Source: Rhodocytophaga rosea (lineage in GTDB: Bacteria; Bacteroidota; Bacteroidia; Cytophagales; 172606-1). Taken from it: DNA of 64,000 nucleotides. A model generated the notes under the pieces. The model was not told the DNA's origin, searched no databases, and saw only the letters and a list, made by a program, of their open reading frames with translations. Within the stretch, counting starts at the first letter, position 1, and every line of letters begins with the position of its first letter. The translations under genes and the position numbers were made by a program. This document shows positions 1 through 64,000 of the stretch, piece after piece. Location of the stretch: positions 682,001-746,000 of the forward strand of contig NZ_CP048222.1 in the NCBI RefSeq assembly GCF_010119975.1, read 5' to 3'.

Positions 1-100
1 ATCATGCGTACTTTAGTTTCTCCAGATTTTGAGCATATCATTCCAACTGAATTTCACTAAAATGAACAGTTATGCGGGATACTTACTCATCTGGATTGGC

Positions 101-751
101 TTATTCAGCCCGGGTGAGCGGTGTATCTACTACATGTTCGTAAAGAAACCATGCCTGCAGCTCATTCGTGCGTAGTACCTGGCTTACCAGTAAATCATTG
201 GTGCCATCATCACCGGCATCGGCAGCTTTTTCAGCGCTTTCCCGCACTTCTTTCAATATAATCTGATGGGCTTCCAGCAGTCGGGAAAGTTGTACAGGTA
301 CTTCTTCACGGTCGCGGGGCGGGCGTGGTATAGCTGTCAACTCGGCTACATCCGGAGCCATAGCGATGCTCAGTCCACCCAGCACCTGGATACGTTCGGC
401 AATCTCGTCAATTAGTTCACTTTGTTCCTGGTAATGTTTATCAAAGAGCAGGTGTAGCTGGTAAAATGTAGGCCCAACTGTTTGCCAATGATGTTTTTTG
501 TACAAATCCCGCAGACTCATGGTATCTGCCAGAATCTGGTTGAGCTGATCTACACTGCTTTTCCTGGTCTTCGCATCCAGGGCTAAAGGCAAGTTCGGCA
601 ATACTGTACCGAATGATTGTAAAATCTGCCCTTGTTGATTGAGTAAAGGTTGTGCTTTGGCGGTGCCGTTATCTTTGTCGGAGTTAGTACCGGCAGCAGG
701 TGCCACCTGCGCTTTGGCTTTAGCAGCCGGCTTTTTGGTTGCAATTGGCAT
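101..751 (-). CDS. dps: Dps family ferritin-like DNA-binding/iron-storage protein
   Basis: A 216-residue protein of the Dps (ferritin-like) family, which oxidises and stores iron in a dodecamer and protects DNA in starvation and oxidative stress. The four-helix core covers about residues 60-210. The ferroxidase signature is visible as KKHHWQ (residues 85-90) followed by H100, D104, E109 and the D115-E116 region. Residues 1-40 are an extra lysine/alanine/proline-rich tail; in known Dps proteins such positively charged tails bind DNA, so the same role is inferred here. At 216 residues it is longer than the usual 155-180 because of this tail. It stands alone on the minus strand with a possible promoter 90 bases upstream. 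The family call is firm; DNA binding is inferred. Confidence 0.93.
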   Translation of the reverse strand: MPIATKKPAAKAKAQVAPAAGTNSDKDNGTAKAQPLLNQQGQILQSFGTVLPNLPLALDAKTRKSSVDQLNQILADTMSLRDLYKKHHWQTVGPTFYQLHLLFDKHYQEQSELIDEIAERIQVLGGLSIAMAPDVAELTAIPRPPRDREEVPVQLSRLLEAHQIILKEVRESAEKAADAGDDGTNDLLVSQVLRTNELQAWFLYEHVVDTPLTRAE

Positions 752-841
752 AGGTGTATAATAGGTGATAGTTTATAAGGGTTATAACGGAAGAAAAGCT
801 TATTCGGTTAGAAATAGATTAAAGTGGATTATTTTCTGATT

Positions 842-869
842 CAAAACTTAGATACTAAAGAAATACAAA
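842..869 (-). promoter_or_regulatory. possible Bacteroidota-type promoter of dps
   Basis: Read on the minus strand, TTTG (866-869) is followed 15 bases later by TAAGTTTTG (842-850), which resembles the Bacteroidota -33/-7 consensus TTTG and TAnnTTTG. The spacer is short and the -7 box has one extra T, so the call is tentative. Confidence 0.3.
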
Positions 870-1048
870 TAGCCAGTATTCAGATACCTTGTTCATAACC
901 CGGCCGACACAAATGAACAACTAGCTTATTGAAAGTTGTAAGTAATTTTTCTTTTGAACCCTATAGCTTTTAGTGGTTTCGATTGTGTTAATTTGTGAGT
1001 AAGCTGTTTTCAGAAAAATAGCTGTCTCATTCTACTATTTTACCAGGT

Positions 1049-1327
1049 ATGTCCCGAAGTCCCAGAGTTGAGATTGAATATTGTACGCAATGCCGGTGGT
1101 TGCTGCGAGCTGCCTGGATGGCACAGGAATTACTGACTACTTTTGTCGATGATTTAGCTGAAGTAGCGCTTATTCCTGGTACAGGTGGTATCTTTGAAGT
1201 CCGGCTTGATGATCAGTTATTATTCTCCCGCAAAGAAATGGGACGTTTTCCGGAAGCAAAAGAAGTGAAGCAATTAATTCGTGATAAGATTGATCCGCAA
1301 CGAAGCCTCGGGCATAGCGACAGGTAA
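1049..1327 (+). CDS. SelT/SelW/SelH-like (Rdx) thioredoxin-fold protein
   Basis: A 92-residue protein of the Rdx family, bacterial cysteine-containing relatives of selenoprotein W. The redox motif CTQC lies at residues 12-15, directly after the first beta strand (RVEIEY), as in the family. The GTGGIFEV strand and the closing FPEAKEVKQLIRDKI helix are also typical. In eukaryotic relatives the first position can be Sec; here both positions are plain cysteine codons and no recoding is needed. Such proteins are thought to act in thiol redox chemistry, but a substrate is not known. The gene is monocistronic, divergent from dps, with about 300 bases between them, and its start is the only ATG in frame near the motif. 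Confidence 0.85.
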   Translation: MSRSPRVEIEYCTQCRWLLRAAWMAQELLTTFVDDLAEVALIPGTGGIFEVRLDDQLLFSRKEMGRFPEAKEVKQLIRDKIDPQRSLGHSDR

Positions 1328-1390
1328 ACGTCTACCATCTTCAAGCAATACACAGTGTTGTTAGTGTTGTGTCAAATTATAATAAATTCA

Positions 1391-1741
1391 ATGAAATCTA
1401 GATTTATTATCTCCATATTAATTCTCTCAATATCATGCTCTCAAAAAAGCGATTTAGAAATAGACACAAAAGAATTAATACGAAATATTGATAGATACCA
1501 TTTGGATACGTTAGCAATTTCAGGAAAAGTAATAGTTGAATTTGAAAATGTAGCTTTGTATTTAGATGACATAGATGAGCCAGAGAAAGCTTTATGGCTT
1601 AATTCGACAGATAAGAATTTTGATTATCAAAGTTTAAAAAACAAAGAAGTAATCATTAGAGGAGTAATAGATAAGAATGATAAAGGGCACCTGAATCAAT
1701 TTCTAGGTAGCATTGAAATTATTGAAGTAATCGAAAAATAA
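1391..1741 (+). CDS. small lipoprotein of unknown function
   Basis: A protein of 116 residues that I do not recognise. The start at 1391 is preferred over an upstream in-frame start because it gives a clean lipoprotein signal: MKSRFIISILILSISC, with the lipobox cysteine near residue 16 followed by SQKSD. The mature part is acidic, mixed alpha/beta, with a repeated pattern of short strands (ISGKVIVEF, KEVIIRGVID, LGSIEIIEVI) that would suit a small OB-like or beta-barrel fold such as the tRNA_anti-like family of bacterial lipoproteins. This fold guess rests on pattern only. The base composition is more AT-rich than that of its neighbours. It lies 64 bases after the SelW-like gene. Confidence 0.6.
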   Translation: MKSRFIISILILSISCSQKSDLEIDTKELIRNIDRYHLDTLAISGKVIVEFENVALYLDDIDEPEKALWLNSTDKNFDYQSLKNKEVIIRGVIDKNDKGHLNQFLGSIEIIEVIEK

Positions 1742-1803
1742 AAGTTATTCTACTATTATCCCTAATTATGTTTGGTGATTTAACAACCATCAACGATACA
1801 GTA

Positions 1804-3354
1804 CTACTTCTCCTCAGCCTCTGAATTGCTCACAAAGGCTATTGACTTACTATCGGGCGACCATGAATTAACATTGATGGTTCCTTGTCCTCCATACAAA
1901 TAGGCAATTACTCTGGGAGCGCCTCCACCGGCTGGCATTAAGCGCAGCGTTACCCTTTGGTAGGAAGGATGCGAATTGGGATCAATATCGGTTGGAAACG
2001 AAATATAGGCAATCCATTTTCCATCGGGTGAGATATGCGGAAACCAGTTGTGGTATTCATCAAACGTAAGCTGCTCTTTGCCCGTGCCATCAGGTTTCAT
2101 CCGCCAGAGTTGCATAGTACCCGTAGGATTGGCATTGTAATAAATATATTTTCCATCCGGAGAATATTCAGGTCCATCTACATGCCCGGAAGTATTTGAA
2201 GTAAGCGCCGTTTCTTTGCCTGTATTAATATCTACTTTATACAGGTTATAAATCTTGCTGCCCTTACGCAGCCCTACTACCGTTACTTCTTTATTGTTAG
2301 GCGCCCACCCATGCCAGTAGGAAGGATGTTCCTGGGTAACCAGCTTAGGCTGACCTCCTTGCAGCGGAACTACATATACCTGCGAACTGGTTCCTTCGCG
2401 GGAGCTGCTGATCGCCAGGAGTTTGTTGTTAAAGGATATACCATGATCATTATTATTGCGGGTTACATCACCGGTATTGAGCTTTTCCGGGGTTCCGCCC
2501 TCTACCGGAATGGTATATAAAGCTCCGCCTTCATTAAACAATAGTTTTTTACCATCCGGCATCCAGTTAGGGGCTTCAAACCGGGTTTTGGATTCATGAA
2601 TTACATTCCGTTTTCCATCCAGAACAGTAATGGTTTCCAGGCGGCAACCTAAAACCGGTTGCCTGGCTGGCAGGTTTTTCCGGATCTGGGGATTAGGATG
2701 ATAGGTACTGGGAACTGGTTTATCGATGCGTACATTCCATATTTTGGCTTCCTCCACTACATTGGAATCATGTGAACAAATGAACAGACCGGCTAATACC
2801 GCATCTGGCATATCCGGCATATCTCTGGAACCTATTTCCTGCAAAGGCTCACCCCAGTTGGCTACCCGCATGGTTATTTTCTTTCCAATGCGTTCTACTT
2901 GCACGGTCTGAAAAACAGTTTGTTTGGCATAGAATATTTCATCTTCCGGATCGCGCATATACGCTCCCCTGAGTGGACGCCATTGCATCACGGTTAACCC
3001 ATCTCCATGTACCACTGCATTCATACTGGCAGCGGCTTCATCAGCAGATTCGCGGATCATCCAGCCAATTTTCCGGTGTGCATTACCTTTCTGGCCAATA
3101 AACTCAAAGCTCGCAGTCAGAATAAAGTCGCCTTTCATCTGGTTGTACAAGTATTGAAATTCATCCCGGTTAAACCAGATATTGTCGCCTCCGCCTTTTA
3201 TGTAATAGGTTTGCGTAGCCGGTTCGTAGCGGGAGGAACCTGCCATTTTGGGTTTTCCTATATTGGCATGGTGCGTAAATATACCTACCGCTTCCGTTTG
3301 CGAAAAAGCAGTCTCATGCCAGCAAAGCAACACAATCAATAGAATTTTTCTCAT
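1804..3354 (-). CDS. exported TolB-like beta-propeller protein with N-terminal lectin-like domain
   Basis: About 516 residues. The start at 3354 (MRKILLIVLLCWHETAFSQ) is chosen because it gives a signal peptide and leaves a 19-base gap to the upstream gene; longer in-frame versions would overlap that gene. After the signal, roughly 200 residues resemble a concanavalin-type sandwich domain (DUF1349-like). The C-terminal half has WD40-like (PD40/TolB) blades, seen as repeated units such as SPDGKYIYY, SPDGKWIAY and SPDSKSIAFV. In this phylum such proteins are periplasmic or surface proteins met in carbohydrate-use clusters. The enzyme activity, if any, is unknown. It is the last gene of a minus-strand run that includes a DUF1080 protein and two isomerase-like proteins. 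Confidence 0.8.
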   Translation of the reverse strand: MRKILLIVLLCWHETAFSQTEAVGIFTHHANIGKPKMAGSSRYEPATQTYYIKGGGDNIWFNRDEFQYLYNQMKGDFILTASFEFIGQKGNAHRKIGWMIRESADEAAASMNAVVHGDGLTVMQWRPLRGAYMRDPEDEIFYAKQTVFQTVQVERIGKKITMRVANWGEPLQEIGSRDMPDMPDAVLAGLFICSHDSNVVEEAKIWNVRIDKPVPSTYHPNPQIRKNLPARQPVLGCRLETITVLDGKRNVIHESKTRFEAPNWMPDGKKLLFNEGGALYTIPVEGGTPEKLNTGDVTRNNNDHGISFNNKLLAISSSREGTSSQVYVVPLQGGQPKLVTQEHPSYWHGWAPNNKEVTVVGLRKGSKIYNLYKVDINTGKETALTSNTSGHVDGPEYSPDGKYIYYNANPTGTMQLWRMKPDGTGKEQLTFDEYHNWFPHISPDGKWIAYISFPTDIDPNSHPSYQRVTLRLMPAGGGAPRVIAYLYGGQGTINVNSWSPDSKSIAFVSNSEAEEK

Positions 3355-3373
3355 ACGATAGCTGATTACCGGC

Positions 3374-4069
3374 TTATAATTTCCTGACCTTGATATTGCG
3401 TAACCATATTTTCTGGCCATGATGCTGAAACATAATATGCCCTTCGGTTGATCTAGCAAACTCAGGGTTCTCCTTGAACTTGCTGTTGCTGATTAACTGG
3501 TTGAGGGCATCAGATCCTATCTGGTACTCAACTACTTTTACGCCATTGAGCCAGTGCTCCACATGGCCTTTATTTACCACTAACCTGGCCTGGTTATACT
3601 CACCTACCGGTTTTAGTTTTTTGTTCTGCGGGGTGATCAGGTCATACAAGGAGCCAGCCGAACGTTTGGGCTCTTTATCGTTAAAATCGATATCGTCCAG
3701 GATTTGCATTTCAAAATTATCGAGCCAGTTGGCACTATTTCCGTTACCCGACTGCATATCCGCTACTTCCTGCATATGAAAAAACACCCCGCCATTCCCG
3801 GCTTTTGATACTTTCCAGTCAAACATGAGTTCAAAATCTTTGTAGGTATCTTTGGTGACCAGATCTATATTGGGAACACCTGTTTGCGTAACAAGAGCAC
3901 CCTCTTCCACCTTCCAGGCCTGATCCGGAAACCCCTTCAACTTATACCCCCTTAACTGATCGGTTGATTTGCCATCAAATAAGGTGACCCATTTTTCAGA
4001 TTTTTGTGCTGATGCCTGCCAGCTCCAGATGCTTAACAAAACAAGTAAATAAAAGCTAATTCTTTTCAT
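3374..4069 (-). CDS. DUF1080 (3-keto-disaccharide hydrolase-type) exported protein
   Basis: A 231-residue protein with a signal peptide (cleavage after WQASAQ) and one DUF1080 domain filling the rest. Family marks are WVTLFDGKS near the mature N-terminus, a central GNGGVFFHMQE strand, NFEMQILDD, and the terminal IWLRNIKVRKL. This jelly-roll fold is related to family 16-type glycoside hydrolases, and some members hydrolyse 3-keto-glycosides. The neighbours are sugar phosphate isomerase/epimerase-like genes, a pairing often seen in 3-keto-sugar catabolism, so a periplasmic step of sugar breakdown is inferred. The exact substrate cannot be read from the sequence. Confidence 0.87.
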   Translation of the reverse strand: MKRISFYLLVLLSIWSWQASAQKSEKWVTLFDGKSTDQLRGYKLKGFPDQAWKVEEGALVTQTGVPNIDLVTKDTYKDFELMFDWKVSKAGNGGVFFHMQEVADMQSGNGNSANWLDNFEMQILDDIDFNDKEPKRSAGSLYDLITPQNKKLKPVGEYNQARLVVNKGHVEHWLNGVKVVEYQIGSDALNQLISNSKFKENPEFARSTEGHIMFQHHGQKIWLRNIKVRKL

Positions 4070-4199
4070 GCTTTGAATAGTATAGGAAAAAGATACAAAA
4101 TGTTAGTAAACTAAAAATCAGGATTATACTGGAATTCCTTAGTCCGAAAATTATTACCGGGATTAAATCTCTGACTCAAACAATGCAATAAATATAAAT

Positions 4200-5114
4200 C
4201 TAGCCCATTGCCTTCCGTACCTGCGCTAAAAACTCAGGCACTTTTCGTTTTGGATCTCCCGGCCCAAGGGTTTCAATGGGAAGATAGCCCCGGTATCCGG
4301 ACTTTTTAACAATACTGATAATTCTCGCCAGATCCGGTTTTTCTTCCCGGCCGTTTACAAAAATCTTTTCCTTGATCTGCCAGTTTACGGCATAGGAAGC
4401 TGTACTTTCTATCTCTGTATAAGGGTCATTGGTGCGGTAACTGCCAATATCCAGTACTAATCCGAACCATTCGGATTGAGCAGCGTCAATCATTTTCTTT
4501 ACCTGACCGGCAGTTTTAACAAAATCATCGTGGTTTTGTATCGCTACAATTACCCCATGCTTTTTTCCATGCTCAATACATTCCCCAATATCTTTCATCA
4601 TCCAGCCAAATACCTGTTCCCAGGAATAACCTTCCGGAATTTGTTTACCGGCAAATATCCGGATCACCGGAGCACCCATTTTAGCAGCACAGCCTATCCA
4701 GTCTTTTACTAGATCTACGTCCTTTTTTCGTTTGCTTTCATCCGGTTCTGCAAAATCATTCCGAACACCAGTACCACTGATATCGAGTCCCAGGCGAAAA
4801 GCTTTGCGTTTGATATGATACAGGTATTCGTCCGTGGGCACAGCCGGATACCCAGGAAAGTAATACCCGGTCAGGTCTACGGCATCAAACCTTTGATCGC
4901 TGCAAAATTCCAGTAAATCATCCAGGTTCATCGTGCCTTTGCTCAGCGGCTCATTAAAGGAATAGGCATTCAGGCTGATCTTGAGTGAATGACCACCGGA
5001 TTTTAACACCTGGCCTGAAATATCTGCCGGCCTGCCAGATAAGGCGCCAGCAGTGAATGCCGGAATGGCTGCCAGTGTTTTTAGAAATTTCCTCCGCTTT
5101 TCCGGTGTTGACAT
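4200..5114 (-). CDS. sugar phosphate isomerase/epimerase-like TIM-barrel protein, Tat leader
   Basis: A 304-residue member of the xylose isomerase-like TIM-barrel (AP endonuclease 2) superfamily. The N-terminus carries a twin-arginine leader (KRRKFLKTLAAIPAF), so the folded protein is probably exported through Tat. Barrel strands are visible as LKISLNAYSF, FDAVDLTGYYF, APVIRIFAG, GVIVAIQNHDD, WFGLVLDIGSY and GYLPIETLG; the conserved acidic and His residues in VAIQNHDD, LVLDIGS and PIETLG suit metal binding. It lies 22 bases downstream of a second protein of the same superfamily, and the two are likely co-transcribed. The reaction is not known; 3-keto-sugar or inosose-type chemistry is possible from context. 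Confidence 0.85.
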   Translation of the reverse strand: MSTPEKRRKFLKTLAAIPAFTAGALSGRPADISGQVLKSGGHSLKISLNAYSFNEPLSKGTMNLDDLLEFCSDQRFDAVDLTGYYFPGYPAVPTDEYLYHIKRKAFRLGLDISGTGVRNDFAEPDESKRKKDVDLVKDWIGCAAKMGAPVIRIFAGKQIPEGYSWEQVFGWMMKDIGECIEHGKKHGVIVAIQNHDDFVKTAGQVKKMIDAAQSEWFGLVLDIGSYRTNDPYTEIESTASYAVNWQIKEKIFVNGREEKPDLARIISIVKKSGYRGYLPIETLGPGDPKRKVPEFLAQVRKAMG

Positions 5115-5136
5115 AGCGATACCAGGCCGGCTGGAT

Positions 5137-5994
5137 TTATAAGGACAGGTTCTTTAAATATGTAATACTCTGAGGTACCTGGCTGGAAACACTCGGACTT
5201 TCGTCTTCAATGTAATAATGTTCCACACCTGCTTTCAAAGCTGCTTTGAGTATGGCTGGTAAATCTAATTGCCCGGTTCCTAAGGCTACATCATTTTCCA
5301 CAGGGGTCTGCCCGGAAAAATCCCCGGTTACGCCCTTCCGCAGGTCTTTCATATGCATGAGCTTAAAACGTTTGCCATATTTATTGAGCAATTTAGCCGG
5401 GTCCTGGCCAGGGTGGAATACCCACAGAATGTCCATTTCAAAGTTTACATACTTTGGATCTGTTTGTGCCACCATATAATCGAAGAAAGTCCCTTTTTCA
5501 TAGGGTTGAAACTCATAGCCATGGTTGTGGTAACAAAAGGTCAAACCATGTTCTTCTTTTAATATTTTACCTGCCCGGTTAAAATCTTCTACTGCTTTTT
5601 TGGCTACTTCCAGGGTAAAGGGAGCCTTATGCGGAATCCAGGCGACCCGTACGTAACTGGCCCCTAAGGTTTTGGCATTACTAGCTACTTCCCCGGTTTT
5701 ATTTACCAGGTCATCGTAGCCAACCCCAAAAGAAGAACATTTCATATTCCGCTCGTCTAATAATTTCCGGAGTTCCTGGGCTGTTTTTCCAAACAGATTT
5801 GAAAATTCCATGTCGGTAATACCTAAAGTTTTAATGGTGTCGAGTGTTTTGGCTACATCCTTCTGAAAACTGTGCCGGTAGGTATAGGATACCATGCCTA
5901 TTTCAGCCGGAAAGCCTTTTTTACTCTTTTGGGCAATACCTGGGAAAATAGCTATGCCCAGGAAAATTAGGGTAAGGATTACATTCTTCATCAT
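5137..5994 (-). CDS. sugar phosphate isomerase/epimerase-like TIM-barrel protein, Sec signal
   Basis: About 285 residues. The start at 5994 (MMKNVILTLIFLGIAIFPGIAQ) gives a proper Sec signal peptide; the longer frame adds 16 residues that do not fit one. The mature part is again a xylose isomerase-like TIM barrel: IGMVSYTYRHSF, ITDMEFSNLF, ASYVRVAWIP, LTFCYHNHGYEF, YVNFEMDILWVFHPG, FKLMHMKDLRKG and EHYYIEDESPS. The HNH, EMD, HMKD and EDE motifs are the usual metal ligands. The pair 5137-5994 and 4200-5114 is related only distantly and differs in export route (Sec versus Tat). The gene precedes the DUF1080 gene in the same direction, which fits periplasmic sugar conversion. Confidence 0.87.
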   Translation of the reverse strand: MMKNVILTLIFLGIAIFPGIAQKSKKGFPAEIGMVSYTYRHSFQKDVAKTLDTIKTLGITDMEFSNLFGKTAQELRKLLDERNMKCSSFGVGYDDLVNKTGEVASNAKTLGASYVRVAWIPHKAPFTLEVAKKAVEDFNRAGKILKEEHGLTFCYHNHGYEFQPYEKGTFFDYMVAQTDPKYVNFEMDILWVFHPGQDPAKLLNKYGKRFKLMHMKDLRKGVTGDFSGQTPVENDVALGTGQLDLPAILKAALKAGVEHYYIEDESPSVSSQVPQSITYLKNLSL

Positions 5995-6073
5995 GCGTAA
6001 ATAAAATAAGTTTAATAGATGGCTTATTGCAAAGTAATGCAATGCGGCTTACGATAATACCGGGGTGGCCAGA

Positions 6074-6535
6074 TTATTTTTTTGCTTTGTCTGGTAAGGT
6101 GCCCGGAGAATGCCAGCTGAATACATGGTAAGTAGCTTTGGTTTCTCCCACATTGCGAATGCTGTGCATCTGGTTGGAAGCCTGAAAGATCACTGAACCC
6201 GGTCCGACCCGTTTGAGCTGCCCATTCACCAGAGATTCCACAGTTCCTTCTTTTACGATCAGAATTTCTTCTTCCGGATGCTTATGAGGAGGATGGGAGG
6301 TTTCTCCCGGATTCAGGGTGGTCACATGGCATTCTAATTCATCCAGGGTTGCCGTGGCAGACCGGAAAAAGCTACGTACTTCCCCTACATTTGTGGGTTT
6401 TGCTTCAATTTCAGACCAGTTAAAAATAGAGGATTGTAATATAGGTACCGGATTTTGTGATTGAGTAAATCCGGCCAGTAACAGGGTAATACAGCCGGTC
6501 ATGCAGGCTATGCCTATATCTCTCTTGGTGATCAT
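6074..6535 (-). CDS. exported cupin-domain protein
   Basis: A 153-residue single-domain cupin. The first 27 residues form a signal peptide or membrane anchor (ending near FTQSQN). The first cupin motif is clear: G, five residues, HKH, PEE, E, six residues, G (in GETSHPPHKHPEEEILIV), and the second motif lies around FQASNQMHSIRN. These His and Glu residues would hold a metal ion. It is the first gene of the minus-strand sugar cluster and lies 79 bases upstream of the Sec-type isomerase. Cupins beside DUF1080 and isomerase genes may be sugar isomerases or binding proteins; the actual role is not known. Confidence 0.85.
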   Translation of the reverse strand: MITKRDIGIACMTGCITLLLAGFTQSQNPVPILQSSIFNWSEIEAKPTNVGEVRSFFRSATATLDELECHVTTLNPGETSHPPHKHPEEEILIVKEGTVESLVNGQLKRVGPGSVIFQASNQMHSIRNVGETKATYHVFSWHSPGTLPDKAKK

Positions 6536-6920
6536 GGTGGTTTTTATTTTTTAATAGGTAATCCTTATCAAATCAATTAATTTACTATCACTTTTCATGG
6601 TACAAACGATGAATACCAACTGTTTAAATAATGATTACAACATATACCGCTTTTAGTCTTTTGAAGAGTAGCAGACACGAAATACTATGTGTAATCAGGT
6701 ATAAATTATTATATTTTTTGCTCAGATACTCAAAAAGGAGAAGAATAATAATTCATTACCGCGCTGGAAAGATGGGAACTGTATCAGATTTGCCAGGCAA
6801 TTACTAGTCACGCTATAGTATAAATACCATACGTGTATATTTTCTCAGGCAGGTCACAGTATTACCTTGATTTTTCCAGGTTGAATCAATACATTCATAT
6901 CCCCATTCAACCCTTCAGGT
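6536..6920. other. intergenic region, 385 bases, divergent promoters expected
   Basis: This gap separates the minus-strand cupin from the plus-strand methyltransferase, so both promoters should lie in it. I see no convincing TTTG/TAnnTTTG pair, no RNA gene and no repeat. Confidence 0.5.
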
Positions 6921-7736
6921 ATGAACAATCCTGTTTCAAAAACCGCTTATTACACCTTAGCCTGCCGTTTCTGGGATTCAAAAAAAACAAATCCTGTGTG
7001 CAACGATACCTTTGCTCATATTTTTATGAACGAAGATGCCCAGGAGGTTGCCGAACGTTTCAAAACTTTTGAAAAACCAAACGCATCTATTGTGGTACGG
7101 CATCGGATCATGAGCGAACTGGTGGACCAGCAACTTATTCACAATCCCTCCCTGCATATCTTTAACATTGGCTGCGGCTTCGATACCCGTCCCTTCAGGC
7201 ATACGGCCGGGAAATGGATAGAAGTAGATGAACCAGCAGTGATTACAAATAAGAACGAACTCCTTCCATCTTCCCAGACAAAAAATGAGCTTACCAGAAT
7301 TCCGGTTGAATTTTCCCGTGAATCGCTGAAAGAAAAGCTTTTGCCTTTTAAAACGAGTGATCAGGTAGTAGTTATCGCAGAGGGGGTAACCATGTATCTG
7401 GAGGAAACTCAACAACATATTTTTCTTCACACATTAAAAGAACTATTTCCCCGGCATCTGCTGATCTGCGATGTGATGACGCTTTCTTTCTTTAAGAAAT
7501 ACTCCCAGGAACTTTCTACACAGATCAATTCATTAGGCGCTCATTTTAAAGGGTTATCCGACAAACCTGAAGCGATCTATCATGCATCAGGTTACCAGAC
7601 CAAGAAGCGTATCTCTGCCACATTACGTTCGGCAGAACTGGGTACTGTCAACATTCCTTCCTGGCTTATCCGCTATTTTTTTCCAACACTTCGCGATGGG
7701 TTATGTGTGTATGAGTTCCAATATGGAAAAGATTAG
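6921..7736 (+). CDS. class I SAM-dependent methyltransferase, leucine carboxyl methyltransferase (LCM) family
   Basis: A 271-residue protein of the LCM/PPM1-like methyltransferase family, which in bacteria methylates carboxyl or hydroxyl groups of small molecules. The SAM-binding motif is NIGCGFDTRPFRH (about residues 81-93), followed by the acidic WIEVDEPAV and the family-specific IAEGVTMYLEE segment. The length is normal. It stands alone between divergent and convergent neighbours with no biosynthetic partners nearby, so the substrate cannot be inferred. The start is the first ATG of the frame that precedes the conserved YYTLACRFWDSK segment. Confidence 0.88.
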   Translation: MNNPVSKTAYYTLACRFWDSKKTNPVCNDTFAHIFMNEDAQEVAERFKTFEKPNASIVVRHRIMSELVDQQLIHNPSLHIFNIGCGFDTRPFRHTAGKWIEVDEPAVITNKNELLPSSQTKNELTRIPVEFSRESLKEKLLPFKTSDQVVVIAEGVTMYLEETQQHIFLHTLKELFPRHLLICDVMTLSFFKKYSQELSTQINSLGAHFKGLSDKPEAIYHASGYQTKKRISATLRSAELGTVNIPSWLIRYFFPTLRDGLCVYEFQYGKD

Positions 7737-7833
7737 AAATGTAGCCTGTCTTATAGAATGAATAACAGCTTTTGCAGGATACAACTAAGACAAATACGAA
7801 AGCAAGGTTTCTCCGATCCAGGCGAAGGTTTTG

Positions 7834-9633
7834 TTATCTTTTCCGTTTTCCACTTTGTTCTACTGGTTTTAAGTACGGTTTAAGACTTTCTGCCAGTTTC
7901 CGGTAGCCTTCCTCATTCGGATGCAGGCCATCGGTAAAGAGGGATTCATCAATTTTACCTTCCGTATTGACTAACCCCTTGCCAGGCTCGGCATACGTTA
8001 CATTCAGTTCACCAGAAGCCTGGGCAATACCTTCATTGAGCCCGGTAATGCGTTGTTCTCCCTGCCTTCGTGGGAGTATTCCCAGTAACAAAATAGCTGC
8101 CTTGGGCTGGCGTACTTTAATAGCCTGTACCAGCCATTTCAAACCTTCGATGATTTCCTTATCCGAATTAAGATGCAGGTTATTGGTGCCGATCATAATA
8201 ATAACCTGGCTTGCCTCATACCCATCCAGTTCTCCGTGATACACCCGCCACAATACATTTTCAATCCGGTCCCAGCCGTAGCCTAAATTTTGCGTACCTA
8301 ATGGGCTGAAAACCTTATTCCATGAATCAGTGCCCCGGCTGATGGGAGCCTGTGGTTGTCCACCCCAGTAATGGGTAATGGAGTTTCCCAGAAATATAAT
8401 TCTTGGCGGATTGGTTTTCGCAAGGGCTATTTCTTCGCGGTGCCGGGTTTCCCAATCATAGATCTTGAAATCGCGTGATTGTGGGCAGGGCTGTGTAGTG
8501 GTATAAATTCCAACCGGCTCATTGAGAATAGTTCGGATGCTTTTTTCGTAACCTTCCGCATATTGTTGCATGCCTAGATCCGAGGGGTGGGTACCATCTA
8601 CCATGGCATCCAGGCTTAGATTAATCTCAGATAAGGGCAGCAGATACAGTTGCCCGATGGCTTCTGTTTTCAATTGTGCAAAAGCCTGCCGCTGCAGGGC
8701 ATTCACCGTTGTATACAGATTGCGTCTTTCCGGATTAATTAGCCCTTCTGTATACCCGGCATGTTCCACTAACAGAATAGGCGTATTTGGACGTTTTTGA
8801 CGCAGTGTTTTAACGGATTCCAGGATACGTTGTTTAATTTCGTCAGGGGATATTCCTACCGTTGCTACCAGATTGGGCAGGCAATCCAGCACATATAGTT
8901 TGGCATCAATCGAGGGAAGTAAGTCTATTATTTCTTTTTCCAGTCGGCCATTACCCGAAAAGCCCAGGTTGATCAAGGGGCGCTCCAGTTTGCGGCCCAG
9001 AATAGCAGTCCAGGCCATACCCGGCCTGGACGCACAGGCTCCCTGGGCAATAGAAGTGCCGTAGACCACAATAGGCTTGTCTACCCGTACAGGCAAAGGG
9101 GTAAAACTTGCCCCTTGCGGCACGCCAATCTCAAGCCACTTTACCGAATTATATAGCGGAAGATATAAGCGATATTCCCGTCCTTTGGTGTGATAGGTAT
9201 CATTGGCTTGAAGATTAGTAAAGCGATATTGAATGGTATCCCCGAAGGCATACTTTCCCGCACACCAAAGATAGGCGCCATCACTGTTGACTGCATATAA
9301 ATCCACCCCACTTACCCCGGTAGCCGGCATATGGGGCATGGCATGTTGTCCCTCTACGATATACCTTACGATGATTTGGTCCGTACTGGCGCTGAAACGG
9401 ATGAGTAGCCCGGCTGATTGCCGCGACAAGTCCCATACTGGTTTCCGGACCGTTTTTTCGGCCGTAGCCGGCAATCTGTGGTAAGTATGTTGTACTTCTT
9501 TAGGCCATGCCTGGCCTTCGATAACCGGGAATTCGCTTTGAGCAGGGTTCCACCATACATAAACTGGCGTAGTCTGTGAGAAGGCAAGTAGGCTTTGCAA
9601 AAAGATGCATATGAATAATAAGGTTCGTTTCAT
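7834..9633 (-). CDS. exported protein with two SGNH/GDSL hydrolase domains
   Basis: A 599-residue protein with a signal peptide (to LLAFSQ). Residues about 25-180 form the beta-rich SGNH N-terminal accessory domain. The first SGNH hydrolase follows, with block I YGTSIAQG and block V DGTHPSDLG; the second begins near residue 410 with block I IFLGNSITHYWGG, has IIMIGTNNLHL as block III and ends with DGLHPNEEG. Each domain thus shows its nucleophile Ser and the Asp/His pair. In Bacteroidota such secreted esterases remove acetyl groups from polysaccharides, which is inferred here. Fusion of two complete SGNH modules in one chain is less common than a single one. Confidence 0.9.
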   Translation of the reverse strand: MKRTLLFICIFLQSLLAFSQTTPVYVWWNPAQSEFPVIEGQAWPKEVQHTYHRLPATAEKTVRKPVWDLSRQSAGLLIRFSASTDQIIVRYIVEGQHAMPHMPATGVSGVDLYAVNSDGAYLWCAGKYAFGDTIQYRFTNLQANDTYHTKGREYRLYLPLYNSVKWLEIGVPQGASFTPLPVRVDKPIVVYGTSIAQGACASRPGMAWTAILGRKLERPLINLGFSGNGRLEKEIIDLLPSIDAKLYVLDCLPNLVATVGISPDEIKQRILESVKTLRQKRPNTPILLVEHAGYTEGLINPERRNLYTTVNALQRQAFAQLKTEAIGQLYLLPLSEINLSLDAMVDGTHPSDLGMQQYAEGYEKSIRTILNEPVGIYTTTQPCPQSRDFKIYDWETRHREEIALAKTNPPRIIFLGNSITHYWGGQPQAPISRGTDSWNKVFSPLGTQNLGYGWDRIENVLWRVYHGELDGYEASQVIIMIGTNNLHLNSDKEIIEGLKWLVQAIKVRQPKAAILLLGILPRRQGEQRITGLNEGIAQASGELNVTYAEPGKGLVNTEGKIDESLFTDGLHPNEEGYRKLAESLKPYLKPVEQSGKRKR

Positions 9634-9809
9634 AGATAGAAAATAACAAAGGAGCTAAGGTTTTCAAAGTAAAGGTATTCTCCCACATTGTCAAGCCAAA
9701 AATCCGTTGCTGCTCTATATTGAAATTTGTATCCCTACCCTCAATCCTTTACCTTACCATAAAACTTTCCGGATAAATACGTTTATCTCAGGTGCATCTT
9801 TACACTTCT

Positions 9810-10928
9810 ATGAAAACCATCCTTTTACCCTTACTGGCATCAAATTTAATCCTGTTGTTTTCGGCATATGGTCAATCTACAATTCAAAGTGAATTGGATG
9901 CCCTGATGAAGCATAATTTCCAGCCTGACCAACCAGGGGGAATGGTTCTGGTTTGGGAAAAGGGCAAGATACGGTACCAACAGGGCATAGGTCTGGAAAA
10001 CCTGGACACTAAAAAGGCGATTACTCCAACTACTACCTTCCGTATGGCTTCGGTTTCCAAACAATTTACGGCCATGGCTATACTCATTCTGGAAAAACAA
10101 AATAAATTAAAACTGGAAGACAAACTTTCCAGGTACTTTCCTCAGCTTAAGCCGGAAATAGGCGACAAGATCATATTGAAACATTTGCTTACCCATACTT
10201 CCGGCATTCCCGATTATGAGAGCCTGATGGACCAATCCTGGAACAGGCAAATTCTCGATGAAGATATTCCCCTGCTGCTGGCATCGCAACCGAAAGGCTA
10301 TTTTACACCCGGCTCACAATTCAGGTATTCCAATACCGGCTTTTGCCTGCTTGCCTTAGTAGTGAAGCAAGTATCTGGAAAACCTTATGCTCAATTTTTG
10401 AAGCAGTACATCTTTGAGCCGCTGGAAATGAATCACACCTTTATCTATGAAAACAAGCATCCTGTTCCAGGCCGGGGAATGGGCTATGCCAGAACGGAAC
10501 CCGGCCAGATCATCCCTTCCGACCAGAGCCTGACGAGTGCTACCAAAGGAGATGGCTGTGTGTATACCTGCATAGCAGACTATTTGAAATGGTATCAGGC
10601 CTGCCGTACAAATACACTGGCTGATCTGCTGGGAAAGCTTTCAGAAATAGGCTATTTATTTCCTAAAGGAAGTGGAGAAGGATATGGCCTGGGGTGGTTT
10701 TTTAAGAAAAAGAAACAAGGTGGAAACTACGAACTCACCCACAGCGGCTCCACCTGCGGATTTAGCCATGTGGTCGTACAGGTTCCGGATGAGGATTTGC
10801 TGATCGTGTATTTTTCAAATCTGGCGGATAATCATGCCGTTTTCGATACGATTTATGACACTGTCAGGAAATATTCTTCCTACAAAATACAACTCGACTT
10901 CAAACAAATGCACCTGCTTACCAATTGA
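9810..10928 (+). CDS. beta-lactamase/DD-peptidase-like serine hydrolase
   Basis: About 372 residues. The ATG at 9810 is preferred to an upstream in-frame GTG because it begins a normal signal peptide (MKTILLPLLASNLILLFSAYG). The serine beta-lactamase fold is shown by the SVSK motif (SxxK; nucleophile Ser and general base Lys), YSN in FRYSNTGF (YxN) and HSGST near the C-terminus, which stands in for the KTG box. Such class C-like proteins include DD-peptidases and esterases, and resistance to beta-lactams should not be assumed. The stop codon lies inside a 22-base tandem duplication, which may have shifted or extended the C-terminus slightly. Confidence 0.88.
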   Translation: MKTILLPLLASNLILLFSAYGQSTIQSELDALMKHNFQPDQPGGMVLVWEKGKIRYQQGIGLENLDTKKAITPTTTFRMASVSKQFTAMAILILEKQNKLKLEDKLSRYFPQLKPEIGDKIILKHLLTHTSGIPDYESLMDQSWNRQILDEDIPLLLASQPKGYFTPGSQFRYSNTGFCLLALVVKQVSGKPYAQFLKQYIFEPLEMNHTFIYENKHPVPGRGMGYARTEPGQIIPSDQSLTSATKGDGCVYTCIADYLKWYQACRTNTLADLLGKLSEIGYLFPKGSGEGYGLGWFFKKKKQGGNYELTHSGSTCGFSHVVVQVPDEDLLIVYFSNLADNHAVFDTIYDTVRKYSSYKIQLDFKQMHLLTN

Positions 10929-10949
10929 AATGCACCTGCTTACCAATTG
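10906..10949. repeat. 22-bp perfect tandem duplication at the end of the serine hydrolase gene
   Basis: The 22-base unit beginning AAATGCACCTGCTTACC is present twice without a gap (10906-10927 and 10928-10949). The hydrolase stop codon (10926-10928) sits at the junction. It reads as a recent slippage duplication. Confidence 0.9.
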
Positions 10950-11032
10950 ATTAGCTACTTGTCGAATAAAGAGATTGCAGACAAATCACCTTATAAGGAC
11001 ATTCTTATTTGCCTGTTAAATGGATACAAAAA

Positions 11033-11075
11033 TGGCAAAGTATTTGTATCAAAATTGTTTACGAACACTTTGCCA
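11033..11075. terminator. possible hairpin between convergent genes
   Basis: TGGCAAAGT (11033-11041) pairs perfectly with ACTTTGCCA (11067-11075) across a 25-base loop, followed by CTCTTTTA. It lies between the convergent serine hydrolase and PQQ-dehydrogenase genes. The loop is long for an intrinsic terminator. Confidence 0.35.
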
Positions 11076-11123
11076 CTCTTTTATATAACTACATGGCTAC
11101 TTATGCAGCTATAATCCTATTTC

Positions 11124-12536
11124 CTACTTTTTCGCATCATCAATAATTTTATACAGCTTACCACTAGTACCTGTCGGGCCGGTTGCATCAGAAGTTAAGA
11201 TATATACTTCCCCTTTTGAATCCTGCCCAAATCCTAATACATAATGTTTTAATTGCCCGGTAGGGGTATTAGCAAATTTAATTTCCTTGTAGTTCCACAA
11301 TCCGCTTGCCTGGGGAGTCGCCACAAAGACCAATCCATCTGGTGCTCCGAAACTAAGGCTCCACATACCAAAAATATACTTGCCTTCATACTGGGGTAAT
11401 GCTTTGCCGCGGTATACATTACCGCCTACAATCACGAGACCAGAACCTCCGGTTTGTTTTGAATTTTTTACTTCTATAACCGGATCAATAAGTGGGTTTC
11501 CGTCAGGGTCAGTAGAGGGGCAATCCTGAGCAGAGGCGTCCGGATTAGTGGTATCAAAACAATGGGTACCTTCTTTAACATTCCATCCGTAGTTGCCTCC
11601 CCGGGTTACAATACTTACTTCCTCCCATAGTTCCTGTCCGGCATCTCCCACAAACAAGCGGTGTTCACCTCCCATATCGAAAGAAAAACGGTAAGGATTC
11701 CGGAACCCATAGGCGTAAATCTCGTCTAATCCTTGTTTTCCTACAAAAGGATTGAAAGCAGGAATACTATAAGGACTTCCTCCATTCACATCAATACGCA
11801 GTATACTTCCCAGCAAATTTTGAGTAATGTCCTGCCCGTTTCCACCGGCATTTTTTTCATACCAGTCTTCCACATGTCCTTCTCCTACATCATCTCCTCC
11901 CCCTCCATCACCTATGGAAAAGTACAGGTAATGATCCGTAGGTCCGAAAGCAAGTGTACCTCCGTTGTGATTGCCTTGAGGTTTATCTATTGCAAGAATT
12001 ATTTTTTCTGAACTTTTATCGGCTACCAAAGGACTGGCTGCAGAAACCTTATACTCAGCCACAACACTGGTATGATTCCAGGTAGAAGGAGCGCCTGCCC
12101 TTAAAGGGGCACTATAATTCACAAAAAAACGGCCATTGGTCTTATAATCCGGATGGAAAGCTAAGCCTAATAGCCCTCGCTCATCATATATAGTATTTAA
12201 TGTTACTATTTTATCGCGTATATTTAAAAAAGGCTCCTGTACTATATTACCATCTGCGTCTACAATGCGGATCAGTCCGGTTTGATCCACTATAAATAAT
12301 CTTCCGCTGCTATCCGGAGCCTCGCTCATCGCTATAGGCTGACTTAATCCTTCCACTACCAGTTCAAGTCCGGGCTTGCTGATGATGTTCTCATGATCAT
12401 CAAAAAAGTCTTCAATTAACTGGCAACCCGGAATAGTAGCCAAGGCTACCAGCACAAATAAAAATCTGCTTCTTATGGTTAGAAGAGTCTGAAAAGGGGT
12501 ACGCCCGGACAGCTTTCCCAGTAATTTGTTTTTCAT
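11124..12536 (-). CDS. PQQ-dependent sugar dehydrogenase-like lipoprotein (glucose/sorbosone dehydrogenase family)
   Basis: About 470 residues from the start at 12536 (MKNKLLGKLSGRTPF). A lipobox cysteine follows the hydrophobic segment in LATIPGCQL, so it is probably a membrane-anchored periplasmic lipoprotein; the longer upstream frame is not needed. The six-bladed propeller of the glucose/sorbosone dehydrogenase family is recognised by GLSQPIAM, DERGLLGLAFHPDY, NHNGGTLAFGP, YFSIGDGGGGDD, YAYGFRNPYRFSFD and GGNYGWNVKEG. Family members oxidise sugars in the periplasm with PQQ, and the His in NHNGG and the Arg in GFRNPYR match catalytic and cofactor positions. PQQ biosynthesis genes are not in the window. 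The gene stands alone. Confidence 0.9.
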   Translation of the reverse strand: MKNKLLGKLSGRTPFQTLLTIRSRFLFVLVALATIPGCQLIEDFFDDHENIISKPGLELVVEGLSQPIAMSEAPDSSGRLFIVDQTGLIRIVDADGNIVQEPFLNIRDKIVTLNTIYDERGLLGLAFHPDYKTNGRFFVNYSAPLRAGAPSTWNHTSVVAEYKVSAASPLVADKSSEKIILAIDKPQGNHNGGTLAFGPTDHYLYFSIGDGGGGDDVGEGHVEDWYEKNAGGNGQDITQNLLGSILRIDVNGGSPYSIPAFNPFVGKQGLDEIYAYGFRNPYRFSFDMGGEHRLFVGDAGQELWEEVSIVTRGGNYGWNVKEGTHCFDTTNPDASAQDCPSTDPDGNPLIDPVIEVKNSKQTGGSGLVIVGGNVYRGKALPQYEGKYIFGMWSLSFGAPDGLVFVATPQASGLWNYKEIKFANTPTGQLKHYVLGFGQDSKGEVYILTSDATGPTGTSGKLYKIIDDAKK

Positions 12537-12813
12537 AAGGTTAGGGTTAAGAAATAATGAATAGGTTTGTAATTGATAAAAAGTATGAATAGTAAGCAGT
12601 ACAACAGCCATGCAGAAATGAACTACATGCAAAATCCTGATCTATGAAAATCAACAGATAGAATATCACAAAAACAATATAGCAGCAGTGCCCCCATACG
12701 GAGCATTAAAAAGAAGGGTTGCCTGGCTTTTGAAAAAAATTAGTGTTTAGGTACTTACTTTTTTATATTTTTTTATCTACTATTGGAGACAATCAAAGCT
12801 ATTTTAGGCTTAC

Positions 12814-12829
12814 CTATACCCAGGTATAG
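12814..12829. promoter_or_regulatory. palindrome CTATACC-CA-GGTATAG
   Basis: A perfect 7-bp inverted repeat with a 2-base centre lies about 38 bases before the ABM monooxygenase start. It may be a regulator-binding site; its core resembles, but does not equal, the TACCTA/TAGGTA palindromes at 49390 and 58183. Confidence 0.35.
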
Positions 12830-12866
12830 ACTAGCTCAACTTAGTAGTATTTAAACTCTTATCTTT

Positions 12867-13163
12867 ATGTACGCCCGTGTCATTCAAGTAAATCTCAAGC
12901 CAGAGACAATAAGCCTGGCTACCGACTATTTTCGTCAAAGTGTAGGTCCTGCCCTCAAACAACAGGCAGGATTTAAAAACAGCCGGTTCCTGACTAATTC
13001 CTCGACTAATCAATGTCTGATGGTTACTTTATGGGAATCCGAAGCTGCCCGGAAAGGCGCTGAGACCAATGGTTTTCTACAGGATGTACTTAAAAAAATG
13101 GGAGATTATTTTGCCAGCAAACCAACCATTGATTACTATACGGTAGATGTGCAGGTAGTATAG
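12867..13163 (+). CDS. ABM-type (antibiotic biosynthesis monooxygenase) small protein
   Basis: A 98-residue ferredoxin-like alpha/beta protein of the ABM superfamily, small dimeric oxygenases acting on quinols, haem or aldehydes. The pattern is a first strand MYARVIQVNL, the helix ending in QSVGPALKQQAGFKNSRFL, the middle strand CLMVTLWESEAARKGAE and a last strand TIDYYTVDVQVV. No cofactor-binding residue can be named with confidence. It is a single gene, divergent from the PQQ-type dehydrogenase, with a palindrome in front that may serve control. The family call is fair and the substrate unknown. Confidence 0.75.
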   Translation: MYARVIQVNLKPETISLATDYFRQSVGPALKQQAGFKNSRFLTNSSTNQCLMVTLWESEAARKGAETNGFLQDVLKKMGDYFASKPTIDYYTVDVQVV

Positions 13164-13227
13164 CATACCTGGGTCTGGCTAAATAAAAAATATATGTAAT
13201 GAAGCTTATTTTCTTAAGGCAAAGATT

Positions 13228-13278
13228 ATCCTCCGTTCAATCCGGTATTCTCACCTGCTACTGGATTGGACGGAGGAT
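13228..13278. repeat. long hairpin between convergent genes, 16-bp arms
   Basis: ATCCTCCGTTCAATCC (13228-13243) pairs with GGATTGGACGGAGGAT (13263-13278) at 15 of 16 positions across a 19-base loop. It separates the ABM gene from the convergent LytTR regulator. There is no T-run on either side, so a bidirectional terminator is only one option. Confidence 0.75.
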
Positions 13279-13326
13279 CATTGTAGAAGCCTTCTATCTT
13301 CTTAATGAATAACCAATAACTGGTAT

Positions 13327-14094
13327 TTACCCTTCCAGCCAGCTTTTAAATACATGCGCTTTATCCCGGCTGACCAGTACTTCATCCGTGGCTCTGGGAT
13401 TGAGTTCGAGTTTAAGCTTGCCATTAAAGTAGGTATGTATCTGGTCGATGGCAGACAAGTGGGCCATAAACTGGCGGTTGAGGCGGAAAAAATCTTCGGG
13501 GTTGAGCATTTTCTCAAGTTGCTCTAATGTATAATCTACCAGGTATTTTTTGCCATCTTTTTTGACAAGTAATACCAGTTCGTTGCTTGCCTGAAAATAG
13601 GCGATCTGGTCGGCAAATACCGGAATGAGTTGTTCGCGGCTTTTTACCAGAAAACGTGTTTTGTATTTTTTACCGGAGTTGGGCAATACGTCCAGTAAGG
13701 CTTCCAGTTTCAGGGCACTCTCCTGGCCTGTAGGCTCTCCTTTCAGGTCTTTATATTTATCAATAGCCTGCTGCAATTCCTGTAATTTTACCGGTTTGAG
13801 CAGGTAATCTATACTTTTTACCTTAAAAGCCTTAATGGCATATTCATCGTAGGAAGTAGTAAAAATGATGGGGCTGTTTACCAGGGTTTTCTCAAAAATC
13901 TCAAAGCTTAATCCATCCGAAAGCTGAATATCTGAAAATATAAGATCCGGCGCAGGATTAGCGGCAAACCATTCTCTGGCAGCTTTTACACTTTCTAGTA
14001 TGGCACATATTTCAATAGCAGTATCGGCCTTGGCAATCAGTTTTTCCAAGCGTTCAGCGGCCGGATATTCATCTTCTATAATTAATGCTTTCAT
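13327..14094 (-). CDS. LytTR-family response regulator
   Basis: A 255-residue response regulator. The receiver domain (residues 1-118) has the acidic pair E7-D8, the phospho-acceptor D55 in FSDIQLSDG, T84 in IIFTTSYDEY and K103 region LLKPVK. The C-terminal LytTR DNA-binding domain (about 148-250) is shown by RFLVKSREQLIPV, IAYFQASNELVLLV and FFRLNRQFMAHLSAI. It is the third gene of a minus-strand set: TonB-dependent receptor, LytS-type kinase, then this regulator 119 bases further on. It probably receives phosphate from that kinase and may control the receptor or autoregulate the set; the targets are not known. Confidence 0.93.
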   Translation of the reverse strand: MKALIIEDEYPAAERLEKLIAKADTAIEICAILESVKAAREWFAANPAPDLIFSDIQLSDGLSFEIFEKTLVNSPIIFTTSYDEYAIKAFKVKSIDYLLKPVKLQELQQAIDKYKDLKGEPTGQESALKLEALLDVLPNSGKKYKTRFLVKSREQLIPVFADQIAYFQASNELVLLVKKDGKKYLVDYTLEQLEKMLNPEDFFRLNRQFMAHLSAIDQIHTYFNGKLKLELNPRATDEVLVSRDKAHVFKSWLEG

Positions 14095-14213
14095 TCTGGA
14101 TTAGGATTTTGTCTGGAACCTGGATTTCTAAGATGATTAGATTTGTAGGATTAGAAAGATAAAGTTGATACAATCCTGTACGGCTTTGAATCCTAAAAAT
14201 CACGATTACAAAC

Positions 14214-15230
14214 TTACCCATTCAAAAGCGGAATCCGTACGGTGAATAATTCGCTTGTATTCAGAATTTCAATTCTTTTAGGCGTGAGGAAATTATAGCG
14301 GTTAATAATATTCTGTAAACCTACTTTGGTAGATTTCTCAAGGGTAGTTTTTTCCTGGATATTATTTTCTACACTGATGTATTCATTCTCTTCGGGAGAC
14401 AGCCGGATGGTAAGTGGCTTTTCCTTGGAAACAATATTATGTTTAATGGCATTCTCCACCAGCATCTGCAGGGTAAGCGGTGCCACCATGTATTTGTGGT
14501 AATACGCTTCAGTAATCGTATTTTCTACCACCAGATTATCCCGGAAACGGGTTTTATTCAGGTAAATATACGATTCCAGAAACGCCAGTTCTTCGGCCAG
14601 TGTAACAGTGGTTTTGTCTTTACTCACCAGTACATAGCGGTACACATCAGAGAGTTGCTCCAGATATTTCTGCGCCGGCTCGTTTTCCTCATCAATCAAA
14701 GCGGCCAGCGTATTGAGACTATTGAACAGAAAATGAGGATCGACCTGGTTTTTTAAAGCTTCAAACTGAGAGATGATATTCTCTTTGGCCAGGGCTTCGG
14801 TCTGCTGGATGTTCTTCTTCCACTCCTGGAAAAAATATACACTTTCATAAACAGAGGTTACCAGAAAGGTTGGAATAATGCTGGTCATGATGCTGTCCAT
14901 TACATGAGGCCGGTCAAAGATACAGCCCTCAAATACAAAACTTAACAAAAAGGAAAGGAAGGTAGCGGCAAAAATGGTATAAACTACACTAATGGCGGTT
15001 TGCACGGTAACCCGTTTCAAGGTTTGTTTATAACCCGGAAACATACGTTTCATATAAATAAAAATAAGCCGGTTCCCCTCCCACATTGTAGTGGTGAACA
15101 CCAGACAAGCAATAATATGCTGTAAGGCATATTCATTCCAGGTAATCATATCCTCAAAATCTTTAAACAGCGGAGTGAGAATACTGATCAGAGGAATGCC
15201 TATGATCCTTGCCCATTTGTCGTTTATCAT
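14214..15230 (-). CDS. LytS/YehU-type sensor histidine kinase
   Basis: A 338-residue membrane kinase. Four hydrophobic segments lie within residues 5-135 (for example IIACLVFTTTMW, SVVYTIFAATFLSFLLSFVF and SIIPTFLVTSVYESVYFF). The His_kinase domain follows, with the phospho-acceptor H166 in NQVDPHFLFNSLN and the N-box LVENAIKHN in the catalytic part. No periplasmic sensor domain is evident, so the signal may be sensed in the membrane or through a partner. It lies 69 bases downstream of a TonB-dependent receptor gene and upstream of a LytTR regulator, both in the same direction, and is their natural partner. Confidence 0.93.
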   Translation of the reverse strand: MINDKWARIIGIPLISILTPLFKDFEDMITWNEYALQHIIACLVFTTTMWEGNRLIFIYMKRMFPGYKQTLKRVTVQTAISVVYTIFAATFLSFLLSFVFEGCIFDRPHVMDSIMTSIIPTFLVTSVYESVYFFQEWKKNIQQTEALAKENIISQFEALKNQVDPHFLFNSLNTLAALIDEENEPAQKYLEQLSDVYRYVLVSKDKTTVTLAEELAFLESYIYLNKTRFRDNLVVENTITEAYYHKYMVAPLTLQMLVENAIKHNIVSKEKPLTIRLSPEENEYISVENNIQEKTTLEKSTKVGLQNIINRYNFLTPKRIEILNTSELFTVRIPLLNG

Positions 15231-15299
15231 TGGTATATATCTTTGAATGGTAAGTTACACGTTTACTGCCTGAGTTTCAAATCCATAAATAATGACCTA

Positions 15300-17672
15300 T
15301 CAGAATAATATCCTGTACTGGGGAATCGGAAAAAATCCAATCTGGTATTCGGTAGCAATCTGGTTGGTACGGGCATTATAGCGCTGCATAAATACATTCT
15401 GGTTGTTGGTAAAGTTCTGCAGATCCAGGGAGAATTCATGTGTTGTTTTTTTGCGGTTCATCCGGTACGAGAGTTTTATATCGGTCCGGAGATAATTGCT
15501 GAGCTGCTGGGAAAACGCTTCAGAGTCTATGTAAACCGCTTCACCTGCCTGCTGAGATTTTACAAAATCAATGGGTGTTACCTGCCTGCCACCGGCTACG
15601 GTCAGTTTCCAGTCGATGTTGAAAGAATTGTTTTTACGGCCTACTTTAAATTCTTTGCCAGCCAGCAGATTCACCACATATTGTCCGTTGAAAGTAGTAT
15701 TCCTCAGTATTTTATCACTCCCTTTGTATTTGGAATCAAACAATGAGCTTGTAAACAGGAAGTAGTACCCATTGCTGTAGAATTTTTCCAGGGTAAGTTC
15801 AATTCCATAATTGCGACCAGTACCCTCATTCACCAGGCTGTCTTCTGCAGGAATATCAAAATCAGCGCCAAAATTGAGCAGGGAGAAACTGCTGTAGTTC
15901 CGTTCCACTGGTGCATTGGATATATACTGATAATAGGTTTCCAGCTTTAAACGCAAATTGCTGCCCAGCATATGGTCGTAGCCCAGAGCCAGGTGCTGGC
16001 TGCGGGTGAATTTCATATTTTTATTAGTCAGCAGGTTTACATTTTCAGCTACGGTAGTCTGGTTAAAGTAGGTGAGTAAAGGCTGCATCTGGCTGTGGTA
16101 GCCATATCCGAAATTCACAGATTGGCGGGGTGTCAGCTGGTATTTCAAACCCACTCTGGGCTCGAGGGCGATGCTGTTATTAAGGGAAAGATGCTGAAAA
16201 TTCAAGCCGCTATTGAGGGTAAGTTGTTCCGAAAATCGGTGCTGCCACTGGGCATAGGCTTGCGTAAGAACCGTTTGTCCTTGTGTATTGCGGATGGGAT
16301 ATAATTCCTGCTTTTCATTTAACATTTCGTTCAGCAGATCAAAGTCATACAGGTCTACAATTACCCCGGCAGTTACATTATTCCGGGCATTGAATTTCTT
16401 GCTAAGGAGTGCATTGACTGAATATTTATTCTGGGTAAATTCTACGTTTTCCCGGCGGAATGGCGTTCGGTCTTCGAGGCTAAGCGAATCTTCTTTAAAA
16501 CTTTGCCAGGCAGAAGAAGCGGCCAGAGAGATTTTGGAATAGGTAGACGGATTAAAATAATACAGGTGTGAAATACCTACTATGCCCGTCCGGAACTCGG
16601 AATACGAATCGGAATTTTCTTCGCCAAACAAGTTACTGGAAGAAGTGGTATCAACTTCATTTCCCAGGAATTTAATATTACTGGTACCTCCTATACCAAA
16701 CACAGTGAACCGTCCGGTTTTTGCGGTAGGAATATCTATTTTAAACGACAAATCCTGGTATTGTGGAGTGGCCGAACCTGTGCCAAATTCTAATCCAATT
16801 GCCTGGAAAACGCCAAGGGTAGAATAGCGGTAGTTAACCAGGTAAGAAGCTTTGCTCTTTTTAGAAAAGGGACCTTCTGCTCCCAGTTCAAAGCCATTAA
16901 AGCCAATTTGCCCCAGATATTCCCGTTTTTCGTTGTTGCCGCTGCGCATTTGCAAGTCGAACACACCGGCTAGGGCATTCCCATATTGGGCCGGAAAAGC
17001 AGCTGTCAAAAAATCCGAACGGTCGAGTACGTTATTATTGAGCATACTTACCGGGCCACCGGAAGCTCCCAAAGCGCCATAATGATTTGGATTGGGAATA
17101 TTGATGCCATCCAGCCGCCAGAGCAAACCAGCCGGAGAATTTCCCCGGATCACAATATCGTTACGGGCATCATTGGCGCCACTTACGCCAGCAAAATTAG
17201 CAGCCATCCGGGCGGGGTCATTACGGCTACCAGCATAACGGGAAGTTTCTTCTACATCAAACGAGCGGGCGCTTACAGTTGCCAGTTCGTTGTTCACGCT
17301 ACTTTTTTCGCGTTCGGCAGTTACTACTACTTCCTGCGCGGTAATTACCTGTTCTTCCAAATCAATAGTGAGCACTACTTCTTTACCAGAGGTCACCAGA
17401 ATGTTAGAAAGGGTGCGTTCCTGGTAACCCAAATATGTAATTTTTAAGGCTTGCCTGCCCAGAGGCACATTGGTAAGTCTGAAATTGCCATCCGTATCTG
17501 TAGAAGTCCCAATAAGCGGTTCTACGCCGATAACTACAATATTTGCGCCTACCAGGGGATATCTGGACTGGGCATCGAGAATGGTTCCTTTGATGGTTTG
17601 TGTACCTGTTTGCTGCGCCAGGGCGATCTGACTACACCATAGAATCAGCAGAAGAATAAATAGTTTGTTCAT
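15300..17672 (-). CDS. TonB-dependent receptor with carboxypeptidase-regulatory-like N-terminal domain
   Basis: A 790-residue outer-membrane receptor. Residues 1-19 are a signal peptide (ending QIALAQ); residues about 24-105 form a carboxypeptidase-regulatory-like domain (IKGTILDAQSRYPLVGANI). The plug follows, with NDIVIRGNSPAGLLWRLDG and the LDRSDFLTAAFPAQYGN segment, and the rest is a beta barrel rich in alternating aromatic strands, ending in YRILF. It lacks the SusC-type length and has no SusD partner, so a glycan-uptake role is not indicated. It is the first gene of the run that includes a histidine kinase and a response regulator. The ligand is unknown. Confidence 0.93.
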   Translation of the reverse strand: MNKLFILLLILWCSQIALAQQTGTQTIKGTILDAQSRYPLVGANIVVIGVEPLIGTSTDTDGNFRLTNVPLGRQALKITYLGYQERTLSNILVTSGKEVVLTIDLEEQVITAQEVVVTAEREKSSVNNELATVSARSFDVEETSRYAGSRNDPARMAANFAGVSGANDARNDIVIRGNSPAGLLWRLDGINIPNPNHYGALGASGGPVSMLNNNVLDRSDFLTAAFPAQYGNALAGVFDLQMRSGNNEKREYLGQIGFNGFELGAEGPFSKKSKASYLVNYRYSTLGVFQAIGLEFGTGSATPQYQDLSFKIDIPTAKTGRFTVFGIGGTSNIKFLGNEVDTTSSSNLFGEENSDSYSEFRTGIVGISHLYYFNPSTYSKISLAASSAWQSFKEDSLSLEDRTPFRRENVEFTQNKYSVNALLSKKFNARNNVTAGVIVDLYDFDLLNEMLNEKQELYPIRNTQGQTVLTQAYAQWQHRFSEQLTLNSGLNFQHLSLNNSIALEPRVGLKYQLTPRQSVNFGYGYHSQMQPLLTYFNQTTVAENVNLLTNKNMKFTRSQHLALGYDHMLGSNLRLKLETYYQYISNAPVERNYSSFSLLNFGADFDIPAEDSLVNEGTGRNYGIELTLEKFYSNGYYFLFTSSLFDSKYKGSDKILRNTTFNGQYVVNLLAGKEFKVGRKNNSFNIDWKLTVAGGRQVTPIDFVKSQQAGEAVYIDSEAFSQQLSNYLRTDIKLSYRMNRKKTTHEFSLDLQNFTNNQNVFMQRYNARTNQIATEYQIGFFPIPQYRILF

Positions 17673-17832
17673 GGCCTAGAGGTTTATAGGCCTAAATTCA
17701 GGTATAGCTCTTGTTTATGAAACCAGAAAGAAGTTGAAGCGAGAAAGCAGCTAGGTCAAGCGTAGAAAAACAGGTGTGGAAAGAAAGTAAATATGTATCG
17801 TCATCCAACATATATATTGTCTGTACTATGAA

Positions 17833-17896
17833 AAGTTCACAGGCAATTTTGCGAGAATCATACCTTCTGATGCCTCTCAAAATTGCCTGTGAACTT
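17833..17896. repeat. perfect 19-bp inverted repeat with 26-base loop
   Basis: The arms (17833-17851 and 17878-17896, core GTTCACAGGCAATTTTG) are perfectly complementary; four further bases on the inner side pair with one mismatch. It lies between two minus-strand genes, after the IlvD-family stop and before the TonB receptor start. No T-run follows. Confidence 0.85.
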
Positions 17897-17952
17897 AAGG
17901 TATTATTTATACGGGTTAAAAAGCCTATAGCCGCTAAACCGCAGATTATCAA

Positions 17953-19695
17953 TTAATGGCTATCCCTGGTAACGCTTGAGCCAGATTTTCCTACCAAGAA
18001 ATCAAGATCGGCACCTTTGCTGGCTTGCTGCACATGGTTAATGTATAATTGTACATAGCCTCTGTCGGCAAGTGGTTCAGGCGCTACCCAGGCTTTGCGT
18101 CTTTTCTCAAGTTCCTCAGCCGATACATCTAGGTGAAGCCGCCTGCCAGCCACATCCAGTTCGATCATATCGCCATTCTGCACAAAAGCCAGTGTGCCAC
18201 CAATGGCAGATTCCGGGGAAACGTGCAAAATAACTGTACCATACGCCGTTCCGCTCATGCGTCCATCGGAAATACGCACCATATCTGTTATTCCTTTAGA
18301 CAGGAGTTTCTTAGGCAAACTCATATTTCCTACTTCTGGCATACCTGGATAGCCTTTCGGGCCCACATTTTTTAATACCATTACGCAGGTTTCATCAATA
18401 TCCAGGTCCGGATCATCTACCCGGGCATGGTAATCTTCGATGGTTTCAAATACCACTGCCCTGCCTCTGTGTTTCATTAAAGCTGGTGTAGCAGCAGAAG
18501 GTTTGATCACTGCGCCATCTTCACTCAGGTTTCCTTTTATCACCGCAATACCGGCTTCTTTCAGGATTGGATTACTAATGCTGTAAATCACATTTGAATC
18601 ATAACAATTACAGTCAGAATCTTCTACATTTTCTTTCACCGTTTTTCCATTTACTGTAATGGCATCCTGGTGCAGGTGTTCTTTCATTTCTGCCAGTACC
18701 ACCGGAAGTCCACCAGCATAAAAGAAATCTTCCATCAGGTATTTTCCGGATGGCATCAGATTTACCAGCAAAGGAATTTTACTGCCTAATTTATCGAAAT
18801 CGTCCAGTTCCAGCTCTACCCCAACACGTCCGGCAATAGCTAACAGGTGTATGATAAAATTAGTAGAACCACCTACAGCTGCATTTACTTTGATGGCATT
18901 TTCAAAGGCTTTCCGGGTGAGTACTTTGGATATACGCAAATCTTCTTTCACCATTTCCACAATCCGGATGCCCGACATATGGGCCAGTACTTTTTTACGG
19001 GCATCTACCGCCGGAATAGCAGCGGCTCCGGGCAAGGTTAAACCCAGAGATTCTACCATACAAGCCATCGTAGAAGCCGTTCCCATCGTCATGCAGTGGC
19101 CGTTGCTGCGGGACATACAACTTTCGGCAAACAAATAATCTTTGGGTGTCATATTTCCGGCCCGGAGATCATCACTAAACTTCCATACGTGGGTACCAGA
19201 ACCAATATTTTGTCCGCGGAATTTTCCATTCAGCATCGGTCCGCCAGGAACTACAATCGTAGGCAGATCCACACTGGCAGCGCCCATCACGGTAGAAGGT
19301 GTGGTTTTGTCGCAACCGGTAAGAAGTACAACCCCATCCATCGGATTAGCCCGGATCGATTCTTCAGCGTCCATAGCAGCCAGGTTCCGGAACAGCATGG
19401 CGGTTGGTTTCATCAGCGTTTCGCCCAGCGAAGTGATCGGGAATTCAACCGGAAAACCGCCAGCTTCGTATACGCCACGTTTTACTACTTCGGCAATATC
19501 ACGCAGGTGTGCATTACAGGGAGTCAGTTCAGACCAGGTATTACAAATTCCTATTACCGGCCTGCCATCAAACATATGCATCGGATGGCCCTGGTTCTTC
19601 ATCCAGCTCCGGTAGATAAATCCCATTTTATCGGTTTTTCCAAACCATTCAGTACTTCTTAAATGCTGCTCGTTTTCGTTCTGTTTGTCTGACAT
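17953..19695 (-). CDS. IlvD/Edd family dehydratase, probably a sugar-acid dehydratase
   Basis: A 580-residue member of the dihydroxy-acid/6-phosphogluconate dehydratase family, iron-sulphur enzymes that remove water from hydroxy acids. Cluster ligands are seen as CNTWSELTPCN (residue ~51), TGCDKTTPS (~128) and the ESCMSRSNGHCMTMG segment (~200); the C-terminal part has RISDGRMSGTAYG and HVSPESAIGG. Pieces such as GGPMLNG and SDCNCYDSN are more like the arabinonate/xylonate dehydratase clade than biosynthetic IlvD. No isoleucine-valine genes are nearby, which also favours a catabolic role. The distinction is inference; phylogeny would settle it. The gene is single, upstream of the TonB receptor set in the same direction. 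Confidence 0.85.
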   Translation of the reverse strand: MSDKQNENEQHLRSTEWFGKTDKMGFIYRSWMKNQGHPMHMFDGRPVIGICNTWSELTPCNAHLRDIAEVVKRGVYEAGGFPVEFPITSLGETLMKPTAMLFRNLAAMDAEESIRANPMDGVVLLTGCDKTTPSTVMGAASVDLPTIVVPGGPMLNGKFRGQNIGSGTHVWKFSDDLRAGNMTPKDYLFAESCMSRSNGHCMTMGTASTMACMVESLGLTLPGAAAIPAVDARKKVLAHMSGIRIVEMVKEDLRISKVLTRKAFENAIKVNAAVGGSTNFIIHLLAIAGRVGVELELDDFDKLGSKIPLLVNLMPSGKYLMEDFFYAGGLPVVLAEMKEHLHQDAITVNGKTVKENVEDSDCNCYDSNVIYSISNPILKEAGIAVIKGNLSEDGAVIKPSAATPALMKHRGRAVVFETIEDYHARVDDPDLDIDETCVMVLKNVGPKGYPGMPEVGNMSLPKKLLSKGITDMVRISDGRMSGTAYGTVILHVSPESAIGGTLAFVQNGDMIELDVAGRRLHLDVSAEELEKRRKAWVAPEPLADRGYVQLYINHVQQASKGADLDFLVGKSGSSVTRDSH

Positions 19696-20012
19696 AATAA
19701 ATTATAAACTAAGTAAATGAATCGTTTGTCACATACGGATGCATGTAACTATTTATTTTCAATCCGATATTATCATAAAAGTTGTAGAAATCTTTATAAG
19801 AAAGCAAATAATTTTTCTTTCCTCCTGTTTCAAATCATATCTGACTCTTTCTACAACTCACCCTTCAACCTCAAATTTTGCCTGTTATACTTGCGTAAGA
19901 ATACTCATAAAAATATGTCTAAAAAATTGCTCATCCTATGTTACCTTTTTGAGATTGTGGAGTTTACCGGAATTACATTACGAATGCCTACTGACTATTA
20001 ACCTTCTCCCCT

Positions 20013-22424
20013 ATGCTGAAAAGTTATTTTAAAACTGCCTTGAGAAGCTTGCTCAAACACAAAGCGTTCTCTTTTATTAACATTTTTGGGCTAGCGATCG
20101 GAATGGCTGCCTGCCTGCTGATTTTGCAGTATGTTACTTTTGAACTGAGCTACGACCAGTTTCATGCAAAGAAAGACCGGATTTTCAGGTTGCAGCAGAA
20201 CAGATATGATAAAGGAGAACTCTCGACGCAATGGGCAGCCGGAGCAGCAGGCATAGGCAACGCTATGAAAGAGGCATTTCCGGAAGTAGAAACGGTAGCC
20301 AAATTTACACCTACCGGTGGAGTAATATCTTATGGCGACAAAAAATTCCGGGAAGAAAAAATGTATTTTGCCAACAATGACTTTTTCACTGTTTTTACCT
20401 ACCCACTCGTAAAAGGCAACCCGGCCAAACTACTTACCGAACCATTCCAGGCGGTTATTAGCAGGTCTGTTGCCAAAAAATACTTTGGAAACGAAGATCC
20501 GGTGGGCAAACGCATCAGCCGCAATCAACGCGAAGATTACCTGATCACTGGCGTAGCAGAAGATATGCCGGAGAATACACACTTGAAATTCACGGTTCTG
20601 TTATCATTTCCAACCTTTGTAAAATTCACCAGTCCCGAAGCAGAAACTACTTTTGACTGGGACGGCTTTTATACCTATATATTGCTTAAGCCAGGTGTTA
20701 AGGCAAATGCGGTAGAGGCCAAAATTCCGGCTTTAATCGAGAAAAAAGTGGGGCAAATTAACCGGGAGCGGAATCATAGGGTAGAATATAAGTTGCAGCC
20801 AGTGCAGGACATTCACTTGTATTCCAGCTATATGATGGAAGCAGAAGCCAATGGCAATGGAGAATCTGTCTACTTTCTGTTTATTATTGCCTTCTTTATC
20901 ATCATTATTGCCTGGATCAACTACATCAATCTTTCCACCGCCAGAGCCTTAGACCGGGCTAAAGAGGTAGGCATCCGCAAAGTAATGGGCTCTTACCGCA
21001 AGCAACTCATCGGGCAGTTTATGTTTGAATCGGTGCTGGTCAACCTGTTTGCCGTGCTGGTTGCCTTCGGGCTAGTGGTGATTTGTTTACCTGTATTCAA
21101 CTGGCTTACCGATAAACAGATGGGATTTTCTTTAATTACCCGGCTGGATTTCTGGCTGGCCTTACTGGGTTTATTTGCGATTGGTTCTATTCTTTCCGGC
21201 CTGTATCCGGCCTTTGTACTTTCTTCTTTCCAGCCTATTGCTGTACTCAAAGGCAGGTTATCTAAAACCTCGCATGGGGCATTTTTGCGGCAAACACTGG
21301 TGGTAGGGCAATTTGCGGCTTCGGTGGCTTTAATGGTAGGAACCTTCTGCGTATTTCGCCAGATTGATTATATGCAAAACCAGGAACTGGGGGTGCAGAT
21401 CAACCAGACGCTGGTATTGAGAGGACCCAATGTAACGGATTCTACTTATTCCGATAAACTGAATTCTTTCAAAAATGAACTGCTGCAATATCCGGGAATT
21501 AAAAAAATAGCGGCTTCTACGGAAGTGCCTGGGAAAAAAGTGGGCTGGAATGCCGGAGGTATCCGGCCGGTAGGCAGTGCGGAAGGGGATGCTAACCAAT
21601 ACAGGGTAATAGGCATTGATTACGATTTTCTGGATTCGTATGGGTTAAAAGTAGTTGCCGGGCGGAATTTCTCCAGGGAATTCAGCACTGATCCCAAAGC
21701 TGTTCTGATGAATGAAGCAGCAGCTAAACTGATGGGCTTTAAAAAACCTGAAGAAGCCTTAAACAAACGCATTGAGTTCTGGGGCGAAACCTATACCATC
21801 GTGGGCGTTGTTGCCAATCATCACCAGGAGTCCTTACGGGAAGACTATGATGTGCATATTTTCCGGCTCATTCCAGATAGCCAGAACTATTACTCCCTTA
21901 AACTGGAAGCCGGTGGTGACAATCTAAATCAAATTATTAATACAGCCCAGGCCAAATGGGGACAATTTTTCCCAGGCAATCCCTTTGAATACTTCTTTCT
22001 GGATGAGCAGTTTGATAAACAATATAAAGCTGACAAGCAATTCGGACAGGTATTCGGTGTGTTTGCCGTGCTCGCCATTTTTGTTGCCTGCCTGGGCTTA
22101 TTCGGCCTTGCCTCCTTTGTAACTACCCAGCGGACGAAAGAAATTGGTATCCGCAAAGTGCTGGGTGCCAGCATTTCCAGCATCCTGATGCTGCTTTCAA
22201 AAGATTTTGTGAAGCTGGTGGTGATCGCTTTCGTGATCGCTTCTCCGATTACTTACTACCTGCTGAAACAATGGCTTGAAAATTATGCCTTCCAGGCTTC
22301 TATCAGTCCCTGGATGTTTATTGTGCCGGGATTGCTCATTCTGATCATTGCCTTATTAACGGTTAGTACTCAAACTGTAAAGGCAGCTACTGATAATCCG
22401 GTGAAGAGCCTGAGAAGTGAGTAG
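20013..22424 (+). CDS. FtsX/MacB-type ABC transporter permease (double domain)
   Basis: An 803-residue membrane protein. It has an N-terminal membrane helix (FSFINIFGLAIGMAACLLIL), a MacB-type periplasmic domain, three membrane helices of the first FtsX domain (about residues 285-405, including AKEVGIRKVMGS), a second periplasmic domain, and a second FtsX domain (about 680-800, including TKEIGIRKVLGA). The repeated EIGIRKVxG motif is the cytoplasmic coupling segment. Such permeases are numerous in Cytophagales, often without an adjacent ATPase gene, as here. The substrate is unknown; roles in lipoprotein or peptide export are known for relatives. A terminator follows at 22451. Confidence 0.9.
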   Translation: MLKSYFKTALRSLLKHKAFSFINIFGLAIGMAACLLILQYVTFELSYDQFHAKKDRIFRLQQNRYDKGELSTQWAAGAAGIGNAMKEAFPEVETVAKFTPTGGVISYGDKKFREEKMYFANNDFFTVFTYPLVKGNPAKLLTEPFQAVISRSVAKKYFGNEDPVGKRISRNQREDYLITGVAEDMPENTHLKFTVLLSFPTFVKFTSPEAETTFDWDGFYTYILLKPGVKANAVEAKIPALIEKKVGQINRERNHRVEYKLQPVQDIHLYSSYMMEAEANGNGESVYFLFIIAFFIIIIAWINYINLSTARALDRAKEVGIRKVMGSYRKQLIGQFMFESVLVNLFAVLVAFGLVVICLPVFNWLTDKQMGFSLITRLDFWLALLGLFAIGSILSGLYPAFVLSSFQPIAVLKGRLSKTSHGAFLRQTLVVGQFAASVALMVGTFCVFRQIDYMQNQELGVQINQTLVLRGPNVTDSTYSDKLNSFKNELLQYPGIKKIAASTEVPGKKVGWNAGGIRPVGSAEGDANQYRVIGIDYDFLDSYGLKVVAGRNFSREFSTDPKAVLMNEAAAKLMGFKKPEEALNKRIEFWGETYTIVGVVANHHQESLREDYDVHIFRLIPDSQNYYSLKLEAGGDNLNQIINTAQAKWGQFFPGNPFEYFFLDEQFDKQYKADKQFGQVFGVFAVLAIFVACLGLFGLASFVTTQRTKEIGIRKVLGASISSILMLLSKDFVKLVVIAFVIASPITYYLLKQWLENYAFQASISPWMFIVPGLLILIIALLTVSTQTVKAATDNPVKSLRSE

Positions 22425-22450
22425 AAAGGAGTAATAGGAGTTGAATGTGC

Positions 22451-22495
22451 ATGAGTGATCAGGTTAAATTTTTCTGGTCACTCATTTTCTTTTTA
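22451..22495 (+). terminator. intrinsic terminator after the ABC permease gene
   Basis: ATGAGTGATCAG (22451-22462) pairs with CTGGTCACTCAT (22474-22485) with one G-T wobble, followed by a T-rich tract TTTCTTTTT. Confidence 0.75.
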
Positions 22496-22782
22496 CCCAT
22501 CCAAAATAGGCAGATTCTAATTTATTGAACAAAAACTTTTCATTTACTACTTTACAAAGTAAATTTTAGTCTACAATCATTCCATTGAGCTTTATGCATT
22601 TCATGCTTTCTGTTATATTTTTCAACTGAATAAAAATATTTATCAGCTGCCTTTGACATTAAATGACTGAATACCTACCTTAGATTAAGGCTATCTGTAA
22701 TTCGGTGTTTACTTTGTCCGGATTCATCTTCTTTTAGCCCTCCAAACAAACTGCAAATATTTAGTTTTTAACATTCAATCCT
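22496..22782. other. intergenic region, no gene seen
   Basis: An AT-rich gap of about 290 bases between the terminator and the Tat-tagged dehydrogenase gene. It should hold the dehydrogenase promoter, but I see no clear consensus pair. Confidence 0.5.
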
Positions 22783-23862
22783 ATGGCCGAAGATTCTATT
22801 TCCAGACGTAATTTTCTTACAACAATGGCTGTAACGACTGCTTCCGCCTCATTAGCCGAGCCCTCAGACGTAGTTCAACCTACCAGATCCAGAGCTGCTA
22901 ATATGCCTATTAAAGTAGTGTGTAACGAAAAACTGAGTGAGGCAGAAGTAAACCAAATCAAATCGGCAGGTAAAAACATAGAATTGCAGATGGCTGCCAG
23001 CCAGGATGCACTTAAAAAGTGTATAGCCGAAGCGGAGGTAGTATTAGGAAGATTAGATGGAGATACGGTGAAGCTGGCAAAAAATCTAAAATGGTTTCAG
23101 AACTGGGGCGCAGGGATGGAGAATGTATTATCCAAAGAATTGATCGAGCATCCCTGCCAGGTAACCAATATGCAACGGACTTTTGCCCCGGTTATTTCAG
23201 AAACGGCTATTGCTTTGCTGTTGAGCCTGACCAGAGGACTTACCCAGGTTTCTATACCGGCTTTCCAAAAAAAAGAATATAAAGAAGCGGATGATATTTC
23301 ATTGGATGACCTGTATGGAAAAACCATCGGTATTGTGGGTATGGGTGGTATAGGCTCAGAAACAGCCAGGCGCTTACATTATGGATTTAATATGAAAGTA
23401 CTGGCAACCGATGCCAAGCCTATGCCTAAACCTGAGTTTGTAGCTGAACTGCATGATCCTTCCTGGCTGATGGAAATGGTACCGCAGGTAGATGTGCTGA
23501 TGAGTGCCGCTCCGCTGACCAAAGAAACAAAACAGTTATTTGACAGCGAGGTATTCAGTAAAATGAAGCCCAGCGCTTATTTTATTAATGTGTCCAGAGG
23601 CGGGCTTGTAGACCAGGATGCATTAGTGAAAGCGTTGAAAGAAAAAAAGATCAGAGGTGCCGGACTAGATGTGGTTAGCCCCGAACCCTTACCTGCCAGC
23701 CATCCCTTGTGGACATGCCCAAATCTGGTTATTACTCCGCATAATTCCGGAGAGGCTCCCATCCGGCAAGTACGGCTAATGGCGCTTGTTTCAGAAAATA
23801 TCCGCAGGTACTCCAATGGGTTACCCTTACTAAATGTGGTAGACAAAGCGAAAGGCTATTAA
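22783..23862 (+). CDS. D-isomer-specific 2-hydroxyacid dehydrogenase with Tat-like leader
   Basis: A 359-residue protein. Residues 1-45 carry a twin-arginine-type leader (SISRRNFLTTMAVTTAS). The rest is a D-2-hydroxyacid dehydrogenase: substrate-domain strands at about 42-135, the NAD-binding GIVGMGGIGSETARRL, and catalytic residues in NVSRGGLVDQ (Arg), DVVSPEPLP (Glu) and ITPHNSGE (His). Members reduce 2-keto acids to D-2-hydroxy acids with NAD(P)H. An export leader is unusual for this family because NAD is cytoplasmic; some Tat-exported oxidoreductases carry the cofactor bound before export. The natural substrate is not known. The gene stands alone. Confidence 0.88.
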   Translation: MAEDSISRRNFLTTMAVTTASASLAEPSDVVQPTRSRAANMPIKVVCNEKLSEAEVNQIKSAGKNIELQMAASQDALKKCIAEAEVVLGRLDGDTVKLAKNLKWFQNWGAGMENVLSKELIEHPCQVTNMQRTFAPVISETAIALLLSLTRGLTQVSIPAFQKKEYKEADDISLDDLYGKTIGIVGMGGIGSETARRLHYGFNMKVLATDAKPMPKPEFVAELHDPSWLMEMVPQVDVLMSAAPLTKETKQLFDSEVFSKMKPSAYFINVSRGGLVDQDALVKALKEKKIRGAGLDVVSPEPLPASHPLWTCPNLVITPHNSGEAPIRQVRLMALVSENIRRYSNGLPLLNVVDKAKGY

Positions 23863-24165
23863 GCAAATCAGTCATTAGCCACTGTCATTGGTTGTTAATT
23901 ATTGTCATTCATGTGCCTGACCAATGTCCTGATCTGGCACTTATCACTCCATATTGCCCTTATACTTTATTGTGGCCAACCGCTTATTCCGGTTAATTTT
24001 CACAATTGAAAACTTTTTTACCTCAATCCCTTATTATAGTAGAATAGCAGCGTTAATTTGTGGCGGTGAAAAATTAGTTTTCAAACAATACCATCAGTAG
24101 CTTTCGGGTTCAATACAAATCACAAATCACCAATCACTACTGACCAATGACTATTCTGTATTACA
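23863..24165. other. intergenic region, no gene seen
   Basis: A 303-base gap with several TCATT/CACT-rich imperfect repeats of low complexity but no hairpin with a T-run and no convincing promoter. Confidence 0.5.
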
Positions 24166-25182
24166 ATGCCTAAACAAAAAATACTGATTATCCGCTTTTC
24201 TTCTATTGGTGACATTGTACTGACAACGCCTGTGATCCGGACTCTAAAACTGCAACTGGAAGACGCAGAAGTACATTATTGCACAAAACTGAAATACAGA
24301 TCTATTGTAGAACACAATCCGTATCTGGATAAATGTTTTTACCTGGAAGATAGTCTGGCCGATTTGCTTCGCCAGTTAAAGGCTGAAAAATATGATTATA
24401 TCATTGATCTCCACCATAACATCCGCACAAGAATTATCAAACTAAGGCTGGGCGTAAAATCGTATAGTTTTAATAAACTTAATTACTCCAAATGGCTGCT
24501 TGTACGCTTTAAGATCAATAAACTGCCTAATATCCATATAGTTGACCGTTACATGGAAACTGTATTGCCACTTGGTGTAAAAACCGACCAGTTCGGCCTC
24601 GAATATTTCATTCCAGATAAAGATGTCGTAGAAAAAGACTGGCTGCCGCTTACGCATCAACGGGGTTTTGTGGCCTATGCCATTGGTGGGCAACACAATA
24701 CTAAAAAGTTGCCGGTTTCCCGCATGATCGAACTTTGTGATAAGATTAATAAGCCTATTGTATTGCTGGGCGGCAAAGAAGATGCAGAAAATGGAGAGGC
24801 CATCGTTAATTTTTTTGAAAAACACGAACGCAATGCTTCCTACGAACCAGCCTTAGCCAGCCTCAATAAAAAAGCCTTGATTTATAATGCCTGTGGCAAA
24901 TATAACTTAAATCAGTCGGCCTCTATTATTCAGCAATCATATGTGGTATTTACGCATGATACCGGATTGATGCACATTGCGGCTGCTTTTAAGAAGAAAG
25001 TATATTCCATCTGGGGAAATACGATTCCGGCCTTTGGCATGTACCCCTACCGTACATCTTTTGTTATTTTCGAAAATAATAAAATTGCCTGCCGCCCTTG
25101 TTCTAAACTGGGGTATCCCAAATGTCCGCTGGGGCATTTTAAGTGTATGAATGACATTTTGTTTGATTTTTACATTCCGTGA
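24166..25182 (+). CDS. glycosyltransferase family 9 (heptosyltransferase-like)
   Basis: A 338-residue GT9 protein, the family of LPS heptosyltransferases with a GT-B fold. Family marks are RFSSIGDIVLTTPVIRTLK at the N-terminus, YDYIIDLHHNIRT, the donor-site region YAIGGQHNTKKLP, and FTHDTGLMHIAAA in the C-terminal domain. The C-terminus has four cysteines in ACRPCSKLGYPKC and GHFKCMND, shared with the second GT9 at 32049-33041. It probably adds a sugar to lipid A-core or another surface glycolipid. It lies 26 bases upstream of a gene of unknown function, probably in one transcript. Confidence 0.9.
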   Translation: MPKQKILIIRFSSIGDIVLTTPVIRTLKLQLEDAEVHYCTKLKYRSIVEHNPYLDKCFYLEDSLADLLRQLKAEKYDYIIDLHHNIRTRIIKLRLGVKSYSFNKLNYSKWLLVRFKINKLPNIHIVDRYMETVLPLGVKTDQFGLEYFIPDKDVVEKDWLPLTHQRGFVAYAIGGQHNTKKLPVSRMIELCDKINKPIVLLGGKEDAENGEAIVNFFEKHERNASYEPALASLNKKALIYNACGKYNLNQSASIIQQSYVVFTHDTGLMHIAAAFKKKVYSIWGNTIPAFGMYPYRTSFVIFENNKIACRPCSKLGYPKCPLGHFKCMNDILFDFYIP

Positions 25183-25208
25183 TTGCAAGATTATAAGTCC
25201 CTCAAGGT

Positions 25209-25691
25209 ATGACTACCACCAAATCCTACTTTCAGTCGAAGAAAATACATTCGTTGACAGCGATTGGATACTGGCATAGCATCTTTGAACCGGAATTTCC
25301 TGACCCTGCCTGGTTTAGGGATGAGGAATGGAATGTAGCAGAAAAACAGATGGTAATTACACATTTACTACAGAGCCACCCATTGGCCGACTGGACCGGA
25401 CAAAGCTGGTGCCGATTCCGCTGTGCAGAAACACAACTGGGTTCTAAAGATTTGACAGATGGAACTTATATTTTTCCGGAGGGGCTCGTTCACTACCTGC
25501 AAAATCATCATATCCGGTTGCCGGAAAAATTTATTCAGCATGTACAACAGTACAAGCATATTCAAATCAACTTTGGCCTCGAACAGTGTGTCATCGAATT
25601 CAACTGGTGGACCAATCAAAAAGGATGGAACAGAAATCAGCAAAGTTTTTTAGCTCCCAATGACGAACTGATCGAAAATTATAAGCATTAA
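25209..25691 (+). CDS. conserved-looking protein of unknown function
   Basis: A 160-residue soluble protein I cannot place firmly. It is rich in Trp and aromatic residues (WHSIFEPEFPDPAWF, ADWTGQSWCRFRC, EFNWWTNQKGWNR) and has two cysteines in SWCRFRC followed by the phrase LTDGTYIFPEGLVHYLQNH, a layout I associate with uncharacterised bacterial proteins of similar length. There is no signal peptide or membrane segment. It starts 26 bases after the GT9 gene in the same direction, so co-transcription is likely, but a functional link is not shown. Confidence 0.7.
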   Translation: MTTTKSYFQSKKIHSLTAIGYWHSIFEPEFPDPAWFRDEEWNVAEKQMVITHLLQSHPLADWTGQSWCRFRCAETQLGSKDLTDGTYIFPEGLVHYLQNHHIRLPEKFIQHVQQYKHIQINFGLEQCVIEFNWWTNQKGWNRNQQSFLAPNDELIENYKH

Positions 25692-26023
25692 AATGGTTAA
25701 AAGAGCAATCAATCGGTGTCCATTCTCTCCATCTTTAACTCTTTAATAAAAGCCAAGTCAGCTTTTAAGAAGGGTATTCTACGTTTTGAACCTGCACCTT
25801 TACCCGCTCTTTAGTGTTTAAATATGATACCCAAGGCAAGCTTTGAAGAAGATTATCATAAATAAACAGAGTATAATTTTTTTGTAAGTATAACCCTTTA
25901 CCATTTCTCCCGTAGAAGTAGGTGTTTTGATGAAAGTTATTTTCATCTATTCCCACGTAAAAAGACGTGTTATACATGTTATATACATTTTTTAACAGTA
26001 AACTACTAATCATTAGAACCATT
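25692..26023. other. intergenic region, 332 bases
   Basis: No supported gene. An 85-codon open frame exists on the minus strand but has no signal, domain or sensible neighbour. The region presumably holds the promoter of the following lipoprotein gene; no clear consensus pair is seen. Confidence 0.5.
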
Positions 26024-26605
26024 ATGAAACTAATTAAGAATGCTTTACATCAAATAGCAGCTCTTGCCATAGCCGCCGTTTTTGTATTAGGTATGGATTC
26101 CTGCGCTTCAAATAAAAACACTACTGCCGATGACCAGAGTGTAAAAGAAACTGTTAAGGATGCCGATAAAGAAATCTCGGAAAATATCCAGAATACAGCC
26201 GATAAGGTAGCAGGTAAAGTTGATGAAGGAGCAAAAGAAGCAAGAGATGAAGCCGATGAACTGAGCAAAGAAGCCAAGGAGGAGGCTAACGACATGAAGG
26301 CTGAAACCAACCAGGAGCGTGATGAATTTGTTGCTAAAATCCGCAAAGACCGTGAGGAACTGGGTACCAAGCTAGATCGCCTGCAATCAAAAATTGATGA
26401 GAAAGGTGACCAGGCTAAAGCTAAATACAAAGACCGCATCCAGGATATTAAAGATCAGCAGGATAAGCTTGACAACAAACTGGAAGAAGTAGGCAATGCT
26501 ACGGGAGATGCCTGGAAAGACATGAAGAAAGACATCGAAGATACTGCTTCTAAGGTAAATGATTCGTTCAAAGCTATGAGTGATGAATTAGATAAGGATA
26601 ATTAA
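26024..26605 (+). CDS. coiled-coil lipoprotein, YtxH/LEA-like
   Basis: About 193 residues from the ATG at 26024 (MKLIKNALHQIAALAI), chosen because it begins a lipoprotein signal with the lipobox cysteine in LGMDSCASN. The mature protein is almost wholly charged and helical: long runs of Lys, Asp, Glu and Ala (for example KVDEGAKEARDEADEL) with heptad-like spacing, as in YtxH, apolipoprotein-like and LEA-type stress proteins. It should be anchored in the outer or inner membrane and extend as a coiled coil. A stress or envelope-spacing role is plausible but inferred. A strong terminator follows at 26661, so it is monocistronic. Confidence 0.8.
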   Translation: MKLIKNALHQIAALAIAAVFVLGMDSCASNKNTTADDQSVKETVKDADKEISENIQNTADKVAGKVDEGAKEARDEADELSKEAKEEANDMKAETNQERDEFVAKIRKDREELGTKLDRLQSKIDEKGDQAKAKYKDRIQDIKDQQDKLDNKLEEVGNATGDAWKDMKKDIEDTASKVNDSFKAMSDELDKDN

Positions 26606-26660
26606 TGATTAATCTTGTGCCGGTAGAATATAGTTCGATGGCCGAGATTACTCATAAATT

Positions 26661-26690
26661 AAAAGGGTGCTGTTTGCAGCACCCTTTTTG
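26661..26690 (+). terminator. intrinsic terminator after the coiled-coil lipoprotein gene
   Basis: AAAAGGGTGCTG (26661-26672), loop TTTG, CAGCACCCTTTT (26677-26688) and a following T-run: a textbook rho-independent terminator. Confidence 0.92.
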
Positions 26691-27011
26691 TATTTTTAGC
26701 TAGACTGTGAAAAACAAGGTTAGGATTAACAATTCGAAAATTGAACTATAAACTTGTCAACCTCTGAATACAAAAGCACAAATTGACATATAAGAAAACT
26801 CAAAATTCCTAAGTACGCAAAGATCAAAAATGTAGCAGTTGCCTGTCGACATTATAGCATCTTGAGAGAAACCTTCTATCACTGAAAAAGTGCTTATAAA
26901 AAAGATGGAGAGAAAGCTTTAATCTAATAGCAAGCCATGCCGAAAGAATCCCTGAATGAACAACCAGTTAAAACTTTAATACTTAATATCACCACATTAG
27001 GCCCTATTATT
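26691..27011. other. intergenic region, no gene seen
   Basis: A 321-base AT-rich gap between the lipoprotein terminator and the convergent sulfatase gene. Nothing recognisable. Confidence 0.5.
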
Positions 27012-28466
27012 TTACCGGTTTTCATCTATTACACCTGCTTGTCTCCGGTTATTTCCAGGACGGTTCTGTAAATCATCTCCCAGATCCTGCCGGGCTTCTT
27101 CCGCCAGTTTTTCTAACTCGGCAACAATACCTGGGTTCTGCTCTCGCACATCATACCGTTCACCGGGGTCTCTGCGTAAATTGTATAATGCTGTAGGAAA
27201 CGAAAAGTTTTCAGTAAGCGGCCCTGGTTGTCCATCTTTTCCTGGCAAAAGCCCTTCATAGGTCCGTCCGGGATGGGCAAAAACCAGCTTCCAGTCTCCT
27301 TTCCGCACCGCTTCCAGGCTGTTGCGGCGATAATAATACAGAAAATTTTCCCGTGGGTTTACCTGTTCATTCCCTTTCAATAAATCTACCCATTCAATGC
27401 CATCAATTTTGTTTTTAGGCAGACCAGCACCACAAAGCTTTACAACCGTTGGCAAAATATCCATTGTTGTTAATAATTTATTACAAACCCGGCCGGCAGT
27501 TACTACACCTGGCCACCGGATAATACAAGGTACCCGATGCCCACCCTCAAACGAAGTTCCTTTCCCTTCTCGGAAGCCACCCGACGAACCAGCATGATCG
27601 CCATAGTTCAGCCAGGGGCCATTGTCACTGGTAAAAATTACGAGTGTATTTTTATCAAGTCCCTGTTTTTTGAGTTCCTGTAAAACCTGCCCAACAGACC
27701 AGTCTAGCTCTGTTAGGACATCTGCAAATAAACCCTGTTTGCTTTTTCCACGAAAAGGAGTTGAAGCCGCTAAGGGTACATGCGGCATGGGATAAGGTAA
27801 ATATAGAAAGAAGGGCTTTTTCTTATGCTTCCGGATAAAAGATAATGCCCTTTCTGTAATAGCAGACGTAATTTCGCCAGCATCTTCCAGCGTCTTGATC
27901 TCTTTGGTACGCTGGCTGCCCTCTATCCAGAATAAGGGTGGGTAGTTAGCCTGTGCCTGATTGGGATGTAAAGGCCACATATCGTGTGAGTAAGGCACAC
28001 CGAAATATTCATCAAAGCCATGCTGTAAGGGTAAAAATGTGGAGTCGTCTCCTAAATGCCATTTTCCAAAAATACCAGTTGCATATCCTCTGGCTTTTAA
28101 AAGTTCAGCCAATGTTTCTTCCTGCAGATTCAGACCAATACGTGAATTGGGTCCGAGTGCCCCTGACATACCAACCCGGTTCGGATAACAGCCGGTCAGA
28201 ATAGCAGCCCGTGAAGCACTACATACTGCCTGTGCCGCAAGAAAATTAGTAAAACGAGTTCCTTCAACTGCCATCTGATCCAAATGAGGTGTACGGTAAG
28301 ACATAGCTCCATAGGAAGAAAGGTCGCCATAGCCCAGATCATCAATAAAGAACAAAACAACATTTGGTCTGGAATCTGCTTGTTTAGAAATGTATGCTCC
28401 AGTAAACAGACAGGTTAATACAACACAACCCGCAATCAGGATAGAATAGAGATGCCTGCCAAGCAT
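27012..28466 (-). CDS. arylsulfatase A-type sulfatase, membrane-anchored or exported
   Basis: A 484-residue sulfatase (alkaline phosphatase superfamily). An N-terminal hydrophobic segment (LYSILIAGCVVLTCLFTGAYI) targets it for export. The metal site opens with NVVLFFIDDLGYGD, and the formylglycine motif is CSASR in AVCSASRAAILTG, where Cys is converted by a sulfatase-maturing enzyme; Ala takes the place of the more common Pro in CxPxR. GKWHLG, PHVPL and TSDNGPW complete the active site. The length is normal for the family. It probably removes sulfate from a polysaccharide or glycolipid. No other carbohydrate genes flank it and no maturase lies in the window. Confidence 0.92.
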   Translation of the reverse strand: MLGRHLYSILIAGCVVLTCLFTGAYISKQADSRPNVVLFFIDDLGYGDLSSYGAMSYRTPHLDQMAVEGTRFTNFLAAQAVCSASRAAILTGCYPNRVGMSGALGPNSRIGLNLQEETLAELLKARGYATGIFGKWHLGDDSTFLPLQHGFDEYFGVPYSHDMWPLHPNQAQANYPPLFWIEGSQRTKEIKTLEDAGEITSAITERALSFIRKHKKKPFFLYLPYPMPHVPLAASTPFRGKSKQGLFADVLTELDWSVGQVLQELKKQGLDKNTLVIFTSDNGPWLNYGDHAGSSGGFREGKGTSFEGGHRVPCIIRWPGVVTAGRVCNKLLTTMDILPTVVKLCGAGLPKNKIDGIEWVDLLKGNEQVNPRENFLYYYRRNSLEAVRKGDWKLVFAHPGRTYEGLLPGKDGQPGPLTENFSFPTALYNLRRDPGERYDVREQNPGIVAELEKLAEEARQDLGDDLQNRPGNNRRQAGVIDENR

Positions 28467-28781
28467 AAATCACTACATTGAATATGTAAAAAGATCAGAA
28501 ACGCTGCCGGAGCTTATAAAAAATGAACAGCTTAATAAACTGCTAACAATATAAGTGATTGAAAGATAATTTCTGAATCTGGCTTATTAGAATTGTATAG
28601 GCCAGTATTTCAAAAATACATTACCTATATAGCATGGGTAGTGGCAATAACCGGCTTATGAAGTTTGGTATGAATAAGTAATGGTTGGGATTAAAAACCT
28701 TAATGCAGTTGCCGGGCAGAAAAACTATCTATGCCTGCCTACCAACAGCAGCTATGTCAATTCAGAACGCTTATTGTAACC
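28467..28781. other. intergenic region, no gene seen
   Basis: A 315-base gap between two minus-strand genes. I see no hairpin terminator, promoter consensus or RNA gene. Confidence 0.5.
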
Positions 28782-28970
28782 CTAAGAATTCTGGTTGCCT
28801 ACACTTTTCAATAATCCGATACCAGATGTAAAAAATACAAATCCCAGAATGGCAAAAATCCAGGGGCTTTGGTTTGTCAGGTTTTTGCTGAATATGCCAA
28901 ACACACCAATAATTAACCCGGCAATACCAATTACAATCAAAATAATTCCCACAATGCTTTTAGGTCCCAT
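28782..28970 (-). CDS. small two-helix membrane protein (DUF3185-like)
   Basis: A 62-residue protein with two hydrophobic helices: IVGIILIVIGIAGLIIGVFGIF and WIFAILGFVFFTSGIGLL, joined by a short polar loop (SKNLTNQSP). The GPKSIVGIILIVIGI opening and the size suit the DUF3185-type family of small inner-membrane proteins, but this match is from memory of the pattern only. The function is unknown. It is next to the first IS5-family insertion (its start is about 175 bases from the left end of that element), so its promoter region seems not to be interrupted. Confidence 0.6.
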   Translation of the reverse strand: MGPKSIVGIILIVIGIAGLIIGVFGIFSKNLTNQSPWIFAILGFVFFTSGIGLLKSVGNQNS

Positions 28971-29145
28971 ATGCGTACTGGATGTAATTGTTTAATAATT
29001 TCAGGCATATACGAACCTGCAAGCTAAAAAGTTGATACAGCAGATTTAAACAAGAATAGATACGTAGCATAATAATTACCTCATCTGATTTATTAAAAAG
29101 ACAACCAGGAGCTGATCACTAGCACTGGTAAAAACAATAAACTAA

Positions 29146-30009
29146 GAGAACGTTTTGAAATATTATACTGGTTTTCTTTTAAGCAGTGTGTCAATAAAGG
29201 CTAATTGTAGCATAGCTTCCGAACTTTCTGTGCTTTTCTCAAAGTCACGGCTCAATCTACGCTTAAAATTGAGCCATCCGTAACTGCGTTCTACCACCCA
29301 ACGGCCTCCTGCCGGCACAAAGCCCTTTACGCTTTCAGGCTTTTGTACAATTTCTACCTTCCATCCATAGTCTCTTTCTATCTCTTCTACAAAGGTATCT
29401 TTGTAGCCATTATCTGCTTTTAGTGTATGTAGGCGGCAAGACTTACCCTTCAGCTTAGCTGCTAACTCATAACCGGCTGTAGTGTCTGACACATGGGCGG
29501 CTGTTACATGCACAGCCCAAGGAATACCTAAACAATCCACTGCTAGATGTCTTTTTCTGCCATTCACCTTTTTGTTGCCATCTATGCCCTTGTCTTGGGA
29601 AGTAAACTGTACAATCTTTACACTTTGACTATCAATAGCTAACACGCTTGGCAAGGCTTGTCGGCCTGCTTTTTTTCTTTCTCTGATTGCTAAAAAAGCC
29701 AACAGCTCTTCGATGATGCCTCGCTTCTTCCACTGCCTGTAATGGTAATAAATGGTTTGCCAGGGTGGGTATTTACTTTCCATGTTGCGCCATTGACTAC
29801 CTGTAGTAAGTAGCCATAGAATAGCATTAAGAATAACACGTTTGTCATGTTTGATTTTTCTTAGGTTATCTACTACTTCCTTGATAATTTCCCACTCACA
29901 ATCAGTGAGTTCGAAGAATCTTTCTTGCATAAAACTTTTTGGTTGGACACCACAAGTTTACTCACTGATTCTTTCTTTTACCCTATTTCTATCCTTTCAA
30001 AACATTCTC
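29146..30009 (-). mobile_element. IS5-family insertion sequence, copy 1 (864 bp)
   Basis: The ends were found by comparing this copy with the identical one at 44701-45564. Terminal inverted repeats are 15 bp with one mismatch: GAGAACGTTTTGAAA at the left and the complement of TTTCAAAACATTCTC at the right. The flanks are TAA on the left and TTA on the right, so the expected 3-bp TNA target duplication is imperfect here. The element carries one transposase gene and no cargo. Confidence 0.93.
29163..29930 (-). CDS. IS5-family DDE transposase, copy 1
   Basis: A 255-residue transposase, intact. The N-terminal part (residues 1-85) is the DUF4096-type helix-turn-helix region (LTDCEWEIIKEVV, WLLTTGSQWRNM). 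The DDE catalytic core follows: first Asp in LAIDSQSVK, second Asp in LKADNGYKD, and Glu in WVVERSYGWLNFKRRL. The size and motif spacing suit the IS1031 group of IS5. The protein is identical to the second copy at 44718-45485, which indicates recent movement or gene conversion. There is no frameshift, so it may be active. Confidence 0.95.
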   Translation of the reverse strand: MQERFFELTDCEWEIIKEVVDNLRKIKHDKRVILNAILWLLTTGSQWRNMESKYPPWQTIYYHYRQWKKRGIIEELLAFLAIRERKKAGRQALPSVLAIDSQSVKIVQFTSQDKGIDGNKKVNGRKRHLAVDCLGIPWAVHVTAAHVSDTTAGYELAAKLKGKSCRLHTLKADNGYKDTFVEEIERDYGWKVEIVQKPESVKGFVPAGGRWVVERSYGWLNFKRRLSRDFEKSTESSEAMLQLAFIDTLLKRKPV

Positions 30010-30056
30010 TTAAATACCAGGCTGATCAGGATAAACTTATATCTACTAACGCAAGA

Positions 30057-30671
30057 TTATTTTGCAAAGGTGAGCGGAACAGCAATACGGGTGGTATCCC
30101 AAAGCAGTTCCATATCAACACCTGTTCTGGTTTCTTCAAACTCGATGGTGAAGGCTTCATACTGGTACTCTGGCTTGGTTACAGGCACATCTAGAGAAAA
30201 CAGATCTTTCTCTTTTTCGTATTTATAAGCTCCCCATTGTCCTAAATCTGAATTGATAATAACAGTCCATTTATCGCGGTTAGGAATAGTAAACAGCGTA
30301 TAGGTTCCAGCTTTTAAGGATTTTCCGGCAATTTTTACATCTTTGGTAAAAGTAATTTCGGTAGCTTCATTAGCACCTGTCCGCCAAACTTTTCCGTAGG
30401 GTTCCAGTTCACCAAAAATCACTCTTCCTCTTTTAGAAGGCTGGCCATATACAGCTTTTATATACATTGCATTTGACTGGTATTTGGCGATAGCCATTGG
30501 ACTTTTCCGTAACTGGGGCACAATCACTGAATCCTGAGTAACTGCGGCAACCGCAGATGATTCTTTATTGATTTTATTAATAGTAGTAGAATCTTTGGTA
30601 CTCTGCTGGGCAAAAGCTGACTGACACAGTACACAACTAACGAAAGTTACAAGTAATGCAATTTTTTTCAT
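30057..30671 (-). CDS. DUF2911 exported protein
   Basis: A 204-residue protein with a signal peptide (to QSAFAQ) and a single DUF2911 domain (about residues 50-204). The domain is recognised by YIKAVYGQPSKRGRVIFG, LEPYGKVWRTGANEATEI, LKAGTYTLFTIP and WTVIINSDLGQWG. DUF2911 proteins are common periplasmic proteins of Bacteroidota with a beta-sandwich fold and no established function. The stop lies 48 bases from the right end of IS copy 1, so the insertion landed just behind the gene and did not break it. A good promoter is seen upstream. Confidence 0.92.
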   Translation of the reverse strand: MKKIALLVTFVSCVLCQSAFAQQSTKDSTTINKINKESSAVAAVTQDSVIVPQLRKSPMAIAKYQSNAMYIKAVYGQPSKRGRVIFGELEPYGKVWRTGANEATEITFTKDVKIAGKSLKAGTYTLFTIPNRDKWTVIINSDLGQWGAYKYEKEKDLFSLDVPVTKPEYQYEAFTIEFEETRTGVDMELLWDTTRIAVPLTFAK

Positions 30672-30730
30672 CTCAAATATTCAATTAAGTTTACCAGGAT
30701 TTGCTCAAAAAGACTTGATTTAATTTTATT

Positions 30731-30765
30731 CAAAGTTATATAATATTTCTATGTCCGGCATCAAA
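30731..30765 (-). promoter_or_regulatory. Bacteroidota-type promoter of the DUF2911 gene
   Basis: On the minus strand, TTTG (30762-30765) is followed after 23 bases by TAACTTTG (30731-30738), a perfect match to TAnnTTTG. The start codon follows about 60 bases later. Confidence 0.6.
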
Positions 30766-30910
30766 TTAATGAAGTCTCTTATAAAAAGCATAACATTATT
30801 ACAGAGTAGCCATTATCAGTGATTATTGGCACAGACTCAAGATAAATAGCAGTACTACCCATTTTGTTCTGATTTTTTGTCATCTTTGATTATTATAAGT
30901 CTCAAAATTC

Positions 30911-31399
30911 ATGCAACGTCCTGATTTCGACGATATTTTTATGGAACTTGCGGTAAATCTTTCCAAGCGTTCTCATTGCATTAAAGCACACGTAGGTGCT
31001 GTACTTACCAAAGAAACCCGTATCATTTCTATTGGCTATAACGGACCGCCGGCCGGCACCCATAATTGCGACGAAGAATGGCCGCATACCGGATGTGCCA
31101 GAGATAGAAAAGGGAGTTGTTCGCTGGCCATTCATGCGGAGGAAAACGCTATTTTATATGCTGCTAAAAACGGCGCCACTGTAGAAGGTACCACCTTATA
31201 TGTAACACTTTCTCCTTGCCTGCCTTGCGCCAGAATTATTTTCAGTATGAAAATCGCCAAAGTAATCTATCTGCATTCTTATGCCGAATACAAAGGAATT
31301 GATGTAGACGAAGGGCTGGCTTTTCTGGAAAAATTTGGCGTGCAGGTACAGCAGTATACCGGAAAATTTGTTCAACCGTATCAGCCCATCACTACATGA
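30911..31399 (+). CDS. dCMP/cytidine deaminase family protein
   Basis: A 162-residue zinc-dependent deaminase of the deoxycytidylate deaminase type, which supplies dUMP for thymidylate synthesis. Zinc ligands and the catalytic Glu are seen in HAEENAI (His and Glu) and PCLPC (two Cys); the N-terminal FMELAVNLSKRSHC and GYNGPPAGTHNCDEEW are typical of dCMP deaminase (comEB/dcd type) rather than of cytidine deaminase. An allosteric dCTP site cannot be judged. The stop overlaps the start of the next gene by four bases (ATGA), indicating translational coupling to a DNA-repair glycosylase, a sensible pair for DNA uracil and base-damage control. Confidence 0.9.
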   Translation: MQRPDFDDIFMELAVNLSKRSHCIKAHVGAVLTKETRIISIGYNGPPAGTHNCDEEWPHTGCARDRKGSCSLAIHAEENAILYAAKNGATVEGTTLYVTLSPCLPCARIIFSMKIAKVIYLHSYAEYKGIDVDEGLAFLEKFGVQVQQYTGKFVQPYQPITT

Positions 31400-31998
31400 A
31401 TATTAACTGGCAGCATGATCCGGTAATGAACCGGCTGGCAGAAGTACTTCCTGTACCCACTTCTTACCAGCAACAGGATATTTATCTGGCCTTGCTCAGT
31501 TCCATTATTTCCCAGCAACTTTCTACAAAAGTGGCAAGAGTGATCCGGGAGCGCTTTTTAAGTTTATTTCCAGATAAGTATCCGCAGGCAGAGCTTGTAT
31601 TGAAACTTCAGATAGATGACTTAAAAAAGGTAGGATTGTCTACAGCCAAAGCAGGTTATGTGCAAAATATAGCCAGGTTTCATCTGGATTTTCCGCTTAG
31701 TTATGAACATCTGCAACCCTTACCAGATGAAGAACTTATTGCTTTGTTTACGCAAATTAAAGGCGTAGGTATCTGGACCGCACAAATGGTATTGATGTTT
31801 CCCATGAACCGGCCTGATGTATTTCCAGTAGATGATTTAGCCATTCAGCAACAGATGATTAAATTCTATCAGATACAGGAATCTGGAAAACAGCTACGTG
31901 AGCGATTGTTTACCATTGCCGAAAACTGGCGTCCTCACCGTACACTTGCTTGCCGCTACCTGTGGGATGCCAAAGATTTGGTTCCGCTGCAATCCTAA
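31396..31998 (+). CDS. HhH-GPD DNA glycosylase (AlkA/3-methyladenine type)
   Basis: A 200-residue base-excision glycosylase. The helix-hairpin-helix is IKGVGIWTAQMVLMF and the catalytic Asp is in FPVDDLAIQQ, at the usual distance after the hairpin. There is no C-terminal iron-sulphur cysteine cluster, which separates it from Nth and MutY and favours the AlkA/MAG type acting on alkylated purines. The length suits the compact bacterial type without an N-terminal domain. It is coupled to the dCMP deaminase gene by a four-base overlap. The substrate class is inferred. Confidence 0.9.
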   Translation: MNINWQHDPVMNRLAEVLPVPTSYQQQDIYLALLSSIISQQLSTKVARVIRERFLSLFPDKYPQAELVLKLQIDDLKKVGLSTAKAGYVQNIARFHLDFPLSYEHLQPLPDEELIALFTQIKGVGIWTAQMVLMFPMNRPDVFPVDDLAIQQQMIKFYQIQESGKQLRERLFTIAENWRPHRTLACRYLWDAKDLVPLQS

Positions 31999-32048
31999 AA
32001 TTCGTTTGTTTCTGCGTATGTTGCATATTCATTTTAAATGCTCATTGA

Positions 32049-33041
32049 TTGGTTCCACAAAGTATTCTGATAATTCAAACGGCTTTTATTGGCGATGTTA
32101 TTCTGGCAACCAGCCTGATTGAAAAACTGAGGCAATACTATCCGGAGGCTCAACTAGATTTTTTAGTCAGGAAAGGGAATGAAGGTGTGCTGCAGGATCA
32201 TCCGTATATGAGGAATATATTGATATGGAATAAGAAACAGGGAAAGTACAAAAGCCTGTATGACTTACTGCAATACATCCGCTCAGAACAATATGATGTA
32301 GTAGTGAACCTGCAACGTTTTGCCTCGATGGGTTTTCTCACTGCCCTTTCAGGTGCCAAACAGAAAATAGGTTTCGACAAAAATCCCTTTTCTTTCTTCT
32401 TTGATATACGTGTTCCACACCGGATTGGCGAAGGAAATCATGAAACAGAAAGAAACCAGGCATTACTTACGCATCTGACAGATACCATCGTTAAGAAACC
32501 CAGATTATATCCGGCAAAAGCTGATTACGAAGCGGTACTATCGTTGCAACATACGCCTTATATCTGCATCGCTCCTACTTCAGTATGGTTTACCAAGCAA
32601 TTTCCGCAGGAAAAATGGATTGAATTAATCAACCAGTTGCCAGAACACTATACCATCTATTTACTTGGCAGTCCGGCTGATCATCAGGCTTGTGAAGATA
32701 TTAAAACGGGGGCTAGTAAAAATACCGTAGTTAACCTGGCTGGTAAACTTTCGCTGCTACAATCTGCCGCTTTAATAGAAAAAGCCTTGATGAATTATGT
32801 AAATGATTCGGCACCCATGCATATGGCTTCGGCTATGAATGCACCTACGTGTGCGGTATACTGCTCTACCATCCCTGCCTTTGGCTTTGGCCCTTTATCA
32901 GGTCAAGCTTTTATTATAGAAAAACAAGAACCACTTTACTGTAGACCGTGTGGTTTGCATGGCTACAAAGCTTGTCCGGAAGGCCATTTCAAATGTGCGC
33001 ACGACATACAAATACCACGACTCACCAGATTGGTTAAGTAG
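32049..33041 (+). CDS. glycosyltransferase family 9 (heptosyltransferase II-like), TTG start
   Basis: A 330-residue GT9 protein. The N-terminal IIQTAFIGDVILATSLIEKL, the acceptor-domain YDVVVNLQRF, the donor-site APTSVWFTKQFPQEKW and the NDSAPMHMASAM motif mark the family. The C-terminus has the same cysteine layout as the other GT9 (CRPCGLHGYKAC and GHFKCAHD). A stop codon lies just before TTG at 32049 and the next in-frame ATG comes far inside the domain, so a TTG start is required. It follows the glycosylase gene by 50 bases and may be on the same transcript. It probably adds a core sugar to lipopolysaccharide. Confidence 0.9.
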   Translation: MVPQSILIIQTAFIGDVILATSLIEKLRQYYPEAQLDFLVRKGNEGVLQDHPYMRNILIWNKKQGKYKSLYDLLQYIRSEQYDVVVNLQRFASMGFLTALSGAKQKIGFDKNPFSFFFDIRVPHRIGEGNHETERNQALLTHLTDTIVKKPRLYPAKADYEAVLSLQHTPYICIAPTSVWFTKQFPQEKWIELINQLPEHYTIYLLGSPADHQACEDIKTGASKNTVVNLAGKLSLLQSAALIEKALMNYVNDSAPMHMASAMNAPTCAVYCSTIPAFGFGPLSGQAFIIEKQEPLYCRPCGLHGYKACPEGHFKCAHDIQIPRLTRLVK

Positions 33042-33126
33042 AAGCTAGTAAGTATTGAATAAATACCCAAAGTATTGAATGTAAATGATTTCTCTTCATA
33101 CTTTGTACTCATTACTAATACTAAAC

Positions 33127-33873
33127 TTACTTAAGTTGAAGGATTTCGCAGGACTTTTCGGCAGCTGCCTGTTCGGCTTTTTTCTTGCTGTAGCCACTTC
33201 CGGTAGTAAAAGGTTTCTCATCTATCACAATCTGGGCGATAAATTCCTTGTTATGCAGACTGCCTTTTTCCTCAATGATTTCAAAGCGTAGAGCTTTATT
33301 CTCCCGTTGTGCCCACTCAATAATGAGGCTTTTGAAATTTGAATTCGTCAGGATAATCTGGTCTAAATCGAAGTGAGGCCCGATTAGTCTCTTAATGATA
33401 AATTTTTTGCAGTACTTAAACCCCCGGTCTAAGTAAATAGCGCCTACCAAAGCTTCCAGTGCATCGCCATGCATGGATTTGTGCGTAAGAACAGTTTTCC
33501 GGCTGCCATCAAAAACAATCAGCTTATTTAATCCTATCTTACGGGCTAAGTTATTGAGTGATTCCCGGTTTACGATTCTGGAACGGATATCAGTCAGAAA
33601 GCCTTCTTCTTTATAAGGGAATTTTTTAAACAAAAAATCAGCAATAACTGCTCCCAGGATGGCATCTCCTAAATATTCTAAACGTTCATTAGATTCCCGG
33701 AAACCGGATTTAACAGATTCTTTGGAGGCAGAGGTATGTTGCAGGGCCAGCTTATACAAGCTCAGGTTTTTGGGCTTACTTCCAATCATCAGATGAAGGG
33801 CAGAAGTAAGCTTATTATCTTTGTCAGAATCCCTTTTGAATAATTTGGCAACAAAGCTGAAGATGGCTGGCAC
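33127..33873 (-). CDS. rnc: ribonuclease III
   Basis: A 248-residue RNase III, which cuts double-stranded RNA in rRNA maturation and mRNA control. The catalytic domain (about residues 25-150) contains the signature NERLEYLGDAILGAV with the metal-binding Glu and Asp, and GDALEALVGAIYLDRG with the second acidic set. A double-stranded RNA-binding domain (about 175-245) ends in GSGYSKKKAEQAAAEKSCEIL. It follows fabF by five bases, and acpP-fabF-rnc is a widely conserved gene order in Bacteroidota. The function is certain. Confidence 0.97.
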   Translation of the reverse strand: MPAIFSFVAKLFKRDSDKDNKLTSALHLMIGSKPKNLSLYKLALQHTSASKESVKSGFRESNERLEYLGDAILGAVIADFLFKKFPYKEEGFLTDIRSRIVNRESLNNLARKIGLNKLIVFDGSRKTVLTHKSMHGDALEALVGAIYLDRGFKYCKKFIIKRLIGPHFDLDQIILTNSNFKSLIIEWAQRENKALRFEIIEEKGSLHNKEFIAQIVIDEKPFTTGSGYSKKKAEQAAAEKSCEILQLK

Positions 33874-33878
33874 TGCTT

Positions 33879-35132
33879 TTATTCCTGCATTTTTCTGAAA
33901 ACAATAGAGAAATTATGTCCGCCAAAACCAAAGGTATTACTTAACACCACATTAATTTTCCGGGATTGCGCCTTATTAAAAGTAAAGTTGAGCTTTGGGT
34001 CAAAGGCTTCATCATCGGTAAAATGATTAATGGTAGGCGGAACCAGCTGGTGTTTTATGGCAAGAATAGAGGCAATGGCTTCTATAGCTCCGGCTGCACC
34101 CAGCAAATGGCCAGTCATTGATTTAGTAGAGCTTATATTGAGTTTGTAGGCGTGTTCTCCAAATACTTTTTGAATGGCAGAAGTCTCGCTGATATCGCCT
34201 AACGGAGTAGACGTACCATGTACATTGATATAATCAATATCTTCTGGCTTAATACTGGAGTCGCGTAGCGCATCCCGCATTACATTTAATGCGCCTAAGC
34301 CTTCCGGGTGCGGCGCAGTAATATGATACGCATCTGACGACATTCCTCCGCCAATAAGCTCTGCATATATATGGGCACCCCGGGCTTTGGCATGTTCATA
34401 TTCTTCCAGAATTAACGCACCTGCTCCCTCGCCTAATACAAACCCATCCCGGTCTTTATCAAATGGGCGGGACGCAGTGGAAGGGTCATTATTGCGCTCA
34501 GATAAGGCTTTCATGGCATTAAAGCCACCAATACCTGCTTCCGTTACAGCGGCTTCGGAACCGCCGGCAATGGCTACATCAATACGGCCGATACGGATAT
34601 AATTTAAGGCATCTACTACCGCATTGGTAGCTGAGGCGCAGGCAGATACAGTAACAAAATTGGGTCCGCGAAACCCGTATTTAATCGACACAAAGCCAGA
34701 GCTTAAATCGGCGATCATTTTGGGAATAAAGAAAGGATTGAAACGGGGGGTTCCATCTCCTTTGGCAAAGCCTACTACTTCCTCCTGAAAGGTTTTGAGC
34801 CCGCCAATTCCTGATCCCCATATCACGCCGGCTCTGTCGAGATCTATTTTGGTAAGATCTAATTTTGAATCTTGTAATGCTTCTTCAGATACGACAAGGG
34901 CATACTGGGTAAAGGGGTCCATTTTGCGGGCCTCTTTACGGTCTATATGATTAAAAATATCGAAATTCTTTACTTCGCAGGCAAATTTAGTTCTAAATTT
35001 CTCTGCATTAAACTTCGTAATGGGAGCTGCCCCACTTACCCCGGCAGACAATGAATGCCAATAGTCATGTACATTATTTCCTATCGGGGTAAGGGCGCCT
35101 AATCCTGTTACTACTACTCTCCTAAAATTCAT
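33879..35132 (-). CDS. fabF: beta-ketoacyl-ACP synthase II
   Basis: A 417-residue condensing enzyme of type II fatty-acid synthesis, which extends acyl-ACP with malonyl-ACP. The N-terminal VVVTGLGALTPIG, the nucleophile Cys in VSACASATNA (about residue 164), and the two catalytic histidines in NVHGTSTPLGD and KSMTGHLLGAAG are present, with the C-terminal NTFGFGGHN. The length is normal. It lies 51 bases after acpP and 5 bases before rnc in the same direction, so the three are likely one transcript driven from the promoter before acpP. Confidence 0.97.
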   Translation of the reverse strand: MNFRRVVVTGLGALTPIGNNVHDYWHSLSAGVSGAAPITKFNAEKFRTKFACEVKNFDIFNHIDRKEARKMDPFTQYALVVSEEALQDSKLDLTKIDLDRAGVIWGSGIGGLKTFQEEVVGFAKGDGTPRFNPFFIPKMIADLSSGFVSIKYGFRGPNFVTVSACASATNAVVDALNYIRIGRIDVAIAGGSEAAVTEAGIGGFNAMKALSERNNDPSTASRPFDKDRDGFVLGEGAGALILEEYEHAKARGAHIYAELIGGGMSSDAYHITAPHPEGLGALNVMRDALRDSSIKPEDIDYINVHGTSTPLGDISETSAIQKVFGEHAYKLNISSTKSMTGHLLGAAGAIEAIASILAIKHQLVPPTINHFTDDEAFDPKLNFTFNKAQSRKINVVLSNTFGFGGHNFSIVFRKMQE

Positions 35133-35183
35133 AGAACGAATTTTCTGCCGAAGCAGAGTTGAATGGGAATGTGGGTTTGCTGC

Positions 35184-35420
35184 TTATTTCACGTTTTCTT
35201 CCAGGTAAGAAATCGCTTGGCCTACGGTAGCAATGTTTTCGGCCTGGTCATCAGGGATAGAAATGTTGAATTCTTTTTCAAACTCCATAATAAGTTCGAC
35301 AGTATCTAATGAATCGGCACCTAAATCATTTGTAAAGCTTGCTTCATTGGTTACCTCAGACTCTTCAACGCCTAATTTATCAATAATGATACTTTTAACT
35401 TTTTGTGCTATTTCTGACAT
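35184..35420 (-). CDS. acpP: acyl carrier protein
   Basis: A 78-residue acyl carrier protein. The phosphopantetheine-accepting Ser is in [15 protein letters not shown] (DSL motif, about residue 37). The sequence is strongly acidic, with the expected four-helix pattern, and matches housekeeping AcpP in length. It carries the growing chain for FabF and the other fatty-acid enzymes. It is the first gene of the acpP-fabF-rnc run and has a plausible promoter 30-60 bases upstream. Confidence 0.97.
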
Positions 35421-35451
35421 TTCCTTTTATTTTTTTAGTTAAAAAACACTG

Positions 35452-35483
35452 CAAAGAAATACATTTAAACTAATATTGTCAAA
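35452..35483 (-). promoter_or_regulatory. Bacteroidota-type promoter of acpP-fabF-rnc
   Basis: On the minus strand, TTTG (35480-35483) and, 20 bases later, TTTCTTTG (35452-35459), one mismatch from TAnnTTTG. The acpP start lies about 30 bases downstream. Confidence 0.5.
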
Positions 35484-35715
35484 CAATTTTTTCTAATCTT
35501 ACATAAAAGTCTATTTTAATTTTAACTTTACGGCAGCCAATTGGTACTCTGATTTAACGCAATTAACAGCTAAAATGCCTTGCTATCGGTAAAACCGGGA
35601 GAGATAAACGCCTTTTCAGCGCTTAAAACAACTATGCGTAATCAACCAAATTTCAAATGTATACACATATTCAGCATAAGCCTTTAAACTAAACCTTTAA
35701 TCATCCATTATACGA

Positions 35716-37149
35716 ATGAAAATTCATTTCAATAAGACAAAAGTGCTCGCTACTGTAGGGCCTGCTTGTAACAAAAAAGAGCAGTTACTGGAGTTGATAC
35801 ATGCAGGCGTAGATGTATTCAGGCTCAATTTTTCGCATGGCAGCCATGAAGAACATGCCAAAGTGATTGAATATGTACGTGAGTTGAATAAAGAACATAA
35901 GCTAAATATCGGCTTACTTCAGGATTTGCAAGGGCCGAAAATCCGTACCAGGGAAGTAGAGAATAATGGGGTGATGCTCGAAAAAGGCAAAAAACTGGTA
36001 CTGACGCCAGAAAAATTAGTAGGAAATGCTGAGCGTATCAGCACAACCTATATTGAAATGGCGGATGATGTAAAGGTAGGCGACATGATTCTGGTGGATG
36101 ATGGCAAGATAGAGTTGAAAGTAACAGAAGTGAAAGGCAGCGATGTTATTACGGAAGTTGTATATGGAGGCATTTTAAAATCTAAAAAAGGTATTAATCT
36201 GCCCAATACCAAGGTATCTATTCCGGCACTTACCGAAAAAGACCGGGAAGATCTCATATTTGGACTCGAACAAAACCTGGACTGGATAGCTTTATCCTTT
36301 GTGAGAACGGCTGAAGAAGTACTGGAATTAAAAGATATTATCAAGCAAAAAGGAAGAACGGCAAAGGTAGTTTCTAAAATAGAAAAGCCCGAAGCCATTA
36401 CCAATATTGATGCTATTATTGCCGCCTCTGATGCCCTGATGGTAGCCCGTGGAGACCTGGGTGTGGAAGTTCCGATGGAACAAGTGCCGATGATTCAGAA
36501 AATGATTGTTCAGAAATGCAATCAACTGGCAAAGCCGGTAATTATTGCCACTCAGATGCTGGAAAGCATGATTACCAATCCCCGTCCGACCAGGGCAGAG
36601 ATAAACGATATTGCTAATTCTGTAATTGATGGTGCAGATACGCTGATGCTGAGTGCAGAATCGGCTTCAGGCATGTATCCGGTTCTGGCCGTAAAAAGCA
36701 TGACAGAAACCATCCGTCAGGTAGAAGAATCGGCTGAGATTTATTATAAGAACCATGCCTATGTAATGAAATTACGGGATGAGAACTTTAACAATAATAA
36801 TGTAGTGGTAAGTGCCTGCCGTCTGGCCAGAGATACTGGTGCCAAAGCCATAGTAGGCATGACAAGTTCGGGATATACCGCTTTCCGGATTTCCAGCCAC
36901 CGACCTAAGTCCAATATATTTGTGTTTACCAGCAATCAATCACTGTTGAATCAATTGAGTTTACTTTGGGGCGTACGGGCTATCTATTATGATAAGTCTA
37001 ATTCCACTGATGAAACTTTCCAAGACATTACCAGAATCCTGAAAGAAAATCATCAGATCAATGTTGGGGATGTTCTTGTTCACACGGTAAGTATGCCTAT
37101 CGGCAAAAAACAACGCACCAATACTATTAAGCTGAGTGTAGTTGAGTAA
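35716..37149 (+). CDS. pyk: pyruvate kinase
   Basis: A 477-residue pyruvate kinase, converting phosphoenolpyruvate and ADP to pyruvate and ATP in glycolysis. The substrate and metal site is shown by KVLATVGPACN, FRLNFSHGSHEEH, the signature KIEKPEAITNIDAIIAASD with catalytic Lys, MVARGDLGVEVP and MLSAESASGMYP. The C-terminal regulatory domain is full length, ending in the NTIKLSVVE strand. The gene is monocistronic, with about 300 bases of upstream sequence after the divergent acpP gene and a strong terminator at 37228. Confidence 0.97.
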   Translation: MKIHFNKTKVLATVGPACNKKEQLLELIHAGVDVFRLNFSHGSHEEHAKVIEYVRELNKEHKLNIGLLQDLQGPKIRTREVENNGVMLEKGKKLVLTPEKLVGNAERISTTYIEMADDVKVGDMILVDDGKIELKVTEVKGSDVITEVVYGGILKSKKGINLPNTKVSIPALTEKDREDLIFGLEQNLDWIALSFVRTAEEVLELKDIIKQKGRTAKVVSKIEKPEAITNIDAIIAASDALMVARGDLGVEVPMEQVPMIQKMIVQKCNQLAKPVIIATQMLESMITNPRPTRAEINDIANSVIDGADTLMLSAESASGMYPVLAVKSMTETIRQVEESAEIYYKNHAYVMKLRDENFNNNNVVVSACRLARDTGAKAIVGMTSSGYTAFRISSHRPKSNIFVFTSNQSLLNQLSLLWGVRAIYYDKSNSTDETFQDITRILKENHQINVGDVLVHTVSMPIGKKQRTNTIKLSVVE

Positions 37150-37227
37150 TAATAAATTGTTGATGATGGTTGGCAAACAGCTGAATGTACCACTATATAA
37201 ATAGTAGAAGATTACATTTGATAAAAC

Positions 37228-37260
37228 AAAAAGCCCTGTTATTGAATAACAGGGCTTTTT
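37228..37260. terminator. bidirectional intrinsic terminator between pyk and the DUF5606 gene
   Basis: AAAAAGCCCTGTTATT and its complement flank a short loop (37228-37260), with A-run on one side and T-run on the other, so it can serve both convergent genes. Confidence 0.93.
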
Positions 37261-37280
37261 ATTAGTTAAAACTTAATCTA

Positions 37281-37739
37281 TCAGGATTTTTTTGTTTCTG
37301 CTGGTTCTTCAGTAGCCGCTTCCTCTGCCTTTTCACCTTCTTTCTTTTCAAACAGTTCAGGCGCATGAGCAGCCAGAATAGAATACCAGTTTACTAATTT
37401 TTTAATATCAGAAGTATATACCCTTTCTGTATCGTAGTTAGGTACCACACTTTCAATAAAATCAGCCAGTTCATTGGTAGAAGATTTGGCGTTGGCCGGG
37501 ATATCTTTTCCATACTTTTCATGAATCGACATCAGTACTTCTTCCAGCGGAACGGATGATTCCTTACCGGTGGTGTAAATAGATATCTCTTTCAGCAAAG
37601 ATACACGGTGTTGGGTTCCAGCGACTACCCTGCTTTTTTGCGCATCCAGCGACTCCAAAATCACACCGGTACGTGTTGGTTTCACAACTTTAAATAATCC
37701 GCCTTTTCCTGAAATGGTGGCTACTTCTTTTAATTCCAT
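37281..37739 (-). CDS. DUF5606 protein
   Basis: A 152-residue protein typical of Bacteroidota. The N-terminal half (MELKEVATISGKGGLFKVV, with LESLDAQKSRVVAG) is the DUF5606 domain, an SH3-like beta fold by pattern. The middle contains a helical part with the phrase SIHEKYGKDIPANAKSS, and the end is a Glu/Ala-rich acidic tail (EKAEEAATEEPAETKKS) that is probably disordered. The function is unknown; some annotations of relatives link it to RNA or ribosome contexts, but nothing here proves that. It follows a TonB C-terminal domain protein by 25 bases. Confidence 0.85.
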   Translation of the reverse strand: MELKEVATISGKGGLFKVVKPTRTGVILESLDAQKSRVVAGTQHRVSLLKEISIYTTGKESSVPLEEVLMSIHEKYGKDIPANAKSSTNELADFIESVVPNYDTERVYTSDIKKLVNWYSILAAHAPELFEKKEGEKAEEAATEEPAETKKS

Positions 37740-37764
37740 GAATATAAATTTATATACTTACACA

Positions 37765-38136
37765 TTATTTAGGCAAATCAAAACGCACTGGCACAGTAGC
37801 ATCTACCCTGTAACCTGGTGCGTTAAACTTCAGAGCACGCACAATACGCATAGCTTCGTCACCACAGCCGGCACCTATATTTTTAATTAATTTATGGTTA
37901 ACCATTTTACCATTTTCTTCCAGGGTGAAAGCTACTACACACTCTCCATGTATCCGGTTGCGTTTGGCCATTGGTGGATATATCATATTTTTTTGAATAT
38001 CAGCCAGTAAAGCTTCTTTTCCACCGGGGTAATGCTCAGCTACTGGAACCACTTTTCCATTACCAGCGCTCTGGGCGAATGAAGCAAAGCCAGCTAGTAC
38101 ACAGATGCAGATTACGATCAAAAATTTGTTTCTCAT
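37765..38136 (-). CDS. exported TonB C-terminal domain protein
   Basis: A 123-residue protein with a signal peptide (ending ASFAQS) and a single TonB C-terminal domain: YPGGKEALLADIQKNMIYPP, GECVVAFTLEENGKMV, and the closing AMRIVRALKFNAPGYR and VPVRFDLP strands. It lacks the membrane anchor and proline-rich spacer of a true energy-coupling TonB, so it is a small periplasmic TonB_C-like protein of the kind common in Bacteroidota. The role is not known. It is the promoter-proximal gene of a two-gene set with DUF5606. Confidence 0.87.
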   Translation of the reverse strand: MRNKFLIVICICVLAGFASFAQSAGNGKVVPVAEHYPGGKEALLADIQKNMIYPPMAKRNRIHGECVVAFTLEENGKMVNHKLIKNIGAGCGDEAMRIVRALKFNAPGYRVDATVPVRFDLPK

Positions 38137-38279
38137 AGCGATTGGATATAATGAAAAAGATTATTCCACATATCTAAAGAAAAAATAATCCTTTTATTGC
38201 CAAAACTACCCAATTTTATTACAAGCCACAAAGATAGAAATACAATAATGAAATGCTTCAGTGTAAAAAGAAAAAGACG

Positions 38280-38885
38280 CTACACTTTTGTATATGTCTC
38301 ATTAAGCGAACTGATATAGGATAAAATTTCTTCTTTTCCCTCGTTGGATACAGCAGAAGTGGTAAAAGAAACAGGCAATTCCTCCCAGAATTCCAGCATT
38401 TTTGTTTGAATAGCTTCTACGTTCTGAACGGTTCTTGTTTTGGATTGTTTATCGGCTTTTGTGAATATAATGGCAAATGGAATCTGAGATTCGCCCAGCC
38501 ACTGCATAAATTCGAGATCCACATTCTGTGCTTCATGCCTGGAATCGATTAATACAAATACACAAAGCAGATTTTCACGATGCCGTAAATATGTTCTGGT
38601 CATCTGGGTCCATTTTTCTTTATCCGCTTTACTAGCCTGAGCCCATCCATATCCTGGTAAATCTACCAGATACCAGGAATCATTGATTAAAAAATGATTA
38701 ATAAGCTGGGTTTTCCCGGGTTTCTGGGATGTTTTTGCCAGCGTAGACTTCCCAGTCAGCATATTAATAAGCGACGATTTTCCCACATTCGAACGGCCTA
38801 TAAATGCATATTCCGGCTTATCCGGCTGTGGACATTTTTTATAATCGGTATTGCTGATAACAAATGTGGCTTGTTCTATTTTCAT
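38280..38885 (-). CDS. engB: ribosome biogenesis GTP-binding protein EngB/YsxC
   Basis: About 201 residues from the ATG at 38885 ([12 protein letters not shown]), which matches the usual start of the family; an upstream in-frame ATG would add 11 residues with no counterpart. The GTPase motifs are G1 [13 protein letters not shown]3 DLPGYGWA, G4 TKADK and G5 TSAVSNEG. EngB acts in assembly of the large ribosomal subunit and is essential in many bacteria. The gene is divergent from the PorE-like gene at 39050 with about 160 bases between the starts. Confidence 0.95.
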
Positions 38886-39008
38886 GGCAGCGGGCATTTT
38901 ATATAAGATATTCTGCAAAAATACAATTTTAAAACAAGCCTATACGGCTTACCGGATAAACTTACATTGTGCTTTCATTTTACAGGTATTACCCACACGT
39001 AATTTGTT

Positions 39009-39016
39009 TACATTTG
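39009..39016 (+). promoter_or_regulatory. -7 box TACATTTG before the first PorE-like gene
   Basis: A perfect TAnnTTTG match 34 bases before the start codon at 39050. No good TTTG lies at the expected -33 distance, so only the -7 part is claimed. Confidence 0.45.
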
Positions 39017-39049
39017 ATTAGCTCCTGAGCTTTTACTTTTAATATCTCT

Positions 39050-41044
39050 ATGAAAAAGGCTATATACTGTATTTTTTTCCTTTGCCTGCTTGTCAACGGA
39101 CATTTGTTTGCCCAGTCTGTGAAGCGGATTTTTAAGGAAGCGGATGGTTATTTTGAGAGTGCCGAATACGAAACTGCCCTGGATTTATACTTGCAAGGTT
39201 TAAAGCTCGATCCTGAAAATGCACAAGCCAACTTCAAAGCAGGGATGTGTTATCTACAATCCATTCACGAAGACAGGGCCATTCCATATTTGCTCAAAGC
39301 TTATAAAAAAATGCCTGATGTTTCTCCAGATATACAATTCTATTTAGCAGAAGCGTATCAATACAATCATCAGTTTGCAGAAGCAAAACAGGCGTATGAA
39401 CAGTATAAATCAACTTATACCGGAAAAGATGCCGCGGTAGCAACCAGGCTAAGCCGCCGTATTTTTGAATGTGAAAATGGAATCAAATACATCAAACAGC
39501 CAGTAAAAGCCCAGATTGATAATATTGGTCCTATTGTTAACACCAAATTTGCCGAATATGCTCCGGTTATTTCTGCCGACGAATCGGTTCTGGTATTCAC
39601 CTCCCGCCGGGAAGGCTCTACGGGCAACTTTGTTTCTCTGGATGACAACCAGTATTATGAAGACATTTATATAGCGAACAAAGTCAACGGCACCTGGACG
39701 GCTCCTAAAAATATCCAGGAAATCAATACCGAAAAACACGATGCCTGTATCGCTTTATCGGCCGATGGGAAACAGCTTTTTATCTATAAAGACAGCAAGG
39801 GCGGCGATATTTATGTATCTAATTTCGATGCAGGGGAAAATATATGGTCTAAGCCGCAAAGTTTAGGCGACAATGTAAATACCAAATACCAGGAACCCTC
39901 CGTATCCATGACTGCCGATGGAAATACTATCTATTTCTCTAGTAACCGTCCTGGTGGAACTGGTGGACTAGATATTTATATGAGCCGGAAAGATGAAAAA
40001 GGAAAGTGGGGAGAAGCCGTAAACATTAGTGGCCCGGTAAATACACCTTACGATGAAGATGCCCCTTTTATTCATCCGGATGGTCAAACGCTATATTTCA
40101 GTTCGCGCGGACATGCCGGCATGGGTAATTATGATATTTATCGGTCTACTTTGGATGCAGGCGGCAAATGGTCGGAACCAGAAAATTTAGGGTATCCGAT
40201 TAATACTTCCGGCGACGATACCTATTTTGTACTATCTGCCGACAATCAACATGGTTATTATGCTTCAGCTAAAGAAGGAGGCGTTGGTGAAAAGGATATT
40301 TATATTATTTCTATGCCAAAAAGGGAAGCCTTGGCTACTACAACCAAAACTACCATTCAGCCAGCAAAACCTGCGCTGAAAACCCTTCAGGTGGGGCCTA
40401 CAGCTAAAGCTGATATCAAAAGTGCGATTACAATTCTGAAAGGTACGGTGATTGATGCCTTTTCGAAAGCACCTTTAGAAGCAGATATTGTGCTTGTGAA
40501 TAATGAAAATGCTGAAACAGTATCTGAACAACGGTCAGATACGAGCGGCTTTTATAAAACGACGATGCCTTCCGGAAAAAATTATGGATTTTCTGTACAA
40601 AAAGAAGGGTATTTATTTCATTCTGAAAACTATGACATCCCAGCCAGTGAAGGTTACCAGGAAATCACCCTGAATGTGGAACTGAAAAAAGTAAGTGTAG
40701 GCTCCCGCATCATTCTACGAAATATCTTTTTCGATTTTGATAAAGCTACCTTGAAAAAAGAATCTACGGCTGAGCTTGAAAAACTGCTGGAAATCATGAA
40801 TGAAGTACCTACCCTGAAAATAGAAATCTCAGGCCATACCGATAATAAAGGTAGTGCAGACTATAACAAAAAGCTTTCTGAACGCAGAGCTAAATCGGTA
40901 GTAGATTACTTACTGGCAAAAGGAATTAGTCCAGACAGGCTCCGGTATGCTGGGTATGGCATGGACCGTCCACTGGTTTCTAATGATGAAGAAGAAGGTA
41001 GGCAATTGAACCGGAGAACGGAATTTGAAATTATTGGAAATTAA
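39050..41044 (+). CDS. PorE-like outer-membrane protein: TPR, beta-propeller, CRD-like and OmpA domains (first paralogue)
   Basis: A 664-residue protein with a signal peptide (to HLFAQS). The domain order is TPR repeats (about residues 25-140), a PD40 beta-propeller (about 170-430, with repeats such as GNTIYFSSNRPGGTGGLDIY and QTLYFSSRGHAGMGNYDIY), a carboxypeptidase-regulatory-like domain (about 465-540, ILKGTVIDAFSKAPLEADI), and an OmpA C-terminal peptidoglycan-binding domain (from IFFDFDKATL, with ISGHTDNKG and NRRTEFEI). This order is that of PorE of the type IX secretion machinery, but several paralogues usually exist, so a secretion role is only possible. A related gene follows directly. 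Confidence 0.9.
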   Translation: MKKAIYCIFFLCLLVNGHLFAQSVKRIFKEADGYFESAEYETALDLYLQGLKLDPENAQANFKAGMCYLQSIHEDRAIPYLLKAYKKMPDVSPDIQFYLAEAYQYNHQFAEAKQAYEQYKSTYTGKDAAVATRLSRRIFECENGIKYIKQPVKAQIDNIGPIVNTKFAEYAPVISADESVLVFTSRREGSTGNFVSLDDNQYYEDIYIANKVNGTWTAPKNIQEINTEKHDACIALSADGKQLFIYKDSKGGDIYVSNFDAGENIWSKPQSLGDNVNTKYQEPSVSMTADGNTIYFSSNRPGGTGGLDIYMSRKDEKGKWGEAVNISGPVNTPYDEDAPFIHPDGQTLYFSSRGHAGMGNYDIYRSTLDAGGKWSEPENLGYPINTSGDDTYFVLSADNQHGYYASAKEGGVGEKDIYIISMPKREALATTTKTTIQPAKPALKTLQVGPTAKADIKSAITILKGTVIDAFSKAPLEADIVLVNNENAETVSEQRSDTSGFYKTTMPSGKNYGFSVQKEGYLFHSENYDIPASEGYQEITLNVELKKVSVGSRIILRNIFFDFDKATLKKESTAELEKLLEIMNEVPTLKIEISGHTDNKGSADYNKKLSERRAKSVVDYLLAKGISPDRLRYAGYGMDRPLVSNDEEEGRQLNRRTEFEIIGN

Positions 41045-41178
41045 AATGACACCCATTTTTTAACTAATTAGTTACATGGAACATATTTACCAGTTAAATG
41101 CACAGAATGCTGATAATAGCCTGTTTAGATTGCATTCTCTCTACAAACAGACTCTTTTTCTTTTTTCGGTATGATCCA

Positions 41179-43251
41179 ATGAAAGAAGCGTATATAAAAA
41201 TGTTGAAATATTCTCTCCTGATAACTTGCTTGCTAAGCTTACTTATCAGCCACACCCTTGTGTATGCACAGGTTGACAAAGATTTGGTAGCAGAGGCAGA
41301 TGCCGCTTACAATATCGGTGCTAAATCGCTGGCTTTGGATAACTACCAGCTGGCTTTAAAAGCAAACCCTGATAACGTACGAGCGAATTTTATGGCAGGT
41401 AAATCTATTCTGGAAACCATAGATAAAAGCCGGGCCAGTAAATATCTGATTAGAGCTTATGAACTTGATCCAAATATAAGTCCGGATATATTACTACTCA
41501 TTGGACAATCGTTCCAGTTTGGCAAAGATTTCGATAATGCCATTACTTACTATGAAAAGCATAAACAACGGATAGAAGCAGATGCTGCATTAAATAAGAA
41601 GGCTAAGAAAACTACAATCAAAGTAGCATTAGCAGAGATAGATGTAAAGATCGCTCAGTGTAATAATGGAAAAAAATACACCAATGATCCTTTGGAATAT
41701 GCGATTAAAAACCTGGGAGATGGGGTAAATACTGGGTTTGCCGATTATGCACCTGCCGTGAACAAAGATGAAAACCTTATGATCTTTACTTCCCGTAGAG
41801 AAGGAAGCACAGGTATTGGTAACGTGGATAAAGATTTACAATTTTTCGAGGATATATACATATCTGAATTTAAAGATGGTGCATGGCAAGCTGCCAAAAA
41901 CATTGGAACGAATATCAACACCGAGTACCATGATGCCAGTATTGGTCTGTCGGGCGATGGAAAAGAGTTATTCTTATATAAAGATGAGAATGGAGGAGAT
42001 ATTTATGTATCCAGGCAGAAAAATGACGGTACCTGGTCTGATCCGGAGCCTATTAGCAGCAATGTAAACTCTACTCACAACGAAAACTCCGTTTCAATTT
42101 CTCCAGATGGCCAGACTTTGTTTTTCACCAGCGACCGTCCTGGCGGAAAAGGAGGAATAGATATTTATATCAGCAAGCTGGATAAAAGAGGGCAATGGAG
42201 CAAACCTTCTAATATTGGTGCGCCTATTAACACAGCAGCCGATGAAGATGGCCCCTTTATAGATTATGATGGTAAAACACTCTACTTCAGTTCACGCGGG
42301 CATGAAGGAATGGGAGGATATGATATTTTCGTTTCTGAATTTGATAGTACTACCAAAAAATGGTCGGAGCCGGTAAATATTGGCTACCCCATCAATACTC
42401 CAGATGAAGATATTTATTTTGTAAAATCCGGTGACCGGAAATTCGGGTATTATGCATCGGTAAAAGATGGAGGATTGGGTGAAAAAGATATTTACAAAGT
42501 AGCTATTCCGGATAACCTCCAGAATTATGATAAGCTCAAAGTCCGTAAAATTGAAGGAAAACCTATTGCTAAACTGGATACGCCTGCCGAAATAAAGCCT
42601 GTAACACTTACCATACAAATTCTCGATGAACTCAATAGTTCTCCTATGGATGCGATCGTAGCTGTAAAATCTTCGGGCGATAACATAGAGGCAAGCATCA
42701 GTAAAGTGGGTGAAGGCATATATACGTGTACATTCAATAATATTACAGAAAAAGAATATACCATTGCTGTAGAAAAAAACGGCTATATGTTCAAAAATGT
42801 AGGTGTTACCATTCCGGCTGTATCTGCACAGGTGAGTGAGATTAATAAGAATGTCATTCTTTCTAAACTACAAATCGGTTTCAAATCTATCCTGAGAAAT
42901 ATTTATTTCGATAGTGGCAAAGCAAGTCTTAAATCTGAATCTTACGAAGAACTGAATAAACTGGAACGCATGCTTCGGGAGAATCCGCAGTATCACATTG
43001 AGATTTCAGGGCATACCGATAAAATTGGCGACCCGGCATATAATAAAAAGCTCTCCCAGCAACGGGCAAATAAAGTTATCAAATTCCTGATCGATAAAGG
43101 CATTGAATCAAACCGTTTGACTGCTGTAGGATACGGGGAAAAAAAGCCGCTGGCTACTAACGATGATGAACTGGAAGGCCGGGAAATTAACCGGAGAACA
43201 GAATTTGAAATAAAAGGCGGAGATCTACAATCCAGTCACAAAGAGCAATAA
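41179..43251 (+). CDS. PorE-like outer-membrane protein: TPR, beta-propeller, CRD-like and OmpA domains (second paralogue)
   Basis: About 690 residues from the ATG at 41179 (MKEAYIKMLKYSLLI); a later ATG at 41200 would also give a good signal peptide ending LVYAQ. The layout repeats that of the upstream gene: TPR repeats, PD40 blades (GQTLFFTSDRPGGKGGIDIY, KTLYFSSRGHEGMGGYDIF), a CRD-like domain and OmpA end (IYFDSGKASLK, ISGHTDKIG, NRRTEFEIKGG). The two genes are tandem paralogues in the same direction, 134 bases apart, and arose by duplication followed by marked divergence. They may form one transcript, ended at 43307. Envelope anchoring to peptidoglycan is predicted. Confidence 0.9.
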   Translation: MKEAYIKMLKYSLLITCLLSLLISHTLVYAQVDKDLVAEADAAYNIGAKSLALDNYQLALKANPDNVRANFMAGKSILETIDKSRASKYLIRAYELDPNISPDILLLIGQSFQFGKDFDNAITYYEKHKQRIEADAALNKKAKKTTIKVALAEIDVKIAQCNNGKKYTNDPLEYAIKNLGDGVNTGFADYAPAVNKDENLMIFTSRREGSTGIGNVDKDLQFFEDIYISEFKDGAWQAAKNIGTNINTEYHDASIGLSGDGKELFLYKDENGGDIYVSRQKNDGTWSDPEPISSNVNSTHNENSVSISPDGQTLFFTSDRPGGKGGIDIYISKLDKRGQWSKPSNIGAPINTAADEDGPFIDYDGKTLYFSSRGHEGMGGYDIFVSEFDSTTKKWSEPVNIGYPINTPDEDIYFVKSGDRKFGYYASVKDGGLGEKDIYKVAIPDNLQNYDKLKVRKIEGKPIAKLDTPAEIKPVTLTIQILDELNSSPMDAIVAVKSSGDNIEASISKVGEGIYTCTFNNITEKEYTIAVEKNGYMFKNVGVTIPAVSAQVSEINKNVILSKLQIGFKSILRNIYFDSGKASLKSESYEELNKLERMLRENPQYHIEISGHTDKIGDPAYNKKLSQQRANKVIKFLIDKGIESNRLTAVGYGEKKPLATNDDELEGREINRRTEFEIKGGDLQSSHKEQ

Positions 43252-43306
43252 TCAATACAGCATTTCTACAGCTGATAATTATTAAAAAGCTTTAAACTTT
43301 GATATT

Positions 43307-43338
43307 AAACAGGCTACCAAAAATGGTAGCCTGTTTTT
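43307..43338. terminator. bidirectional intrinsic terminator
   Basis: AAACAGGCTACCA (43307-43319) pairs with TGGTAGCCTGTTT (43324-43336), followed by T-run; the A-rich left side lets it serve the convergent DJ-1/PfpI gene as well. Confidence 0.9.
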
Positions 43339-43406
43339 TCTGTACGCCGCTATTACTTATTGATTTCCAAAGTTCAGGTAGATCCGGAAAGTAGTATGCT
43401 ATTCTC

Positions 43407-44000
43407 TCAGTATGTCGCTTTTGACATTGGCTGATCTGTTACTTGCTCCTTGCCTGCCAGACAATTAAAAACCTCTCTGTAAAACTCAGGATGTGATTGC
43501 CAGGTTTGTGCGGTTACAATATTCTTATCCCGTACAGCTTGTAAAGTGCTGTAGGTCCCTCCTCCCATTTCTATTTCCGTCCGTACATGTTCGTAAGCAG
43601 TAAGGCAATTACCCTGGGCAAGTCCGGCAGTAACCAGGATCTGAATACCGTGGCAAATAGCAAAAACCCATTTCCCCTGATTATTGAACGCACGGACAAT
43701 CTCTAATAGTTTAGCATGATTGCGCAGATATTCTGGTGCCCGGCCACCTAATAATAAAATAGCATCATACCGGTCTGGCACAATTTCATCAATGGTTAGA
43801 TCTGATTGCATGCCATATCCTTTCCGCTCAATATAGGTATCCCAGCCTGGTTCAAAATCGTGCATCACTAAATGGAGTGCACGTTTGCTGGGAGCAGCTA
43901 CTACCGGTATATCTCCGGCTTCCAGAAAACGGTGGTAGGCATACCAGGCCTCGTAACTCTCACCGCCGTCGCCTGTAACAATTACTATTTTGTGATTCAT
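43407..44000 (-). CDS. DJ-1/PfpI family protein
   Basis: A 197-residue class I glutamine amidotransferase-like protein. The nucleophile elbow is AICHG in VFAICHGIQILVTAG (Cys about residue 116), with the adjacent Glu/Asp position in the N-terminal TGDGGESYEAW. Family members act as glyoxalases, deglycases, proteases or chaperones; this one has an extended loop (MHDFEPGWDTYIERKGYG) typical of the bacterial PfpI-like group. The exact activity is not predictable. The gene stands alone between a shared terminator and an AT-rich gap. Confidence 0.87.
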   Translation of the reverse strand: MNHKIVIVTGDGGESYEAWYAYHRFLEAGDIPVVAAPSKRALHLVMHDFEPGWDTYIERKGYGMQSDLTIDEIVPDRYDAILLLGGRAPEYLRNHAKLLEIVRAFNNQGKWVFAICHGIQILVTAGLAQGNCLTAYEHVRTEIEMGGGTYSTLQAVRDKNIVTAQTWQSHPEFYREVFNCLAGKEQVTDQPMSKATY

Positions 44001-44245
44001 GGAATTATTATTTTAATCAGGAATTATCTAAAATTTTCTTTGAAGATAACCAATTATTATCATTTCCAGGCTCTCGATAGGGAAAGCTTTTCTCAGACAC
44101 GACGAAATGACACTCTCTTTTCATGCTTATATTTTGATTAAGCCAATATGACATATTCGCTGTTCCATACACAGGCATCAAGTACAATCACTATACTGGT
44201 ATGTAGTTTGATACTATAATTGACATAACAAAATGATAGAAAATC

Positions 44246-44638
44246 ATGGAATATACAATAGATAAAAATATGTGGCGGGGTTTTCTGGGTCAGATGGATC
44301 TGATGCATACATTGAATGGGGGGATGAGTATGACTTCGCTAGATGTGGCTGAAAATGAAAATGATATTACAATTACTATATCTGCACCCTCTGTAAAGCC
44401 CGAAGCCTATCAGGTGTTTGTAGATCATACTAAACTGGTGGTGTACTCTACCTATAAGCAACAATCAACACAAGGTGAAACAGGAATTCCAATGTACTTC
44501 AAAACCTTTGATATACCCTACTTTGTTGACGGAGCTAATATCAAAGCTACCTTTGAAGAAGGAAAACTAGTAGTAATAATGCCTTTTAGCGAAAGTAAGC
44601 AGACTTTGCAACGGAAAATAGATATAGAGCTTTCTTAA
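44246..44638 (+). CDS. Hsp20/alpha-crystallin-like small heat-shock protein
   Basis: A 130-residue protein with a single alpha-crystallin-type beta-sandwich (about residues 33-128): VAENENDITITISAPSVKPE, FVDHTKLVVYSTY, KTFDIPYFVDGANIKATFEEGKLVVIMPF. The DGANIKATFEEGKLVVIMP segment is the usual Hsp20 beta-8/beta-9 block. It lacks a clear C-terminal IxI motif, so large oligomers may not form. A holdase-type chaperone role is inferred. The gene has its own terminator at 44655, and the second IS5 copy starts 62 bases after its stop. Confidence 0.82.
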   Translation: MEYTIDKNMWRGFLGQMDLMHTLNGGMSMTSLDVAENENDITITISAPSVKPEAYQVFVDHTKLVVYSTYKQQSTQGETGIPMYFKTFDIPYFVDGANIKATFEEGKLVVIMPFSESKQTLQRKIDIELS

Positions 44639-44654
44639 GCTAAATTACTATATT

Positions 44655-44690
44655 AAAAAAGGAAGAGACCAGATAGCTCTTCCTTTTTTG
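44655..44690 (+). terminator. intrinsic terminator after the Hsp20-like gene
   Basis: AAAAAAGGAAGAG (44655-44667) pairs with CTCTTCCTTTTTT (44677-44689) over a 9-base loop, ending in a T-run. Confidence 0.9.
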
Positions 44691-44700
44691 TTGCTTATTA

Positions 44701-45564
44701 GAGAACGTTTTGAAATATTATACTGGTTTTCTTTTAAGCAGTGTGTCAATAAAGGCTAATTGTAGCATAGCTTCCGAACTTTCTGTGCTTTTCTCAAAGT
44801 CACGGCTCAATCTACGCTTAAAATTGAGCCATCCGTAACTGCGTTCTACCACCCAACGGCCTCCTGCCGGCACAAAGCCCTTTACGCTTTCAGGCTTTTG
44901 TACAATTTCTACCTTCCATCCATAGTCTCTTTCTATCTCTTCTACAAAGGTATCTTTGTAGCCATTATCTGCTTTTAGTGTATGTAGGCGGCAAGACTTA
45001 CCCTTCAGCTTAGCTGCTAACTCATAACCGGCTGTAGTGTCTGACACATGGGCGGCTGTTACATGCACAGCCCAAGGAATACCTAAACAATCCACTGCTA
45101 GATGTCTTTTTCTGCCATTCACCTTTTTGTTGCCATCTATGCCCTTGTCTTGGGAAGTAAACTGTACAATCTTTACACTTTGACTATCAATAGCTAACAC
45201 GCTTGGCAAGGCTTGTCGGCCTGCTTTTTTTCTTTCTCTGATTGCTAAAAAAGCCAACAGCTCTTCGATGATGCCTCGCTTCTTCCACTGCCTGTAATGG
45301 TAATAAATGGTTTGCCAGGGTGGGTATTTACTTTCCATGTTGCGCCATTGACTACCTGTAGTAAGTAGCCATAGAATAGCATTAAGAATAACACGTTTGT
45401 CATGTTTGATTTTTCTTAGGTTATCTACTACTTCCTTGATAATTTCCCACTCACAATCAGTGAGTTCGAAGAATCTTTCTTGCATAAAACTTTTTGGTTG
45501 GACACCACAAGTTTACTCACTGATTCTTTCTTTTACCCTATTTCTATCCTTTCAAAACATTCTC
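44701..45564 (-). mobile_element. IS5-family insertion sequence, copy 2 (864 bp)
   Basis: Appears identical over its whole length to the copy at 29146-30009, with the same 15-bp terminal inverted repeats. Here the flanks are TTA on both sides (44698-44700 and 45565-45567), a proper 3-bp TNA target duplication. It inserted 10 bases after the Hsp20-like gene terminator. Confidence 0.95.
44718..45485 (-). CDS. IS5-family DDE transposase, copy 2
   Basis: A 255-residue transposase, identical in protein sequence to that of copy 1 at 29163-29930. The catalytic residues are in LAIDSQSVK, LKADNGYKD and WVVERSYGW. Nothing is truncated, so the gene may be functional. Both copies are in the same orientation, 14.7 kb apart. 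Confidence 0.95.
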   Translation of the reverse strand: MQERFFELTDCEWEIIKEVVDNLRKIKHDKRVILNAILWLLTTGSQWRNMESKYPPWQTIYYHYRQWKKRGIIEELLAFLAIRERKKAGRQALPSVLAIDSQSVKIVQFTSQDKGIDGNKKVNGRKRHLAVDCLGIPWAVHVTAAHVSDTTAGYELAAKLKGKSCRLHTLKADNGYKDTFVEEIERDYGWKVEIVQKPESVKGFVPAGGRWVVERSYGWLNFKRRLSRDFEKSTESSEAMLQLAFIDTLLKRKPV

Positions 45565-45799
45565 TTATTTAAGCATAAAATTATATAGGTTTATAAATTT
45601 AGCTACAAGTTCAGCTAACCTTACAGTAACTGCTCATTCAGTTCTTTACACTAAATCAATCTATAAACCGTTATACCCATTACCTTACAGGAATTTCTCT
45701 CGTATATGTATGTTGCGCTTACAACAATTACCCTTTGAATAATGCAGGTCCGGATGCCAGAATAAAATCAGTTGTAGGTCATTATATTGTGTCGTATAT

Positions 45800-46801
45800 A
45801 TGTTTGTGACCAGATTTAGTTTTTCAATATGTATCTTCATCTATGTAGTGGTAAGTGCAATTCCGCTGAAAGCACAAACCATACTGAGTATTCCTCAGAA
45901 GAAGCAATATGCCTTGGAATTGCTAAAAAAATATGATCTGGAAGGATGGTATGTAGTAAATAAGGTCACCCGACTATCCATTAATAATAATTTCGATAGA
46001 TATGCAGAAGAAAATACCCGCAAAAGTGTTCGGGAGAGTTTAGGTACAGTGGTGCATGAGGTCAATCATGGCTACAGTGCATTGATGGCCTGGCGGCTAC
46101 GATACAAAGAGCGAGACCAGTATTCCTGTTATTATACCGGCGACAGTACCTACGTTCTGGTAAAACATACCCCAGTCTTTCTGACTGAGGAAATAGGCAA
46201 ATCCATCCGGCCCGAATTACATACATTCCGGTTTGATACCTATATATATAACCCGAACGAAAAAATTAAAATCACATCTAACACACAAGGCATTTACGGC
46301 CTGCTCGATGAATGGAATTCTTATTATCATGGCACAAAAACAGATGTGAACTTATACAAATGGTATGAAGAAAACACCAAAGGCGCACCTGAAGACTGGC
46401 GGAATTATTTTTCTACAGTGGGAAGTGTGGTCAATGCCTATATTGAATTTAAATTTTACTGTCTGGCCTACCTTCTATATGCTAAAGAAAATAAGCCGGA
46501 TGTATATCAGGGGATTATCAATAATAAAGAGTTTGTCAGCGTATTCCTGACTGTAAATGACAGATATGGTGACCTGGTAGATAAATATTTGCAGATCAAA
46601 AAAGATATACTTAAAAAATTACAAAGCAAAGGTGCCAAAGTAAGTGAAGATGAAGAATGGATTTTTATTAATGGAGAGGGCACCGGAAATTTTGTCAATG
46701 AATACAAAGTTCTTCAGAAAGAAATAAACATGCCTGCCTATCAGGAAATGCTTGCTAACCTCCAGCTCATTGCTCAGTCTGAAGAAAAAGAGAGAAGATA
46801 G
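45800..46801 (+). CDS. putative secreted zinc metallopeptidase (HExxH)
   Basis: A 333-residue protein I cannot place in a named family. The N-terminus is a signal peptide (SFSICIFIYVVVSAIPLKAQ). HEVNH at residues 86-90 is an HExxH zinc motif in a helical setting (LGTVVHEVNHGYSALM). A possible third ligand is E171 in GLLDEWNSYYHG, about 80 residues on, as in gluzincins with a Glu ligand. The C-terminal third is helical and charged. The motif could be chance, since HExxH occurs by chance fairly often, but its helix context and the signal peptide support a secreted peptidase. The gene is flanked by IS copy 2 and a regulator gene. Confidence 0.65.
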   Translation: MFVTRFSFSICIFIYVVVSAIPLKAQTILSIPQKKQYALELLKKYDLEGWYVVNKVTRLSINNNFDRYAEENTRKSVRESLGTVVHEVNHGYSALMAWRLRYKERDQYSCYYTGDSTYVLVKHTPVFLTEEIGKSIRPELHTFRFDTYIYNPNEKIKITSNTQGIYGLLDEWNSYYHGTKTDVNLYKWYEENTKGAPEDWRNYFSTVGSVVNAYIEFKFYCLAYLLYAKENKPDVYQGIINNKEFVSVFLTVNDRYGDLVDKYLQIKKDILKKLQSKGAKVSEDEEWIFINGEGTGNFVNEYKVLQKEINMPAYQEMLANLQLIAQSEEKERR

Positions 46802-46962
46802 CTATTACTTTATATTATCTTCTTAATAACAATCACTGCTGATGGAGGTACAATACATTTTAACACAAAAATCATTATATAAGGCTGAAGTTTTCTATGC
46901 TTAATTTTTATCAAGTTAAGTATATATCCTGTAAAAATACCTGGCTTATTTGTCCGAAAATG

Positions 46963-46994
46963 TTTGTAAGTGTCAGTTCTTGTGCATACATTTA
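46963..46994 (+). promoter_or_regulatory. Bacteroidota-type promoter of the XRE/S24 regulator gene
   Basis: TTTG (46963-46966), a 20-base spacer, then TACATTTA (46987-46994), one mismatch from TAnnTTTG. The start at 47012 lies 18 bases downstream, which also argues against an earlier start at 46970. Confidence 0.65.
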
Positions 46995-47011
46995 CCAAAC
47001 ATTCTTCACCT

Positions 47012-47779
47012 ATGAACCAAGCAGAAAGACTTAAAGAACTCCGCCGCAAAGCAGGATTGAACCAGATACAGGTAGCTGAATCTATTGGCAAATCACGCTC
47101 AAGATTAGCTACTTACGAAACACAGGACGAACTGCGTATTCCCTACCCTACCCTGGTTAAACTGGCAAAATTGTATCAGTCTACGCCGGAATATATTGAA
47201 CATGGGGTGACTCCGGAAGAAGCCGCTTTGTCTGCAGAATACATCACTGGCAGACATATACGGCCATTGGTGGTTACAGTAGATAATACCGGAAAAGAAA
47301 ATATCCTGTTTGTGCCTATTAAAGCCCGAGCCGGATATTTGCTGGGGTATGGAGATCCGGAATATATTCAATCTCTGTATGCCTGTTCCATGCCCGGTTT
47401 TACCAATGGCACTTTCCGTATTTTTGAAGTGGAAGGCTATAGTATGAGTAATACTTTACAGCCTGGCGATATGGTGATTACCCGGTATGTAGAAGATTGG
47501 AATAACCTTAGCAATGATAATGTATATGTAATTGTAGCTAAAAATGGAATCTGCATCAAACGTATTCAAAATGTAATAGACAAGGCTGCCGGTATTGTCA
47601 TCCAGTCGGACAATCCGGAATTTGCCACCGATTTCATTCCGGTAGAAGATATTATGGAGATATGGGAAGCCAAAGCCCTGGTATCGCGTTCTATCTCCCG
47701 CAAACCAAGTGATGTTATTTTCGAATTAAACACTTTAAAATCCAGATTTGAGCACCTGACGAGCAAAAAACCGGCTTAA
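47012..47779 (+). CDS. XRE-family regulator with S24 (LexA/CI-like) peptidase domain
   Basis: About 255 residues from the ATG at 47012 (MNQAERLKELRRKAGL). The N-terminal helix-turn-helix is residues 1-60 (GLNQIQVAESIGKSRSRLATYE). The C-terminal part is an S24-type domain with the Ser in VEGYSMSNTLQPGD and the Lys in NGICIKRIQN, and an Ala-Gly pair in KARAGYLLG that could be the self-cleavage site. Such regulators in Bacteroidota resemble LexA/CI repressors and respond to stress or DNA damage; whether this one is cleaved is not known. The promoter is strong by consensus and the next gene follows 32 bases later. Confidence 0.85.
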   Translation: MNQAERLKELRRKAGLNQIQVAESIGKSRSRLATYETQDELRIPYPTLVKLAKLYQSTPEYIEHGVTPEEAALSAEYITGRHIRPLVVTVDNTGKENILFVPIKARAGYLLGYGDPEYIQSLYACSMPGFTNGTFRIFEVEGYSMSNTLQPGDMVITRYVEDWNNLSNDNVYVIVAKNGICIKRIQNVIDKAAGIVIQSDNPEFATDFIPVEDIMEIWEAKALVSRSISRKPSDVIFELNTLKSRFEHLTSKKPA

Positions 47780-47784
47780 CCTTT

Positions 47785-47792
47785 TACATTTG
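47785..47792 (+). promoter_or_regulatory. -7 box TACATTTG before the ceramidase-domain gene
   Basis: A perfect TAnnTTTG match 20 bases before the GTG start at 47812; no TTTG at the -33 distance. Confidence 0.45.
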
Positions 47793-47811
47793 CATGCGTT
47801 AATGTAAGCCT

Positions 47812-49146
47812 GTGAAAAAATCTATAGTCCTGTTTGTACTGATATGTGTATGTATTGCCCTGATCCTACAATCATGTTTGCTTTCTAAAATTGACAGGAC
47901 CCCCTATCAACAGACAGATTATTATGCGGCATTACAAGCCCAGCTGGATACTTTTTCTATAGATAGTTTACAACTTTATGGAGACACCTTGCAGGCAGGC
48001 TGGGCAAAAGCAAACATAACGCCTTCAACGCCAGTTCCCATGGCAGGCTATGGTTCCAGAAGAGGGCAGAAATATACAGTTGTTCACGACTCGATCTGGG
48101 CTAGAGCAGTAGTTTTTGATAATGGCAAACAGAAAGCCGCATGGGTTTCTCTGGATTTACTAATTGTACCGCCGGAGGTGAAAGAATCCCTTAAAAAAGC
48201 ATTACCTGGAATAGGGTTTTCTATTGATCAAACTTATCTTACGGCCACCCATACGCACAGCAGTATTGGTGGCTGGGCTAAAAAACTGGTAGGCAGGCTG
48301 ATTGCCGGCAAGTATGACGAAAATGTTATAAAACTTATTACAAATGGTATTGTAAATGCTATCAGACAGGCAGATATACATAAACAGAAAGCTAAAATAG
48401 GACTGGGTACTTATTATGCCAGAGAGCTTGTAAATCACCGGATTACCAACGAAGGTAAAGTTGACTCAACGGTTTATGTGTTTAAAATTCAACAAGCCTC
48501 TGGTGCTACAGCTGCCATAGTCAGTTTTACTGCCCATGCTACCTGCCTGGCTTCTAAAGATTATTCTCTTTCCCGCGATTATCCTGGTGCTCTGGTAGAT
48601 TCTCTGGAAAAAAATAAGGAAATTGACTTTGCTGCATTTGGAGCTGGAGGTGTAGGCAGTCATAGTCCGGCTGCAGAAGGGGCTGAATTTGAGAAAATTG
48701 CCAATATGGCGAGTTTACTTTCACATAGAATCAATACAGGATTCGACTCTATTGCGCTTAAATACCAGACTCAACTGGCCAACAGAGAATTAGCACTTCC
48801 CTTACGTAAACCCCAATGGCGGATTTCGGAAAACTGGCGCTTACGACCCTGGCTGTTCTATAGTTTATACGGCGACTATCCGGCTACCCTAAGCATATTG
48901 AAAACCGGAAATCTCACCTGGATTGGAACGCCTTGCGATTTTTCGGGAGAACTTGCTCTACAGGTTCAGAAACCTGCCCAGCATCCGCTGATTATAAATA
49001 GTTTTAATGGAGGCTATATTGGCTACATTACTGAGGATAGTTACTACGACCGTAATCATTATGAGACCAGAGTGATGAACTGGTTTGGCCCGGAAAATGG
49101 CGCTTATTTCTTGGAAACAATCAATCAGCTGATGAAGAAGCTCTAA
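47812..49146 (+). CDS. neutral/alkaline ceramidase N-terminal-domain lipoprotein, GTG start
   Basis: A 444-residue protein starting with GTG (an upstream ATG at 47802 runs straight into a stop). The lipobox cysteine is in LILQSCLLS, so it is a lipoprotein. The ceramidase-like domain is recognised by WAKANITPSTPVPMAGYGSR, VSLDLLIVP, TATHTHSSIGG (metal-binding His) and the GAGGVGSHSPA region. It is shorter than full ceramidases (about 650 residues) and lacks the C-terminal immunoglobulin-like domain, as do many bacterial proteins of this annotation. Its lipid substrate is unproven; sphingolipids are made by many Bacteroidota, which makes a ceramide substrate possible. Confidence 0.85.
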   Translation: MKKSIVLFVLICVCIALILQSCLLSKIDRTPYQQTDYYAALQAQLDTFSIDSLQLYGDTLQAGWAKANITPSTPVPMAGYGSRRGQKYTVVHDSIWARAVVFDNGKQKAAWVSLDLLIVPPEVKESLKKALPGIGFSIDQTYLTATHTHSSIGGWAKKLVGRLIAGKYDENVIKLITNGIVNAIRQADIHKQKAKIGLGTYYARELVNHRITNEGKVDSTVYVFKIQQASGATAAIVSFTAHATCLASKDYSLSRDYPGALVDSLEKNKEIDFAAFGAGGVGSHSPAAEGAEFEKIANMASLLSHRINTGFDSIALKYQTQLANRELALPLRKPQWRISENWRLRPWLFYSLYGDYPATLSILKTGNLTWIGTPCDFSGELALQVQKPAQHPLIINSFNGGYIGYITEDSYYDRNHYETRVMNWFGPENGAYFLETINQLMKKL

Positions 49147-49160
49147 AAAAAATCAAAAAA

Positions 49161-49192
49161 TTTGGCGGATTGTTTTTTTCATTCTACATTTG
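49161..49192 (+). promoter_or_regulatory. Bacteroidota-type promoter of tRNA-Gln
   Basis: TTTG (49161-49164), exactly 20 bases, then TACATTTG (49185-49192): a perfect match to both consensus boxes, with the tRNA starting 25 bases downstream. It is the clearest promoter in the window and supports the phylum assignment. Confidence 0.8.
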
Positions 49193-49217
49193 CCAAATCA
49201 AATTCAATCGTACAAAC

Positions 49218-49290
49218 TGTCCGATGGTGTAATTGGCAACACGTCTGATTTTGGTTCAGAAGAGTCCAGGTTCGAGACCTGGTCGGACAA
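49218..49290 (+). tRNA. tRNA-Gln (anticodon TTG)
   Basis: A 73-base gene. The acceptor stem is TGTCCGA (49218-49224) with TCGGACA (49283-49289) and discriminator A. The anticodon arm is TCTGA-TTTTGGT-TCAGA, giving anticodon TTG (49251-49253). The T arm contains GTTCGAG with a perfect CCAGG/CCTGG stem. The CCA end is not encoded. A terminator follows and a perfect promoter precedes it. Confidence 0.97.
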
Positions 49291-49294
49291 CAAG

Positions 49295-49328
49295 AAAAGC
49301 CCTATTTCGCAAGATTTAGGGCTTTTTT
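49295..49328 (+). terminator. intrinsic terminator of tRNA-Gln
   Basis: AAAAGCCCTA (49295-49304) pairs with TAGGGCTTTT (49317-49326) and continues into a T-run. Confidence 0.88.
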
Positions 49329-49389
49329 GTGTTATGTGTAAGTTAGCGGTAAAGTAAAATACTTGAAATTGAAGTTAAATAGATTAAAA

Positions 49390-49409
49390 AATACCTAATT
49401 TTAGGTATT
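49390..49409. promoter_or_regulatory. palindrome AATACCTA-N4-TAGGTATT, site 1
   Basis: Perfect 8-bp arms with a 4-base spacer. The same arms and spacing occur at 58183-58202. Both are followed downstream by a TTTGATTATrymAAT-like block (49417 here). It is a candidate operator with promoter in front of a decayed gene. Confidence 0.55.
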
Positions 49410-49455
49410 GACAAACATTTGATTATGCAATAGTTTAAGTTTTTAAAACTTAAGT

Positions 49456-49863
49456 TATAAGAAAGGTTTACTTTACTTGTTGTTAACTGTTTTTACTATA
49501 TCTGGCTGCAAAGTAGCACAAACAGCAAGGTTAGCTTCACAAGGAGAATGGTCAGCAATATAAACTGAAATTAAATTATTTGACCAGACCGGTAATTTAC
49601 CTCCGAAACAAGATTGGATAAAAGCGCTGATCAACCAGAATTTACCTGCTCCCTTTCATTATAATCCTAATCCCCACCTCAAATTTGTAGATTTGGACCG
49701 CCATGCCTATTTTATTCTTATCCTAACGAAAGATCAAGCACAAGCCGATTAGTATTTTGTGGACAATATTTTTGAAAAAGATTCGCCTAAAAAATTTGTA
49801 TAAGGATGGCTAACAAATAGTGGTAGAAATGTTTTATCAAAATCGGATATCAAAGCTAAATAA
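49456..49863 (+). pseudogene. decayed gene: lipoprotein-like N-terminus fused to PhoD-type phosphatase C-terminus
   Basis: One frame, interrupted by stops. At 49462-49560 it reads KKGLLYLLLTVFTISGCK, a lipoprotein signal with lipobox cysteine but no start codon. After a stop at 49561 it continues with FDQTGNLPP, then from 49639 with LPAPFHYNPNPHLKF and DRHAYFIL, which matches the end of the intact PhoD-like protein at 56397-58070 (LPAPFGFNPNPQVKF and DQHGYFIL). A TGG Trp codon of the intact gene is TAG here, and a second stop precedes GWLTNSGRN. About 60 percent of the last 75 residues agree. It is the relic of a paralogue, probably with a large internal deletion. Confidence 0.8.
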
Positions 49864-49864
49864 A

Positions 49865-49975
49865 ATGAATTTGTCAGCAGAAATATTGGGTCCGTTTCAC
49901 AGAAGTCCTGTTGTATTAAATTACCATTTTAAACTGAAAGACGGACTCATTGAGGCAATGAAAATAACGAGCTAA
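49865..49975 (+). pseudogene. C-terminal relic of an NTF2/SnoaL-like protein
   Basis: A 36-codon frame reads SAEILGPFHRSPVVLNYHF followed by KLKDGLIEAMKIT. The GPF-SPVVLNYHFKLKDG layout is the last two beta strands of the NTF2/SnoaL-like fold, usually about 130 residues long, so most of the gene is missing. It lies directly behind the PhoD relic and faces an AraC relic, a gene pair often found together. Confidence 0.55.
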
Positions 49976-49980
49976 AAAGA

Positions 49981-50104
49981 TCACCTTAATTCTAAAGGTG
50001 AAAAATTGGTTTTTGTCTTAAACTATTTGCTGAACGAATGGGGGTGTTCAAAGCCTAACTCATAGGCAATTTCACTAATAGATACTACAAATAGTTTCTG
50101 AAAT
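49981..50104 (-). pseudogene. C-terminal relic of an AraC-family regulator
   Basis: Read on the minus strand, one frame gives SISEIAYELGFEHPHSFSK, a stop (TAG), then FKTKTNFSPLELR and the natural stop. This is the second helix-turn-helix of an AraC/XylS-type regulator, where the family has GF-x-S-FSKxFKKxxGxSPxxYR. Only about 40 codons remain and they contain one nonsense codon. Confidence 0.8.
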
Positions 50105-50162
50105 AAATTAGAAATGCATAGCACTTATTTACACCTGAAAGTTCTGAAAATTATCAAAGGCT

Positions 50163-51179
50163 TTAATATATACGTAGTACTGCTTTCACATAAAATTTGA
50201 GAAGATGAAAATATACTATTGGATCTCTGCTTAAACTTAAGGCTCGTTTTACATGTGAATAGGCAAGAAATATATTTCGCTTGTGGCACCAGATGTTATA
50301 AGCCGTGCCAATATTCATTCTGGCATAATATTTTTTTGATTCCTGAAGTATTTTTTTCCGATGGGAATAAGGTAGGTGATCTTGAATTAATTCCATAGCT
50401 TTTAGTAAATCAACGATATTCTGCCCTGATATCTCTTTTTGCCAGGAAATAGAATCTTGGTGCCCTCTATATTCAGCCAAAATCTCAGGTGTATAAGCTA
50501 CCGGATAATGTTTAGCAATGCGTACCCACATCTCCCAGTCTTCTGCATAAGCCATTCCATAAAAACTACCTACTTTCTCATACACCTCCCGCCTGACTAC
50601 CATGGCTACATACTGAATGCGCTGTAACTCCCCTATGCGAAGAAGCCAGTCAGATAAGATGCCTGCTTGTTTAGCTTCTGCAGGCTGATCAAGAACGTGG
50701 TGTCCATTCTCATTAATAAAACAGTAATTACTGAATGCAGCTCCTGCTTGTGGATATTGCTCAAATAGCAAACTCAAGGTCTGATAAAAGCCTGGCCTGA
50801 TCCGATCATCACCATGTAGCAGATGCACTAACTTTCCTTGAGAACGATTGATGCACGTTTCAAAATTTCTCAGGCTACCTACATTCTCTGCCTGACGAAA
50901 ATAACCTATCCGTCCCTTTCCTATCTGCCAAACTAACTTCTGCACATCTGCATCAGTGCTGGCATCATCAACTACTTCAATTTGCATATGTTGTTGACCA
51001 GGATCTTGAGCTAGCACACTTTGCAGAGTATCGGCAAGGAAGGCAGTACAATTATAGACAGGAATCATCACTGACCATAGAGGCCGATGAACAGAAGGAG
51101 GCAGGCTAAGAATAACAGGCGCTGAGGTAGGGATACGTTCCATGCAAGAAACTCTTGGCTGCAACAGCAACGCTAACAA
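50163..51179 (-). CDS. glycosyltransferase family 2 protein
   Basis: A 338-residue GT-A fold glycosyltransferase (or 326 residues if it starts at 51143, MERIPTSAP). The nucleotide-sugar site is marked by WSVMIPVYNC, IEVVDDASTDADVQ, and the DxD-type motif in LLHGDDRIRPGF. The acceptor region contains FSNYCFINENG and AYAEDWEMWVRIAKHY, with the usual ED. There is no membrane segment. It is intact but sits alone between gene relics and IS remnants, and may be a survivor of, or a stray from, the polysaccharide locus at 58.8 kb. The sugar and acceptor are unknown. Confidence 0.88.
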   Translation of the reverse strand: MLALLLQPRVSCMERIPTSAPVILSLPPSVHRPLWSVMIPVYNCTAFLADTLQSVLAQDPGQQHMQIEVVDDASTDADVQKLVWQIGKGRIGYFRQAENVGSLRNFETCINRSQGKLVHLLHGDDRIRPGFYQTLSLLFEQYPQAGAAFSNYCFINENGHHVLDQPAEAKQAGILSDWLLRIGELQRIQYVAMVVRREVYEKVGSFYGMAYAEDWEMWVRIAKHYPVAYTPEILAEYRGHQDSISWQKEISGQNIVDLLKAMELIQDHLPYSHRKKILQESKKYYARMNIGTAYNIWCHKRNIFLAYSHVKRALSLSRDPIVYFHLLKFYVKAVLRIY

Positions 51180-51393
51180 TAGATTGAAATGTAAAAAACA
51201 AGTAGCCTTGGATATGTAGTCTCAGGCTCTTTTACAAATATATAAAAATTGATTCATAATTTAAGACGTAAAGAGAATGATCTTTTAAACTAAAAACATC
51301 AGATAAACCCTTAGAAGCTGTATAAAAAGGGTAAGAGGAGGAAGCAGTACTCAAAGTAAATAAGTTTGTAGTGCCAACTAACAGACAAATTCC

Positions 51394-52013
51394 CATGAGT
51401 ACTACTCAAAGCAAGGTAAAACGAAAGAAATATCCAAGTGACATCAGTAAAAATGGCTGGAAAAAGTTAACTCCGTATCTACCGGAGAGCAAGTCGGACT
51501 CCCAAAAAGGGGGCGCGCATCCGTAGCCTTGAAAGAGGTAATGGATGGAATCATGTATGTAGTGAAAACCGGTTGTAGATGGCGCAGTATGACCATGACC
51601 TGCCTCATTGGTTAACAACAGTCTATGGCTATTTTGACCCTTGGAGTAAAAGCGGGTTATGGCAGCAGATTCACTCGTTCTTAGTCCGGAAAGTGCGTCG
51701 GCAAATGAAAAGAAAACCCATGCCTAGTGCAGGCAGTTTAGATTCTCAAAGTGTAAAGACGACTGCTTGTGGAGGAGAGCATCGGGGATTTGATGCGGGC
51801 AAGCTTGTTAAAGGCCGAAAACGCTTCATTCTTACCCCTACACAAGGCTTACTAGTAGCCGTTTGGATTTGTGCAGCGAGTGTGTCGGAAAAGCAAGGCG
51901 CTAAACAGCTTTTACGCTATATCAAATTAGTACCTTGCTTGCAGGAGTTGTGTAGCTGTATCCAGCTAGTGAGGTACTCCCCGTTTTTAGGACCAAAAAT
52001 GGGTAATTCTTAA
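51394..52013 (+). pseudogene. IS5-like transposase, frameshifted and truncated
   Basis: The start at 51394 reads KYPSDISKNGWKKLTPYLP, the N-terminus of an IS5-type transposase. A first frameshift lies near 51522 (then VALKEVMDGIMYVVKTGCRW) and a second near 51588 (then LPHWLTTVYGYFDPWSKSG). The core continues with AGSLDSQSVKTTACGGEHRG (first catalytic Asp), FDAGKLVKGRKRFIL, but the second Asp and Glu regions are missing. It belongs to a different IS5 subgroup from the 864-bp element. It is inactive. Confidence 0.85.
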
Positions 52014-52026
52014 TTGAAACTTTTCT

Positions 52027-52539
52027 TTAGGCGCTACTGGCCAATGAACTATAATAGACTGCAACTGGTAGTTGCCTTCCAACGCCTTGATGATACTTCT
52101 TATTATTATATCTTTCGAAGAATTCCTTCAGACCCTGATATAGCTGCCAGCCGTCTTCAGGTGGGGTAAAGTAAACATAATCATATTTCACTGTTCGCCA
52201 CAATCTTTCAATATATACGTTATCAATTGCCCTGCCTTTTCCATCCATACTAATTAAAATTAGCTGCTCTTTCAGATAGTCTATCCACTTTTTGCAGGTG
52301 AACTGGCTACCCTGATCGGAATTAACGATTTGTGGCTTGCCACGACTGGCAAGGGCTACCTGCAAGGTTTCCAGTACCCAATCCGCATCCATATTGTTTG
52401 AAATATCCCAACCTACCACAAAGCGGCTATGTACATCAATGATAGCCACCAGGTACATAAAGCCTTTTGCCATAGGTATATAGATTATATCTATTTGCCA
52501 AACCTGATTGCTTTCAGTGATAGACAAATTCTTTAACAA
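52027..52539 (-). pseudogene. orfB (rve integrase core) fragment of IS3 element A
   Basis: A 170-codon open stretch containing the IS3-type DDE core: first Asp in VWQIDIIYIPMAKGF, second Asp in IVNSDQGSQFT, and Glu in NVYIERLWRTVKYDYVY, ending NKKYHQGVGRQLPVAVYY. The core is complete, but its N-terminal half lies in other frames upstream (52540-52935), recognisable as LRSQGYVVNHKRVRRLLRK and MGLMAIFPKPN. It is not expected to make an active transposase. Confidence 0.88.
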
Positions 52540-52574
52540 GTATGGATAGATGTACTCAGTTTTGCCTAGCCTAC

Positions 52575-52608
52575 TTGGACCTAAAATGAGATTTTATCTC
52601 AGGTCCAA
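52575..52608. repeat. palindromic insertion 1 in IS3 element A
   Basis: TTGGACCT (52575-52582) and AGGTCCAA (52601-52608) enclose an inner TGAGAT-TTT-ATCTCA. It interrupts the orfB frame between FPKPN and SRLGKTEYIYPYLL. A related sequence lies at 52743-52763. Confidence 0.6.
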
Positions 52609-52742
52609 TTTGGTTTAGGAAAGATGGCCATAAGGCCCATTTTTCTCAGTAATCGCCTTACTCGCTTGTGATTGACAACATACCCCTGGCTGCGCAGATA
52701 GTCCTGCATTTGCAGTACTGCTTCTGTTGGATACTTCGCAAA

Positions 52743-52763
52743 TGAGATATTTGATCTCAGGTC
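52743..52763. repeat. palindromic insertion 2 in IS3 element A
   Basis: TGAGAT (52743-52748), a 5-base loop, ATCTCA (52754-52759), then GGTCT. Nearly the same sequence as the inner part of the 52575-52608 palindrome, and it also breaks the orfB frame, at the usual FYG position. Confidence 0.6.
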
Positions 52764-52805
52764 TGATAGCGTTCATCCAACAAACGCATAATCCTTAAGT
52801 TTTCT

Positions 52806-52855
52806 TCTGTTTCGGCAGCAGGCTGATAATTCTGTTTCGGCAGCAGGTTGATAAT
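52806..52855. repeat. 25-bp tandem duplication in IS3 element A
   Basis: Two 25-base units beginning TCTGTTTCGGCAGCAGG (52806-52830 and 52831-52855), with one mismatch. Because 25 is not a multiple of three, it shifts the orfB frame. Confidence 0.88.
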
Positions 52856-53171
52856 ACAGCACGCTTCGGTGCAGACCCAATAAATCGCACTGCGCCAGAA
52901 TATTGAGTTCGCTTTTGGCATCGATCATGGCTTTCAATTGGTTTAGCCCAGTTTCTTCAAGCTTTTTTTTAGAAACTCATTTTCTAACTCTAACCTGCCT
53001 ATTTTAGCATACAAGAGATCCGGGTTAATCTCTTCCTCTGATTGCGCTTCAGAAGATTTTTCGAATATTGAGGCGGCTCTGCTCAGAAAGTCTTGCTTCC
53101 ATTTACCGATCATTGAACCTGCTACCTTTGAGTGGACGATAAGTTAAGCGAAAATAATTACCTTAACGAAT

Positions 53172-53510
53172 ATGTCAGAAAGAAGAAAGTTTGATAAAGC
53201 CTTTAAGTTGATGACCGTTGAGCTGTGCCTGTCGGGCAAATCAACTACAGAAGTAGCAGCAGAATTAGGGCTGCGCCCCGAACTGGTCAGCCGCTGGAAG
53301 CGAGAGTATGAACAAAGAAAGGAAGGCAGTTTTTCAGGGCATGGCAAGCCTGCTTAATCAGCAGAACAGGCCGAAATAGCCAGGTTGAAAAAGCAGCTTC
53401 GAGAGGCAGAAATAGAGCGCGATATGGAGCCGATGCTCACAACGTAGGCAGGTCCAAAAAAGGCAGTGAGCATCTTCTCCAAGAACGATGGCAAATTTTT
53501 CAATTCATGA
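53172..53510 (+). pseudogene. orfA of IS3 element B, with nonsense codon and 30-base insertion
   Basis: Begins MSERRKFDKAFKLMTVELC, a normal IS3 helix-turn-helix (ELGLRPELVSRWKREY). After GHGKPA a stop codon breaks the frame, then it goes on with EQAEIARLKKQLREAEIERD. At the place where the family has ILKKAVSIFSK, a 30-base segment (53426-53455) is inserted, reading EPMLTT-stop-AGP in frame, before KKAVSIFSKNDGKFFNS. The A6G slippery run (53456-53462) for orfA/orfB frameshifting follows the insertion directly. Confidence 0.85.
53426..53474 (+). repeat. 30-base insertion plus paired downstream arm at the IS3 frameshift site, copy in element B
   Basis: The inserted 30 bases (53426-53455, GGAGCC to GGTCC) contain GATGCTCAC (53432-53440), which pairs perfectly with GTGAGCATC (53466-53474) in the normal orfA coding sequence. 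The A6G slippery run lies in the loop. GGAG followed by ATG CTC ACA ACG TAG forms a possible four-codon mini-frame. Confidence 0.8.
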
Positions 53511-54033
53511 AAAAGCATCACTCTATATTTGCCATTGAGAAGATGTGCAAGGTGTTGAAAGTCAGTAAGAGCGGGTATTATCATTGGCTCAACCGGAAGC
53601 CCTCTCCTAGGCAGGTAGATGAACAACAAGCTCTTAAGTTGATTAAGGAAATACATCAGGAAAGCAAGCGCCGATATGGTAGCCCAAAAATTACTTATGA
53701 ACTTAAAAAGTAAGGTGTTTCTATGTCTAGGCCCAGGGTAGCCATAATCATGAGAAAAGCTAGTATTAGAAGCATTGTTCATAAACGATTTAGAATTTGT
53801 ACCACTGATTCTAATCATACTTATCCGGTAGCTGAAAACTTATTAAACAGAAACTTTACACCGGAATACACAGGTAAAGCGTGGGGATCAGATCTGACTT
53901 ATATAAAAACTACTAACGGCTGGTTATATCTGACTGTCATTATAGATTTAGCAGATCGAAAAGTAGTTGGTTGGTCATTGAGCCAAACAATGAAAGCTTC
54001 AGACACAGTGATTCCTGCCTGGAAGATGGCCAT
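53507..54033 (+). pseudogene. orfB of IS3 element B, first part
   Basis: The HTH_21 region (IFAIEKMCKVLKVSKSGYYH, RRYGSPKITYELKK) is followed by a stop, then SRPRVAIIMRKASIRSI and the integrase core start (WGSDLTYIKTTNGWLYLTV with the first catalytic Asp). It breaks off at AWKMAI where element C is inserted; the rest of the gene continues at 55319. With a nonsense codon and an insertion, it is inactive. Confidence 0.9.
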
Positions 54034-54100
54034 TGGACTTGCTACCTTTGACAGGAGGGAAAGAGATAGGCAGATTTAATAATTTATTAAATTTGATACT

Positions 54101-54425
54101 ATGAAAAGACAAGTATTCGACCAAGCATTTAAACAAATGGCCGTAGAGTTATCTTATGCAAAAGGATCAGTCAAGGTAGCAGCTGCAGAATTAGGAATAG
54201 ATCCTGATTAAGTAAGTGGCGGCAGAGTGAGCAGGACAGCAATGTAGCTCCTATTGAGAAGCCTGGCCTTACAGCTGAACAGTTAGAAATCAAACGCTTA
54301 CAAAAGGAGTTAAAGGAGGCTCAGTTAGAGCGTGATATCTGGAGCCGATGCTGACAACGTAGGCAGGTCCAAAAAAGGCCGTCAGCATCTTTTCCAAGAG
54401 CGACGGGAAATATTCCGGTTTATAA
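54101..54425 (+). pseudogene. orfA of IS3 element C, frameshifted, with the same 30-base insertion
   Basis: Starts MKRQVFDQAFKQMAVEL. A one-base shift after GIDPD ends the frame; the other frame continues LSKWRQSEQDSNVAPIEKPG and LQKELKEAQLERDI. There the 30-base insertion (54341-54370) follows and the frame would read WSRC-stop. The normal end KKAVSIFSKSDGKYSGL resumes after the A6G run. So the gene is broken twice: by the shift and by the insertion. Confidence 0.88.
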
Positions 54426-55288
54426 ACGAATATAGAGAGGTATTTCCGGTTGAAAAGATGTGTAAGGTAATGCAAGTGAGTGTAAGTGGATATTATTATT
54501 GGCTAAAAAATCCTATTAGCTCTAGAGCAATTAAAGAACAGGAATTGTTAGTTAATATTCATAAAATATATGACGATAGTAAAAAGCGCTATGGAAGCCC
54601 CAGAATTACTAGCGAGTTGAGAGAACTAGGTATCCAGGTTTCACGTCCACGGGTGGCAAGGTTAATGAAAAAAGCAAACATCAAAAGTATTATTCGTAAA
54701 AAATACCGGATACAAACCACTGATTCTAACCACGAATATACTGTTGCTGAAAATCATCTGAATAGAGATTTTTCTGCACAAACGATTGGCCAGAAATGGG
54801 TATCTGATCTGACTTACATCAGAACAGGGGCTGGCTGGCTGTACCTGACAGCTATACTGGATCTAGCTGACCGAAAGGTAGTAGGTTGGGCATTGAGTGA
54901 AACAATGAAAACTTCTGATACTACTATAGCAGCCTGGAAAATGGCCATCAAGAACAGACCTATTAGTCAAAATTTATTATTCCATTCCGATAGAGGGGTA
55001 CAATACGCATGTATAGACTTTAGAAAGCAATTGAATCATTTACCTGTATTGCAAAGCATGAGCCGAAAGGGCAATTGTTGGGATAACGCAGTAGCTGAAA
55101 GCTTCTTCAAAACGTTGAAAACAGAGTTAATCTATCATACTGATTATGTTACAAAGCAACAAGCGAAGCTGGCTATTTTTGAATACATTGAAGGGTGGTA
55201 TAATAACAGAAGAAGACTTTCAGCCTTAGGTAACAGAAGTCCTCAACAATATCAGGTTTCTTTAGAAGAAAAAAGAATGGCTGCCTAA
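54332..55288 (+). CDS. orfB transposase of IS3 element C
   Basis: An open frame of about 318 codons; in the IS3 family it is normally expressed as an OrfAB fusion by -1 frameshifting at the A6G run (54371-54377), so the nominal GTG start at 54332 may not be used. HTH_21 (FPVEKMCKVMQVSVSGYYYW, KKRYGSPRITSELREL) precedes the full DDE core: first Asp in WVSDLTYIRTGAG, second Asp in FHSDRGVQYA, Glu in WDNAVAESFFKTLK, ending SPQQYQVSLEEKRMAA. The core is complete, but the matching orfA is broken, so activity would need a partner. Confidence 0.85.
   Translation: MISGADADNVGRSKKGRQHLFQERREIFRFINEYREVFPVEKMCKVMQVSVSGYYYWLKNPISSRAIKEQELLVNIHKIYDDSKKRYGSPRITSELRELGIQVSRPRVARLMKKANIKSIIRKKYRIQTTDSNHEYTVAENHLNRDFSAQTIGQKWVSDLTYIRTGAGWLYLTAILDLADRKVVGWALSETMKTSDTTIAAWKMAIKNRPISQNLLFHSDRGVQYACIDFRKQLNHLPVLQSMSRKGNCWDNAVAESFFKTLKTELIYHTDYVTKQQAKLAIFEYIEGWYNNRRRLSALGNRSPQQYQVSLEEKRMAA
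54341..54389 (+). repeat. 30-base insertion plus paired downstream arm at the IS3 frameshift site, copy in element C
   Basis: The inserted segment (54341-54370) differs from the element B copy at one base only. Its arm GATGCTGAC (54347-54355) pairs perfectly with GTCAGCATC (54381-54389). The G here replaces C in the other copy, and the opposite strand partner is changed to match. Confidence 0.8.
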
Positions 55289-55318
55289 AAATTCCTCCAG
55301 TAAACTGTTGCAATTCCA

Positions 55319-55664
55319 CATCACAAATAGACCAATCACTACTAATCTAATTTTTCATTCAGACAGAGGTGTACAATACGCCTGTTATGAATTTAGAGAT
55401 GTACTTAAAGCTCATCCACTAGTGCTTCAAAGCATGAGTAGGAAAGCTAATTGTTGGGACAATGCAGTGGCAGAAAGCTTTTTCAGAACATTGAAATCAG
55501 AATTGATATATCCTATGAAAGAGAAATCTATGGAAGTAGCTAAAATTGAAGTTTTTGAATTTATCGAAATCTGGTACAATAGAAAGACAATCCATGCTTC
55601 TCTCGGATATATGACACCGGAAGAATATGGTATACAATTAAATCAACATCGAAACGCAGCTTAA
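55319..55664 (+). pseudogene. orfB of IS3 element B, second part
   Basis: The continuation of the split orfB: TNRPITTNLIFHSDRGVQYA (second catalytic Asp), SMSRKANCWDNAVAESFFRT (catalytic Glu) and the end GYMTPEEYGIQLNQHRNAA. Joined to 53507-54033 across the CAT target duplication, it restores the family order without a gap, which proves the nesting of element C. Confidence 0.92.
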
Positions 55665-55695
55665 TTTTTTGTCCAGTTTATTGTTGCAAGTTCAC

Positions 55696-56259
55696 CTTCA
55701 GCGCATACATGCGTCTGATCAGCATAAAAAAGCTTGATCCACCCCTGCTCAGAAAGCCTTTCCAACTCTGTCAATATCTCTATTTTATACTTGTAGAGAT
55801 TTGCATCAGGTTTGCCCTTTACTCTTTTGCGGATGCGTTTATATCTTGCGCCAATGCTTTTAAAAAGTTAGTGAAAGCTTGCCTGCCTACTGACTTGCTT
55901 TCTTCACTAGGGTTTGTTTCCCATTGGGCTTTAGCCAAAGTGATACGGCTACGGTTTGCTTGCACAGCTTCTTTTATAGCTTGCTCATCTGTTGTTTTAT
56001 TAAGCAAAGGTTTTCTGCCACACCCCGGTTTGGTAAGCAATCCTGCCAGTCCTGCATCTTTATACCGCTTTAGCCAACTGTTTACACTTACATGGCACAT
56101 ACCTACTATACTGGCAACATTTTTGGATTTACGTCCTTCTGATTTGAGCAGAATTGCCTAGCAGCGCATACGCAAGGCATGGCTTTTACCACTTCTAAGT
56201 CCATTTTTAAGAACGGCTCTTTCCTGCTCATTTATAATAGGTGTATTCACTCGTCCCAT
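55696..56259 (-). pseudogene. IS630-family transposase remnant
   Basis: Read from 56259 on the minus strand: MGRVNTPIINEQERAVLKNG, then a stop (TAG for Gln) at the phrase LRMRC-stop-AILLKSEGRKS, then the helix-turn-helix SVNSWLKRYKDAGLAGLL. A frameshift after DINASAKE leads to KGKPDANLYKYKIEIL and WIKLFYADQTHVCAEG, which holds the first catalytic Asp. It is cut off at 55696 by IS3 element B; the rest of the catalytic domain is missing. Confidence 0.85.
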
Positions 56260-56396
56260 TGGACAAATTTACCACAATAATGCAAACTAATTTATATGAA
56301 GTTCTTATCTTAATTGATGTTTGATGAACCAAAATTATCACCTAATTCATATACCAATCATTGAATAGATATAATCAACTGCTACCAAATAAACTT

Positions 56397-58070
56397 ATGA
56401 AGAAATATCCTAAGAACTGCCTTTTAAAAAATAGAAGCATATTAAATGCTTTATTACTGCTTATTTTGCCTTTACTATTTTTAAGACCGTGTATCGCACA
56501 AATAGATACAACTAATATTTCATTTAATCATGGAGTAGCTTCCGGCGATCCCACATTTAATAAGGTTATTTTATGGACAAGAGTAACTACTGAAAGAGCG
56601 GGTGCGATCAATGTTGAATGGGCAGTGTCTAAAGATAGAAGTATGAATACAGTGATAAAATCAGGAAAAACCAGTACAGATATTTCAAAAGATTATACAG
56701 TAAAAGTGGATGTCTCTGGCTTGGCTCCGGCTACCACGTATTATTACCAATTTAAAGTAGAAAAGAAAACTTCAATTATAGGAAAAACTAAAACGGCGCC
56801 AGTTTCTGCGGTAAGCATTCTTAAATTTGCGGTGGTCTCTTGTAGTAATTATGCTGAGGGGTACTTCAGTGCATTAGGTAGAATAGCTGACAGGAATAAC
56901 CTAGATGCAGTAATCCATTTAGGAGATTATATATATGAGGGAACAGAACGAAGTTTTACTACTCGTGAATCTCCATCAATCAATAGTAAATCTTCATTGT
57001 ATCCTGCTAAAAGTAGATCATGGTGGCTTAACTATTATCGGGAGAGGTACGCTATCAGTCATTTAGATTCTAATCTAAGCAGAGCGCATCAGCAGCATCC
57101 TTTCATCACTATCTGGGATGACCATGAGACAGCAGATAATGCATATGCAAATGGTGCTAGCGGACACAATCCCGATGTGGATGGTAACTGGCCGGAAAGA
57201 AAATCTGCTGCAATACAAGCTTATTTTGAATGGATGCCAATTCGGGGAAATACTTCTCCTATATATAGGAATTTAAAATTTGGAAATTTAATGGAGCTTA
57301 TACTTTTAGATACACGCCTGGAGGGAAGAGATAAACAGGTTTATGATGCTACAAGTCCAGAATTAATGACCAAAGACCGTACTATGCTCGGTAATAAGCA
57401 AAAAAAATGGTTTTTAAGCAATCTTAAATCTTCCAATGCTCAATGGAAAATAATTGCCAACCAAGTAATTTTTACCTTGCTCAATGTTAGCTGGACTAAG
57501 GTAGGCCCCTTCTCATCTGAAGGTCAACAGCTAGAAAATAATTTATTAGATTACTGGTTGGGGTATCCGCTAGAAAGAGATAGCATAATAAATTTTATTT
57601 CGCAAAACACAATTAACAATGTAGTAATGCTTTCTGCGAGCATGCATTGTGCATTAGCAGCTGACATTACGCAAGCCATCAGAAACAAAAATGGCGCAAA
57701 AGAAAAATTAACGTATAATCCTATTACCGGTCAAGGTTCTATAGCTGTAGAATTTGCTGCACCCAGTATAACTTCTGCTAATTTTGATGAAAAGATAGGG
57801 GCAAGTATGGCTCATACATTTGAATCCTTATTTAATAAGGATTTACCTGCCCCTTTTGGATTTAATCCTAATCCTCAAGTTAAGTTCATTGATTTAGATC
57901 AACATGGCTATTTTATTCTTACTGTTTCTAAGGAACAGATACAGGCAGATTGGTATTTTGTAGAAGATATTTTTAATTCTCATTCTGAGGAAAAATTTGC
58001 AGAAGGCTGGTTAAGCAAATCGGGAAAAAACTTCTTACAAAGATCCACTAAGGAAGCAAATAACAAATAG
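56397..58070 (+). CDS. PhoD-like alkaline phosphatase/phosphodiesterase
   Basis: About 557 residues from the ATG at 56397 (MKKYPKNCLLKNRSIL), with a signal peptide or anchor ending RPCIAQ. The PhoD N-terminal domain (NHGVASGDPTFNKVILWTRV, with a fibronectin-like sandwich) precedes the metallophosphatase core: VVSCSNYAEGYFSAL, VIHLGDYIYEG, TIWDDHETADNAY and MLSASMHCALAAD. The Asp, His and Asn/Cys residues there suit calcium/iron binding as in PhoD. It releases phosphate from phosphate diesters or monoesters outside the cytoplasm. A decayed paralogue lies at 49564-49863. The gene has no PhoB-type context in view. Confidence 0.92.
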   Translation: MKKYPKNCLLKNRSILNALLLLILPLLFLRPCIAQIDTTNISFNHGVASGDPTFNKVILWTRVTTERAGAINVEWAVSKDRSMNTVIKSGKTSTDISKDYTVKVDVSGLAPATTYYYQFKVEKKTSIIGKTKTAPVSAVSILKFAVVSCSNYAEGYFSALGRIADRNNLDAVIHLGDYIYEGTERSFTTRESPSINSKSSLYPAKSRSWWLNYYRERYAISHLDSNLSRAHQQHPFITIWDDHETADNAYANGASGHNPDVDGNWPERKSAAIQAYFEWMPIRGNTSPIYRNLKFGNLMELILLDTRLEGRDKQVYDATSPELMTKDRTMLGNKQKKWFLSNLKSSNAQWKIIANQVIFTLLNVSWTKVGPFSSEGQQLENNLLDYWLGYPLERDSIINFISQNTINNVVMLSASMHCALAADITQAIRNKNGAKEKLTYNPITGQGSIAVEFAAPSITSANFDEKIGASMAHTFESLFNKDLPAPFGFNPNPQVKFIDLDQHGYFILTVSKEQIQADWYFVEDIFNSHSEEKFAEGWLSKSGKNFLQRSTKEANNK

Positions 58071-58788
58071 TATTCATATTTAATACAAAGTATATATATC
58101 AATAATTTTAATAAAATTTATATGTAATATTTATAATAAAAAATTGTACTATAAATATAAGTATGAACTAAATTTTATAAAAAATACCTAGAATTAGGTA
58201 TTTTTTTTTTGTATTTTCCTTTTACTTTTGATTATATAATGGAATAAATATTACATAAATTTTGATTTTACTATTCCATTATATAGTTAGTTGTCTAATC
58301 ATATAAATTTCTACATTGGGCAGCAGAAACTGCAATCTCTAATAAAACAATCCTTAATGCTTATTAATTTTAATGTTTTTTTAAATAAACTACTGGTTTG
58401 ATGAAAAAAATTTTAAACGATGTGAATAGGATTTTGTTGTAATAATTTTCATATATTTATGCGATTTTTATTACATAGTTAATGTAAAGTGTATAGTTTT
58501 TATTTTATACACTTGGTAATCTAACCCAGCTATTTTCTCCTTTAAGTATTAAAACGGGCTTTATACTATTGCTTGTATTATAACAAGAAATAGTACGAAG
58601 TGATAAGAGATGTGTGCTTTTTCAATTCAGTTTTGATTTAGTAAAAAAATCTATTCAAGTTTATTTACAATAGTTGCTTAAGAAAAAACTGTATAAAAAA
58701 TAGAGACAAAGCTCCATTTCTGTATAATTTATATATCACATAGGATTATTACTACATTAATTGCTCATGTTAACTACTACAACAAAAT
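58071..58788. other. 718-base AT-rich leader before the polysaccharide locus
   Basis: No coding sequence is seen. It holds a palindrome with T-run (58181-58211), a hairpin with 9-bp arms AAGTGTATA/TATACACTT (58487-58514), and a promoter-like TTTGATTATATAAT block near 58227. The length suggests a long untranslated leader for the locus starting at 58789. Confidence 0.6.
58183..58202. promoter_or_regulatory. palindrome AATACCTA-N4-TAGGTATT, site 2
   Basis: Same arms and spacing as at 49390-49409. Here a long T-run follows directly, so it could also serve as the terminator of the PhoD gene 110 bases upstream. The two roles cannot be separated from sequence alone. Confidence 0.55.
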
Positions 58789-59625
58789 ATGAAAATTTCA
58801 ATTATCACTGTTTCTTTTAATAGCAGCAAAACTATTCGGGATACGATTCAATCAGTATTATCACAACATTATTCCAATATAGAATACATAATTGTGGATG
58901 GAGGCTCTACAGATGGAACATTAGATATTATTCACTCTTATGAGCATAAAAATATCAAATGGATATCTGAACCGGATAAAGGAATTTATGATGCTATGAA
59001 TAAAGGATTGAGCATGTCTACAGGTGATATCATAGGCATTTTAAATTCAGATGATTTTTATTTGCACCGGAATGTAATTAGTAAGGTTGCTGAAACCTTT
59101 TTGGAAACTCAGGCCGAAAGTGTGTATAGTGATTTGGCTTATGTAGATGCCATAAATACAAATAAAATTATACGTTATTGGAGATCGGGTTCGTATAAGG
59201 ATGGAAGTTTTTTGCAAGGCTGGATGCCTCCTCACCCAACATTTTTTGTAAAAAAAGAAATATATCAAAAATATAGCGCTTTCAATTTGCGATTTAAATC
59301 GGCAGCAGATTATGAATTGATGCTGCGCTTATTACACAAACATAAAATAACAACAGCTTATATACCTGATCTTACAGTAATGATGCGGGCAGGAGGAAAA
59401 AGCAATGCCAATTTGAAAAGCCGGTTACATGCTAATGCAGAAGACAGGCTGGCATGGAAATTAAATAAATTAAATCCCTATCCATATACTTTACTTTTGA
59501 AGCCGCTCCGAAAGATTGAGCAATACTTATTTCTTTCAAACAAATTACAAACCTTATCAAAGGTATATAATTTTCAAACTTCTTACGACTTCAAAACAAC
59601 TCTAAGTTCAAACTACACAAATTAA
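58789..59625 (+). CDS. glycosyltransferase family 2 protein, polysaccharide locus
   Basis: A 278-residue GT-A glycosyltransferase. Its marks are KISIITVSFNSSKTIRDTI, IEYIIVDGGSTDGTLDII and the DxD-like IIGILNSDDFYLH, with ISEPDKGIYDAMNKGL typical of the WcaA/WcaE-like group of colanic-acid-type enzymes. The acceptor side has SAADYELMLRLL. There is no membrane segment. It starts the plus-strand polysaccharide run after a long leader, and a gene for the lipid-carrier transferase follows five bases later, so translation is probably coupled. Confidence 0.92.
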   Translation: MKISIITVSFNSSKTIRDTIQSVLSQHYSNIEYIIVDGGSTDGTLDIIHSYEHKNIKWISEPDKGIYDAMNKGLSMSTGDIIGILNSDDFYLHRNVISKVAETFLETQAESVYSDLAYVDAINTNKIIRYWRSGSYKDGSFLQGWMPPHPTFFVKKEIYQKYSAFNLRFKSAADYELMLRLLHKHKITTAYIPDLTVMMRAGGKSNANLKSRLHANAEDRLAWKLNKLNPYPYTLLLKPLRKIEQYLFLSNKLQTLSKVYNFQTSYDFKTTLSSNYTN

Positions 59626-59630
59626 TCGCC

Positions 59631-60713
59631 ATGCTGAGTATACTAACAAGCTTTCTGACTTCTTTTATTATTACCTATACAGCAATTCCCATGGTTCTTA
59701 GAGTAGCTCAGATTCGAAAAATATTTGATGAACCAGACGAACGCAAAATTCATAAAAAAACAATTCCAGCACTAGGTGGGGTAGCTATGTTTTCAGGGCT
59801 TTTCTTTTCCATCATGTTCTGGAGCCAACCAGAATTATTTATTAACCTTCGCTGGGTAATACTCTCTCTAGTCATTATGTTCTTACTAGGATTGAAAGAT
59901 GACATTGTTTCTATCAATCCTTATAAAAAGTTAATCGGCCAGATTGTAGCCGCAATGTTGGTTGTAGTATGGGGAGACATTCGGCTTAATAGCTTACATG
60001 GTTTATTTGGGATCTATGAACTAATTCCTGCTATTGATATTGTATTATCTATCTTTGTGATGATTGTCATAGTAAATGCATTCAATCTTATTGATGGTAT
60101 AGATGGTTTAGCCGGTGGCATTGGTGTGATAGCTTCATTGGTATTTGGTGGCATGTTTTTAATTAGCAATGAACCATTATTAGCCTTGATTTCTTTTTCG
60201 CTAACAGGTGCTTTACTTGCTTTCTTAAGATATAATTTCTCTCCAGCTTCTATTTTTATGGGAGATGGAGGCTCTCTAGTAACAGGCTTTATTCTAGCTA
60301 TCCTTTGTATACGTTTTATTAATATTAATGAAAACTTAATTAGTGAAACCAGTCATTTCCCAGCACCTGCTATTGCACTTGCTATTCTGATTGTTCCTTT
60401 AGCAGACACATTAAGAGTGTTTATTATTAGAATAATGAATAAAAAATCTCCATTCAGTGCAGATAGAAATCATATTCATCATCTATTATTAAACCTAAGA
60501 TTAAACCATAAAAAAGCAGCTCTTACCTTATATTTAATGAATATACTTTTTATATTTATGTCATTTGCCTTTTTTCACATAGGAGTAAACTTTCTTTTCT
60601 TTTTAGTGGTGGTTACCGCATTTATCATGAGTCAAATACCATATATTATTTTACAAAATAAAAAGTCTGAAAAGAAAGAAAATGGAGTACTAAACCTATT
60701 TTGGAAAAGATAA
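59631..60713 (+). CDS. MraY/WecA-family undecaprenyl-phosphate sugar-1-phosphate transferase
   Basis: A 360-residue integral membrane enzyme with about ten helices. It starts polysaccharide assembly by moving a sugar-1-phosphate (often GlcNAc-1-phosphate) onto undecaprenyl phosphate. The cytoplasmic motifs are LGLKDDIVSINPYKKL, the NAFNLIDGIDGLAGG catalytic segment, FMGDGGSLVTGF, and the WecA-type histidine motif DRNHIHHLLL. The histidine motif and the lack of MraY-specific signs favour WecA-like over MraY. It comes five bases after a GT2 gene, which may add the next sugar. Confidence 0.93.
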   Translation: MLSILTSFLTSFIITYTAIPMVLRVAQIRKIFDEPDERKIHKKTIPALGGVAMFSGLFFSIMFWSQPELFINLRWVILSLVIMFLLGLKDDIVSINPYKKLIGQIVAAMLVVVWGDIRLNSLHGLFGIYELIPAIDIVLSIFVMIVIVNAFNLIDGIDGLAGGIGVIASLVFGGMFLISNEPLLALISFSLTGALLAFLRYNFSPASIFMGDGGSLVTGFILAILCIRFININENLISETSHFPAPAIALAILIVPLADTLRVFIIRIMNKKSPFSADRNHIHHLLLNLRLNHKKAALTLYLMNILFIFMSFAFFHIGVNFLFFLVVVTAFIMSQIPYIILQNKKSEKKENGVLNLFWKR

Positions 60714-61224
60714 CATATTGCTAAAAAACTAAAATCATACACGTCCCAACTCTTTTCAAGCCAACAGATATATCCAAATTAAACTGCTAAACCTACAATT
60801 AATCGCTATCCAAGTAAGTAGAAAAACAAAAATAGTATAAACCATCCTGATTTTGACGAATACATCAAAAGTTAATAAAACTCCATATTTAAGCTAATTC
60901 GAAAGGTTATTTATTGTAATGAGGCTTTAAACTAAATCTGCTGATTTACTTATTATAATATTGTATTAATTTAAGGTAAAAAACCGGACAAAGTTTGATC
61001 AACCGTCTCCCTTACAATCATTTCAAAGAGTGAGTAAACTTTTAAATTCCTACATAATTTCACATGCAATCTACTCTATTGTTCAAAATGGCTTGAGACG
61101 CTTGTTGATTATTTATCCATATACTTGTTTCATTAAAAACCATCGATATTGGAAACTTAAATAAAATGGTAAATACTATTTCTTTTCACTTATATTATAT
61201 ATTCCTAATCAGGCTGTTATAAAC
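60714..61224. other. intergenic region, 511 bases, AT-rich
   Basis: No gene, RNA or strong hairpin recognised. The gap breaks the polysaccharide run in two and may hold a second promoter. Confidence 0.5.
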
Positions 61225-61800
61225 ATGACTTTATATTCAGTTACAACAAAAGTAAAGACTGATTTATCCAAATATGATAATTCAAGCTATTCTACTCAGG
61301 CTTCTTCAATAAAAAAAGGATGCTGGTACTTGTTAAATATATTATTTTTAAAGAATCCATTAAATCCATTTACATCTCTAAAAGTTTTTTTCTTAAAAAG
61401 CTTTGGAGCTAAAGTAGGGAAACAAGTTGTAATAAAACCTAGCGTTAATATTAAATATCCATGGCTGTTAGAAATTGGACATAATGTATGGATAGGTGAA
61501 AATGTATGGATAGATAACCTGACAAAAGTAATTATACAAAACAATGTTGTCATATCACAAGGAGCAATGCTACTTACTGGTAGCCATAACTATACAAAAC
61601 CTAATTTTGATTTAATTGTCGGGGAAATTATTTTGGAAGAGGGGGTATGGATAGGAGCAAAATCAATTGTTTGTCCAGGAGTAATTTGTAAAACACATAG
61701 CGTGTTAGCTGTAAATTCTGTGGCAACTAAAAATCTTGAGCCATATTTTGTTTATCAAGGCAATCCTGCAGAAAAGAAAAGAGAAAGGATCATACAATGA
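61225..61800 (+). CDS. WcaF-like acetyltransferase (left-handed beta-helix)
   Basis: A 191-residue hexapeptide-repeat acyltransferase of the WcaF type from colanic-acid loci. The helical lead (GCWYLLNILFLKNPLNPF) is followed by turns such as IGHNVWIGENVWIDNL, the catalytic His region LLTGSHNYTKPNFD, and EEGVWIGAKSIVCPGV, ending in the YQGNPAEKKRERI motif of the family. It probably acetylates a sugar of the nascent repeat unit with acetyl-CoA. Its neighbours are a GT2, a WecA-like transferase and a GT1, which fits a surface polysaccharide locus. Confidence 0.92.
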   Translation: MTLYSVTTKVKTDLSKYDNSSYSTQASSIKKGCWYLLNILFLKNPLNPFTSLKVFFLKSFGAKVGKQVVIKPSVNIKYPWLLEIGHNVWIGENVWIDNLTKVIIQNNVVISQGAMLLTGSHNYTKPNFDLIVGEIILEEGVWIGAKSIVCPGVICKTHSVLAVNSVATKNLEPYFVYQGNPAEKKRERIIQ

Positions 61801-62009
61801 TTATATTATAGATTTGTTCATTTCTTTACTCTATCTTTGAATGATAGAAATACCGCATTAGTATAAGTAACTATCTAATTACCTACACAGAATTTATATC
61901 ATATGTAGTGCTTTCATGTAAAAGCAACATATGGATATTTTTTGATTAATCCAATAATATACCCCTACTCTTATTAATTTAAGCTTATTTGTACATATTT
62001 CAATCAATA

Positions 62010-63011
62010 GTGAAAGATTTTACTGTCATTTTTTTTCAGCGTAAGCCCCGTACGTATGGCAATTTTAGTATTGAAATATTATTTGAAGCCATTCGTTCAA
62101 AACTTCCTCCATTTATTCATAGCAAAACCGTAATATCAAAATACGAGAGTAATGGCCTTTGGAAGAGGATATATAACACTATAGAAGCTTATTTTCGGCA
62201 AGGTGATATAAATCATGTAACTGGAGACGTACATTTTTTAACTTTTTTGCTGAAAAAGAAAAAAACCATTTTAACTATTCATGATTGTGGCTTCATGAAC
62301 CATCCATCAAGAGTAGCCAGGCAAATATTGAAGCTGTTTTGGTTAAAATTTCCAATTGCACGAAGCGAACTAATTACTGTTGTATCGCAGGCTACTAAAG
62401 ATGATATACTAAAACATATTTCTTGCAATCCTAAGAAGATTGTAGTGATTCCTAATTTTATTTTACCAGGATTTAACCTTTTTCCAAAAGAGTTTAATTC
62501 AAAACAACCTAGGTTGCTACACATTGGAACAGCACCTAACAAAAATCTCGAACGGTTAATTGAAGCCATACAAGGCATTGATTGCCAGTTAGATATTATT
62601 GGAAAATTAAACGAAAGGCAATTTAAGTTATTAAATAATTATAATATACAGTATACAAATTATTATAACCTGACTGAACTAGAAATTATTCAAAGGTATC
62701 ATCAATGTGATATACTTACATTTGTTTCCACATTTGAAGGATTTGGAGTACCTATTTTAGAAGCTCAAGCTATCGAACGTGCAGTGATTACAAGTAGTAT
62801 TTCTTCAATGCCTGAAGTAGCTGGTGATGGGGCTTGTTTAGTTGATCCATATAATGTAATTGATATTCGACAAGGTATTTTGAGAATCATAAAAGATGAA
62901 GAATACCGCAACCAAATAATTTACAAGGGTAAAGAAAACGTGAAGCATTTTAAATTAGAGGTGATTATAAAACAATATGTAAATTTATATGAACAGTTAC
63001 TTCACTCCTAA
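62010..63011 (+). CDS. glycosyltransferase family 1 (GT-B) protein, GTG start
   Basis: About 333 residues from GTG at 62010 (VKDFTVIFFQRKPRTYG); an in-frame TTG at 61989 would add seven residues and no ATG is available. The N-terminal FFQRKPRTYGNFSIE and HVTGDVHFLT and LTIHDCGFM are followed by the C-terminal donor domain: PRLLHIGTAPNKNLERLIEA, YHQCDILTFVSTFEGFGVPI and LEAQAIERAVITSSISSMPE, including the E(x7)E motif with EGFG. It probably transfers a nucleotide-activated sugar during repeat-unit assembly. It is convergent with the exosortase pair that follows. Confidence 0.9.
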   Translation: MKDFTVIFFQRKPRTYGNFSIEILFEAIRSKLPPFIHSKTVISKYESNGLWKRIYNTIEAYFRQGDINHVTGDVHFLTFLLKKKKTILTIHDCGFMNHPSRVARQILKLFWLKFPIARSELITVVSQATKDDILKHISCNPKKIVVIPNFILPGFNLFPKEFNSKQPRLLHIGTAPNKNLERLIEAIQGIDCQLDIIGKLNERQFKLLNNYNIQYTNYYNLTELEIIQRYHQCDILTFVSTFEGFGVPILEAQAIERAVITSSISSMPEVAGDGACLVDPYNVIDIRQGILRIIKDEEYRNQIIYKGKENVKHFKLEVIIKQYVNLYEQLLHS

Positions 63012-63243
63012 ACGATTAATGGAATATTAACTAGAAATAATGAAACTTATTTAGCTCAAGAAATAAAGTAATTAGAGAAAATATCTGATTTTTTGCCAAA
63101 TCTAAAAAAGACTGTCTATCTGCTATAGAATATTATCCGTACCATATCGGCAGTATTTGTTTGGATCAGTTTAGACCGTTTTATAATGTTTATAAAAATT
63201 GGATTATTATCAGGATTAAGTATTACAGCTTGTAAAAAAGCTA

Positions 63244-63732
63244 TTATATTAACTGTTTATTAATTTGATTGAGTTTAAGCGTGGGGAGTAGAAATATGGT
63301 TGTAAGGGGAGTAGAGAAAAAATTAAATAATTCTACTGAAAAAATTCCTATTTCAAAAATACCCGTCATCTTACAGAGCAAGTTTGTACTTACATATAAA
63401 AAAAAGCCTAACAATATTAAGTAAAGAGAGAATTTAACAGATATAGTATTTTTGTAAACAATCCATATAATGGATATAGTTAACAATCCATTGAAGAAAT
63501 AATAAAAGATAAGTTCTATATTTTTAAGGTTATTTGAGGAAAAAGCTCCATAATTACCTAAAAATGAAAAATCTAAAAAACTGTTGATGAAATCAAAAAG
63601 ATAACCTTTATTATCGCCGTAATAGAATTGATAACAAAATATCTGTACAGCAAAAAGGAGTATTGAAAGTATTATTTTGAAACGCTTAGATACATAGATC
63701 TTGTGCTTCGTTCTAATAGGTTTTACTAGCAA
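63244..63732 (-). CDS. exosortase F system-associated-type membrane protein
   Basis: A 162-residue protein with four or five hydrophobic segments (IILSILLFAVQIFCYQFYYG, IELIFYYFFNGLLTISIIWIV, FSLYLILLGFFLYVSTNLLC, LFNFFSTPLTTIFLLPTL). The size, topology and position right behind an exosortase gene match the exosortase F-associated family (TIGR04127 type) of Bacteroidota. The function of that family is not known; it is taken as a partner of the exosortase. The first codons overlap the end of the exosortase gene by 20 bases, so the two are certainly co-transcribed. Family by pattern and context. Confidence 0.75.
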   Translation of the reverse strand: MLVKPIRTKHKIYVSKRFKIILSILLFAVQIFCYQFYYGDNKGYLFDFINSFLDFSFLGNYGAFSSNNLKNIELIFYYFFNGLLTISIIWIVYKNTISVKFSLYLILLGFFLYVSTNLLCKMTGIFEIGIFSVELFNFFSTPLTTIFLLPTLKLNQINKQLI

Positions 63733-64000
63733 CTTTATTTAAAATTAATAAGTTTTTTCTATTACTGAACCGATTAGCCCAGATCATCCAAAGTGCAAAA
63801 ACACATAAATATACCGCAACAGTATAAGTATATTTATGATTGAACTCAAAAGAACTTTGATAATGTATGCTGTTTAAAAGCAATATCTGGACACGTATTA
63901 AATTAATTAGGCAGATCAAAATACTCCCAAAAAATATGTAAACACCTTTTAAACGCCAGTTCCCTGGATATGCAATTATAAAACCAATAAATAGCATAAT
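63713..64000 (-). CDS. exosortase (XrtF-like), C-terminal part, runs off the window
   Basis: The frame stays open to the right edge, so the N-terminus lies outside. The visible part has the exosortase end: GNWRLKGVYIFFGSILICLI, the conserved Arg in INLIRVQILLL, the His in FNHKYTYTVAVYL, and a final membrane helix VYLCVFALWMIWANRF. The nucleophile Cys should lie upstream of the window edge. Exosortases are membrane cysteine transpeptidases that process sorting-tagged surface proteins, and their genes often lie in exopolysaccharide loci, as here. Confidence 0.85.
   Translation of the reverse strand: MMLFIGFIIAYPGNWRLKGVYIFFGSILICLINLIRVQILLLNSIHYQSSFEFNHKYTYTVAVYLCVFALWMIWANRFSNRKNLLILNKVASKTY

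Follow-up and report, generated by a model that had tools for sequence, protein, structure and literature searches.

To our knowledge, translational bypassing or micro-splicing is known from phage T4 gene 60, one Prevotella gene and yeast mitochondria. The byps of Magnusiomyces capitatus mitochondria, which Nosek et al. 2015 reportedly described under a title containing the word 'mobility', share several traits with the inserts reported here (element E): they are short, occur many times per genome, and break the frames of conserved genes. Prevotella loescheii, which has a hop in its plaA adhesin gene, belongs to the Bacteroidota. Byps differ from E in lying in organelle genes rather than transposases, and compensating translation has been reported for byps, whereas E is known from sequence alone (PMC5009743 and PMC8211752, excerpts). 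The interleaved GGACC/GGTCC fold and the Y-N-R replacement of E are absent from the excerpted byps accounts (PMC5009743, PMC8211752), and the requirement for matched take-off and landing codons is relaxed in byps (PMC5009743, excerpt). The gap of the plaA hop, 29 nt, equals the commonest net length of E; the hop concerns a single gene (PMC5009743, PMC3022353, excerpts) and is without follow-up work according to the excerpt of PMC5009743. The 50-nt bypass of T4 gene 60 also involves a non-coding, hairpin-bearing insert inside a gene, but it stands alone and has matched GGA codons plus a nascent-peptide signal (PMC5009743, excerpt).

Two groups of bacterial palindromes also invite comparison. 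REP sequences, tagged with GTAG or CGTC, are dispersed, 20–40 bp long and have alternative complementary stem residues; unlike E, they are mostly intergenic and carry their tag at one end (PMC3733652, excerpt). The ends of E are symmetric (GGACC/GGTCC) with no GTAG or CGTC tag, and the copies examined lie inside transposase genes. Rickettsia palindromic elements lie inside genes, as E does, but are about 150 bp long and in frame (PMC10969869, excerpt); E has a length n of 26–33 nt and a net length of mostly n-1. Among the matches listed, the open-licence literature yielded no description of a comparable element.

The window, a 64,000-nt stretch of the Rhodocytophaga rosea genome, contains two neighbouring IS3 elements (B and C) and a further element (A) with the following features:

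53426 to 53455, plus strand: element E in IS3 element B; GGAGCC subtype, flanks GATAT and AAAAAAGG
54341 to 54370, plus strand: element E in IS3 element C; flanks GATATCT and AAAAAAGG; differs from the copy in B at position 13
53466 to 53474, plus strand: downstream orfA sequence GTGAGCATC, complement of 53432-53440
54381 to 54389, plus strand: downstream orfA sequence GTCAGCATC, complement of 54347-54355
52577 to 52606, minus strand: further E in the element A transposase; sense GGACCTGAGATAAAATCTCATTTTAGGTCC, context PKPN-E-SRLGK
52738 to 52765, minus strand: AGACCTGAGATCAAATATCTCATTTGCG in element A, possibly a decayed relative from the same subtype (by eye only)
53172 to 54080, plus strand: remains of the host gene of IS3 element B (orfA and truncated orfB), ending where element C begins
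54332 to 55288, plus strand: orfB of IS3 element C; the frame starts at a GTG within ERDI, spans 318 aa and stays open through the element

The original prediction drew attention to the two 30-mers in B and C, and its description of them holds in most respects. Both are present where it placed them and differ at one base, their 9-nt arms (53432-53440 and 54347-54355) pair perfectly with 53466-53474 and 54381-54389, the affected Val codon is GTG in B and GTC in C, and the MLTT-stop mini-frame exists. The variable base lies at position 13 of the segment, where the prediction counted 14. Chance matches to the 30-mer averaged 0.00 over 100 shufflings of the window. Two extra bases (ct) precede the segment in C, giving the boundaries GATAT/E in B and GATATCT/E in C, and the orfB of element B contains one in-frame stop. 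For the E in element A (52577-52606, minus strand), one nucleotide left in place would join 55 and 182 open codons. Element A also contains a 25-base tandem duplication (TTCTGTTTCGGCAGCAGGYTGATAA) at window positions 52805-52854.

Within 3 mismatches, the 30-mer occurs at 14 places in the window's own genome (G000; one contig, 8.98 Mb; loci are given L-numbers). By inspection, 13 of these are IS3 frameshift sites and one (L014) lies elsewhere; eight of the 14 are copies of one nearly identical IS3 element. A looser pattern, CGATGCT-N-CAGGTCC, is found at 32 places in G000 (reversed control, 1), and GGACC-N17-23-GGTCC at 41 places, 29 of which have an interleaved b-c-b'-c' pairing of at least 6 bp. 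Counting GGACC-N-GGTCC ends alone is uninformative because the reversed control pattern occurs 144 times in the own genome and 1–167 times in genomes of the family. If the ends must be exact and at least 6 bp must pair in interleaved order, 19 candidates remain in G000, 31 in G055 and 15 in G069, against 0.0 in block shuffles. These counts are not densities, as the regions scanned (459 kb, 388 kb and 316 kb, respectively) were picked for containing matches. With one or two end mismatches allowed, the excess over shuffles is small or nil. G055 and G069 are metagenome-assembled genomes (MAGs) and may contain indel errors.

Taken together, E is almost certainly a family of structured inserts, as judged from these sequence patterns. 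Its members are ∼26–33 nt long with nearly constant ends (GGACC...GGTCC, 5 bp) and, in most subtypes, interior pairs in the order b-c-b'-c'. Among the 119 strong elements (of 150 accepted at thresholds set by the analysis itself), n ranges from 26 to 33 and is most commonly 30. An additional class consists of a plain 26–27-nt hairpin with the same ends.

Covariation points to pairing of the interior arms. A 257 Gb genome scan for one subtype with ten interior bases left free returned 7 matches, six of them in two Cytophagales MAGs (YX1bin7 and YX2bin28) and the seventh on a 3.9-kb contig binned as a cyanobacterium. The free 5-mers pair at 5/5 positions in six matches and at 4/5 in one, and the full pairs are of five kinds. 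The 3.9-kb contig, assigned to Thermosynechococcaceae within the same YX series and perhaps mis-binned or transferred, carries an element (L189 2939-2967) with another c/c' pair, CAGCG/CGCTG. In alignments of two subtypes (7 and 6 distinct sequences), the covariation scores were 0.204 and 0.227, compared with 0.072 and 0.077 in shuffles, none of 500 of which reached the observed value; slid controls stayed at or below 0.076. One pair position shows CG, AU, GC, UA and UG. Weaker measures were unremarkable (double-change pairs, 61/500 and 30/500; further pair types, 264/500 and 35/500). The outer stem is invariant in the aligned sets, so that its support comes from conservation only. The interior has almost no loop nucleotides and its two stems could hardly form simultaneously in RNA, which makes alternation between two hairpins as likely as a true pseudoknot. 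Single-strand folding z-scores ranged from -1.7 to -5.2 for eight sequences and were +0.5 and +0.3 for the two 30-mers of the window; the GGAGC subtype to which these belong has an outer-stem mismatch, folds no better than shuffles and is thus weakly folded on its own. Rfam 15 covariance models gave no match up to an E-value of 1 in window positions 52000-55500, a span that contains three copies.

Comparison with element-free sites suggests that E very probably replaces one nucleotide at Y-N-R. The base before E is T or C at 99 of 101 distinct sites, and the base after it is A or G at 96. Seventy-two elements have a usable element-free homologous site, several of these rows being copies of one element. 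The empty site has one base more than the joined flanks in 52 of the 72 comparisons, two more in 8, three more in 3, none in 6 and fewer in 3. Some of the zero-difference rows are orfA/B sites with ambiguous alignment, five of the 8 two-base rows come from one site (VAR/MKK, two bases lost), and the three-base rows are the GW/MS site of L064 and L068 (own copies) and L122. The clearest empty allele is that of an IS256 gene, which reads CTC where the occupied allele reads C-E-G, in surroundings that are 84% identical. The lost base is often T; a strict T-replacement rule was rejected since A and C are also lost (L102_14640, L100_16433). Target site duplication, as in a MITE, was not the pattern at these empty sites, where one nucleotide is lost in 52 of 72.

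As one base is lost at most sites, an n-nt E mostly adds n-1 nt; at the commonest n of 30, this puts the downstream sequence out of frame. E thus breaks the reading frame of its host gene. When open frames were spanned across strong elements, one leftover nucleotide was clearly best for 18 of 40 in G000 (5 zero, 5 two, 12 unclear), 17 of 46 in G055 (3 zero, 10 two, 16 unclear) and 4 of 33 in G069 (6 zero, 4 two, 19 unclear), and the empty-site comparisons indicate that leaving one nucleotide does not restore the frame at every site. By eye, the recurrent-site rows place E in all three codon phases, and in the rows examined no identical take-off and landing codons were seen, the triplet before E differing from that before the resume codon. 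A classical hop between matched codons is not supported by these rows.

Nearly all recognised hosts of E encode transposases. Among 20 fragments searched against Pfam, open translations spanning E matched Mu-type C-terminal with rve, Transposase_mut, DUF772, rve with HTH_21, DDE_Tnp_IS66 (twice), DEDD_Tnp_IS110, HTH_32 with DDE_3, and DDE_Tnp_1. Two more fragments fell under the Pfam curated cut-off (DDE_Tnp_1 and rve_3), Zn_ribbon_ISL3, DUF4096 and a second DDE_3 came from fragments adjoining rather than spanning E, and four of the 20 had no Pfam family. We take Mu-type C-terminal with rve to be IS21-like, Transposase_mut IS256, DUF772 IS1182-like, rve with HTH_21 IS3, HTH_32 with DDE_3 IS630-like and DDE_Tnp_1 IS5-like, these names being partly presumed. 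Altogether, the transposases interrupted by E, that of element A among them, are of at least eight kinds and come from four related genomes. The structured copies examined, a subset drawn from the GGACC-N17-23-GGTCC set, lie in recognisable transposase genes. One clear non-transposase host was observed, a TAAA-type E where a putative antitoxin gene meets one for a ParE-like toxin (L110 9274).

Judged by these searches, E is found in two genera of one Cytophagales family. One subtype pattern occurs at 8 distinct places in G000, 3 in its sister species G040, 8 in G055 (13 strand matches) and 2 in G069, and at none in G082, G024, G004 or G096. Among 395 genomes of a phylum sample, one subtype was found in its own genome only, the other 394 having none, and the 30-mer of the window was found in 2 of 291 genomes of an order sample (G000 and G069). 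Viral contigs searched with one subtype and a plasmid collection searched with two 30-mers gave no match.

Identical 30-mers occur at different sites and in different genera: GGACCTAAAATGAGATTTTATCTCAGGTCC is shared by element A, an IstA gene in G055 and an IS66 gene in G069. Such repeats make it very likely that E moves, or has moved, between sites. Within IS3 elements, E recurs at seven positions defined by regular expressions on motifs (orfA/B, SD/TYI, RKGN/WDNA, R/GSPR, VAR/MKK, GW/MS and LD/FSRK; 47 site copies), two of which are, by eye, occupied in G040. At these sites the subtype follows the site. Elements at the same site share an identity of 0.797, compared with 0.673 when permuted (sd 0.008; maximum 0.710 of 1000), in pairs that are not independent. 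Orientation is kept as well (0.784 versus 0.652 reversed; 145 pairs with host flanks less than 80% identical). Similarity between elements rises with host flank identity (r 0.42 overall; 0.39–0.85 at five of six sites and -0.15 at VAR/MKK). Two histories would fit the site-subtype pattern: E may have stayed in the host gene for a long time, or its insertion may be target-specific and depend on the flank. Target-specific homing could mimic co-inheritance.

The orfA/B site of IS3 elements is where the original prediction placed its emphasis, on a base change in the segment compensated in the downstream arm. The compensating pair is real. A perfect 9-nt downstream complement is present at 5 of 12 distinct orfA/B sites (window B, window C, L068, L096 and L097). 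It exists in three versions (GTGAGCATC, GTCAGCATC and GTGGGCATC), each matching at every base. By eye, L061 (the commonest element, 8 copies; C with GTC) and L078 (C with GTA) have one mismatch, L066, L013, L056 and L076 have 2–3, and L126 carries the segment in the opposite orientation; a thirteenth site outside this count, L218, has one mismatch. With 5 of 12 perfect, covariation of position 13 with the downstream codon fails as a general rule and was rejected as a defining feature; the pairing at orfA/B exceeds chance, yet is no rule. Over 101 sites, the longest run of complementarity between E and its flank averages 5.54, compared with 5.16 when permuted, and runs of at least 8 occur at 9 sites versus 2.45 expected (largest 6). 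Five of these nine are orfA/B sites, and complementarity as a general homing guide was rejected on this account.

An RNA element that controls -1 frameshifting of IS3 at A6G, one role suggested in the original prediction, would account for the 12 distinct hosts with E directly ahead of the A-run, for the perfect pairing at five of them, and for B-type hosts in which one leftover nucleotide would fuse orfA and orfB in frame (L061, L078). We consider it very unlikely. Location at the frameshift site in all carriers, as in an IS3 stimulator, was not found: the same family occupies six other motif-defined IS3 sites and other IS families, seven of the 12 cases pair imperfectly or not at all, and the orfA frame of element B reaches a TAG ahead of the slippery run. 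Because many elements lie far from any frameshift site, frameshift control is not supported as their general role, and because the same sequence class sits at sites with no nearby complement, templating by the downstream strand, a second suggestion, is not supported as their origin. A third suggestion, a short spreading element of the translational-bypass or hairpin-insertion kind, pointed in the right direction, since structured inserts are spread over many sites and several transposase families. The observation behind the prediction is thus confirmed, and the segments are not IS3 frameshift regulators; the downstream pairing is best read as a local feature rather than the element's purpose. 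An E-bearing IS256 gene (L062 11900-13450, minus strand, own genome 67899-69449; also L087 and L089) contains a 23-base perfect inverted repeat (CAAAAGGAAGCAGCCTCAGTGGC) in place of a region read as KKEVLGIW in the element-free L090, whose left arm is not complementary. This repeat looks like templated correction of a near-palindrome, and such correction is one possible cause of the arm matching at orfA/B.

The evidence on whether the interrupted genes are dead or still work is mixed. A site-specific mobile palindrome might simply kill transposases, leaving dead insertion sequences whose only routes to multiplication are action in trans and gene conversion. In agreement with such inactivation, E disrupts the frame (mostly by n-1 nt), all recognised hosts but one are transposases, and several hosts appear dead. 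Stops occur in window B, L063, L070, L078 and L097, and L094 and several others require further frame changes. In L094 and L099 the expected VSD and AESF are replaced by VSG and AGSF, with loss of residues that we presume to be catalytic. In addition, most copies examined lack target duplications: 3 of the 8 copies of the commonest IS3 have one of 3–4 bp (by eye), and neither complete E-bearing IS256 copy has an 8-bp duplication, whereas the element-free copy has AATAGTTA. An IstA pair shares an identical E (30/30) beside 50% synonymous divergence (dS 0.82, dN/dS 0.12), which suggests recent independent insertion.

Other genes speak against inactivation. Two genes with three elements each are otherwise intact: the IS1182-like gene is open over 485 codons when the elements are masked, and L075 becomes one uninterrupted orfB. 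The former has four full-length, 100% identical copies and a fifth that is interrupted, and its nearest full-length relative, 70% identical, is intact and element-free at the three sites. At L062 about 10260-10290, and similarly in L143, this gene has a third insert of another class (AATTGACCACGGAATCGGGTCAATGA, TTGACC/GGTCAA ends) that is missing from L140, L141 and L142. L076, with four elements, has a single frame over 266 codons when masked, with an extra frame change near its start (by eye). After the element at 10319, the C-terminal end of its orfB shows, by eye, a ∼40-nt insertion between WYNRK and HSKLGYLSPEQFE that is not of the GGACC class. A structured insert in an otherwise conserved open reading frame, as in bypassing elements, is therefore found for part of the copies, others being decayed.

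The insertion sequences that carry E are also the multi-copy ones (8, 4 and 3 near-identical copies), the nearest full-length relatives being 68–84% identical; no E-free relative found exceeds 84% identity. The eight-copy IS3 has two elements and an additional frame change, and its next full-length relative (68% identical) is itself E-bearing. At L061 about 8680, a copy of this IS3 reads GGCTCTCGCCTTGAG instead of the expected GGCTGGGCCTTGAG, a one-base frame change at the GW/MS site that is possibly an excision scar. The IS256 gene with one E exists in three 100% identical copies, one of them truncated, compared with one element-free copy at 84% (dN/dS 0.04), and no E-free near-identical copy was found for IS21. 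For L094 and L097, which have occupied sites in common, dN/dS is 0.23, and the value of 0.12 for the IstA pair likewise counts in favour of genes still at work; ratios for IS3 pairs were computed with E masked, and saturated synonymous sites yield none. Purifying selection may predate the insertions. The site-subtype association, which holds across diverged hosts, also counts against inactivation. Some E-bearing genes look dead, and given this mixture we rate insertional inactivation as a real but minority prospect, and tolerated expression by putative skipping of E as having a little less than an even chance.

Two further explanations address why transposases are hit. One is that the host writes hairpins into transposase genes as a form of defence or silencing. 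It would fit the nearly exclusive host range, the several unrelated families and the recurrent positions beside conserved codons; with one E at a ParE-type toxin-antitoxin junction and E-bearing insertion sequences that multiplied nonetheless, it is improbable. Least credible of all is a peptide-coding palindrome tolerated in frame in the style of Rickettsia palindromic elements: some copies of E have open frames, but most compared sites are out of frame, and in-frame peptide insertion was rejected on the net length of mostly n-1.

On balance, we favour with some confidence a mobile structured micro-element that is tolerated in transposase genes. The 30-mers would be copies of such an element, ∼26–33 nt long, that would enter Y-N-R sites in transposase genes of several unrelated IS families, mostly replacing the middle base. 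The insertion pattern comes from sequence comparison, and its chemistry we infer. With its two interleaved interior stems, E would act as folded single-stranded RNA or DNA. Inefficient skipping or removal of E, in the RNA or during translation, may then leave the interrupted genes weakly expressed; E would be tolerated because transposases need only low, leaky expression, which is affordable there and not in most genes. More tentatively, bacteria may harbour mobile ∼30-nt micro-inserts whose folded RNA knot is excised or jumped, so that a full-length enzyme is still made from a gene with up to four of them. On that same tentative reading, E would be a bacterial counterpart of the mitochondrial byps, or the smallest of intron-like elements.

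If E is skipped, the family would provide a multi-copy bacterial case of translational bypassing or micro-splicing, together with a natural variant library for testing the mechanism. If it is not, E would still be a family of mobile palindromes of minimal size, unusual in replacing one base of the target and strongly linked to transposases, a link that needs explanation. Either way, the transposases of these genomes would tend toward annotation as broken fragments.
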